From contig PKCS01000017.1 of the NCBI GenBank assembly GCA_002862305.1, forward strand, positions 1-33,414: a stretch of DNA of 33,414 nt. Reading direction: 5' to 3'. The notes under the pieces are model-generated. The model searched no databases, was not told where the DNA came from, and saw only the letters and a list, made by a program, of their open reading frames with translations. Positions 1-33,414 of this stretch are shown here, piece after piece. The stretch comes from Phycisphaerae bacterium (GTDB lineage Bacteria > Planctomycetota > Phycisphaerae > Phycisphaerales > SM1A02). Position numbers and translations under genes: made by a program. Every line of letters begins with the position of its first letter. Position 1 is the first letter of the stretch.

Positions 1-683
1 GACGCGGGTCCGTCCAGCTCGTCGTAGTAGGGCAGGTAGTCGACCAGCGCGTTCTGGGGGATCCCCATCCGACCGCCCGCGGAGTCCCCGATCTGGGCCA
101 TGGTGGTGGACCGACCCATGAAGCAGTCGTTGAAGGCGATGATGCGGGGCGCACCCTGCATCTTCTGCTGGCAGACCTTGAGGGCGCTCTCGTTGGCCAT
201 CGCCCCCGAGTTGGTCATGAAGCAGTGCGCGATGTTCGAACCCTTGCCGGCCTCGGCCACCAGCAGCTCGGAGAGCTCGACCATGTCGGCGTTGAACTGG
301 AGGTTGCCCTCCATGCAGACGTCGGAGAGGCCGGCCTCGAGCTGCGCCCGGACCATCTCGGGGTGGGAGTGGCCGAACATGTGCACCCCGATGCCGTTGA
401 TCATGTCCCACTTGACCGAGCCGTCGGCCAGTTCGACCAGCGGACCGTTCCCGAAGCCGGAGCCGATGTAGGGATAGAGGCAGGGACGCCCGCGGGCATC
501 GGCCGCCCGCTGGAGCCAGCCCTCGTAGGACTCGGCCGCGCCCTCGCGGGGGGGTCGGGCGCCGGTCAGGTTGGCCTGGGCCGCCCTGAGTTCCGATAAG
601 ATGGACTCGATCGAGGCCTGGACGGTCTCGTTGGCCGCGAAGCTGGTTCCCGTGACGTCGGATTGATGGTTTGTGGTGGGCAT
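1..683 (-). CDS. Class III PLP-dependent aminotransferase, N-terminal part (cut by window edge)
   Basis: The reading frame starts at ATG 683 and runs off the left edge after 227 codons. The visible part contains the class III aminotransferase N-terminal elements: residues like DGSVKWDMINGIGVHMFGHS followed by a TNSGAMANESALK stretch, which is the PLP phosphate-binding region of the acetylornithine/ornithine/4-aminobutyrate aminotransferase family. The Schiff-base lysine lies beyond the window. The start is supported by a TGCTAGAAT box ending 9 bases upstream of the ATG and by the absence of an earlier plausible start. It diverges from the membrane protein at 843. The exact substrate cannot be told; acetylornithine, lysine or a diamine are all possible. 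No lysine or arginine gene is directly adjacent on this side, although dapF lies 2 kb away. Confidence 0.85.
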   Translation of the reverse strand, partial: MPTTNHQSDVTGTSFAANETVQASIESILSELRAAQANLTGARPPREGAAESYEGWLQRAADARGRPCLYPYIGSGFGNGPLVELADGSVKWDMINGIGVHMFGHSHPEMVRAQLEAGLSDVCMEGNLQFNADMVELSELLVAEAGKGSNIAHCFMTNSGAMANESALKVCQQKMQGAPRIIAFNDCFMGRSTTMAQIGDSAGGRMGIPQNALVDYLPYYDELDGPA

Positions 684-692
684 GAGGACTTC

Positions 693-698
693 ATTCTA
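693..698 (-). promoter_or_regulatory. -10 box (TAGAAT) of the aminotransferase, probably leaderless
   Basis: On the minus strand TAGAAT is preceded by TGC, giving an extended -10 (TGnTAnnnT), and ends 9 bases before the ATG at 683. Transcription would begin at or 1-2 bases before the start codon. No Shine-Dalgarno sequence fits in between and no good -35 was seen. Confidence 0.5.
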
Positions 699-830
699 GC
701 AGAGCGGTGCCGGGATCGGCTGAGGAAGACCCAAACCCGGGACCGAAGGGCCGGGCGGCGGAGGGAACGAGGGGTTCCCGGACGCGGACGGTCCCACGCA
801 CTCCCTGGCCCTGCAGGGTCACCGCGACAG

Positions 831-836
831 TACAGT
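831..836 (+). promoter_or_regulatory. -10-like box (TACAGT) 6 bases before the 843 start codon
   Basis: TACAGT is separated from ATG 843 by six bases, so a transcript starting at the usual distance would begin at the start codon. No TTGACA-like -35 is visible 16-18 bases upstream. Confidence 0.4.
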
Positions 837-842
837 GCGTCC

Positions 843-1256
843 ATGAACGACGAGCCGATCGAGAACCGACGCGCCGAAGCGAACGACCCTGACCGACCGG
901 CGGGTGCCCCCCCCGCTCCCCCGCCGCCTCCGCCGCCCCCGCCGCCCGCCTCATCGGCGGCGCCGCCGGCGAAGTCCTCCACCGGCGGATGGACCTTTCG
1001 TCGCGTGACCGACATCATCGGCGGCCCCAACCTCCGCCTGTTCGACAACCTCTTCTCGCTCGGCAGCGTCCTGGTGGGCGTGGTCGTGGGGCTGGTGGTG
1101 ACCTACGGCTTGATCACCGTCCCGGACCCCGACGGGACCCGCGGAGGCGGGACGTACTACGGCCTGCTCGCGGTCGGCGGGGTGATCGGGTTGGTGGTCG
1201 GCGGCGTGCTGGGGGGACTGGTCCTGATGGTGCTCGGGTGGTTCCGACGCGACTGA
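843..1256 (+). CDS. Small proline-rich membrane protein of unknown function
   Basis: This 137-residue protein has a charged N-terminus (residues 1-20), a proline-rich stretch at about 20-40 including an uninterrupted run of prolines, a short basic segment (FRRVTDIIGG), and two hydrophobic glycine/valine-rich helices (about residues 78-95 and 105-132) ending in a positively charged WFRRD tail. That suggests a small integral membrane protein with a cytoplasmic N-terminal tail. I do not recognise a family. ATG 843 is chosen over ATG 663 because the latter would extend into the divergent aminotransferase and the promoter gap, and because a -10-like box sits just before 843. It converges with the M20 peptidase, with 3 bases between the stops. 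Confidence 0.7.
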   Translation: MNDEPIENRRAEANDPDRPAGAPPAPPPPPPPPPPASSAAPPAKSSTGGWTFRRVTDIIGGPNLRLFDNLFSLGSVLVGVVVGLVVTYGLITVPDPDGTRGGGTYYGLLAVGGVIGLVVGGVLGGLVLMVLGWFRRD

Positions 1257-1259
1257 GCG

Positions 1260-2516
1260 TCAGGGAACCAGGTCGGTCTCGCCGCAGCTGATCCGCTTCA
1301 TCAGGATCGCGAAGAGCGCGGCACGTTCCCAGAGCGACTCGATCTCGACGTACTCGTCGCGCCGATGAAGGTTGCCACCCCGGATCCCGAGGGTGTCCAC
1401 GCAGGGGAGGCCCGCCGACTGGAGGACGTTCGCGTCGCACACCCCCCCGGTCCGGCCGAAGGGCATCTCGCCGCCGAGGGCCTCGGCGACCGAGCGGGCG
1501 GCCATCGCGATCGCGGTCACGTCCTCGGTCTGGGGCTTGGCGGGGCGGTTGAAGGTCCGGTGGATCGTGACCCGGGGCAGGTGGTCGGCGGGAAGCGGCC
1601 GACCGGACGCATCGGTGGCGTAGTCGGTCTCGATCGCCTCGATCGCCGCGGCGAGGGCGGCCTGGGCCTCGGGATCCGCGAAGCGCAGGTTGCCCCAGCA
1701 GGCCGCGTGGTCGGGGACGGCGTTGGTCGCTCCCCCGCCCTGCAACGGACCGATGTTGACGATCCGCCCGTTCCCGGGATCCGCGAGGTCCAGCACCCGG
1801 CCCATCACCTCCGCGAGGGTCTTGACCGCGGAGATCCCCCGCTCGAACTCCCGGCCGACGTGCGCGCTGCGGCCCTCGACCTCGATCATGAACTGGCCGG
1901 ACCCCATGCGCTCGACCACCAGGGACCCGTCGGGAAGCGCGGGCTCGATGACCAGGCCCAGGTCGTGCTCCGCGGCGGCGTCCTGCAGGTGCCGTTCCGA
2001 GCAGAAGGTGCCGGTCTCCTCGTCGCTGTTGATCAGGTAGGTCCAGTGGCACTCGACGCCCTCGGCGTCGAGGGCCTCCAGCGCGGCGAGGGCGACCAGC
2101 AGGCCGCCCTTCATGTCCGCGGCCCCGGGCCCGCGGGAGATCCCGTCGGCCTCGTGGGTCAGGGCGATGAAGGTGTCCTCGGGGTCGTGCACGGTGTCGA
2201 TGTGCCCGGCGATCAGGATCCGCGGGCCGCCTCCCTCGAGCGGGCGCGAGCACACCGCGGTGGGCGGTGGGTCCGCCTGCACGCCACCCAGCAGCCAGTC
2301 CGGTCGAGGCGCGCCGGGGCGGAGTTCGGTGGTGGCACCGAGCGCCTCCAGCCGGGTCACGAGTCGTTCACGCATGAGGTCGAGCCCCGGGACGTGGCCC
2401 TGCCCGGAGGGGATCGCGACCAGCTCCTCGAGCTGCCGGACCAGTTCGGGCTGCCGGGCCTGCAGGCGATCGCGCAGACGCGCTTCGAGGGGATCGAGGG
2501 ATCGCGGGTCAGTCAT
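1260..2516 (-). CDS. M20 family metallopeptidase (ArgE/DapE/CPG2-like)
   Basis: This 418-residue protein is a zinc-dependent amidohydrolase of the M20 family. Visible ligands are H105 and D107 in AGHIDTV, D134 in GPGAADMKGG, the catalytic pair E166-E167 in NSDEETG, E191, and H384 in GGNLHRRDEY. The dimerisation (lid) domain lies between about 205 and 310 (GRSAHVGREFERG). Length and order match carboxypeptidase G2/DapE-type enzymes. Its ATG overlaps the dapF stop by 8 bases, implying translational coupling, so a role in diaminopimelate or peptidoglycan amino-acid metabolism (for example a DapE-like deacylase) is a reasonable inference. The motif set alone cannot separate DapE, ArgE and glutamate carboxypeptidase. 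No signal peptide is seen, so it should be cytoplasmic. Confidence 0.88.
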   Translation of the reverse strand: MTDPRSLDPLEARLRDRLQARQPELVRQLEELVAIPSGQGHVPGLDLMRERLVTRLEALGATTELRPGAPRPDWLLGGVQADPPPTAVCSRPLEGGGPRILIAGHIDTVHDPEDTFIALTHEADGISRGPGAADMKGGLLVALAALEALDAEGVECHWTYLINSDEETGTFCSERHLQDAAAEHDLGLVIEPALPDGSLVVERMGSGQFMIEVEGRSAHVGREFERGISAVKTLAEVMGRVLDLADPGNGRIVNIGPLQGGGATNAVPDHAACWGNLRFADPEAQAALAAAIEAIETDYATDASGRPLPADHLPRVTIHRTFNRPAKPQTEDVTAIAMAARSVAEALGGEMPFGRTGGVCDANVLQSAGLPCVDTLGIRGGNLHRRDEYVEIESLWERAALFAILMKRISCGETDLVP

Positions 2517-3453
2517 TCCAGAGCGGCTCCTCGACCGGTCGGACCACGAGCTGGTCCGGGGTGACCTCGCCGGTGAAGACCGTCTGCATCGAACCGTGGA
2601 GGGTCACCAGCCCGGAGGTCCGGTCGTAGTCCATCCGGAGGGCTCCGCCCGGGAGGCGCGCGTCGACCGTCGCGTTGGTCCGGCCCTCGAGCACCCCCGC
2701 CACCGCGACCGCGGAGGCCCCGGACCCGCAGGCGAGGGTCGCCCCGCTCCCCCGCTCCCAGGTCCGGATGGTGAGCCGGCCGGGGGCGTCGACCCGGACG
2801 AAGTTCACGTTGATCCGCTCGGGGAACCAGGGGTGGTGCTCGATCCGCGGACCGACCTGCTCCAGGGGGACCTGGTCGGGGCGGTCGGTCCAGAAGACCA
2901 GGTGCGGGTTGCCGACCGAGACCAGGCTGCACACCGGCTCGACCCCGGCGATCCGCAGCAGGGTGGCGTCCTCGTCGAGCAGCTGGTCGAGGTCGAGGTG
3001 GAGTCCGATCGTGGAATCGTCCGAGTCCATCCCCGGGATCGAGACCCCGAGCTCGCCGATCGTCGTCCCCGGCCGTCCCATCACCACCGAGGCGCTGCCG
3101 AGCAGTCCGGCCTCGGAGTGGGTGCGGACCTCGAGCACCCCCGCGCCGGTGCGGATGCGCAGGTCGGGGCCGGAGACCATGCCCTGGTCGATGGCGAAGA
3201 GGGCGGCGCACCGTAGCCCGTTCCCGCAGAGTTCCGCCTCACCGCCGTCGCGGTTGAAGATCCTCATCGAGAGGTCCGCGTCGTCGGAGGCGTCCCGGCC
3301 GACGAGGATCAGCCCGTCGGCGCCCACCCCGTGGTGCCGGTCGCAGATCCGCCGGGCGACGTCGCCGGGATCCTCGACCGAATGGTGGTCGGCGTCCACG
3401 TAGACGTAGTCGTTCCCGATCGCGGTCATCTTGGTGAAGCGGAGGGTGCTCAT
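2509..3453 (-). CDS. dapF: Diaminopimelate epimerase
   Basis: DapF converts LL- to meso-diaminopimelate, the last shared step to lysine and the peptidoglycan cross-linking residue. The 314-residue protein begins MSTLRFTKMTAIGNDYVYVD, as DapF does (substrate-binding Asn in GNDY). It contains both catalytic cysteines: C76 in ELCGNGLRCAA and C242 in LACGSGASA. The VGNPHLVFW and ERINVNFVR segments are also typical. The start ATG 3453 lies 41 bases after the M48 gene stop, and the stop overlaps the start of the M20 gene by 8 bases, so it sits third in a four-gene operon. Length is slightly above the usual 270-285 because of a small insertion around residues 125-160. Confidence 0.96.
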   Translation of the reverse strand: MSTLRFTKMTAIGNDYVYVDADHHSVEDPGDVARRICDRHHGVGADGLILVGRDASDDADLSMRIFNRDGGEAELCGNGLRCAALFAIDQGMVSGPDLRIRTGAGVLEVRTHSEAGLLGSASVVMGRPGTTIGELGVSIPGMDSDDSTIGLHLDLDQLLDEDATLLRIAGVEPVCSLVSVGNPHLVFWTDRPDQVPLEQVGPRIEHHPWFPERINVNFVRVDAPGRLTIRTWERGSGATLACGSGASAVAVAGVLEGRTNATVDARLPGGALRMDYDRTSGLVTLHGSMQTVFTGEVTPDQLVVRPVEEPLWND

Positions 3454-3494
3454 GGGGGTCCGTTCGGGGGGTTCCGGGGGGTGGCGGGACTGGA

Positions 3495-4922
3495 TCAGGC
3501 GGGCGCCTCGCCGACGAACCACGCCAGCGAGATGGCCAGAATAACGAGGATCGTGCCCGCTTTGAGCAGTCGGACCTGTCGGTCGATCGGTAAATCGTCG
3601 ATCGGGCGCCCCACGAGCCGCGCCAGCCGCGACTGGCGCCAGCGAATCGACCCGTGACGCCAGGTGTGGCGGGCGGGGTCCATGCCGTTGTACCTGGCCA
3701 CGGATTCGAGGGCGGACGCGACCAGGGCCGAGGCCTCCGGGGTCACCCGGTCGCCCTCGTGGTGCCCGAGGGCGAGGTCCCGCGCGGCGGCCGCGTCCGC
3801 CTGGAGCTCCAGCCTCCGGGAGACCGCGCCGAAGCCGATGAAGACCACCCCCAGCACCACCACCACCGCCACCAGTTCGAAGGCGGACTGCAACCGGCCG
3901 GGGTCCGCGCCGGTCTCGAGGGCCAGGCGGAAGACGGGGTTCACGATCCATTCCACCAGCTGCCCGACGAGGGCCACCAGGGCGAAGAGCATCGCCGCGG
4001 TCCAGGGAAGGTGTCGATGCCGGAGGTGCCCGGCCTCGTGGGCCATCACCGCCCGGACCTGGTCGAGGCTCAGCAGCTCCAGCAGCCCGTCGGTCAGGAG
4101 CACGAACCGGGTGGCGGGGAAGACCCCGATCACCGCGCCGTTCAGCATCGAGGTCCCGGTGGGCCAGACCAGGATGTCCCGCACCCGTACCCCGGCCTCG
4201 CGCAGCACCTGCTCCATCGCCCGGCGCACGGGCCCGTCGGCGAGGGGGACCGCCCCCACCGCCAGCCGCATGGTGAACGGCGCGAGCACGATCCCGAGGA
4301 GCCCGGCCGCGCCCGCGGCCACGGGCGCGATCCCGGAGCCGGGCCGCAGCAGGCGGACCGCGAGCTCGGCGGATTCCACGAGGGCGAGGATCATCAGCAC
4401 CGGCACCAGCACCAGCAGCAGGTGGGTCCGGAACTGCCAGAGCACGTACCCCGCGGCGGAGGGCACGGGGTGGACCGGGAGCCCCTCGTCCAGTCGACGG
4501 ATCAGCAGCGATTCGCGAAGCAGCCGTTCCAGCGGCCACTGCACCCACCAGAGCATCGCGAGCAGGAACAGCGCGGGCAGGATCGAGAGCAGTTCATCGA
4601 GGACCACCACGTCCCCGATGGCGGCCCGCACCAGCTCGAGCCAGCCCAGGCCGGCGAGGGAGACCACGGAGCACCCGACCACGATCCACTGCAGCACCCG
4701 AAGGCGGGTTCCCGCGCGGAGGATCGAGGCGGGGGAACCCCCGACGGCCAGCCGCAGGGTCCTTCGGACCAGGACGTACTCGAGGACCACGCAGGCCACG
4801 GGGGGGAGGAACGCCACCAGCGGTGGGAGCCAGGGGGGGATCGACCCGGCCGACCACGACGCGCCGAGGCCCTGGTCGGCGAGCATCACCGCGGCCAGGA
4901 GTAGGAGCACGAGTACCTGCAC
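3495..4922 (-). CDS. M48-type membrane zinc metalloprotease
   Basis: The 475-residue protein has the HExxH zinc motif as MAHEAGH (H295, E296, H299) and a downstream LELQADAAA segment that supplies the third ligand in M48 peptidases. About five hydrophobic segments precede the motif (near residues 1-20, 35-55, 78-95, 108-128, 165-185 and 205-222) and two follow (around 310-330 and 345-365), with a last one at the C-terminus. The architecture resembles HtpX/Ste24-like integral membrane proteases with the active site facing the cytoplasm. The start is GTG 4922 with GGAG about 10 bases upstream; it lies 19 bases after the stop of the lipoprotein gene. Being in one operon with a lipoprotein suggests an envelope quality-control role; this is inference. 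Confidence 0.85.
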   Translation of the reverse strand: MQVLVLLLLAAVMLADQGLGASWSAGSIPPWLPPLVAFLPPVACVVLEYVLVRRTLRLAVGGSPASILRAGTRLRVLQWIVVGCSVVSLAGLGWLELVRAAIGDVVVLDELLSILPALFLLAMLWWVQWPLERLLRESLLIRRLDEGLPVHPVPSAAGYVLWQFRTHLLLVLVPVLMILALVESAELAVRLLRPGSGIAPVAAGAAGLLGIVLAPFTMRLAVGAVPLADGPVRRAMEQVLREAGVRVRDILVWPTGTSMLNGAVIGVFPATRFVLLTDGLLELLSLDQVRAVMAHEAGHLRHRHLPWTAAMLFALVALVGQLVEWIVNPVFRLALETGADPGRLQSAFELVAVVVVLGVVFIGFGAVSRRLELQADAAAARDLALGHHEGDRVTPEASALVASALESVARYNGMDPARHTWRHGSIRWRQSRLARLVGRPIDDLPIDRQVRLLKAGTILVILAISLAWFVGEAPA

Positions 4923-4941
4923 GAGGAAGCGACTCCGGGGC

Positions 4942-6429
4942 TCAGCCCTGACCGGGTCGTTCGACGGTCCCGAGGTCGACCACCACCTCGTCGGACCGGT
5001 AGAAGTCGACGTTCAGGAGGTTCGGCTTGACGAAGGTGAAGACGAGGCAGTTCGCGCCGGTCTCCTCCGCGTACTGCAGGTCGCCCACGTGGGGGCCCGC
5101 GTGTCGCCGGTTCGAGTAGTTCTGGGCGTGGTTGTGGAAGTGGAAGAGCGCGGTGTAGCCGTCGTCGAACAGCGACTGCGGGGCGAGGAACTTCTCGTCG
5201 GACACCCGGCTGCGGGGCGGGTGCTCGACCAGCTCGAAGCGACCCGACTCGTCGAGGCGGATGATGCCGCCGAACTCGGTGGTGGTGTCGATCAGGTCCC
5301 GGTCCGCCTGGTCGAAGAGGTGTTCCCGGAAGCGGTCGTCGGCGAGGGCCTCCCGGGCGAGGGCCATCGCCACGAAGTCGCTCCAGCCCGCGCGCCCCCG
5401 CACGTCGGACAGTCGTTCCGTGACCTTGACCGTCCACCCGCTGAAGTCCGCGGTGTACCGCGGGCCACTGGCCCCGATCTGCTCGTCGAGGATCCGGTAG
5501 AGCTCGGCGTCCGAGCGTTCGAGGAGTTCCGGTCGGTGTCGGGCCGCCGCCACCACCACCGCGAGGTCCCGGGGCGTCAGCTCGCTCCGCCGCTGCTCGT
5601 CCAGCCGGCTGAACGACCGCCCCATCCGCTCCCAGTAGGCCCGGTAGGGACGGGTGCGGAGCTCGCGGATCCAGAGGATCTCCTCCTTGTTGCGCGGCAT
5701 CACGCCCAGCTCGTTGACCGAGGCGCGGAGGTCCAGCAGCATCTGGTCGTCCCCCACCAGCTCGTCGTCGTTGACGAGTTCCACCAGCAGGTCCCGCCGG
5801 CCGCGGTCGATCAGCAGCTCCCAGCAGCGGTACCTGAGGTTCTGTTCCACGAACGGCCGGGCGTTCAGCATGGTGTCCACCAGCACCACGTCGACCCGTT
5901 CCGGTCCGCCGTACATCCGGGCGAGCACCTCGGGCTCCTGCCGCCCGGCATCGCGCTCCCAGTAGGGCACGGGCATCGCCCAGGAACGGATGATCGCCTT
6001 GGTCAGGCCCTTGTTGCCGAGCTCCCCGGCCCGTTGGATGACCCAGGACCTGAATTCGGTGGGCTGGAGCAGCGGGAGGTTGACCGTGAGCAGGCGCTCG
6101 AGGGCGGCGGGGTCGCGCCGGACGAGGCGGTCGAAGCAGGCCTTGCGGGTGGCCAGCAGGCCCTTCGGGGAGAGGATGATCCGCTCGAGCTCGGCGTTGT
6201 AGCGAGGGCTCGGGGGGGCCGCGTCCAGCCGTGCCAGGGCGTTGATCTGCGCGGACGAGGAGACCCGGTTGCTCTTGAGGACCTCGTAGGGATCACGGGG
6301 CGCCCCCGCCCCGCAACCGCCGCCACAGGCGGCCAGGAGTCCCAGCACCAGGGCCACCGGAAGGCCCCAACGGGCCCCGAAGGCGGCGCGGAAGCGGGGT
6401 CGACGGGGGCTGGGTGGGCGATTGAGCAT
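4942..6429 (-). CDS. Large lipoprotein with a C-terminal JAMM/JAB-like domain
   Basis: This 495-residue protein has a basic N-terminus, a hydrophobic stretch and a lipobox LLAAC with the lipidated cysteine at residue 35, so it should be exported and membrane-anchored. The middle (about 50-370) is helical and charged, possibly repeat-like, and I do not recognise it. The last 115 residues look like a JAMM/JAB metalloprotease: E385 in TTEFGGII, an HxH cluster (H430, H432, H434) after a hydrophobic strand, and D450 in GPHVGD followed by a strand ANCLVFTF. The canonical serine three residues before the aspartate is H447 here and the spacer is longer than usual, so catalysis is unproven. Start ATG 6429 has GAGGAGG 9 bases upstream. 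First gene of the operon with the M48 protease, dapF and the M20 peptidase. Confidence 0.72.
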   Translation of the reverse strand: MLNRPPSPRRPRFRAAFGARWGLPVALVLGLLAACGGGCGAGAPRDPYEVLKSNRVSSSAQINALARLDAAPPSPRYNAELERIILSPKGLLATRKACFDRLVRRDPAALERLLTVNLPLLQPTEFRSWVIQRAGELGNKGLTKAIIRSWAMPVPYWERDAGRQEPEVLARMYGGPERVDVVLVDTMLNARPFVEQNLRYRCWELLIDRGRRDLLVELVNDDELVGDDQMLLDLRASVNELGVMPRNKEEILWIRELRTRPYRAYWERMGRSFSRLDEQRRSELTPRDLAVVVAAARHRPELLERSDAELYRILDEQIGASGPRYTADFSGWTVKVTERLSDVRGRAGWSDFVAMALAREALADDRFREHLFDQADRDLIDTTTEFGGIIRLDESGRFELVEHPPRSRVSDEKFLAPQSLFDDGYTALFHFHNHAQNYSNRRHAGPHVGDLQYAEETGANCLVFTFVKPNLLNVDFYRSDEVVVDLGTVERPGQG

Positions 6430-6462
6430 GGTGGCTGCCTCCTCGGATGGCGACGGTCGTGC

Positions 6463-6471
6463 TAGACTCTA
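6463..6471. promoter_or_regulatory. Overlapping divergent -10 boxes (TAGACT on plus, TAGAGT on minus)
   Basis: The nine bases TAGACTCTA read as a -10-type TAnnnT hexamer on both strands: plus strand TAGACT at 6463-6468, preceded by TGC, toward nifU; minus strand TAGAGT at 6466-6471 toward the lipoprotein operon. The minus transcript would have a leader of about 30 bases including GAGGAGG. The overlap means the two promoters should compete. Confidence 0.45.
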
Positions 6472-6539
6472 CCCGACGGGGGATCGTGTCATCCGAGGAT
6501 GGATGCGGATTCCCGAGTCGACCACCCGAGAAGACCCTC

Positions 6540-6830
6540 GTGACCGAGCACGACCACGACGCCAGCGCAGGGAAGCCGGACCTGAACCATCGGGTCCAGG
6601 CGGTCCTCGAGATGATGCGGCCCATGATCCAGGAGGATGACGGGGACATCGAGCTCGTCGAGGTCACCCACGAAGGGGTGGTGAAGATCCGGTTCAAGGG
6701 CGCCTGCGTGGGCTGCCCCTCGAGTGCGAACACCCTGCACAACGGGATCGAGCGCACGCTCAAGCAGCGAGTGCCCGAGGTGATCGGGGTCGAGGCGGTC
6801 GAGGACCCCGGAAATTCCAAAAAAACCTGA
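6540..6830 (+). CDS. NifU C-terminal-domain Fe-S scaffold protein
   Basis: The 96-residue protein consists of a single NifU-like domain, the type that assembles and passes on iron-sulfur clusters. It has the opening helix RVQAVLEMMRPMIQEDDGDIELV, the strand GVVKIRFKG, and the CxxC cluster ligands in ACVGCPSS (two cysteines), followed by the helix NGIERTLKQRVPEV. The N-terminal NifU cysteine domains are absent, as in free-standing Nfu proteins. I chose GTG 6540 because the domain starts soon after it and GAGAAG lies just upstream; GTG 6486 is also possible. ATG 6447 would precede the -10 box at 6463 and is unlikely. A weak 5-bp GC hairpin (6843-6858) follows the gene. Confidence 0.88.
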   Translation: MTEHDHDASAGKPDLNHRVQAVLEMMRPMIQEDDGDIELVEVTHEGVVKIRFKGACVGCPSSANTLHNGIERTLKQRVPEVIGVEAVEDPGNSKKT

Positions 6831-7097
6831 TCGCCGAGGTCACCCGGGGTCATCCGGGAAGTCCCAGAAAAACCAGCCTCCGGCAGCCTGCGACCCGATG
6901 GGAGCGGCGGGCGTGTCCCCGTCCACGCGAGGGGGTGCGACGTGCCCCTCGGTTTGGGGGCTTTGCGAGGCGGATTCCCGTCCGGATCGGGTAGATTGAT
7001 CGGGTCCCCGGACGCGAACGACGGCGTCGCAAGCGCTCCCGGGACGACCTCGGTACACGCAGAGATCGCGCTCGTAGATCGGCAGGAGGCCCGGACC

Positions 7098-7331
7098 ATG
7101 CTAGTCATCACCCGCAGAGAAGGCGAAGAAGTCGTCATCGGAGACCCCTCGGCACCGATCGGGGTGGTGAGGATCGCGGCGATCAAGGGTGACCGGGTGC
7201 GCGTGGCCTTCGAGTTCCCACGAACCATCGAGGTGCACCGCCGGGAAGTCGCGGAGCAGATCATCGCGACCAAGGACGACGGCCAGTCCGTGGTCGGCAA
7301 GATCCGGCCCGCGGCCAACGACGGCGGCTGA
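7098..7331 (+). CDS. csrA: Carbon storage regulator CsrA (RNA-binding translational regulator)
   Basis: The 77-residue protein matches CsrA/RsmA along its core: MLVITRREGEEVVIGD at the N-terminus, IKGDRVRVAFEFPRTIEVHRREVAEQI in the centre. The first-strand Arg pair and the VHRREV arginine that contact GGA-containing RNA are present. CsrA proteins bind mRNA leaders and block or expose ribosome sites, controlling motility, carbon storage and biofilm functions. Start ATG 7098 follows an AGGAGG ribosome site. A second GGA lies between that site and the ATG (GGAggcccGGAccATG), so autoregulation by CsrA binding is plausible but inferred. The C-terminal tail (about residues 60-77) is slightly longer than in enterobacteria. 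Confidence 0.95.
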   Translation: MLVITRREGEEVVIGDPSAPIGVVRIAAIKGDRVRVAFEFPRTIEVHRREVAEQIIATKDDGQSVVGKIRPAANDGG

Positions 7332-7424
7332 TCGGCGGTACCCGGGCGTCGCGCCCGCACCCAGCAACTCGACCAGGCGACGTGAACGGGCCCCAGCGGG
7401 ATCCGGGGACGCCCTGCGGACAAG

Positions 7425-7458
7425 AACGAACCCGGTGACGGCGGTCACCGGGTTCGTT
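7425..7458. terminator. Perfect 15-bp hairpin downstream of csrA
   Basis: AACGAACCCGGTGAC at 7425-7439 pairs without mismatch with 7444-7458 around a GGCG loop. It begins 93 bases after the csrA stop. There is no T-tract on the plus-strand side (GTTGCGG follows), so it is either a terminator of the U-less type, an mRNA 3'-end stabiliser, or a bidirectional barrier between the convergent csrA and mraZ transcripts. Confidence 0.6.
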
Positions 7459-7575
7459 GCGGAGTCGTCGATCCGTGCACCACCCTGGATCGCTCGCACC
7501 GCGCCGGAGCGCGGCACCTGTTTGCGGGCCCGGGGGCCCGTTGGTCGGAACGGCCGTCCGTGCCGTTCGACGCAT

Positions 7576-7767
7576 GCAGCTGAAGAGATCACAGCTGCGG
7601 GGGGAAGGGAATCAAGCGTGAAACGCCGTGTCTGCCCACCCGAATGGAGCAGTCATCGAGGGTGTCAGCCGTCCATGGCTGGAAACCGGAGTCCGTTCCG
7701 ACGTGAGTTTCACAAATGCCCTCGATGATTCCCTGGCCAGGGTCGCGATCCGTCCATGAAGGCGACC
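7576..7767. other. Structured non-coding stretch with pseudoknot-ordered complementarity (candidate RNA)
   Basis: Successive pairings can be read directly. GCAGCTG (7576-7582) pairs with CAGCTGC (7592-7598). GTGAAAC (7618-7624) pairs with GTTTCAC (7707-7713). TCATCGAGGG (7653-7662) pairs with CCCTCGATGA (7719-7728). The last two cross each other, as in a pseudoknot. A CTGC...GCAG hairpin lies between the first halves, CAGCC/GGCTG lies inside, the palindrome CCCTGGCCAGGG follows, and GGTCGC (7741-7746) pairs with GCGACC (7762-7767). No known RNA family is recognised; strand is undetermined. Confidence 0.35.
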
Positions 7768-7780
7768 TGACATGCGATGG

Positions 7781-7811
7781 AGCGGCCGTCGTCGTCCCGT
7801 CGACGACCGCT
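7781..7811 (-). terminator. Hairpin at the 3' end of mraZ
   Basis: 7781-7791 pairs with 7801-7811 (CGACGACCGCT) in an 11-bp stem with one C-A mismatch and a 9-base loop. It touches the last base of the mraZ stop codon. No T-run follows on the minus strand, so terminator function is only probable. Confidence 0.4.
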
Positions 7812-8284
7812 CAGTGATCCTTTCCCGACCGGCGATCGGCCATGGCCTGCCTCGCCCGTCGCCAGATGTCCGTACGAGCCGGCTCGAGGCGGGACTGCTC
7901 CTCGCGCCATGACTTCGGCTTGATGAGTTCCAGGTGATCCCGCACCCCCAGCACGGTGACCGACTTCGAGAGCCCGTACCGGTCCAGCAGCCGGACCGGG
8001 ATCCGGATCCGCCCCGCGGAGTCCAGGGGCACCCGCGCGGACTGGGAGAAGACGAGGCGTTCGAAGTCGTCCAGGTCGTCGTTGCCCAGCAGCGATCCCG
8101 CCAGCTCCTTGGAGAGGGTCTCGAAGGTCCGTTCCGGCCAGAGCCAGAGTGATCCGTTCCCCCCGGGGGCCGCCACGAACGCCGATCCATGCACCTCGGG
8201 ATCCAGGACATCCCGGACCTCGGCGGGAATCGCCAGGCGCTGCTTCGCGTCGATCGAGTGCTCGTATTCGCCAAGGAAAAACAC
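7811..8284 (-). CDS. mraZ: Transcriptional regulator MraZ
   Basis: The 157-residue protein has the two SpoVT/AbrB-like halves of MraZ: FLGEYEHSIDAKQRLAIP near the N-terminus (D12, R16 of the DxxxR motif) and LDSAGRIRIP at 87-96 (D88, R92). MraZ forms ring-shaped oligomers that bind TGGGN repeats and repress the dcw cell-division operon it normally heads. Here no rsmH/mraW, ftsL or mur gene follows: the gene is alone, convergent with csrA. GTG 8284 is chosen because MraZ proteins begin with MFLGEYEH-type sequence; a longer start at 8344 would lie upstream of the predicted transcription start. GAGG lies about 9 bases before the GTG. Confidence 0.95.
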   Translation of the reverse strand: MFFLGEYEHSIDAKQRLAIPAEVRDVLDPEVHGSAFVAAPGGNGSLWLWPERTFETLSKELAGSLLGNDDLDDFERLVFSQSARVPLDSAGRIRIPVRLLDRYGLSKSVTVLGVRDHLELIKPKSWREEQSRLEPARTDIWRRARQAMADRRSGKDH

Positions 8285-8322
8285 GCATCCGTACCTCGAA
8301 GAAGGAGTCCGGGAACGGAAGG

Positions 8323-8351
8323 AGAATAACCCACTTTGCCCCACTGTTCAA
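8323..8351 (-). promoter_or_regulatory. mraZ promoter (TTGAAC - 17 bp - TATTCT)
   Basis: On the minus strand -35 TTGAAC (8346-8351) and -10 TATTCT (8323-8328) are separated by exactly 17 bases. The predicted start near 8316 gives a leader of about 32 bases before GTG 8284. This is one of two consensus-like sigma70 promoters seen in the window. Confidence 0.75.
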
Positions 8352-8363
8352 CATTTCTGCCCA
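8329..8363 (-). promoter_or_regulatory. MraZ operator: TGGGN boxes at 10-bp phasing
   Basis: On the minus strand TGGGC (8359-8363), TGGGG (8339-8343) and TGGGT (8329-8333) begin at exact 20- and 10-base intervals. The missing register is filled by a degenerate TGTTG (8349-8353). Known MraZ operators are tandem TGGGN boxes with 5-base spacers, that is 10-bp phasing. They overlap the -35/-10 region, so autorepression is expected. Confidence 0.8.
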
Positions 8364-8377
8364 CTATTCCCCCTTAT

Positions 8378-8408
8378 TTGAGATTCAGGGATGAAAAATG
8401 GGGATAAT
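8378..8408 (+). promoter_or_regulatory. Possible promoter for the flavin-reductase-like gene
   Basis: TTGAGA (8378-8383) and GATAAT (8403-8408) each match five of six consensus bases, but the 19-base spacing is long. It would give a leader of about 130 bases before 8544. The surrounding AT-richer DNA fits a promoter region. Confidence 0.35.
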
Positions 8409-8543
8409 CTGCTCCAATCAAATTACCTAACCCCATGCGCCGCAAGGGAATCAGGTTCTTTGCCGGTATCGAAAAAATTGGAGTTGCCTGCCAGGTGTTC
8501 GTGCGCCGTGGAGGCACCCCAGCCATCGTGAGGTCGAAAGATC

Positions 8544-9080
8544 ATGATCCAAGAGCGTGGAGACGTTGTGAGCAAGGCCCTCCGGGCGTTTCCCCAGGGC
8601 AGCTTCCTGGTGACCGCAGCCAGTGACGGGCGGTCCAACGGGGTGCTCGCTGAGTTCGTGATGCAGGGCGGCCACACCCCCCCCACCATCGTGATGTCGA
8701 TCAGGAAGGGCCAGGTGCTCAGCCCCCTGATCCGGGACAGTCGCCGCTTCGCGGTGGCGATCATCGATCGACGGGTCCGGGCGCAGGCACGACGGTTCGT
8801 CAATGCCAGCGTGGATTCCATCAGTCCCTTCATCGGGCTCTCCATCGAGCACACCCCCGGGGAGATCCCCGTCCTCCGGGACTCCGTGGCCTGGTTCGAG
8901 TGCGAGCTGGCCCGCCACATCGACATCGATTCGGACTGCGAGCTCTACGTCGGGAACGTCCTCAACGCCCACGTGAACGAGGAGGACCTCCAGGACTTCG
9001 ACCAGCCCAGCTTCCACGAGGAGCTCCTCCGGGTCGAGGACGAGGCCGAACTGACGGAATTGCTCGCCGAGGCCCGCTGA
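8544..9080 (+). CDS. Flavin reductase-like (FMN-binding split barrel) domain protein
   Basis: The 178-residue protein resembles the flavin reductase-like domain family, which binds FMN in a split-barrel dimer and reduces flavin with NAD(P)H or acts as the reductase part of two-component monooxygenases. The LRAFPQGSFLVTAASDGRSNGVLAEFVMQGGHTPPTIVMSI-type order (FPQGSFLVTA, SNGVLAE, PPTIVMSI) and the following LSPLIRDSRRFAVAII and FECELARHIDIDSDCELYVGNV blocks match the family. Two starts are possible: ATG 8544 (GAGG 10 bases upstream) and in-frame GTG 8568 (GGAG 5 bases upstream); the family core begins right after 8568. The amidohydrolase starts 22 bases downstream. Electron partner and substrate cannot be told. 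Confidence 0.72.
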   Translation: MIQERGDVVSKALRAFPQGSFLVTAASDGRSNGVLAEFVMQGGHTPPTIVMSIRKGQVLSPLIRDSRRFAVAIIDRRVRAQARRFVNASVDSISPFIGLSIEHTPGEIPVLRDSVAWFECELARHIDIDSDCELYVGNVLNAHVNEEDLQDFDQPSFHEELLRVEDEAELTELLAEAR

Positions 9081-9088
9081 ATCACTGC

Positions 9089-9094
9089 TACCAT
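9089..9094 (+). promoter_or_regulatory. Extended -10 (TGCTACCAT) before the amidohydrolase
   Basis: TACCAT, preceded by TGC, ends 8 bases before ATG 9103 and lies in the 22-base gap after the upstream stop. It would produce a leaderless mRNA. Confidence 0.45.
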
Positions 9095-9102
9095 CCGGGG
9101 CC

Positions 9103-10206
9103 ATGCCCGAGACCGACCCACACCCGGAACCCACCGCGGTCCAAGCGACCAATCCCAGCAACCGCTTCGGCCAGGACTACGTGCTCGAGGCGGGCCGGAT
9201 GTCGCCGCCACCCTGCGGGATCATCGACGCCCACGCCCACATCGGCGGCCCCCGCAGCGCGGAGGTCTACGCCCGGGCCGCGGAGCTCTTCGGGGTGGTG
9301 CGGGTCTACTCGATGACCCAGCTCGAGGCGGTCCCCGAGGTCAGGTCGGTGCTGGGGGACCTGATCCGGTTCAACGCGGTGCCGAACTGGAGCAACGAGG
9401 ATCGCGAGGAGGCGATGGGTCCGGACTTCCTGCGCCGGATCGAGCAGTTCCGCGAGCAGGGGGCGTCCATCATCAAGCTCTTCGCGGCCCCCCGCATGCG
9501 CGACACCGAACTGGACCTCGGCCGCCCGGGGGTACTGGCCCTTGATTCCCCGATGTACCGGGAGGCGGCGAACCTCGCACGCTCCCTGGGGATGTCGATC
9601 ATGACCCACGTGGCGGACCCCGACACCTGGTTCGAGGCCAGGTACACCGACGAATCGAGGTACGGAACCAAGCGCGACCAGTACGTCCCGCTGGAGCGGA
9701 TGCTCGATGACTACGACGTCCCGTGGATCGCCGCGCACATGGGTGGCAGCCCCGAGGACCTCGGGTTCCTCTCCGGACTCCTGGAACGGCACCCGAACCT
9801 CCACCTGGACACCAGTGCCTGCAAGTGGATGCTCCGCGAACTGGGGGCCCACCCGACCGGGGAGGTCCGGGGCTTCATGGACGCCTGGCGGGGACGCATC
9901 CTCTTCGGGTCGGACATCGTCGCCATGGACGACCACCTCGAAACGGACTCCGACGGGGAGCTGGCGAACAAGGCCAGCGGCGCGGACCAGGCATTCGACC
10001 TGTACGCGAGCCGCTACCTGACGATGCGGCGGATGTTCGAAGGGGACGGTCGCTTCGAATCCCCGATCGTCGACCCGGACCTGCACATGGTGGACCCCGC
10101 ACGCCACGCGGAGGATGCGGCCCCGATGGTGCAGTGCCACGGGCTGCCCCGGGACCTGCTCGAGGTGCTCTACCGCGATGCGGCCCGCGGGTTCTTCAGG
10201 GACTGA
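9103..10206 (+). CDS. Metal-dependent amidohydrolase (TIM-barrel, amidohydrolase-2 type)
   Basis: This 367-residue protein belongs to the amidohydrolase-2 (PF04909-type) TIM-barrel hydrolases/decarboxylases. Metal and catalytic motifs are DAHAH (residues 42-46, the HxH of strand 1), a later THVADP segment, AAHMGG and the terminal FGSDIV aspartate. Roughly 30 residues precede the first motif and appear disordered. A region after the aspartate (about 285-345) is longer than average and contains DPDLHMVDP. Members of this family hydrolyse or decarboxylate aromatic and other small carboxylic compounds; the substrate here is unknown. The gene converges with the putative glycosyltransferase gene and their ends overlap by 11 bases. 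Confidence 0.82.
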   Translation: MPETDPHPEPTAVQATNPSNRFGQDYVLEAGRMSPPPCGIIDAHAHIGGPRSAEVYARAAELFGVVRVYSMTQLEAVPEVRSVLGDLIRFNAVPNWSNEDREEAMGPDFLRRIEQFREQGASIIKLFAAPRMRDTELDLGRPGVLALDSPMYREAANLARSLGMSIMTHVADPDTWFEARYTDESRYGTKRDQYVPLERMLDDYDVPWIAAHMGGSPEDLGFLSGLLERHPNLHLDTSACKWMLRELGAHPTGEVRGFMDAWRGRILFGSDIVAMDDHLETDSDGELANKASGADQAFDLYASRYLTMRRMFEGDGRFESPIVDPDLHMVDPARHAEDAAPMVQCHGLPRDLLEVLYRDAARGFFRD

Positions 10207-11239
10207 CCAGCAGTTCGGCGAGCACGCCCCGGAAGCCCGATGCCCACTCCGTGATCGGTCGAGCGCGGCCGAACGCGGCGGCGGCCCTTGCGGCGTCGGC
10301 CAGCAGTCCGGGGTCGTCGCACAGCGCCAGGAGCTGGGGGGCCCCCGCGTTGGTGACCGACCCCGAGGACTGGAAGAGCCCGCACTCCCGCAGGGACGAG
10401 GGGTCCTCGGGGGAGGGGAAGTCGGTCAGCGCGATCGTGACCACCCCCCGGGCGACCAGGTCCAGGACCTGCTCGCTGGACGCGGCGGCGCAGCGGGTGT
10501 TCACCAGGGCCACGTCGATCTCCCCCGGGAAGCACGACTCGTCGAGCTCCCGGAAGAGGTGCTGCCGGCCGATCCGTCGCGCATAGCGCATGAGTGGCTG
10601 GTGGAACGGCGAGTCCCGATTCATCCGGGCCTCCATCGGGGAGTCGGTGATCGCGACCACCCCGAATCGGTGGACCATGAGCAGGGCGTCCTCCTCGGTC
10701 GGGGCCTCGTCGCAGAACAGGCCCACCCGGACCGGGGTTCCCGGGGCACGCTCCATGGGATTGGGGGCCCGGTCCGCGAGCGCACCGGTCGGCAGCACCC
10801 GCACCGCGCGGGCACCCACCGCCCGCCAGCCAGCCGCGATCACCTCGTCGGGCGCGATCACCAGCAGTCCCTCGCAGCGGTCGTGCGTGGCCTGCGGACC
10901 GGGTGGTGCATCCGCGACCAGCACCTGCAGCCCGCGGACCTCCGCGACCCGTCGGGCCACGGCGTAGGACCAGCTGCACGGCAGCAGGGACTCGCTGCGA
11001 TCACGGCCCAGCCCGGCGAGGACGGGGCCGAGGGTGCGAGGCAGTGCGGAGCCCGCGGACCGGAGCCCGAAGCCCGCACAGCGGCACTCCCCGGCGAGGG
11101 GGCCGACCACCACGCAGTCGTCACCACCCCGGCGCAGGTACTCCACGCGTCGGATGCGGCCCGGATGGGCGGTGGATTCGATCAGGTGCACCAGCTGGGG
11201 AACGGGGTTGGGGGGCTCAGCGGACACCGAGGTTCTCAC
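10196..11239 (-). CDS. Putative glycosyltransferase (GT4-like fold), uncertain
   Basis: The protein is 347 residues from GTG 11239 or 343 from GTG 11227. Features suggesting a two-domain GT-B glycosyltransferase are an N-terminal half with RGLQVLVADAPPG and LLVIAPDEVIAAGW (receptor/UDP-domain-like strands), a linker near VRVGLFCDEAPTEEDALLMV at the expected start of the second domain, and a C-terminal block EQVLDLVARGVVTIA, then SGSVTNAGAPQLLALCDDPGLLADAA that resembles the nucleotide-sugar end of GT4 enzymes. There is no unambiguous EX7E motif, so the call is tentative. It is the last gene of a four-gene minus-strand set; its start overlaps the end of the upstream lipoprotein gene by 11-23 bases. 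Confidence 0.5.
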   Translation of the reverse strand: MRTSVSAEPPNPVPQLVHLIESTAHPGRIRRVEYLRRGGDDCVVVGPLAGECRCAGFGLRSAGSALPRTLGPVLAGLGRDRSESLLPCSWSYAVARRVAEVRGLQVLVADAPPGPQATHDRCEGLLVIAPDEVIAAGWRAVGARAVRVLPTGALADRAPNPMERAPGTPVRVGLFCDEAPTEEDALLMVHRFGVVAITDSPMEARMNRDSPFHQPLMRYARRIGRQHLFRELDESCFPGEIDVALVNTRCAAASSEQVLDLVARGVVTIALTDFPSPEDPSSLRECGLFQSSGSVTNAGAPQLLALCDDPGLLADAARAAAAFGRARPITEWASGFRGVLAELLVSP

Positions 11240-11933
11240 CGAGTTCGAGTCGCTCGTAGTCGCGGAAGAGCTTGACGATGGCGGTGGAGAGCTTCACGAC
11301 CAGCTCCTGCTCGACCCGGCGCCGATCCGAGGAGGATCGGGCCTTCTCGGGGGCGACCTCCCGGAGCTGGACCTCGACCACCCGGTCCCCGACCTGGCTG
11401 CCGACGTTCGAGAGGTCGGCGGGGTAGACGCGACCTCCCTTCTCGAAGTGCATCACGCGGATGCTGCAGGCTGCGTTGGGGCGAAGCTGCGCGTTGCGAA
11501 CCGAGCTCTCGAAGACATCGACCTCGATGAAGACCAGCTGGGTGACCCCGGCCTCCCTGGCGATCGATTCCATGGACATGAAGTCCCCGCTGCGATCCCG
11601 GGACCGCACCATGGCCATCGCGTCCCCGGGCTTGACGAAGCTCGGGATCAGGCCGTACCCCACGAGGGCGCTGGAGACCGACTCCGCCAGCCGGACCTTC
11701 AACACCTGGCGCGGGAGGATGTTCGTGGTGTCGTCGACGAAGACCAGGGTCTTCACCTGGTCGAGCTCGTGCTCGGCGTCCACCGTACCGGTGCCGTCGA
11801 CGATGTAGGACGCGGGGATCAGGATGTTGCAGCCATGCAGGAAGCCGAGGACCAGCAGCGCCGGCAGCACCCGGGCGAACCGGCGGGGACCGGGGATCGT
11901 CGGACGTCGGAGGGGGGCGGGGATCGGGTGCAC
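11217..11933 (-). CDS. Lipoprotein of unknown function (paralogue of the 12654 gene)
   Basis: The 238-residue protein starts at GTG 11933 and has a signal peptide with lipobox LGFLHGC (lipidated C35). The mature part contains a strand LVFVDDTTNILPRQVLKVRL, a segment SMESIAREAGVTQLVFIEVDVFES and a C-terminal VEQELVVKLSTAIVKLFRDYE helix. The central block aligns by eye with AYGQIAEELGVERVVYVEIYEYRL of the neighbouring lipoprotein, so the two look like diverged duplicates of a small alpha/beta domain exported to the envelope. I do not recognise a named family. It follows the other lipoprotein gene by 43 bases and overlaps the putative glycosyltransferase gene. Confidence 0.75.
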   Translation of the reverse strand: MHPIPAPLRRPTIPGPRRFARVLPALLVLGFLHGCNILIPASYIVDGTGTVDAEHELDQVKTLVFVDDTTNILPRQVLKVRLAESVSSALVGYGLIPSFVKPGDAMAMVRSRDRSGDFMSMESIAREAGVTQLVFIEVDVFESSVRNAQLRPNAACSIRVMHFEKGGRVYPADLSNVGSQVGDRVVEVQLREVAPEKARSSSDRRRVEQELVVKLSTAIVKLFRDYERLELGENLGVR

Positions 11934-11976
11934 GGGGACTCCAGGGTATGGCCGGATTGCGCTCCGGTCCGTCGGG

Positions 11977-12654
11977 TCAGATGGCGTCGGGGTACTTGTC
12001 CTCGATGTGTCGGTAGAAGAGCCAGGAGGCCTGGTCGACGAACTTGGACAGCACCCCCATCTCGATCTGGGACGCGTTGGCGCTCTCCCGCCCGACCCCG
12101 GTGATGTCGGGGAACTTGACCGCGACGTCCCAGCTCTCCGCGAAGGCGTCGGGATCCCAGCCGTCCCGCTCGATGACCCCGACCGAGCCCGCGCAGGCCC
12201 CGTCCCAGAGGTACTGGTTCCCGTGGGGATGGAGTCGGTACTCGTAGATCTCCACGTAGACCACGCGCTCCACCCCGAGCTCCTCGGCGATCTGCCCGTA
12301 GGCGAGCATCGACCAGCTGGGGGTCTGGTACTGCCACTGCATGACCTGCTGGTAGGCGAGGACCTTGATTCCCGGCACGTTCTGCTGGAGCCGCCGGGAG
12401 ATGTTCATGGAGAGGTTCCCGTAGACCGAGGGATACTCGTAGAGCGTCGAGGGATCGCACTGGACGACGACCGCGACCGTCTGGTCGTTGAGCCCCTCGT
12501 ACTCGGCGAGGACCTCGATCTTCTTGTAGCGCTCGATGTTCTGGCCGACCGCGCCGGCGAGCGAGGGGATCATGCAGCCCTGGAGCAGCAGCCCCCCGGC
12601 GGCGAGCACCATCGGCAGGATGATCCGGAGGTGATTCGGGAGGCGGTCGGTCAT
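11977..12654 (-). CDS. Lipoprotein of unknown function (paralogue of the 11933 gene)
   Basis: The 225-residue protein begins at ATG 12654, whose ATGA overlaps the stop of the DUF2752 gene, so translation is probably coupled. A signal peptide ends in lipobox LLLQGC (C27). The mature part starts with a helix and strand YKKIEVLAEYEGLNDQTVAVVV and contains QVMQWQYQTPSWSMLAYGQIAEELGVERVVYVEIYEYRL. C-terminal residues SKFVDQASWLFYRHIEDKYPDAI form a probable helix. Shared layout and similar blocks make it a likely paralogue of the next gene. Function unknown; envelope location is secure from the lipobox. Confidence 0.78.
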   Translation of the reverse strand: MTDRLPNHLRIILPMVLAAGGLLLQGCMIPSLAGAVGQNIERYKKIEVLAEYEGLNDQTVAVVVQCDPSTLYEYPSVYGNLSMNISRRLQQNVPGIKVLAYQQVMQWQYQTPSWSMLAYGQIAEELGVERVVYVEIYEYRLHPHGNQYLWDGACAGSVGVIERDGWDPDAFAESWDVAVKFPDITGVGRESANASQIEMGVLSKFVDQASWLFYRHIEDKYPDAI

Positions 12655-13124
12655 AGGACGTCCTTGAATTCGAGGATCTTGTAGACCCAGGCGAGGACCA
12701 CCACCGCGGCCAGCACCATGAAGAACCGCGAGCCGAGCCGGTCGGTCCAGAACCCGAGCATCCGGTCGCCGGTGACCAGCTGCCATCCCGCGACCACCAG
12801 GGCGCAGGCGGTCAGGAACGCGAGCAGCGCGCCGGCGGGCTGGGCGCGCAGTGCGCCCAGCAGGTTGCCGTCGGTGGCGTGGGCGAAGGCGGTGGTCATC
12901 CCGCAGGACGGACAGGGAATGCCCGCGTAGACCACCCAGCCGCAGGGTGCGAGGCCCAGCTGGAGGTGGGTGCCCAGCCCCCGGGAGGAGGGTTCCATCC
13001 AGGCCGCGAGCAGCAGCAGCCCGGCGCTCACGGCCACGACCAGGGCGGCGGTGGAACGCCGGCCCCGCCGGTCGGCGGCCGGCGGACGGAGGGCCGGGGG
13101 GGATGTGGCGCACGAATCCTGCAT
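12651..13124 (-). CDS. DUF2752 family small membrane protein
   Basis: This 157-residue protein carries the DUF2752 signature GIPCPSCGMTTAF (two cysteines in CPSCG followed by TTA) after a first transmembrane helix (about 28-43). Further hydrophobic helices are at about 92-112 and 130-150. The cysteine motif sits at the membrane surface; the family has no established function. The start ATG 13124 is supported by a TATCCT box 7 bases upstream. It heads the minus-strand set with two lipoproteins and a putative glycosyltransferase and is divergent from the M19 dipeptidase. Confidence 0.85.
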   Translation of the reverse strand: MQDSCATSPPALRPPAADRRGRRSTAALVVAVSAGLLLLAAWMEPSSRGLGTHLQLGLAPCGWVVYAGIPCPSCGMTTAFAHATDGNLLGALRAQPAGALLAFLTACALVVAGWQLVTGDRMLGFWTDRLGSRFFMVLAAVVVLAWVYKILEFKDVL

Positions 13125-13131
13125 CCGTGAG

Positions 13132-13137
13132 AGGATA
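13132..13137 (-). promoter_or_regulatory. -10 box (TATCCT) of the DUF2752 gene
   Basis: On the minus strand TATCCT ends 7 bases before ATG 13124, consistent with a leaderless transcript heading the four-gene set. No strong -35 was identified. Confidence 0.45.
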
Positions 13138-13193
13138 CCTCGATCGTGGAACCGACTCCATCCTCCCCCCGTCATTGCGAAGGAAAGCCACCC

Positions 13194-14240
13194 ATGACCC
13201 CCCGGCCCGACACTCGACCCTGGCTGGATGCACACCTCGATCTGGCATGCATGGCGCTGGAACGGGACCCCGACGCCCCGAGCCTGGTGGCGGAGGCGGA
13301 CCCCGCCCGCGCCGCGATCACCCTGCCCAGCCTCGCTCGAGGATCGGTGCGGTGCTGCCTGGGAACCATCTTCACCGCGGCCCACGAACCGGAGGATCCC
13401 TGCGGGTACGGGGACCACGAGGATCGGGACGGCGCGCACCGGGCGGGCCTCCGCCAGCTGGAGCTCTACGAGGCCTGGGAACGAGCGGGGCTGATCCGGA
13501 TCGTCCGCGGTGCCCGGGAACTCGAGGCGTGCCTGGAGTCCCCGGACGGCCCCCCGGGGGTGGTGCTGCTCATGGAGTGCGCGGACCCGATCCGCACCCC
13601 CGAGGAACTGCCGGAGTGGGTGGCGCGTGGGGTCCGGATGGTCGGGCTGTCCTGGGGACACGGCTCCCGCTACAGCGGTGGCAACCAGCGGGCCGGGGGG
13701 CTCACGCCGGAAGGGCGGGACCTGGTGGCGGCGCTCGACGACGCGGGCGTGGCGCACGACGCCTCGCACCTGTCGGACGAGTCCCTCGACGACCTCCTGG
13801 CCCTGTCGGTCGGACCGATCGCCTCGACGCACTCCAACGCCCGGCGACTGCTCCCGGACGGCCCCCGGGCGATCCGACACCTGCGTGCCGAGCACGCCCG
13901 GGCGATCGCGGCCCGAGGAGGGGTCGCGGGGATCAACCTCTACGGCCGCTTCCTCGCCGAGGGACGCCGGGCCACCCTGGCCGACGTGGTCGAGCATGCC
14001 TGCGTCCTCGCGGAGGACTTCGGTCGGGACGGGATCGGACTCGGCAGCGACGCGGACGGGGGCTTCACCCCCGCGGAGCTGCCGGTGGAGGTGCAGTCAC
14101 CCGAGGACTACCCACGGATCCTCGAGGGGCTTGCCGAAGCGGGATGGACCACCGAGGAACGGGCGTCGTTCCGGGGCGGAGCGTGGCGATCGTTCCTGCG
14201 CTCGATCCCGGCGATGCGGGACGCATCGCTCAGCGGGTGA
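13194..14240 (+). CDS. Peptidase M19 (membrane/renal-type dipeptidase)
   Basis: The 348-residue enzyme belongs to the M19 binuclear zinc dipeptidases, which cleave dipeptides including D-amino-acid-containing ones. Ligands visible are H14 and D16 in DAHLDL, the bridging E128 in LLMECADPI, and histidines in DASHLSD and STHSNARRL, with GLGSDADGGF giving the final acidic residue. Order and spacing fit the family. ATG 13194 follows AAGGAAAG at a good distance and is preferred over the in-frame GTG 13146, which lies too close to the divergent promoter. The gene converges with the MinD-like gene; their ends overlap by 11 bases. No signal peptide is apparent. Confidence 0.9.
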   Translation: MTPRPDTRPWLDAHLDLACMALERDPDAPSLVAEADPARAAITLPSLARGSVRCCLGTIFTAAHEPEDPCGYGDHEDRDGAHRAGLRQLELYEAWERAGLIRIVRGARELEACLESPDGPPGVVLLMECADPIRTPEELPEWVARGVRMVGLSWGHGSRYSGGNQRAGGLTPEGRDLVAALDDAGVAHDASHLSDESLDDLLALSVGPIASTHSNARRLLPDGPRAIRHLRAEHARAIAARGGVAGINLYGRFLAEGRRATLADVVEHACVLAEDFGRDGIGLGSDADGGFTPAELPVEVQSPEDYPRILEGLAEAGWTTEERASFRGGAWRSFLRSIPAMRDASLSG

Positions 14241-15834
14241 CGAAGGCGGTGCGTTCGTTGTTGAGCGGGATGGTGGACGGCCCGCTCCCGGGGGCGTCGA
14301 CCAGCAGGTGCAGCAGGAGTCCGGTCCCGTGCAGGTCGCTCGCGGCCGCGGCATCGCGCACCACGAGGTCGAGGCGCAGGCCGTGGTCCTCGAACGGGGC
14401 GAGCCCGTCGGCGAACACCGCGGCCAGCAGGCTCCGGTTCCTGACCGCCCAGGCCTCCGCCGCGCGCAGGTCGCGCAGCGACGCCTCGTCCGCCACCAGG
14501 TGCAGTCGTCGCTGGTCGTCGAGGGCCAGCCCGATCCCGGGGGAGACCGGGCACGGGAGGTCGACCGGCTCGAGCCCGGCGACCAGACCGGCGTGGTGCG
14601 TGACCCGGTCGGGAGCCGCCTCGCCCGAAGCCGCCTCCTCGAGGACCGGGGTGGCGTGGACGGGAGGATCGGGTTCGACCATGGGCGTCACCTCGGGGAC
14701 CGGGGCGGCGTCGAACCTGGCGCGCAGCGCGCTGCGTTCCGCCTCCTCGTCGAAGGGCGTGGGGCACGGTCCGTCGAAGGATTCCTCGAACATGCCGGGG
14801 GCGTCCGCCGCCACGAGGGGGACCTCCGCGGAACCGATCAATCCCGTCAGTTCCTCCGCGCTCGGGGGGTCCAGGACCTCCTCGTCGGACGCCAGCACGG
14901 GATCGGGTTCGAGGCTGGCCAGGATCACCTCCGGACCGGGCACGGTGGCGGGTGCGGGGTCGACCGGGGACGAAGGGGGCTCGTCGATCGGGCCGGATCC
15001 GGCGGACCCGCGATCGAGGGCGGCGCGGCGGAGTTCGGCCACCAGCCGTTCGGTGTCGTAGGTCGGGCCCACCGGGACGTCCCAGTGGCGTCCCGGGGTG
15101 ACGACCGGTGCGTCGACGGACTCCGGTCCCATCGCGGGGATCACCAGGTCCAGCGGCAGGTCGAACTTGAGGAACCGACTCGCGGTCTCCGAGATCCTCG
15201 ACGCGATCGCCCGCGCGTCGTCCTCGTTGGTCCCCGCGATCACCAGCGACAGGGCCGGCAGCGGGAGCTCCGCGCCGCGGGCGGCCTCCACGAGTTCCTT
15301 CGAGCGACGATAGGCCTCGATCTTCGCCGCCTCGTCGGCCCCGGTCATGATCGTGATCGGCAGGTCGGTCTCCAGGATCGCCTCGTCGTCATCGATGGAC
15401 CGGGGGACGACCACCACCCGTGCCAGGTTGTCCGCGACCCAGCGAGCGAGGTCGCTGATGCGCTGGCAGGCGCCCTCCGGGGGATCGATCGGTTCCGATC
15501 CCTCGCCGAAGACCTGGACGGAGCAGCTCTTGTACTGGAGCCGGATCAGCGCGACGGGGCCCCGACCCCGGGCGATCCGCTGCACGTAGGCGGGAAGCCA
15601 GAGGTTCGCCCACACCGGGAGGTTCCCGGGGAACAGGACCTCGAGGCCCAGCGGCGGGACGGCCTCCAGCACCGGGGCCCCCCCATCGGAAGCGGGTCGG
15701 GCCGGCGCGCTGCGTCGATCGCGGTCGACCGTCGCCCCGCTGCGGATCGGCCGCAGGGTGTCCTCGCCCACCGAGAGCTCGGGACCGGAGAGGAAGCCGT
15801 CGGCGAATTCGTTGAAGGGATCCTTGGAGCTCAT
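14230..15834 (-). CDS. MinD/FlhG-like pseudo-ATPase lacking the P-loop, with acidic linker and unknown C-terminal domain
   Basis: The 534-residue protein has no conserved Walker motif, but residues 63-240 follow the MinD/FlhG pattern. LEVLFPGNLPVWANLWLPAY sits where the KGGVGKT loop and first helix belong and is followed by GPVALIRLQ at the LLIDAD strand. PITIMTGADEAAKIEAYRRSK matches the TTPEPTAxTDAYALIK block, and LSLVIAGTNEDDARAIASRI...ASRFLKFDLPLDLVIP matches the NRVR...RFL...G.IP block. The nucleotide-binding lysines and aspartate are lost. A long Pro/Glu/Asp-rich linker (about 270-420) leads to an unknown C-terminal domain (about 425-525). It begins 36 bases after the ParA-CBM48 gene. 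The fold assignment is my reading by eye. Confidence 0.6.
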   Translation of the reverse strand: MSSKDPFNEFADGFLSGPELSVGEDTLRPIRSGATVDRDRRSAPARPASDGGAPVLEAVPPLGLEVLFPGNLPVWANLWLPAYVQRIARGRGPVALIRLQYKSCSVQVFGEGSEPIDPPEGACQRISDLARWVADNLARVVVVPRSIDDDEAILETDLPITIMTGADEAAKIEAYRRSKELVEAARGAELPLPALSLVIAGTNEDDARAIASRISETASRFLKFDLPLDLVIPAMGPESVDAPVVTPGRHWDVPVGPTYDTERLVAELRRAALDRGSAGSGPIDEPPSSPVDPAPATVPGPEVILASLEPDPVLASDEEVLDPPSAEELTGLIGSAEVPLVAADAPGMFEESFDGPCPTPFDEEAERSALRARFDAAPVPEVTPMVEPDPPVHATPVLEEAASGEAAPDRVTHHAGLVAGLEPVDLPCPVSPGIGLALDDQRRLHLVADEASLRDLRAAEAWAVRNRSLLAAVFADGLAPFEDHGLRLDLVVRDAAAASDLHGTGLLLHLLVDAPGSGPSTIPLNNERTAFVTR

Positions 15835-15870
15835 GGCCGGTATCCGTGGTAGGCGGCGGCGCCGCGGGTG

Positions 15871-17265
15871 TCAGGTGGACGCTGGGATCTCCAGCAGGCA
15901 GGTGGTCGGATCGGAGGCCTCCACGCTGGTTGCGTGGGGGTCGGGGGCGGGGGTCCCGTCCACCAATAGTCGATAGCGGTAGGTGCCGGGGGGAAGCGGC
16001 AGGATCACCTCGTGGTCCCCGGCGGGTCCTCGGGGGGCGAGCGGTTCACCCTCGCGGGCCCAGTCGTTGAAGTCGCCGGTGACCGCGACCGTCGAACCGG
16101 TGCCGGCGGGCTGGCGGAAGCAGACGCCCTCGGGGATGGCGAAGGCCCCGAAGCGACCCGGTTCGTGGTCGCCGTCGCCGGACTTCGTGGGGTCGACCAC
16201 CAGCGACTGGAGGCCCTGGGGCGCGGAGCGCACCCGATCGAGGACCCCCTCGGGCAGGCGCTGCACGTCGAAGACCACCCCGGGGGAGGCGCCGGCCTCG
16301 TGGCGTCCGACCCGCTGCAGCACCGCCTGGACCCGCTCGTTGGGCTCGGGCACGGGAGGCGAGGGACGACTTTCCTCGAGGGCGGAGGGGGCGGGCTGCT
16401 GGGAATCGGGGCGGGGATCCTCCGCCCGGAGGGTGGCGCGATCGGTCTCCTCCTGGTGCTGGCGGGCGCGTTCGACGGCGATGGTGGTCTGCTGGTGGCC
16501 GAGGATCCAGTCCGCCAGCCGGGCGAAGTCCTCGGAGGCCGGGGAGTCCGGGGCGAATTCCTGGACCGGCTGCCCCATGCTCGCCGCCTCGCGCAGGGAC
16601 TCGTGCTCGCGGACGACCAGCGGTGCGACCTGGTCCCCGAACCGGGTGCGGATCGCGGAGAGGATGTTCTCGGAGCGGGCGGAGGACTCGTCGTGCAGGG
16701 TCGGCAGCAGGAAGAAGTCCAGCGGTCGGCCGATCCGCTTGATCACGGTGTCGATCGTCTTCGCCTGGCGGATCGCGCCCTTGAGCGCGAAGTACCCGGT
16801 CTCGACCGGCACCAGGGTCTCGTCCGCGGCGCGCAGCGCGTTGAAGGTCAGCCAGCCGATCGCCGGGGGGCAGTCGACGATGCAGACGTCGAAGCGGTCC
16901 TGGACCAGCTCCAGCACGTGCAGCAGCCGGCGATCCCGATCGTGCTGCTCGGCGTTGCCGTGGTCCGCGCTCTCGAAGTTGGTGAGGCGCACGGTGCAGG
17001 GGATCAGGTTGAGTCCGCTGCCCACCTCCCAGATCATCTCGTCCACGAGGTCCGGCTCGTACCCGAGGTCCGCCTCCAGCGCGTCCTCGATGCCCCGGGT
17101 GATCGAGGACTCGGGCACCCCCAGCCCGGCCGCGCAGTGTCCCTGGGGGTCGAGGTCGATGAGGAGGACCCGCAGCGAGCGCCTCGCGAACTCCGCGCTC
17201 AGGTTGATCGCGGTGGTCGTCTTGCCACAGCCACCCTTCTGATTGACCATCGCGATCGTCCGCAC
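15871..17265 (-). CDS. ParA-family ATPase fused to a C-terminal CBM48/glycogen-binding-like domain
   Basis: The 464-residue protein starts at GTG 17265 with GGAG 8 bases upstream. Residues 1-255 are a ParA ATPase: deviant Walker A KGGCGKTT (10-17) with its signature lysine, LLIDLDPQGHCAAGLG, VCIVDCPPAIGWLTFNAL (Walker B), and the GYFALKGAIRQ segment. A Gln/Pro/Glu-rich linker follows (about 260-310), then a small unknown stretch. Residues 380-464 read as an isoamylase-N/AMPK-beta-like beta-sandwich: VAVTGDFNDWAREGEPLAP, then PPGTYRYRLLVDGTPAPDP. W402 is present, while the second sugar-contact Trp is replaced by Pro. No ParB or parS is nearby. This suggests positioning of a non-chromosomal cargo; that part is inference. 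Confidence 0.85.
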   Translation of the reverse strand: MRTIAMVNQKGGCGKTTTAINLSAEFARRSLRVLLIDLDPQGHCAAGLGVPESSITRGIEDALEADLGYEPDLVDEMIWEVGSGLNLIPCTVRLTNFESADHGNAEQHDRDRRLLHVLELVQDRFDVCIVDCPPAIGWLTFNALRAADETLVPVETGYFALKGAIRQAKTIDTVIKRIGRPLDFFLLPTLHDESSARSENILSAIRTRFGDQVAPLVVREHESLREAASMGQPVQEFAPDSPASEDFARLADWILGHQQTTIAVERARQHQEETDRATLRAEDPRPDSQQPAPSALEESRPSPPVPEPNERVQAVLQRVGRHEAGASPGVVFDVQRLPEGVLDRVRSAPQGLQSLVVDPTKSGDGDHEPGRFGAFAIPEGVCFRQPAGTGSTVAVTGDFNDWAREGEPLAPRGPAGDHEVILPLPPGTYRYRLLVDGTPAPDPHATSVEASDPTTCLLEIPAST

Positions 17266-17269
17266 GCAG

Positions 17270-17285
17270 AGGCTCCTGGGAGCCT
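17270..17285 (-). promoter_or_regulatory. Hairpin covering the parA-like gene's ribosome site
   Basis: On the minus strand AGGCTCC-CA-GGAGCCT is a 7-bp palindrome whose right arm contains the GGAG ribosome site, 4 bases before GTG 17265. Folding would hide the site. It could equally be a remnant terminator between aroB and this gene. Confidence 0.35.
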
Positions 17286-17327
17286 TATCGGAACCCGGCC
17301 GCGGACGACTGCAATAAGCGCCCGATC

Positions 17328-18458
17328 TCAGCTCGCCCCGACCTCGGCCCAGCCCTCGAGGAGCAGCCCCCGTTCGGGGCCCTCGTGCAGCCGCACGGAG
17401 CCGCGCCCGTCCGGCACCACGATCGTGAGGGTGCCGTCGCGGACCTTCTTGTCCCAGCCCATTCGCTCGACGAGGTCCTCGGCGGGGAGCTTGCTGGACA
17501 ACCGGACCGGGAGTTCGCAGGCGAGCAGGACCTCCCGGAGGTGGTCGCACTCCGACTGGGTCCAGGACCCGAGCGAGCGGGCGCAGGCTCCGGCGGCCAC
17601 CAGCCCGATGGCCACCGCCTCGCCGTGCTTGAGGCCCAGCTCGGGGACGTTCTCGATCGCGTGGGCGAAGGTGTGCCCGAGGTTGAGCCAGGCGCGGGCG
17701 GCCCCCTGTCCGGCGCCGGTCTCCTCGCGTTCGTCGTGACCGACGATGGCGGCCTTGACCGCGGCGCTGCGTCGGATGAGCTCGGTGCACTCGGGGACCC
17801 CGGCCTCCAGGATCGCGGGGGCGATCCCCGCCAGCTGCTCGAGCATCGACCAGTCGGAGATCATGCCGTGCTTGACGCACTCGGCCAGCCCGCAGGCGAG
17901 TTCCCGACGCGGCAGGCTCGAGAGCACCTCGGGGTCGGCGAGGACCCCCAGCGGCTGCCAGAAGGCACCAACCAGGTTCTTCCCGAGGGTGTTGTCGGGC
18001 AGCGGCAGGTTCACGCCGGTCTTGCCCCCGATGGAGGCGTCCACCATCGCCAGGAGGGTGGTGGGCACGTGCAGCAGGGGGATCCCCCTCAGCCAGCTCG
18101 CGGCGACGAACCCCGCGAGGTCCCCGACGATCCCCCCTCCGACCGCGACCACCACGCTGGAGCGATCGATGTGCTCGCGGGCGGCGGCCTCCAGGAGCGC
18201 GGAGAACGCGGGCAGGGACTTGTTGGTCTCGTCCGCCTCGACGGTGCCGAAGGCGAGCCCGAAGCCGGCCGCCTCGATCGAGGCGGCGACATCCTCCGCG
18301 AAGGTCTCCGCGACCGACTCGTCGGCGATCAGCAGGACGCTGCGTCCGGGACGGAAGTCGACCAGCTGCCGAAGGCGCTCGCCGCACTGGGAACGCAGCC
18401 CCGGCTCGACCACCACCTGGTACGAGCGGTCCGCGAGTCTGACGTCGATGGTGCTCAC
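17328..18458 (-). CDS. aroB: 3-Dehydroquinate synthase
   Basis: AroB turns DAHP into 3-dehydroquinate, the second step of the shikimate pathway, using NAD and a divalent metal. The 376-residue protein shows the NAD-binding GGGIVGDLAGF (107-117), the HVPTTLLAMVDASIGGKTGVN block (130-150), NTLGKNLVGAFWQP, the metal ligand region LACGLAECVKHGMI and the NLGHTFAHAIE histidine motif. It starts at GTG 18458 with a GGGAGG ribosome site 6 bases upstream. It is followed after 62 bases by the ParA-CBM48 gene on the same strand. Length is normal (350-390 for the family). Confidence 0.97.
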   Translation of the reverse strand: MSTIDVRLADRSYQVVVEPGLRSQCGERLRQLVDFRPGRSVLLIADESVAETFAEDVAASIEAAGFGLAFGTVEADETNKSLPAFSALLEAAAREHIDRSSVVVAVGGGIVGDLAGFVAASWLRGIPLLHVPTTLLAMVDASIGGKTGVNLPLPDNTLGKNLVGAFWQPLGVLADPEVLSSLPRRELACGLAECVKHGMISDWSMLEQLAGIAPAILEAGVPECTELIRRSAAVKAAIVGHDEREETGAGQGAARAWLNLGHTFAHAIENVPELGLKHGEAVAIGLVAAGACARSLGSWTQSECDHLREVLLACELPVRLSSKLPAEDLVERMGWDKKVRDGTLTIVVPDGRGSVRLHEGPERGLLLEGWAEVGAS

Positions 18459-18703
18459 GAATGGCCTCCCTGCGGACGATGATCGTTCCTCGGCCCCGGC
18501 ACATCAAGCGCCGCGGCGGGATCGTCGGGAAGTTCCCCGCGTTTCCCGCGGGACCCGGGGGCCTGCCGGGGACCCGCACCCGCCGGGCATCGTCGGTCGG
18601 GGCGAACAGGCACCGGGGGATCCGCCCGTCGCCGGAGCGGGCTCCGGTCGGGGGGACGAGACCATGAAAACGGGCGCGGCCCCGAACGGAGCCGCGCCCT
18701 GGA
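18459..18703. other. Intergenic region aroB-tRNA-Glu
   Basis: These 245 bases are very GC-rich and contain no credible gene. A CCCGCG/CGCGGG hairpin lies near 18535-18555, and the tRNA terminator lies at 18672-18699. The aroB ribosome site is at its left end. No -10-like box was found close to aroB, so aroB may be read from a promoter I cannot see. Confidence 0.6.
18672..18699 (-). terminator. Rho-independent terminator of tRNA-Glu
   Basis: GGGCGCGGC (18672-18680) pairs perfectly with GCCGCGCCC (18691-18699) around a 10-base loop. On the minus strand the stem is followed by GTTTTC. It lies 5 bases beyond the tRNA 3' end. Confidence 0.8.
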
Positions 18704-18778
18704 TGACCCCAAGGGGATTCGAACCCCTGTTCCCAGGATGAAAACCTGGTGTCCTGGACCTGACTAGACGATGGGGCC
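18704..18778 (-). tRNA. tRNA-Glu (anticodon TTC)
   Basis: On the minus strand the gene reads GGCCCCA at the 5' acceptor and TGGGGTC plus discriminator A at the 3' end (one G-T pair). It has a D arm TCGTCTAGTC..., an anticodon stem CCAGG/CCTGG with loop TTTTCAT (anticodon TTC), and a T arm AGGGGTTCGAATCCCCT. CCA is not encoded (TCC follows). Total length is 75 bases. Confidence 0.97.
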
Positions 18779-18787
18779 GCCGACTCC

Positions 18788-18815
18788 ATCTTATCGCGGA
18801 GTTCCCCGGGGGCAA
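18788..18815 (-). promoter_or_regulatory. Probable tRNA-Glu promoter (TTGCCC - 16 bp - TAAGAT)
   Basis: On the minus strand -35 TTGCCC (18810-18815) and -10 TAAGAT (18788-18793) are 16 bases apart. The -10 ends 9 bases before the tRNA 5' end at 18778, so the precursor leader would be only a few bases. Confidence 0.5.
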
Positions 18816-18840
18816 GGCGCTGGCACGCGGGCGCTCCTGC

Positions 18841-18846
18841 TACGCT
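18841..18846 (+). promoter_or_regulatory. Extended -10 (TGCTACGCT) before the nucleosidase-like gene
   Basis: TACGCT preceded by TGC ends 6 bases before ATG 18853, consistent with a leaderless transcript. It lies back-to-back with the tRNA-Glu promoter on the other strand. Confidence 0.45.
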
Positions 18847-18852
18847 TTCGCG

Positions 18853-19515
18853 ATGCCGAGCGCCCGCCCGATCATCCTCTGCCCGCTGCACGTCGAACGA
18901 CGCGCCCTGCTCGCCGGCTGGACCGGGGACGCGATCGAGGTGTCCTGCTGCGGACCCGGCCACGAGGGCATCGCCCGGTGGGCGGGGGCCAACCGGCGGC
19001 TGGACCGCCCCGTGATCCTGGCCGGACTGGCCGGCAGCCTGGTCGAGGACCACCGCCCCGGGGACGTGGTGGAGGTGACCGGCGCGGTGCGACCGGGCGC
19101 CCCCGTCAAGGAGACCACCTGGCGGCTGCCCGGCCGGCTCGAACTGCCGAGGGTCCTGGCGACCTCCAGCACCCGACTGGTCAATTCCCGACCCGCGAAG
19201 CGTGCCCTGCACTCGACGCTGGGGGCGGGCGTGGTGGACATGGAGTCCCTGACCTTCGTGCAGAAGGGACTCGAGCTGGGCTGGCAGTTCGGGATCGTCC
19301 GCGCGATCAGCGACGGGCTCGACGACACCCTGCCGCCGGGATGCGACCGCTGGGTCGACCACCGCGGGCGGGTCGCCCCCGCGGCGGTGCTCTCGAGCGT
19401 GCTCCGTTCCCCCTCCCTGGTCGGTCGGATGCGGGAGATGGGACGGTTGACCACGAGCGCCATGGGTCGACTGGCGGGGGTGCTCCAGCAGGCGTTCGCG
19501 GAGCCGGGACGATGA
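18853..19515 (+). CDS. Nucleoside phosphorylase superfamily protein (MTA/SAH nucleosidase-like)
   Basis: The 220-residue protein resembles purine nucleoside phosphorylase/MTA-SAH nucleosidase enzymes. It has GLAGSL at about 58-63 (the phosphate/ribose loop), the ribose-binding DMES at 129-132 and RAISDGLDD at 150-158 with the catalytic aspartate. These enzymes cleave adenine or other bases from nucleosides. The sequence is divergent from E. coli MtnN and shorter in the middle, closer in style to the phosphorylase-like proteins found in isoprenoid/hopanoid clusters, so substrate is open. The stop overlaps the nadD start (ATGA), indicating coupling with nadD and rimO. Confidence 0.72.
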   Translation: MPSARPIILCPLHVERRALLAGWTGDAIEVSCCGPGHEGIARWAGANRRLDRPVILAGLAGSLVEDHRPGDVVEVTGAVRPGAPVKETTWRLPGRLELPRVLATSSTRLVNSRPAKRALHSTLGAGVVDMESLTFVQKGLELGWQFGIVRAISDGLDDTLPPGCDRWVDHRGRVAPAAVLSSVLRSPSLVGRMREMGRLTTSAMGRLAGVLQQAFAEPGR

Positions 19516-20183
19516 ACGCCACTGCCTCCACGAACCCGCGCACGGTGGTGCTCTTCGGAGGCACCTTCGACCCCCCCCACCTGGCCCACGTCGCCCAGGC
19601 GATGACCGCCGCGGAACGCCTCGGGGCCGGGGAGGTGGTGTTCATCCCCAACGCCTCCAACCCCCAGAAGACCGAGACCGCGCCGACCGCCGCCCACCAC
19701 CGGCTGGCGATGCTGGAGCTGGCCCTCGACGGACACCCCCGGGCGACCATCAGCCGGGTGGAGCTCGAACATCCCGGTCCCAGCTACACGGTGGACACCC
19801 TTCGACGGCTGGTCCGGGAACCTTTCCTGGAGGGGGCCCGGCTGCGACTGCTGATCGGGGCGGACCAGGCCCTGAACTTCACCACCTGGAAAGACTGGGA
19901 GGCGATCGAGCAAATGGCCGAACCAGTGGTCATGCCCCGTCCCCCCCACACCCATGACCGGCTGCTGGCCGAATACGAGGCTTTTTACCCCGGGACCGCC
20001 GACCGCTGGAAGGGGCGCACCCTGGACATGCCGGTGGTGGAGGGCTGCTCGACGGACCTGCGCCCGATGATCGCCGCGGGGCGCTCGCTGGAGGGGCTGC
20101 TGGATCCGGCGGTCGAAGGGTACGTTCGGCGACATCGACTCTACGGATGGGGTGATCCAACGGCTACCATCGAGACGTCATGA
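19512..20183 (+). CDS. nadD: Nicotinate-nucleotide adenylyltransferase
   Basis: NadD adenylates nicotinate mononucleotide to make deamido-NAD. The 223-residue protein has the nucleotidyltransferase motif GGTFDPPHLAH at residues 16-26, the family segments FIPNASNPQK, PGPSYTVDTLRRL and LLIGADQALNFTTWKDW, and the C-terminal GCSTDLR, equivalent to ISSTxIR. ATG 19512 is chosen from the ATGA overlap with the preceding stop. Its own stop overlaps the rimO start in the same ATGA arrangement. Gene order in this cluster differs from the frequent obg-proB-nadD-rsfS order. Confidence 0.95.
   Translation: MNATASTNPRTVVLFGGTFDPPHLAHVAQAMTAAERLGAGEVVFIPNASNPQKTETAPTAAHHRLAMLELALDGHPRATISRVELEHPGPSYTVDTLRRLVREPFLEGARLRLLIGADQALNFTTWKDWEAIEQMAEPVVMPRPPHTHDRLLAEYEAFYPGTADRWKGRTLDMPVVEGCSTDLRPMIAAGRSLEGLLDPAVEGYVRRHRLYGWGDPTATIETS
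20165..20170 (+). promoter_or_regulatory. Possible internal -10 (GCTACCAT) before rimO
   Basis: TACCAT lies inside the end of nadD and ends 9 bases before the rimO ATG. It is the same GCTACCAT string found before the amidohydrolase gene. It might give a separate leaderless rimO transcript; coding constraint makes it weaker evidence. Confidence 0.3.
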
Positions 20184-21736
20184 ACCAGGTCGCCTCCCCA
20201 ATCAACTCCGTGGCGTTCGTCAGCCTCGGCTGCCCGAAGAACCTCGTGGACAGCGAGAAGATGCTCGGCACCCTCGTCCAGGACGGGCTGGAGCTGGTCT
20301 CCGACCACGACGAGGCGGACGCGATCGTGGTGAACACCTGCGGGTTCATGGAGTCCTCCAAGGACGAATCCCTGGAGGTGATCCGGGAGGCGATCCAGCG
20401 CAAGGAATCCGGGGACCTCAGCCGGGTGGTGGTCGCGGGCTGCCTGGTCCAGCGCCACCGGGCCAAGCTGCTCCAGTGGGCGCCCGGGATCGACGCGATG
20501 ATCGGGGTCTTCGACCGCGACCACGTGCTGGAGGCGGTGCGCGGGGTCGCCCCGCCGCGGGAGAACGCGATCGAGTCCCCGGAGGCCCCCCGCTACTGGA
20601 TCTCCGGCAACGCCCTGCAGGCCGCGGGCGAACGCGGGATGGAGACCACCGGCCTGACGGTGCACGGCAAGGACGGCAAGGGGATCGGCTACTTCGAGGA
20701 CGACGCCCAGCGGCTCCGCCTGACCCCGCGGCACTGGGCGTACCTCCGGGTCTCGGAGGGCTGCAACCAGAAGTGCGCCTTCTGCACCATCCCCTCGATC
20801 CGCGGCAAGATGCGCTCCAAGGGGGTGGACCGGATCGTCGAGGAGGCGCGGGCCCTGGTCAACGAGGGGTGCTTCGAACTGAACCTGATCGGGCAGGACA
20901 CCACCAGCTTCGGCTACGACGTCGGCTACTCGGCGGGCCTGGTCGGGATGCTGGAGTCGGTCGACGAGGTGCTGGAGGAGGCGGGCGGCGGCTGGGCGCG
21001 CCTGATGTACGCCTACCCGACGTTCTTCGACGACGAGATGATCGACGCGATCGCCAGGCTGCGGAACGTGGTCAACTACATCGACATGCCCCTGCAGCAC
21101 GCGAGCGACGCGATCCTGGACTCGATGCGCCGCGACGTGCGCGCGGACCAGCAGGCCGCCCTGATCCACAGGCTCCGGGACCGCATCCCGGGGATGGCCA
21201 TCCGCACCACCTTCATCACCGGGTTCCCCGGGGAGACCGAGGACGACCACCGGAGGCTGATGGACTTCGTGGAGGAGATGGAGTTCGAGGCGATGGGCGT
21301 CTTCCGCTACTCCCGGGAGGCGGGCACCCCCGCCGGCCGGATGGACCGCGACCCCGACCTGCACGTCCCGGACGAGGTCAAGCTGCGCCGGGAACGGGAG
21401 CTGATGCTGCTGCAGCAGCGGATCGCCTTCGAGAACGCCGCCTACCTCGCCGAGCACCGGGTCCAGCTGGACGTCCTGGTCGACGCCCCCGCGGCGGGGG
21501 GCACCGAGGGACGCGCGACGCCGGGGGTGAACGACTCCGGCAACCGGCTCCACGTGGGACGGGCCTACCACCAGGCACCCCAGATCGACTCCCTCACCTA
21601 CCTCAGCTCGCGGGAGGCGCTGAGCCCCGGGGAGCTCGTCCGCTGCACGATCGTGGACAGCGACGGCTACGACCTGGTCGCCCAGCCCTCGGCGGAGCTC
21701 GAAACCCGGTTCAACCTTCCGGTGGTCGCCGGCTGA
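20180..21736 (+). CDS. rimO: Ribosomal protein S12 methylthiotransferase RimO
   Basis: RimO is a radical-SAM enzyme that methylthiolates the conserved aspartate of ribosomal protein S12. The 518-residue protein has the N-terminal cluster cysteines C18 (SLGCPKNLVDSE), C54 (NTCGF) and C88 (AGCLVQ). The radical-SAM CxxxCxxC is SEGCNQKCAFC (C195, C199, C202), followed by TIPSIRGKMRSK. A C-terminal TRAM domain follows (about 440-515). VSLGCPKNLVDSE distinguishes RimO from MiaB. It is longer than E. coli RimO (441): about 45 extra residues lie between the N-terminal domain and the radical-SAM motif (about 128-178). Start overlaps nadD by 4 bases. Confidence 0.95.
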   Translation: MNQVASPINSVAFVSLGCPKNLVDSEKMLGTLVQDGLELVSDHDEADAIVVNTCGFMESSKDESLEVIREAIQRKESGDLSRVVVAGCLVQRHRAKLLQWAPGIDAMIGVFDRDHVLEAVRGVAPPRENAIESPEAPRYWISGNALQAAGERGMETTGLTVHGKDGKGIGYFEDDAQRLRLTPRHWAYLRVSEGCNQKCAFCTIPSIRGKMRSKGVDRIVEEARALVNEGCFELNLIGQDTTSFGYDVGYSAGLVGMLESVDEVLEEAGGGWARLMYAYPTFFDDEMIDAIARLRNVVNYIDMPLQHASDAILDSMRRDVRADQQAALIHRLRDRIPGMAIRTTFITGFPGETEDDHRRLMDFVEEMEFEAMGVFRYSREAGTPAGRMDRDPDLHVPDEVKLRRERELMLLQQRIAFENAAYLAEHRVQLDVLVDAPAAGGTEGRATPGVNDSGNRLHVGRAYHQAPQIDSLTYLSSREALSPGELVRCTIVDSDGYDLVAQPSAELETRFNLPVVAG

Positions 21737-21753
21737 GGCCCGGGTGCTTCGCC

Positions 21754-21759
21754 TATCAT
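21754..21759 (+). promoter_or_regulatory. -10-like box (TATCAT) upstream of lepA
   Basis: TATCAT lies in the 66-base gap between rimO and lepA, 43 bases before GTG 21803. It would give a short leader that has no purine-rich ribosome site. Confidence 0.35.
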
Positions 21760-21802
21760 TCCGCCAGCAGTCCCCTCCCACCAACCCACGTCCGGCACCT
21801 CC

Positions 21803-23605
21803 GTGAACATCCGTAACTTCTCGATCATCGCCCACATCGACCACGGCAAGAGCACCCTCGCGGACCGTCTGCTGCAGGAGACTCGTGCCGTCGACGAGCG
21901 CAAGCACAAGGACCAGCTGCTGGACTCGATGGACCTCGAGCGGGAACGGGGGATCACCATCAAGGCCGCGGCGGTCACCGTCCCCTGGGAGTTCGGGGGC
22001 GAGCACTACCAGCTGAACTTCATCGACACCCCCGGGCACGTCGACTTCACGTACGAGGTGTCCCGGGCGCTGACCGCCTGCGAGGGCGCGGTCCTGGTGG
22101 TGGACGCGGCCCAGGGCATCCAGGCCCAGACCGTGGCCAACGCCTACCTCGCGGTGGAGAACGACCTCGAGCTGATCCCGGTGATCAACAAGATCGACCT
22201 GCCCGCGGCGGACCCGGTCCGGGTCGCGATGGAGATCGAGCAGGTCCTGGGCCTGCCCGCGGAGGACTGCATCCAGGTCTCCGCGAAGACCGGGGAGGGC
22301 ATCCGCGAACTGCTGGACGCGATCTGCGAGAAGCTCCCGGACCCCCCCGCCCCCACCACCGACAAGCTGCGGGCCCTGATCTTCGACAGCCACTACGACG
22401 ACTACCGCGGGGTGGTGGTCTCGACCAGGGTCTTCGACGGCAAGCTCTCGGTCGGGCAGAAGATCCTGATGATGGGCACCGGCCGCCCGTGGACCGTCAC
22501 CGACCTCGGCAAGAACACCCCCTTCCCGGTCCAGGTGAAGGAACTCGGCACCAACGAGGCCGGGTGGATGGTGGCCTCGATCAAGACCCTCGGCGACGTG
22601 CGGGTGGGCGACACCATCACCCTCCAGTCCGATCCCGCGCCCGAGGCGCTGCCCGGCTACGAGGAACCGAAGCAGATGGTCTTCTGCGACTTCTATCCCG
22701 CGACCTCCGCGGGGGGCGGCAAGAAGGGCGACTTCGAGACCCTGCGCGAGGCGATGGAGCGCCTCCACATCAACGACGCCAGCTTCACCTACGAGGTCCA
22801 GCACTCCGAGGCCCTGGGGTTCGGGTTCCGCTGCGGGTTCCTCGGCCTGCTGCACATGGACATCGTCCAGGAGCGGATCGAGCGCGAGGGTGGGGTGGAG
22901 ATCGTCCAGACCGCGCCCACCGTGTCCTACATGATCGACCTCAAGGACGGCTCCAGCGTGGAGATCCAGAACCCCGCGGACCTGCCGGACCCCAACCACA
23001 TCGAGGGGATCCGGGAACCGATCGTCAAGCTCGAGATGATCTGCCCCGAGGACAACATCGGGGACCTGATGAAGCTCTGCGACGCGAGGCGCGGGATCTT
23101 CAAGTCCCAGCAGTACCTCAGCGAGACGCGGCAGATCCTCGACTTCGAGCTGCCGCTGGCGGAGATCATCTACGACTTCTACGACAAGCTGAAGTCGATC
23201 ACGCGCGGCTACGGGACCATGGACTACGAGATCATCGGGTACCGGCAGGACAACCTCTCGAAGGTGTCGATCATGGTCAACGGGCAGCCGGTCGAGGCCC
23301 TCAGCCTGATCTGCCACCGCAGCAACGCCGAGCACCGCAGCCGGGCGATCCTCGCCAAGCTCCGCAAGCAGATCGACCGCCACCAGTTCGAGATCGCGCT
23401 GCAGGCCGCCATCGGGGGGAAGATCATCGCCCGGGAGACGGTGAAGGCGCTCCGGAAGAACGTGACCGCGAAGTGCTATGGTGGCGACATCACCCGCAAG
23501 CGGAAGCTGCTCGAGAAGCAGAAGGCGGGCAAGCAGAGAATGAAGACCATCGGCAGCGTCAACATCCCCCAGGAAGCGTTCATGGCCGTGCTCGAACAGG
23601 AATGA
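21803..23605 (+). CDS. lepA: Elongation factor 4 (LepA), ribosomal back-translocase GTPase
   Basis: LepA is a translational GTPase related to EF-G that acts on stalled or initiating ribosomes at the membrane-associated pool. The 600-residue protein has all GTPase motifs: AHIDHGKSTL (G1), RGITIKAAAV (G2), DTPGHVDF (G3), NKIDLP (G4) and the SAKTG segment (G5). The LepA-specific C-terminal domain ends KRMKTIG-like (KQRMKTIGSVNIPQEAFMAVL). The start is GTG 21803, matching the family start MNIRNFSIIAH. The 30 bases before it are pyrimidine-rich and no Shine-Dalgarno sequence is visible, which is odd for a highly conserved gene. Confidence 0.98.
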   Translation: MNIRNFSIIAHIDHGKSTLADRLLQETRAVDERKHKDQLLDSMDLERERGITIKAAAVTVPWEFGGEHYQLNFIDTPGHVDFTYEVSRALTACEGAVLVVDAAQGIQAQTVANAYLAVENDLELIPVINKIDLPAADPVRVAMEIEQVLGLPAEDCIQVSAKTGEGIRELLDAICEKLPDPPAPTTDKLRALIFDSHYDDYRGVVVSTRVFDGKLSVGQKILMMGTGRPWTVTDLGKNTPFPVQVKELGTNEAGWMVASIKTLGDVRVGDTITLQSDPAPEALPGYEEPKQMVFCDFYPATSAGGGKKGDFETLREAMERLHINDASFTYEVQHSEALGFGFRCGFLGLLHMDIVQERIEREGGVEIVQTAPTVSYMIDLKDGSSVEIQNPADLPDPNHIEGIREPIVKLEMICPEDNIGDLMKLCDARRGIFKSQQYLSETRQILDFELPLAEIIYDFYDKLKSITRGYGTMDYEIIGYRQDNLSKVSIMVNGQPVEALSLICHRSNAEHRSRAILAKLRKQIDRHQFEIALQAAIGGKIIARETVKALRKNVTAKCYGGDITRKRKLLEKQKAGKQRMKTIGSVNIPQEAFMAVLEQE

Positions 23606-23639
23606 CCACGGCCGACCACGAATCGGAGAAGCCCCCACC

Positions 23640-24350
23640 ATGCGCACCACCGACCGACTCCTCGTACTCACGGCGATCGTCGTCGCCTGCCTCGCCCTGC
23701 TGAGGGTCGGCGGGTCCAGCGGCGTCGCGGACCCCGTCGGACACTGGCTGGAGACCCTCGGTCCCGCGGAGAGCCTCGAGCTCACGGGAACCGACCCCCT
23801 GCTGGTGCGGAACGCCGACGGCCGGATCGGCTGGGGCGAGGAACCGACCTCCCGGGCCTGGAGCATCGGCTCCGTCCACATCGACGACGTGATCAAGAAG
23901 CTCCTCCAGACCGAGGACTACCTCGGGGAACGGGAGGAGCTCCAGACCGAGCTCAAGGAGATCGAGGCCGAGTTCAACGAACGGGCCCAGGAGATCCAGG
24001 GCGAGTACGGGGAGATCGGGGAGGACGACCCGCAGTTCCCGGAGGCCCAGGGCCGGATGCAGGCGCTCATGCAGGAGTACCAGCAGTTCACCCAGCTCTC
24101 CCGCGGCCGGATCACCAAGCTGGAGGCCGAGCAGCTCGAGCGCAGCTACCGCGAGCTGATCGAGGCGACGGAGATCGTGGCCGACCAGCGCTCGATCGAC
24201 TTCGTGTTCAGGTTCATCCCCACCGCGGAGGTCTTCGGCACCCAGAACGCGGAGCAGGCGATGCTGCAGATCCAGCTGCGCACCTTCCTCAAGTACCCGG
24301 AAGCCGTCGACATCACCGGCCAGGTGATCGAGGAGCTGGACCTGGAGTAG
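23640..24350 (+). CDS. OmpH/Skp-like periplasmic coiled-coil protein
   Basis: The 236-residue protein has a signal-peptide-like hydrophobic N-terminus (residues 7-24) and a coiled-coil region at about 93-175 (EREELQTELKEIEAEFNERAQ..., ITKLEAEQLERSYRELIEATEIVA). The final segment ADQRSIDFVFRF...VDITGQVIEEL resembles the C-terminal end of OmpH/Skp chaperones (A...G.D.V......DIT..V...L). Skp holds unfolded outer-membrane proteins in the periplasm. The N-terminal 40-90 segment with VGSVHIDDVIKK-like strand (IGSVHIDDV) fits the family's first strand. GGAGAAG lies 8-9 bases before ATG 23640. The 3' end overlaps the convergent lipB gene by 38 bases. Confidence 0.75.
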   Translation: MRTTDRLLVLTAIVVACLALLRVGGSSGVADPVGHWLETLGPAESLELTGTDPLLVRNADGRIGWGEEPTSRAWSIGSVHIDDVIKKLLQTEDYLGEREELQTELKEIEAEFNERAQEIQGEYGEIGEDDPQFPEAQGRMQALMQEYQQFTQLSRGRITKLEAEQLERSYRELIEATEIVADQRSIDFVFRFIPTAEVFGTQNAEQAMLQIQLRTFLKYPEAVDITGQVIEELDLE

Positions 24351-25056
24351 CCTCGAGCCGCGCCCGGATCGCACGCTCGAATTCCGCGCGGAGCACCCCC
24401 GCGACCTCGGCGAGGGGGGGACATCGGTCCCCGAGCTCCCGACGGAGGCTGGTCACCGACCGGTCCGCGATCCCGCAGGGGACGATCAGGTCGAAGTGGC
24501 CGAGGTCGGGATCCACGTTGAGCGCCAGTCCGTGCATCGAGCACCAGCGACTGAGCCGCACCCCGAGGGCCGCGATCTTGCGGGCCCGCGGGGTCCCCGG
24601 CTCCAGCCAGACCCCGGTCGCGTCCGGGTCCCGCTCCCCCACCAGTTCATAGGTGGCGAGGGTGCGGATGACGACCTCCTCCAGGAGCCTGAGGTAGGTG
24701 TTGATGCGAAGCCCCAGGAGGTTGAGGTCGAGGATCGGGTAGGCGACCAGTTGCCCGGGGCCGTGGTAGGTGACGTCACCCCCCCGATCGGTCTCGACCA
24801 GCTCGATCCCCCGCTCGGCGAGCTGCCGGGCGGAGACCAGCAGGTGCTCCCGGGCCCCCGGGCGCCGGGTGATGGTCACCACCGGGGGATCGTGTTCCAG
24901 GAGGAAGACGTGCAGCCCCCCCGACGTGGAGCCGGCCTCGCGGGACCCGACCACCTCCGCGTGGCGCTGGCGCTGGAGCTCCAGGGCCTCCCGGTAGGCG
25001 ATCCGCCCCAGCTCCTCGAAGACCGGGGAGGGCGGGTTTGGGGGTGATTCGGCCAT
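24313..25056 (-). CDS. lipB: Octanoyl-[acyl carrier protein]:protein transferase LipB
   Basis: LipB moves octanoate from acyl carrier protein to lipoyl domains, the first step of lipoate synthesis. The 247-residue protein contains RGGDVTYHGPGQLVAYPI (91-108), the catalytic lysine K160 in RARKIAALGVRL and the acyl-thioester cysteine C194 in FDLIVPCGI, with SMHGLALNVDPDL between. ATG 25056 is chosen over 25143 because a GCTACCCT box lies 6 bases before it and the longer version adds 29 residues with no family similarity that would overlap the lpxA start. No lipA is adjacent. It converges with the OmpH-like gene, sharing 38 bases. Confidence 0.95.
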   Translation of the reverse strand: MAESPPNPPSPVFEELGRIAYREALELQRQRHAEVVGSREAGSTSGGLHVFLLEHDPPVVTITRRPGAREHLLVSARQLAERGIELVETDRGGDVTYHGPGQLVAYPILDLNLLGLRINTYLRLLEEVVIRTLATYELVGERDPDATGVWLEPGTPRARKIAALGVRLSRWCSMHGLALNVDPDLGHFDLIVPCGIADRSVTSLRRELGDRCPPLAEVAGVLRAEFERAIRARLEATPGPAPRSPGR

Positions 25057-25062
25057 CCGAAC

Positions 25063-25068
25063 AGGGTA
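25063..25068 (-). promoter_or_regulatory. -10 box (GCTACCCT) of lipB
   Basis: On the minus strand TACCCT ends 6 bases before ATG 25056, implying a leaderless transcript and deciding the lipB start. Confidence 0.45.
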
Positions 25069-25116
25069 GCGTCGGGGGGACGGACGGGGCTGTGGATCTC
25101 CGGTGGTGGTGGAGAG

Positions 25117-25122
25117 TACACT
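25117..25122 (+). promoter_or_regulatory. -10 box (TACACT) of lpxA
   Basis: TACACT ends 6 bases before GTG 25129; the arrangement mirrors lipB on the other strand about 50 bases away. A leaderless GTG-initiated mRNA would be unusual, so a start further upstream of transcription cannot be excluded. Confidence 0.35.
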
Positions 25123-25128
25123 GGTCGC

Positions 25129-25956
25129 GTGCCCAGGATACACCCCTCAGCCATCGTGGACGATCAGGTCGAGCTCGCGGACGACGTCGAGATCGGGCCA
25201 CGATGCGTGATCAGCGGGCCGGTCAGCATCGGTTCGGGGACCAGGCTGATCGGTGACTGCTGGATCAACGGCCCGACCTCCATCGGATCCGGCAACCGCA
25301 TCTACCCCTTCACCACCATCGGGTTCGCCCCCCAGTCCCGGAGCGTCGACCCCGAGCATGCCGGCTGCGGGGTCCGGATCGGGAGCCACAACGTGATCCG
25401 GGAGCACGTCACGATCAACCGCGCCATGACCGAGGCCGGACCCACCAGCATCGGCGACCACTGCTACATCATGGCCCAGGCGCATGCCGGACACGACTGC
25501 AACGTCGGCAACGAGGTGACCCTCGCGAACTCGGTGCAGCTGGCGGGCCACACCATCGTGGAGGACGAGGTGACGATCGGAGGCGGCACCTGCGTGCACC
25601 AGCACGTCCGGGTCGGCTTCGGCTCCATGCTGAGCGGGGGCGCGGCGACCACCCACGACGTGCTGCCCTGGTTCGTGGTGACCGCGACCAACGTGGCGGC
25701 GAGCGTCAACCTGGTGGGCATGCGGCGGCAGAACATGACCGGGGAGGAGATCGCGACGGTTCGCTGGGTCTACAAGATCATCAATCGGCGGGGACTCTCC
25801 CTTCCCTCCGCGATCGAGGAGATCCGGCAGCGGGCCGCGGAGTCGGACGACCGCATCATGGACCGATTCGTCGAATTCCTCGATCGCTCCCAGCGACCGA
25901 TCTGCACCGCCTTTCACTCCCGCTCGCGCAGCGGCTACGACGTCCGGACCGTCTGA
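25129..25956 (+). CDS. lpxA: UDP-N-acetylglucosamine acyltransferase LpxA
   Basis: LpxA adds a 3-hydroxyacyl chain to UDP-GlcNAc, the first step of lipid A synthesis. The 275-residue protein is a left-handed beta-helix of hexapeptide repeats from about residue 5 to 190. The catalytic histidine is at H122 in AQAHAGHDCNVGNEV (with H119), and TLANSVQLAGHTIVEDEVTIGGG follows. The C-terminal helical part has the family segment NLVGMRRQNMTGEEI. The GTG start gives MPRIHPSAIV, which matches family starts (IHPTAIV). lpxD, fabZ and lpxB are not adjacent. The gene shows that the organism makes lipid A-type glycolipid. Confidence 0.95.
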   Translation: MPRIHPSAIVDDQVELADDVEIGPRCVISGPVSIGSGTRLIGDCWINGPTSIGSGNRIYPFTTIGFAPQSRSVDPEHAGCGVRIGSHNVIREHVTINRAMTEAGPTSIGDHCYIMAQAHAGHDCNVGNEVTLANSVQLAGHTIVEDEVTIGGGTCVHQHVRVGFGSMLSGGAATTHDVLPWFVVTATNVAASVNLVGMRRQNMTGEEIATVRWVYKIINRRGLSLPSAIEEIRQRAAESDDRIMDRFVEFLDRSQRPICTAFHSRSRSGYDVRTV

Positions 25957-25993
25957 GCGACGAGGGACGGCGAACTCGCGCAAGGAAGCGCCC

Positions 25994-26833
25994 GTGTCGA
26001 TCAGCTTTCAGGTCCTCGGTTCCTCCAGCAGCGGCAACGCCACGGTGCTCAGCGTCGAGGTCGACGGCGACACCCGCCACCTGCTCCTGGACGCGGGGCT
26101 GGGCCCCCGCACCGTCGCGGAGCGACTGGCCAGCTGCGACCTGCACGGCATCGGGATCGACGCGATCGTGCTCACCCACGCGGATTCCGACCACATGCGA
26201 TCCAGCTGGCGGCGCACCCTGCTGCGCCACCGGATCCCCGTCCACGTGGCCGCCAGCCACCGCGACGAGGCGGAGGGCCGTGGCGTGCCCCGGGAACTGC
26301 TTCGCGTCTTCCGGGGGGCCTTCGTCCCCATCCCGGGGGTCCGGTTCGATCCGGTGCGCACCCCCCACGACGACCGCGGCAGCGCCGCCTTCCGGATCGA
26401 GTGCGGCTCGTCGGTGGTGGGCTGGGCGACCGACCTGGGACGGGTGGACGACCGCCTCCTGGAGCACCTCTCCGGCATCCACGCGCTGGGCATCGAGTCC
26501 AACTACGACCCCGGCCTCCAGCAGGCCTCGGACCGACCCGGGTTCCTGATCGAGCGGATCACCGGTGGACGGGGGCACCTCTCCAACCAGCAGTGCCTGG
26601 ACGCGGTCCGGGTCCTGGACGATCGATCCGCCGGCCGGGACGGGCTGGAGACGGTGGTGCTGCTGCACCTCTCCCGGGAGTGCAACTGCCGGGACCGGGT
26701 CCGGTCCCTCTGGGAGAGGACCGCACCCGGGCTGGCCCGGCGGATGGAGATCAGCTGGCCGGACCGGATCGGCCCCCGGGTCCGACTCGGCGGGGCGGTC
26801 TCGAACCAGGAGCAACTCGGACTCTTTGGCTGA
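25994..26833 (+). CDS. Metallo-beta-lactamase-fold hydrolase (YycJ/WalJ-like)
   Basis: The 279-residue protein resembles YycJ/WalJ-like MBL-fold exonuclease-type enzymes: QVLGSSSSGNATVLSVE at the start, LLLDAGLGPRTVAERL (31-46), THADSDHM (61-68), then GWATDLGRV (metal-bridging D) and LGIESNYDP. A late GHLSNQQCLDAV and LLHLSRECN supply further histidines, as in the family. The usual HxHxDH reads H62-A-D64-S-D66-H67, so the second histidine is an aspartate, which would alter the first metal site. It starts at GTG 25994 with AAGGAAG upstream, 37 bases after lpxA. Role in cell-wall or DNA metabolism is not deducible here. Confidence 0.8.
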   Translation: MSISFQVLGSSSSGNATVLSVEVDGDTRHLLLDAGLGPRTVAERLASCDLHGIGIDAIVLTHADSDHMRSSWRRTLLRHRIPVHVAASHRDEAEGRGVPRELLRVFRGAFVPIPGVRFDPVRTPHDDRGSAAFRIECGSSVVGWATDLGRVDDRLLEHLSGIHALGIESNYDPGLQQASDRPGFLIERITGGRGHLSNQQCLDAVRVLDDRSAGRDGLETVVLLHLSRECNCRDRVRSLWERTAPGLARRMEISWPDRIGPRVRLGGAVSNQEQLGLFG

Positions 26834-26862
26834 CATTTGGCCACCGGGGTCCTGGAACTCGA

Positions 26863-26868
26863 TATTCT
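26863..26868 (+). promoter_or_regulatory. -10 box (TATTCT) upstream of purF
   Basis: TATTCT ends 10 bases before ATG 26879 in the 45-base gap after the MBL gene. The resulting leader would be zero to four bases long. Confidence 0.45.
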
Positions 26869-26878
26869 CCCTGCTGGC

Positions 26879-28843
26879 ATGAGCGATCGAATCCTGCACG
26901 AGTGCGGTCTCGCGATGATCCGGCTGAGGAAGGACCTCGACTGGTACCGGAACGCCTACGACGATCCCTTCTGGGGGCTGCACCGGCTGTTCCTGCTGAT
27001 GGAGAAGCAGCACAACCGAGGCCAGGACGGGGCGGGGATCGGGACCGTGAAGTTCGACATGCCGCCGGGGGATCGCTTCCTCGAGCGGCTGCGCTCCGCC
27101 AAGACCAATCCGATCGAGCGACTGTTCGACCGTGCGATGGAGCCCGCGAACCGGCTCTCGAAGAACCAGCTGCGGGACCTCGACGCGCGATCGCTCAAGC
27201 GCCGGGTCCCCATGCTCGGCGAGGTGCTGATCGGGCACCTCCGCTACGGCACCCACGGGGGGCAGACCACGGACGCCTGCCACCCGCTGGTCCGCCGCAA
27301 CAACGTGGCGAGCCGGAACCTGGCCCTGGCGGGGAACTTCAACCTCACCAACGCGGAGGAGCTGCACCGCAAGCTGGTGGAGTACGGCCTGCACGTGGTC
27401 GGGGATTCCGACACCCAGGCGGTGATGGAGCGCATCGGCTACATGATCGACCGCGAGCACAACATGCTCGCGAGCACCATGGGCGAGGGGTCCTTCGCCA
27501 ACCTGCGTGGCCGGGAGCTCGCCAAGGAGGTGTCCCGCCAGCTGGACCTGAACCGGATCCTCCGCAAGGCGACGATGGACTTCGACGGGGGCTGGGTGCT
27601 GGGCGGACTGCTCGGCAACGGCGACATGTTCAGCTGCCGGGACCCCGCGGGGATCCGGCCGGCCTTCATGCACGTGAACGAGGAGGTGGTGGCGGTCGCC
27701 AGCGAGCGGCCCGCCCTCTGCACGGTGTTCAACGTCCAACCGGAGGAGATCCGGGAACTCCCCCCCGGTCACGCCCTGGTGGTCAAGCGAAGCGGCGAGT
27801 ACTCGGTCGAGCCCTACATCGACCCCCTGCCCCCCCGCCGCTGCACCTTCGAGCGCATCTACTTCAGCCGCGGCAACGACCGGGACATCTACCGGGAGCG
27901 GAAGAACCTCGGCCGCAACCTGGTCCCGGAGATCCTGCGGGAGATCGACGGGGACCTCGACCACTCGGTCTTCGGCTTCATACCCAACACCGCGGAGACC
28001 GCGTACCTCGGGATGATCGAGGGGCTCGCCCAGCAGTCGCGGGATCGCGCGGTCGAGGAGATCCTGGGCCTGGTCGAGTCGGGCAGGGCGACGCGCGAGG
28101 GGGTGGAGGCCGCGCTGCGAAGCCAGCCGCGGGTCGAGAAGATCGCCCAGAAGGACCAGCGGCTGCGCACGTTCATCACCCACGACTCGGCGAGGAAGAA
28201 CCTGGTCGGCCACGTCTACGACCTCACCCGGGGGGTCGCGGGCCCCGAGGACACCCTGGTGGTGATCGACGACTCGATCGTCCGCGGCACGACGCTGCGC
28301 GAATCGATCATCACCATGCTCTCGCGGCTCAGGCCCCGCAAGATCGTGATCGCCTCCAGCGCACCCCCCATCATGTACCCCGACTGCTACGGGATCGACA
28401 TGAGCCAGCTGGGACGGTTCATCGCCTTCGAGGCCGCGGTGGCGATGCTGCGCGAACGTGGAGAGGGAGACCTGCTGGAGGAGATCGAGGCGGCCTGCCT
28501 CGCGCAGCGGGAACTCCCCGACGAGGAGCTCGAGAACCACGTGCGACGAATCTACGAACCGTTCTCGCACCAGGAACTCTGCGACCGGATCGCGGGGCTC
28601 ATACGTTCCGACCAGCTGGACTGGGACGGGGAGATCTCGGTGATCTACCAGACGGTGGAGGGGCTCCGGGACGCGATGCCCGGCTTCACCGGCGACTGGT
28701 ACTTCACCGGCGACTACCCCACCCCGGGCGGCCTGCGGGTCCTGAACACCGCCTACCTCAAGTGGCGTCGGAACGACGAAAGTCGGGCCTACGAGTCGTC
28801 AATCGCCCCCCAGGAGGGCGGCGCCGGGGTCAGTTCGAGCTGA
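26879..28843 (+). CDS. purF: Amidophosphoribosyltransferase, long form
   Basis: PurF makes 5-phosphoribosylamine from PRPP and glutamine, opening purine synthesis. The 654-residue protein has the N-terminal nucleophile region MSDRILHECGLAMI, with Cys9 expected to be exposed after processing. It also has the glutaminase blocks KQHNRGQDGAGIG, GHLRYGTHGG and LAGNFNLTN, SCRDPAGIRPAF, and the PRPP-binding VVIDDSIVRGTT followed by PPIMYPDCYGID. It is about 150 residues longer than E. coli PurF, through an insertion at about 60-120 and a C-terminal extension after about 540 ending in a tail GDWYFTGDYPTPGG. This layout matches the long form known from Bacteroidetes. No other pur gene is adjacent. Confidence 0.93.
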   Translation: MSDRILHECGLAMIRLRKDLDWYRNAYDDPFWGLHRLFLLMEKQHNRGQDGAGIGTVKFDMPPGDRFLERLRSAKTNPIERLFDRAMEPANRLSKNQLRDLDARSLKRRVPMLGEVLIGHLRYGTHGGQTTDACHPLVRRNNVASRNLALAGNFNLTNAEELHRKLVEYGLHVVGDSDTQAVMERIGYMIDREHNMLASTMGEGSFANLRGRELAKEVSRQLDLNRILRKATMDFDGGWVLGGLLGNGDMFSCRDPAGIRPAFMHVNEEVVAVASERPALCTVFNVQPEEIRELPPGHALVVKRSGEYSVEPYIDPLPPRRCTFERIYFSRGNDRDIYRERKNLGRNLVPEILREIDGDLDHSVFGFIPNTAETAYLGMIEGLAQQSRDRAVEEILGLVESGRATREGVEAALRSQPRVEKIAQKDQRLRTFITHDSARKNLVGHVYDLTRGVAGPEDTLVVIDDSIVRGTTLRESIITMLSRLRPRKIVIASSAPPIMYPDCYGIDMSQLGRFIAFEAAVAMLRERGEGDLLEEIEAACLAQRELPDEELENHVRRIYEPFSHQELCDRIAGLIRSDQLDWDGEISVIYQTVEGLRDAMPGFTGDWYFTGDYPTPGGLRVLNTAYLKWRRNDESRAYESSIAPQEGGAGVSSS

Positions 28844-28890
28844 TAACCCCCTCCAGACGCCCGGAGCGGGGATCGGGACCGGCCTGAATC

Positions 28891-28919
28891 TTGACGCAGG
28901 GCCCCCAAGGTGGTTCAAT
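28891..28919 (+). promoter_or_regulatory. rpsD promoter (TTGACG - 17 bp - TTCAAT)
   Basis: TTGACG (28891-28896) and TTCAAT (28914-28919) are separated by exactly 17 bases in the gap after purF. The predicted start near 28926 gives a leader of about 60 bases before ATG 28986. Confidence 0.65.
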
Positions 28920-28930
28920 GCGCGACTCCA

Positions 28931-28948
28931 CTTCCCACCCGTGGGAAG
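28931..28948 (+). promoter_or_regulatory. Hairpin in the rpsD leader
   Basis: CTTCCCA (28931-28937) pairs perfectly with TGGGAAG (28942-28948) around a CCCG loop, 37 bases before the rpsD start. S4 regulates its own synthesis in several bacteria, so a leader element is plausible, but no match to a known S4 leader was established. Confidence 0.4.
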
Positions 28949-28985
28949 GGCGGTACACGTTCCACAGAACCCCGGAAGGAACCCC

Positions 28986-29591
28986 ATGGCCCGATACCTG
29001 GGACCGAAGGTCAAGCTCTCACGACGCGTCGGCGTGCCGATCGCGGACATCCCCAAGCACACCTCCAAGCGGCAGCTCTCCCCTCCCGGGATGCACGGCT
29101 TCCGTGGCCGCAGGGTGAAGGACTACGGGATCCGCAAGGACGAGAAGCAGAAGCTCCGGTACCACTACAACGTCATGGAGAAGCAGTTCCGTCGGTACCT
29201 CGCCGAGGCCACCCGTCGACCGGGCAACACCGGAGAGAACCTCCTGCAGCTCCTGGAGTGCCGGCTGGACAACGTGATCCGCCGCGCGGGGCTCACCCGG
29301 ACCATCTGGGCGGCAAGGCAGTTCGTGGTCCACGGGCACCTGCTGGTCAACGGCCACAAGGTCGACCGGCCCAGCTACCGGGTCAAGCCCGGAGACGTGA
29401 TCACCGTCCGGAGCAAGGATTCCTCGACCAAGCTGGCCCGCGAGAACATGGAAAGCCTGGCCGGTCACATGGTCCCGGGCTGGATCGAGGTCAACCCCGC
29501 CGAACTGACCAGCAAGGTCGTGGCGCAGCCCACCTCCGACCAGATCCCCTTCGACGTGAACACCAACCTGATCGTGGAATTCTACCGCTAG
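28986..29591 (+). CDS. rpsD: 30S ribosomal protein S4
   Basis: S4 is a primary 16S rRNA-binding protein of the small subunit and helps in decoding accuracy. The 201-residue protein begins MARYLGPKVKLSRRVG and contains YGIRKDEKQKLRYHYNVMEKQFRRY (the S4 N-terminal domain). The S4 RNA-binding domain at about 95-160 includes LECRLDNVIRRAGL, ARQFVVHGHLLVNGHKVDRPSYRVKPGD. The C-terminus ends NTNLIVEFYR, as in the family. The N-terminal zinc-type cysteines are absent (C-minus form). GGAAGGA lies 4 bases before ATG 28986. It stands alone with its own promoter rather than in an rpsM-rpsK-rpsD-rpoA operon. Confidence 0.98.
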   Translation: MARYLGPKVKLSRRVGVPIADIPKHTSKRQLSPPGMHGFRGRRVKDYGIRKDEKQKLRYHYNVMEKQFRRYLAEATRRPGNTGENLLQLLECRLDNVIRRAGLTRTIWAARQFVVHGHLLVNGHKVDRPSYRVKPGDVITVRSKDSSTKLARENMESLAGHMVPGWIEVNPAELTSKVVAQPTSDQIPFDVNTNLIVEFYR

Positions 29592-29626
29592 TCTCGGGAC
29601 CCGGATTCCCTCGAACCCCAGGTCGC

Positions 29627-29648
29627 GAGGCTCGCCCACGGGAGCCTC
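29627..29648 (+). promoter_or_regulatory. Hairpin covering the ribosome site of the PpiD/SurA-like gene
   Basis: GAGGCTC (29627-29633) pairs with GAGCCTC (29642-29648) around an 8-base loop. The GGAG ribosome site (29641-29644), 7 bases before ATG 29652, lies in the right arm. It could attenuate read-through from rpsD or act as a weak terminator. Confidence 0.35.
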
Positions 29649-29651
29649 CTC

Positions 29652-31640
29652 ATGTTCAAGTTCCTTCGCCAGTACCAGGGCTGGATCCTCGCGGTGTTCG
29701 GGACCATCCTGCTGATCAGCTTCCTGCTCCCCCAGGCGATCCAGGGGCTCTCCCAGTACGCCGCCCAGACCGGCGGGGACTGGGCGAAGGTCGGGGACGG
29801 CGAGACCGTCACCACCGGACGACTGCAGGAGATCCAGGGGGAGCTGCGCATCCTCGAACTGGCGAGCAACGCCTTCATCAACCTCCTGGGTGCGGACAAG
29901 GATCCCGCCTACTGGTACCTGCTCAGTCGCGAGGCCGAGCAGGCCGGGCTGGTGGGCGGCCCGGGTTCCGGCGAGCAGATGGCGGAGTCGATGGCGCTGC
30001 AGTCCAACGGTGCGCTCACCGCCACCACCCTGATCGCCCGCTTCCAGGGCACCTCCGGCTTCAACACCCAGCAGGCGCTCCAGACCCTCGCGAAGGTCCA
30101 GGGCGTCGGCCGGCTCACCCAGCAGTTCCAGACCGCGGCGCGGTTCTCGGATGTCCGACTCCGGAACACCGCCGCGAAGCTCGCGCTGGCGGTGGACGCG
30201 GACCTCGTGATCATCGACGCCCGGGAGAACGGCACCGAGGACTCCGTCGACGACGACCGGTCCCCCATCGAGGACGCGACGCTCCAGGCCCAGTTCGACG
30301 CCTACAAGGACCAGCTGCCGGGCACCGGCGAGGACGGGTTCGGCTACAAGCTCGAGGACCAGGCCCGGCTCGAATGGCTGGTGGTGGATCGCGAGCAGGT
30401 CAAGGAGGCGATCGCGGCGGGAGCCGGCCTGGACCCGATCGAGATGCGCAAGGCCTTCCTCAAGGATCCCACCCGCTTCGGCGCGATCAAGCTCGAGGGC
30501 GCGGAACCGGAATTCAGCGACTACCGGGAGACGGTCCAGCAGGTGATGGCCGACGAGGCGCTGGACGAGCGCATGCAGGCGATCACCAAGTTCCTCAACG
30601 ACCAGATCCAGCTCCCGCGCCGCGGGCTCGTGCGGGAGGACGGCGAATTCGTGCTCCCCGAGGACTGGGACGACCAGCGCGCCGACTACCAGGCGCTCGC
30701 CGGGTCGATGGTGGAGGAATTCGAGCTCCAGCAGGCACCGGTGGTCTCCGGCTCCGAAGGGACCCTGACCGCGGCCCAGATCGACGAGGTCGAGGGACTC
30801 GGCAAGAGCCGGTCGTCGAAGTTCGGCACCCGGGCCACCACCGCGTCGGAGTACGTGATGTCGGCGGCGGAATTCGGCCGCGAGGACATCATCCCCGCCC
30901 AGGTGGGCATCTCGAGTCCGGTGTTCACCGATCTCGATGGCAACCTCTACCTCTTCAGGGCCACCGAGGCCCTGCCGGAGCGGGTCCCCGGCGGGCTCGA
31001 CGAGGTCAGGGAACGGGTCGAAACCGACGTCCGGAACATCCAGCGGTTCAAGCGGCTCGTGGAGTCGCTCCCGGAACTCAAGAAGGAAGCGGAGCAGTCC
31101 GGGCTCCAGGCGGTGGCGGATCGCTTCGGGGTGGACATCGACTTCCAGGCGAGCATCGCGGAAGCCAACCCCCAGTTCCTGCGCTTCGGCGTGAAGTCCC
31201 CCACCCGGATCAGCGGACTCGACTCCTCCACCTCGGTGGTCCAGCAGATCGTTGAACGCGCCGAGCAGCTCGACTACACCGTCCCGAGCGGGGACCTCCC
31301 CGCCTCGGACCGGATCTTCTTCGTCACCGACGAGGACAACCTGGTGGTGGTCGGCGTCCAGGTCGCGGCGATCAAGCCCATGACGCAGGAGTCGTGGCGG
31401 GAGCTCGCGAGTTCGCAGGGGCTCTTCGGCATCATGGCGACCGAGGAGACCGCGGGCGACCTCCTGGAGACCTTCTCGCTGAAGGCACTGCGCAAGCGGC
31501 ACAACTTCCGGTACGTCGACCGCGAGACCCAGGCCACCGCGGAGGCCGAGGACATGGCGTCCGAGGACCCCGCCCCGGACGGCTCCGGTGACGACCAGAC
31601 CGCGGACGCGACCGCGTCGACCGAGCAGGCCTCGAGCTGA
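29652..31640 (+). CDS. Membrane-anchored PpiD/SurA-like periplasmic protein without a recognisable PPIase domain
   Basis: The 662-residue protein starts MFKFLRQYQGWILAVFGTILLISFLLP, a PpiD-like N-terminal anchor (transmembrane about 11-29) with the rest exported. Helical SurA_N-like material covers about 45-300, with QEIQGELRILEL, ALTATTLIARFQG and LTQQFQTAARFSDVRLRN. Later segments include a strand-rich part (about 415-440, VGISSPVFTDLDGNLYLFRATEALPER), which resembles the end of parvulin domains, but the characteristic HILV/GG.DLG core is not visible. This suggests a chaperone without prolyl isomerase activity, assisting folding of exported proteins. The tail (620-662) is acidic and low-complexity. 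It follows rpsD by 60 bases. Confidence 0.65.
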   Translation: MFKFLRQYQGWILAVFGTILLISFLLPQAIQGLSQYAAQTGGDWAKVGDGETVTTGRLQEIQGELRILELASNAFINLLGADKDPAYWYLLSREAEQAGLVGGPGSGEQMAESMALQSNGALTATTLIARFQGTSGFNTQQALQTLAKVQGVGRLTQQFQTAARFSDVRLRNTAAKLALAVDADLVIIDARENGTEDSVDDDRSPIEDATLQAQFDAYKDQLPGTGEDGFGYKLEDQARLEWLVVDREQVKEAIAAGAGLDPIEMRKAFLKDPTRFGAIKLEGAEPEFSDYRETVQQVMADEALDERMQAITKFLNDQIQLPRRGLVREDGEFVLPEDWDDQRADYQALAGSMVEEFELQQAPVVSGSEGTLTAAQIDEVEGLGKSRSSKFGTRATTASEYVMSAAEFGREDIIPAQVGISSPVFTDLDGNLYLFRATEALPERVPGGLDEVRERVETDVRNIQRFKRLVESLPELKKEAEQSGLQAVADRFGVDIDFQASIAEANPQFLRFGVKSPTRISGLDSSTSVVQQIVERAEQLDYTVPSGDLPASDRIFFVTDEDNLVVVGVQVAAIKPMTQESWRELASSQGLFGIMATEETAGDLLETFSLKALRKRHNFRYVDRETQATAEAEDMASEDPAPDGSGDDQTADATASTEQASS

Positions 31641-31665
31641 TCCCCATTCGAGTCGAAACTCAGCT
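31635..31665. terminator. Possible bidirectional hairpin between convergent genes
   Basis: AGCTGA (31635-31640) pairs with TCAGCT (31660-31665), and TTCGA/TCGAA forms an inner palindrome. The outer arms contain the stop codons of both convergent genes. No T-run follows on either side, so this is weak. Confidence 0.3.
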
Positions 31666-32019
31666 GACCCGGGATCCCGGGGCCACGGTCCCGTCGATCG
31701 AGACCACCCGGACCTCGCGCTCGTCGCCCTCGCCGGTGACCTCGCTGGCGGCCAGGATCATCCCCTGGCTGATCTCGCCGCGCAGCGTGCGCGGCTCGAG
31801 GTTGGCGACGATCACCACCTGCCGACCGACCAGTGAAGCGGGGTCGTACCACGCCTTGATCCCCGCGCAGACCTGACGGCCCTCGGGGGTCCCGTCGTCG
31901 AGGGTGACCTTCAGCAGCTTGTCGGCGTTGGGGTGGGCCTCGCAGGCGGTGACGGTGGCGACCCGGAGGTCGAGCTTGCTGAAGTGTTCGAAGTCGATGT
32001 TCGGAAGCTGGTCGGTCAT
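31660..32019 (-). CDS. Free-standing tRNA-binding (EMAP/CsaA/MetG C-terminal-type) OB-fold protein
   Basis: The 119-residue protein is a single tRNA-binding domain. It has DFEHFSKLDLRVATVTACEAHPNADKLLKV at residues 9-38 (the F..LDLRVG.V...E.HP.ADKL pattern), AGIKAWYDP, GRQVVIVANLEPRTLRGEISQGMILAA and a terminal GTVAPGSRV. It is the domain fused to the C-terminus of many methionyl-tRNA synthetases, or free as CsaA/Trbp111-type proteins that bind the outside corner of tRNA. It begins 48 bases after ileS on the same strand, so it may be co-expressed with isoleucyl- rather than methionyl-tRNA synthetase. There is no catalytic domain. Confidence 0.9.
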   Translation of the reverse strand: MTDQLPNIDFEHFSKLDLRVATVTACEAHPNADKLLKVTLDDGTPEGRQVCAGIKAWYDPASLVGRQVVIVANLEPRTLRGEISQGMILAASEVTGEGDEREVRVVSIDGTVAPGSRVS

Positions 32020-32067
32020 GGCGTTGTGTTCCCGGGTGGGTTGGTGTGGGTCGATCGGGGTCCGGCG

Positions 32068-33414
32068 TCAGAGTCCGAGGGCCTGGGCGTCGCGTTCGCT
32101 GAGCATGCCCCCGTCGGAACGGAGGGAGACGGTCCCGTCGCGTTTCCATGATCGTTCGCAGCGGGGTTCCTCGCGCAGGTCCTCGACCTCGATCTCCCCG
32201 AGCCCGTGGAGGAACCGGGCGCGACTGACCCCGCAGAGGTCGGCGAAGTCCTCGAGGAACGGCAGGAAGCGGTCCTCCGGGTCCGGGACCACGACCCCGG
32301 CATCCAGGGGGTTCTCGATGCCCCGCCCCTTCGCGGCCTCCAGGGCCTTGAGGACGCCCTCCATCTGCGCCATCACCGCGGGCCATTCCGGTGCGCTCTC
32401 GTAGGACAGCCCGAGGTGGGCGGACTCGAACAGGCGGGCGTCCGCACCATGCAGCTCGGTGAAGGCCTCCGCCGCGGTGTGCGGCACGAAGGGCGCCAGC
32501 AGCCGACAGAGCAGGTCGCAGAGGACGTGGACGGTGGTCTGGCAGCGACGACGGCGGGGTGAGTCGGGGGCGTCGCAGTACAGCCGGTCCTTCACCGCGA
32601 CGCAGTAGGTCGCGGACACCGCGTCGTTGCAGAAGTCGAAGAGCGCGAGGTGCGCCTCCCGGAAGGCATATCGATGCAGGGCGTCCCGGACGTGGCGTTC
32701 GACCTGGGCGGCGTGGCCGAGGATCCAGCCGTCGACGCCGTGGGGTTCGATCTCATCCAGGGCCACGCGATCCCGTTCCGGCACGAAGTCATCGAGGTTC
32801 GAGAGCAGGAACCTGAGGGTGTTCCGGATCTTCCGGTAGCTCTCCCCGGCGAGCCGGAAGAACTCCTTGTCGACCTTCACGTCGCCGTCGAAGGCGAGGG
32901 AGGAGACCCACCAGCGGCACACGTCCGCCCCGTAGTCCTTGAGGAGCTCCTCGACGTTCAGGGCGTTGCCGCTGGACTTCGACATCTTGCGACCGTCCTT
33001 GTCGACCATGAACCCGTGGGTGATCAGGGTCCGGAACGGCGGGGCGCCGGTGGCACCCAGGGCGGGCAGCAACGAGGCCTGGAACCAGCCGCGGTGCTGG
33101 TCGGATCCCTCGAGGTAGAGGTCGATGGGGAAGCCGAGGTCCCGTTCCCGGGCCACCGCGTTCCAGCTGGAACCGGACTCGAACCAGACGTCGAAGATGT
33201 CGTACATCTTCTCCAGCGAGGCGGGATCGATCCCGGCGGGCGCCTCGGGATCGGAGGTCGGGTCGTAGTCGGCGAGCAGCTGGGCCGGGGACTCGAGGAA
33301 CCAGGCATCGCTGCCACGGGCGCGGAACACCCCGGCGATCGCCCGGACGCTGGCGGCGGTGAGGAAGACGCTTCCGTCGGGCTGCCGGAAGGCGGGGATC
33401 GGGAGACCCCAGGC
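32068..33414 (-). CDS. ileS: Isoleucyl-tRNA synthetase, C-terminal part (cut by window edge)
   Basis: The frame enters at the right edge with AWGLPIPAF and runs 448 codons to the stop at 32068. It shows MYDIFDVWFESGSSW, LYLEGSDQHRGWFQASLL and the KMSKS loop GRKMSKSSGNALNV of the class I catalytic domain, then the anticodon-binding helical domain (YRKIRNTLRFLLSNL through LLAPFVPHTAAEAF). The C-terminal zinc ribbon usual in bacterial IleS (two CxxC pairs) is reduced to one cysteine near EEPRCERSWKRDG, so the zinc site seems lost. The N-terminal HIGH motif and editing domain lie outside the window. The tRNA-binding protein gene follows 48 bases downstream. Confidence 0.95.
   Translation of the reverse strand, partial: AWGLPIPAFRQPDGSVFLTAASVRAIAGVFRARGSDAWFLESPAQLLADYDPTSDPEAPAGIDPASLEKMYDIFDVWFESGSSWNAVARERDLGFPIDLYLEGSDQHRGWFQASLLPALGATGAPPFRTLITHGFMVDKDGRKMSKSSGNALNVEELLKDYGADVCRWWVSSLAFDGDVKVDKEFFRLAGESYRKIRNTLRFLLSNLDDFVPERDRVALDEIEPHGVDGWILGHAAQVERHVRDALHRYAFREAHLALFDFCNDAVSATYCVAVKDRLYCDAPDSPRRRRCQTTVHVLCDLLCRLLAPFVPHTAAEAFTELHGADARLFESAHLGLSYESAPEWPAVMAQMEGVLKALEAAKGRGIENPLDAGVVVPDPEDRFLPFLEDFADLCGVSRARFLHGLGEIEVEDLREEPRCERSWKRDGTVSLRSDGGMLSERDAQALGL

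Follow-up and report, generated by a model that had tools for sequence, protein, structure and literature searches.

Analysis of a window of 33,414 nucleotides (the whole stretch of DNA studied) from a Phycisphaerae bacterium revealed a gene that joins a ParA/Soj-type ATPase to a C-terminal CBM48-type domain, directly followed by a gene for a P-loop-less, FlhG/MinD-like partner. With moderate confidence, we read the pair as a two-gene ParA/pseudo-FlhG system, serving spatial organisation or acting as an ATP switch, that may be ancestral to the Phycisphaerae-like class and carries the CBM as a glucan-type tail. ParA-type ATPases position chromosomes and organelles, and they normally leave cargo recognition to an adaptor protein of its own. 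Throughout this class, the ATPase itself contains a carbohydrate-binding-type domain and has a dedicated pseudo-ATPase partner, in organisms of little-known cell biology. The fusion makes it possible to test directly for a connection between carbon reserve and the organisation of the cell interior, and relatives with intact, degenerate and absent CBM provide ready-made natural controls. A search of the open-access literature found no paper that brings together ParA and CBM48, or ParA and the positioning of glycogen, and no published description of the fusion.

The fusion gene (15871..17265, minus strand), recognised by its open frame, profile searches and recurrence, starts with GTG at 17265, ends with TGA at 15871-15873 and codes for 464 amino acids; the plus-strand translation of the same interval is interrupted by a stop at codon 33. 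Residues 1-254 (16504..17265) constitute the ATPase domain. Pfam AAA_31 matches residues 1-181 (E 2.6e-40), and in the PDB search the nearest solved chains for residues 1-259 were those of ParA/Soj (best 8ray, 5.8e-37). The deviant Walker A motif KGGCGKTT (residues 10-17, 17215..17238) has K10, G11, G12, G14, K15, T16 and T17 invariant in an alignment of 30 ParA members, in which the general pattern KGGxGKT(T/S), the A' motif DxDPQ and the Walker B region are likewise invariant or nearly so. Judged by these motifs and by AAA_31, the window's ATPase is assigned to the ParA/MinD superfamily. A variable Pro-rich linker defined by alignment follows (residues 255-380, 16126..16503) and includes a conserved motif, RVQAVLQR (residues 311-318, 16312..16335; consensus R-a-a-E-L-a-x-R), whose R311 and R318 are at least 90% conserved in the 30 aligned members. 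This motif was still present in 26 of 26 order members devoid of the CBM.

Residues 381-464 (15874..16125) form the CBM48/AMPK-beta-type domain, identified by Pfam AMPK1_CBM, by profile matches to AMPK-beta structures and by a residue table. AMPK1_CBM matches residues 388-449 at 9.1e-10, with 39.0 bits where the cut-off is 26.8, and was matched independently by 29 of the 30 aligned fusion members (E 0.001). Residues 383-448 of the window protein match AMPK-beta CBM chains in the PDB search, and the family profile matches the AMPK-beta CBM structures 1z0n and 2f15 with E of about 4e-11. The single-sequence structure model of the window protein had a pLDDT of 41. The original prediction of intact ParA motifs, with KGGCGKTT at 10-17, and of a CBM48-type C-terminus, with GDFNDW at 397-402, was confirmed in both parts; the profile check which it had proposed for the C-terminus assigned this region to CBM48 and to no other fold. 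Misassembly or a chance join of two genes, which it had named as a possible undoing of the fusion, was rejected, since the same full-length architecture recurs in many related genomes of the order and the class.

A survey of the domain pair across Planctomycetota, also proposed in the original prediction, placed the fusion in the order, in the class and in one more distant genome. Profile search of 301 order genomes returned full-length matches in many genera, and the parA gene sequence was examined complete in 83 order genomes. The class search returned 21 loci outside the order, and in all 21 the CBM and the second glucan-contact Trp are present; in L207 and L214, counted among these, the residue was overlooked by the automatic pattern and seen in the printed sequence. 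The order genome G015 (family f5) appeared without CBM in the class search, and the class families f8, f82 and f87 gave no match at the threshold of that search. Outside the class, a ParA-CBM protein is present in G356, a genome of the same phylum that belongs to another family. The tree of ATPase domains (90 rows; a quick tree with long outgroup branches) comprised 40 rows with CBM and second Trp, 21 with CBM and no second Trp, and 27 CBM-less rows including the distant G329; the second Trp is retained in 40 of the 61 CBM-bearing rows. Within the tree set, order families other than the window's own (f1) have the intact form alone. Five changes of CBM presence or absence fall on the tree, and at least three label changes are forced by well-supported branches. 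A parsimonious history would begin with an ancestral fusion, followed by loss of the Trp and several deletions of the domain, both inside f1. Genomes of f1 are small, many of them near 2-3 Mb. One locus (L079 of G102, 1515-2744) codes for a 410-aa ParA whose tail has no visible CBM, and its sister genome G213 retains a degenerate CBM; the CBM-less tail could represent extreme decay or a frameshift.

The partner gene (14230..15834, minus strand; 534 aa) starts 36 nt past the parA stop and belongs to no Pfam family; Pfam and NCBIfam searches gave nothing convincing. A homologue was found in 40 of 40 order loci. In 39 it comes right after parA, loci with a partner open frame extending back into parA being counted as adjacent; in the fortieth (G049) it lies about 8 kb off on the opposite strand. 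The partner is retained at CBM-less loci. Overlooked by the original prediction, it is a more constant part of the system than the CBM. Of the 45 loci at which the start was located, 20 show a 4-nt overlap (ATGA) between parA and the partner gene, a sign that the two are translationally coupled in many loci. In the class outside the order, a weaker homologue was found at 10 of 21 loci within the 1.5 kb covered.

Residues 63-271 of the partner (15022..15648, minus strand) form the P-loop-less FlhG/MinD-like domain. Comparison of the N-terminal domain with a Planctomycetota FlhG profile by hhalign gave 96.4% (E 1.3e-9), against 0.1-0.9% for eight column-shuffled controls, the aligned part being the C-terminal half of FlhG; the match of the partner to FlhG 4rz2 in the PDB had an E of 0.03. 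The Walker A P-loop is gone, and a GHLPVxAxxW-type sequence stands in its place in 33 aligned members. By profile, this N-terminal domain is assigned to the relatives of the FlhG/MinD ATPases, a group that includes the ATPases that place flagella. Origin of the partner as a ParA copy was rejected, as hhalign to the ParA profile gave just 0.2%. At its start the partner has a short, conserved run of acidic and hydrophobic residues, D-x-[FY]-D-x-L-A-x-L-F-L, and at its end a C-terminal domain (14233..14595, minus strand) that is conserved in alignment across the order. Among solved chains, this C-terminal domain had no recognisable relative beyond a weak SecDF match (E 0.0011), which is short and unsupported, and a TatB match of the partner (PDB, 0.003) falls mostly inside the Pro/Ala-rich linker; both candidates were dismissed. 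The single-sequence structure model of the partner had a pLDDT of 39.

FlhG-like neighbours were also observed in distant relatives. In G356 (L119 5111-7335) the ParA-CBM48 gene is followed by a gene for a longer MinD/FlhG-like protein of 352 aa, which has a destroyed P-loop (LAAERGEDAS). It matches FlhG by hhalign at 92% over 197 columns; no direct profile match between it and the partner family was found, each matching FlhG separately. In family f38 (G329:C9, i.e. L115 1453-3230, and G389:C40) the gene of a CBM-less ParA either overlaps an intact FlhG-like gene or lies very close to one, and such a pair is possibly the ancestral form of the ParA/pseudo-FlhG pair.

In AMPK-beta, residues W100, K126, W133, L146 and T148 touch the bound sugar, and mutating them lowers glycogen binding (PMC2642990). 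Of the Trp pair (W100 and W133), the window's CBM keeps only the first, as Trp402; the W133 position is Pro439, in agreement with the original prediction that the second sugar-contact Trp is replaced by Pro, and the position of N150 is Thr. Loss of the second Trp is common to the window's genus and the nearest genus, and inside f1 the whole domain has been deleted several times. Outside f1, nearly every member has a CBM with both AMPK-type Trp, and the second one is retained in every CBM examined. The window copy is thus derived and one of a degenerate minority of the family. At the other end of the protein, basic residues occupy the DNA-contact positions of Soj (B. subtilis R189/R218) in the deep branches and are lost or shifted in f1 and in the window copy; hence, nucleoid-based positioning may not hold in the window's family. 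With the Trp loss counted in, drift in f1 has thus reached the two ends of the protein.

Because both Trp are retained over the whole class, the CBM most likely bound glucan ancestrally. Because ParA and the partner persist without it, the CBM cannot form the core of the system; the best reading is a tail of ancestral origin, for sensing or for cargo, that the system can do without. In the two-gene system that we propose, the first protein would be a Soj-like ATPase, for which the motifs predict ATP-dependent dimerisation, with a tail made up of the short linker motif and an ancestral CBM48 bearing an AMPK-beta-type alpha-glucan site. As the conserved Trp pair suggests, the CBM48 may inform the ATPase of alpha-glucan or a glucan-bearing partner, or tether it there. 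The second protein would be a P-loop-less FlhG/MinD-like pseudo-ATPase with a lineage-specific C-terminal domain, and its near-universal linkage suggests that it most likely replaces ParB or McdB as the ATPase's obligate partner. At the sensor end, decay would be under way in the window's family, with the second Trp replaced and the domain repeatedly lost, while ATPase and partner stay. A more specific version, in which glycogen or maltodextrin bound by the CBM controls the ATPase cycle or defines the cargo and the P-loop-less FlhG-like protein acts as activator, with granule placing or coupling to carbon reserves as the outcome, is held only tentatively.

CBM48-like domains also act in protein assembly in other systems, and the domain could instead be put to E-set use, as a docking or dimerisation module by which a cargo protein or a regulator is recruited, sugar being irrelevant; we give this a rather low probability. 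It would fit the copy in the window and those of its close relatives, where the domain and W100 are kept without the W133 position, and to this extent it was reasonable of the original prediction to consider docking in place of glycan binding; this does not extend to the family overall, in which the two sugar-contact Trp are retained class-wide. Moreover, the partner stays after the domain is lost, and therefore the CBM is not its obligate dock.

The original prediction had also pointed to glycogen granules as cargo, and positioning or partition of such granules, with the CBM tethering the ATPase to glycogen and the granules spaced or shared at division in an McdA-like manner, seems unlikely. 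In its favour, the W100/W133 pair is intact outside f1, these two residues are required for glycogen binding in AMPK (PMC2642990), and a weak excess of canonical GlgA or GlgB was found in genomes with intact Trp (6/16, against 0/16 of those without; P = 0.018, uncorrected for kinship). On the other side, glycogen phosphorylase is not associated with the CBM (17/25 genomes with it and 5/7 without; P = 0.70), canonical GlgA (TIGR02095 above cut-off) occurs in just 2 of 80 order genomes, no glucan gene adjoins the parA operon, and ParA and the partner outlast loss of the CBM. Most of the 80 order genomes have a diverged GT5/GT4-like protein, represented in the window's genome by a 565-aa frame (G000:C19:3806-5122). 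On other contigs of this genome lie genes resembling those of alpha-glucan phosphorylase and branching enzyme, and one for another CBM48-bearing amylase-type protein; hence, alpha-glucans are probably part of this bacterium's metabolism, though none of these genes is linked to the operon.

That the fusion is a common chromosomal or plasmid ParA whose tail is decoration is highly improbable in spite of best sequence matches to chromosomal Soj/ParA, given the fixed and different partner gene, the absence of a parS-like site in the window at up to 3 mismatches, and the presence on other contigs of one ParB (C4) and one other, Soj-like, ParA match to the window query (C42). The earlier statement that neither ParB nor parS is nearby therefore stood, and in the window copy neither the adjacent parB and parS nor the Soj-type DNA-contact basic residues of a ParABS system were found.

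The proposed ParA/pseudo-FlhG system shares traits with several known ones. With Soj/ParA (8ray, 1wcv; profile E down to 1e-67) the fusion has in common the ATPase domain, the deviant Walker A and the Walker B region, and differs in the added linker and CBM48 and in having a P-loop-less FlhG-like neighbour instead of ParB. As in McdA/McdB and other orphan ParA/MinD systems (PMC10241942), the ParA is an orphan whose own partner is encoded beside it, and the chromosomal Soj is separate, the McdA-type likeness being one of gene linkage; unlike in McdA/McdB, no microcompartment genes were seen beside the fusion, the partner is not recognisably McdB-like and the tail is a CBM48. The glycogen-binding domain of AMPK beta (1z0n, 2f15) is matched in CBM profile and, in most members, at the W100/W133 positions, whereas here the CBM is attached to a ParA ATPase and the window copy has lost the W133 and N150 positions. 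Compared with FlhG, FleN and MinD, the partner is without P-loop and carries two additions, a Pro-rich linker and a C-terminal domain. A separate intact FlhG-like gene is also present in the window's genome (G000:C6). BcsQ, the ParA of cellulose biosynthesis, ranks with the best NCBIfam relatives (one member gave 2e-32), but the window protein (88.1 bits) and the best of three tested members (112.6) score below the TIGR03371 cut-off of 157.85, and no cellulose synthase gene was seen among the conserved neighbours of the fusion.

The upstream neighbour, aroB (17328..18458, minus strand; Pfam DHQ_synthase 4.2e-40), is found at 30 of 39 related loci, a linkage that is probably context and not functional. 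A DUF2752 protein (12654-13997, minus strand) is encoded by an open frame that has been kept close to the ParA operon at about 20 related loci belonging to the same family. The window also contains genes for DAP epimerase (2512-4548), a RimO-like protein (20180-21733) and LepA (21803-23602), and an MraZ gene (7814-8347, minus strand) that is possibly the start of a division and cell-wall cluster.
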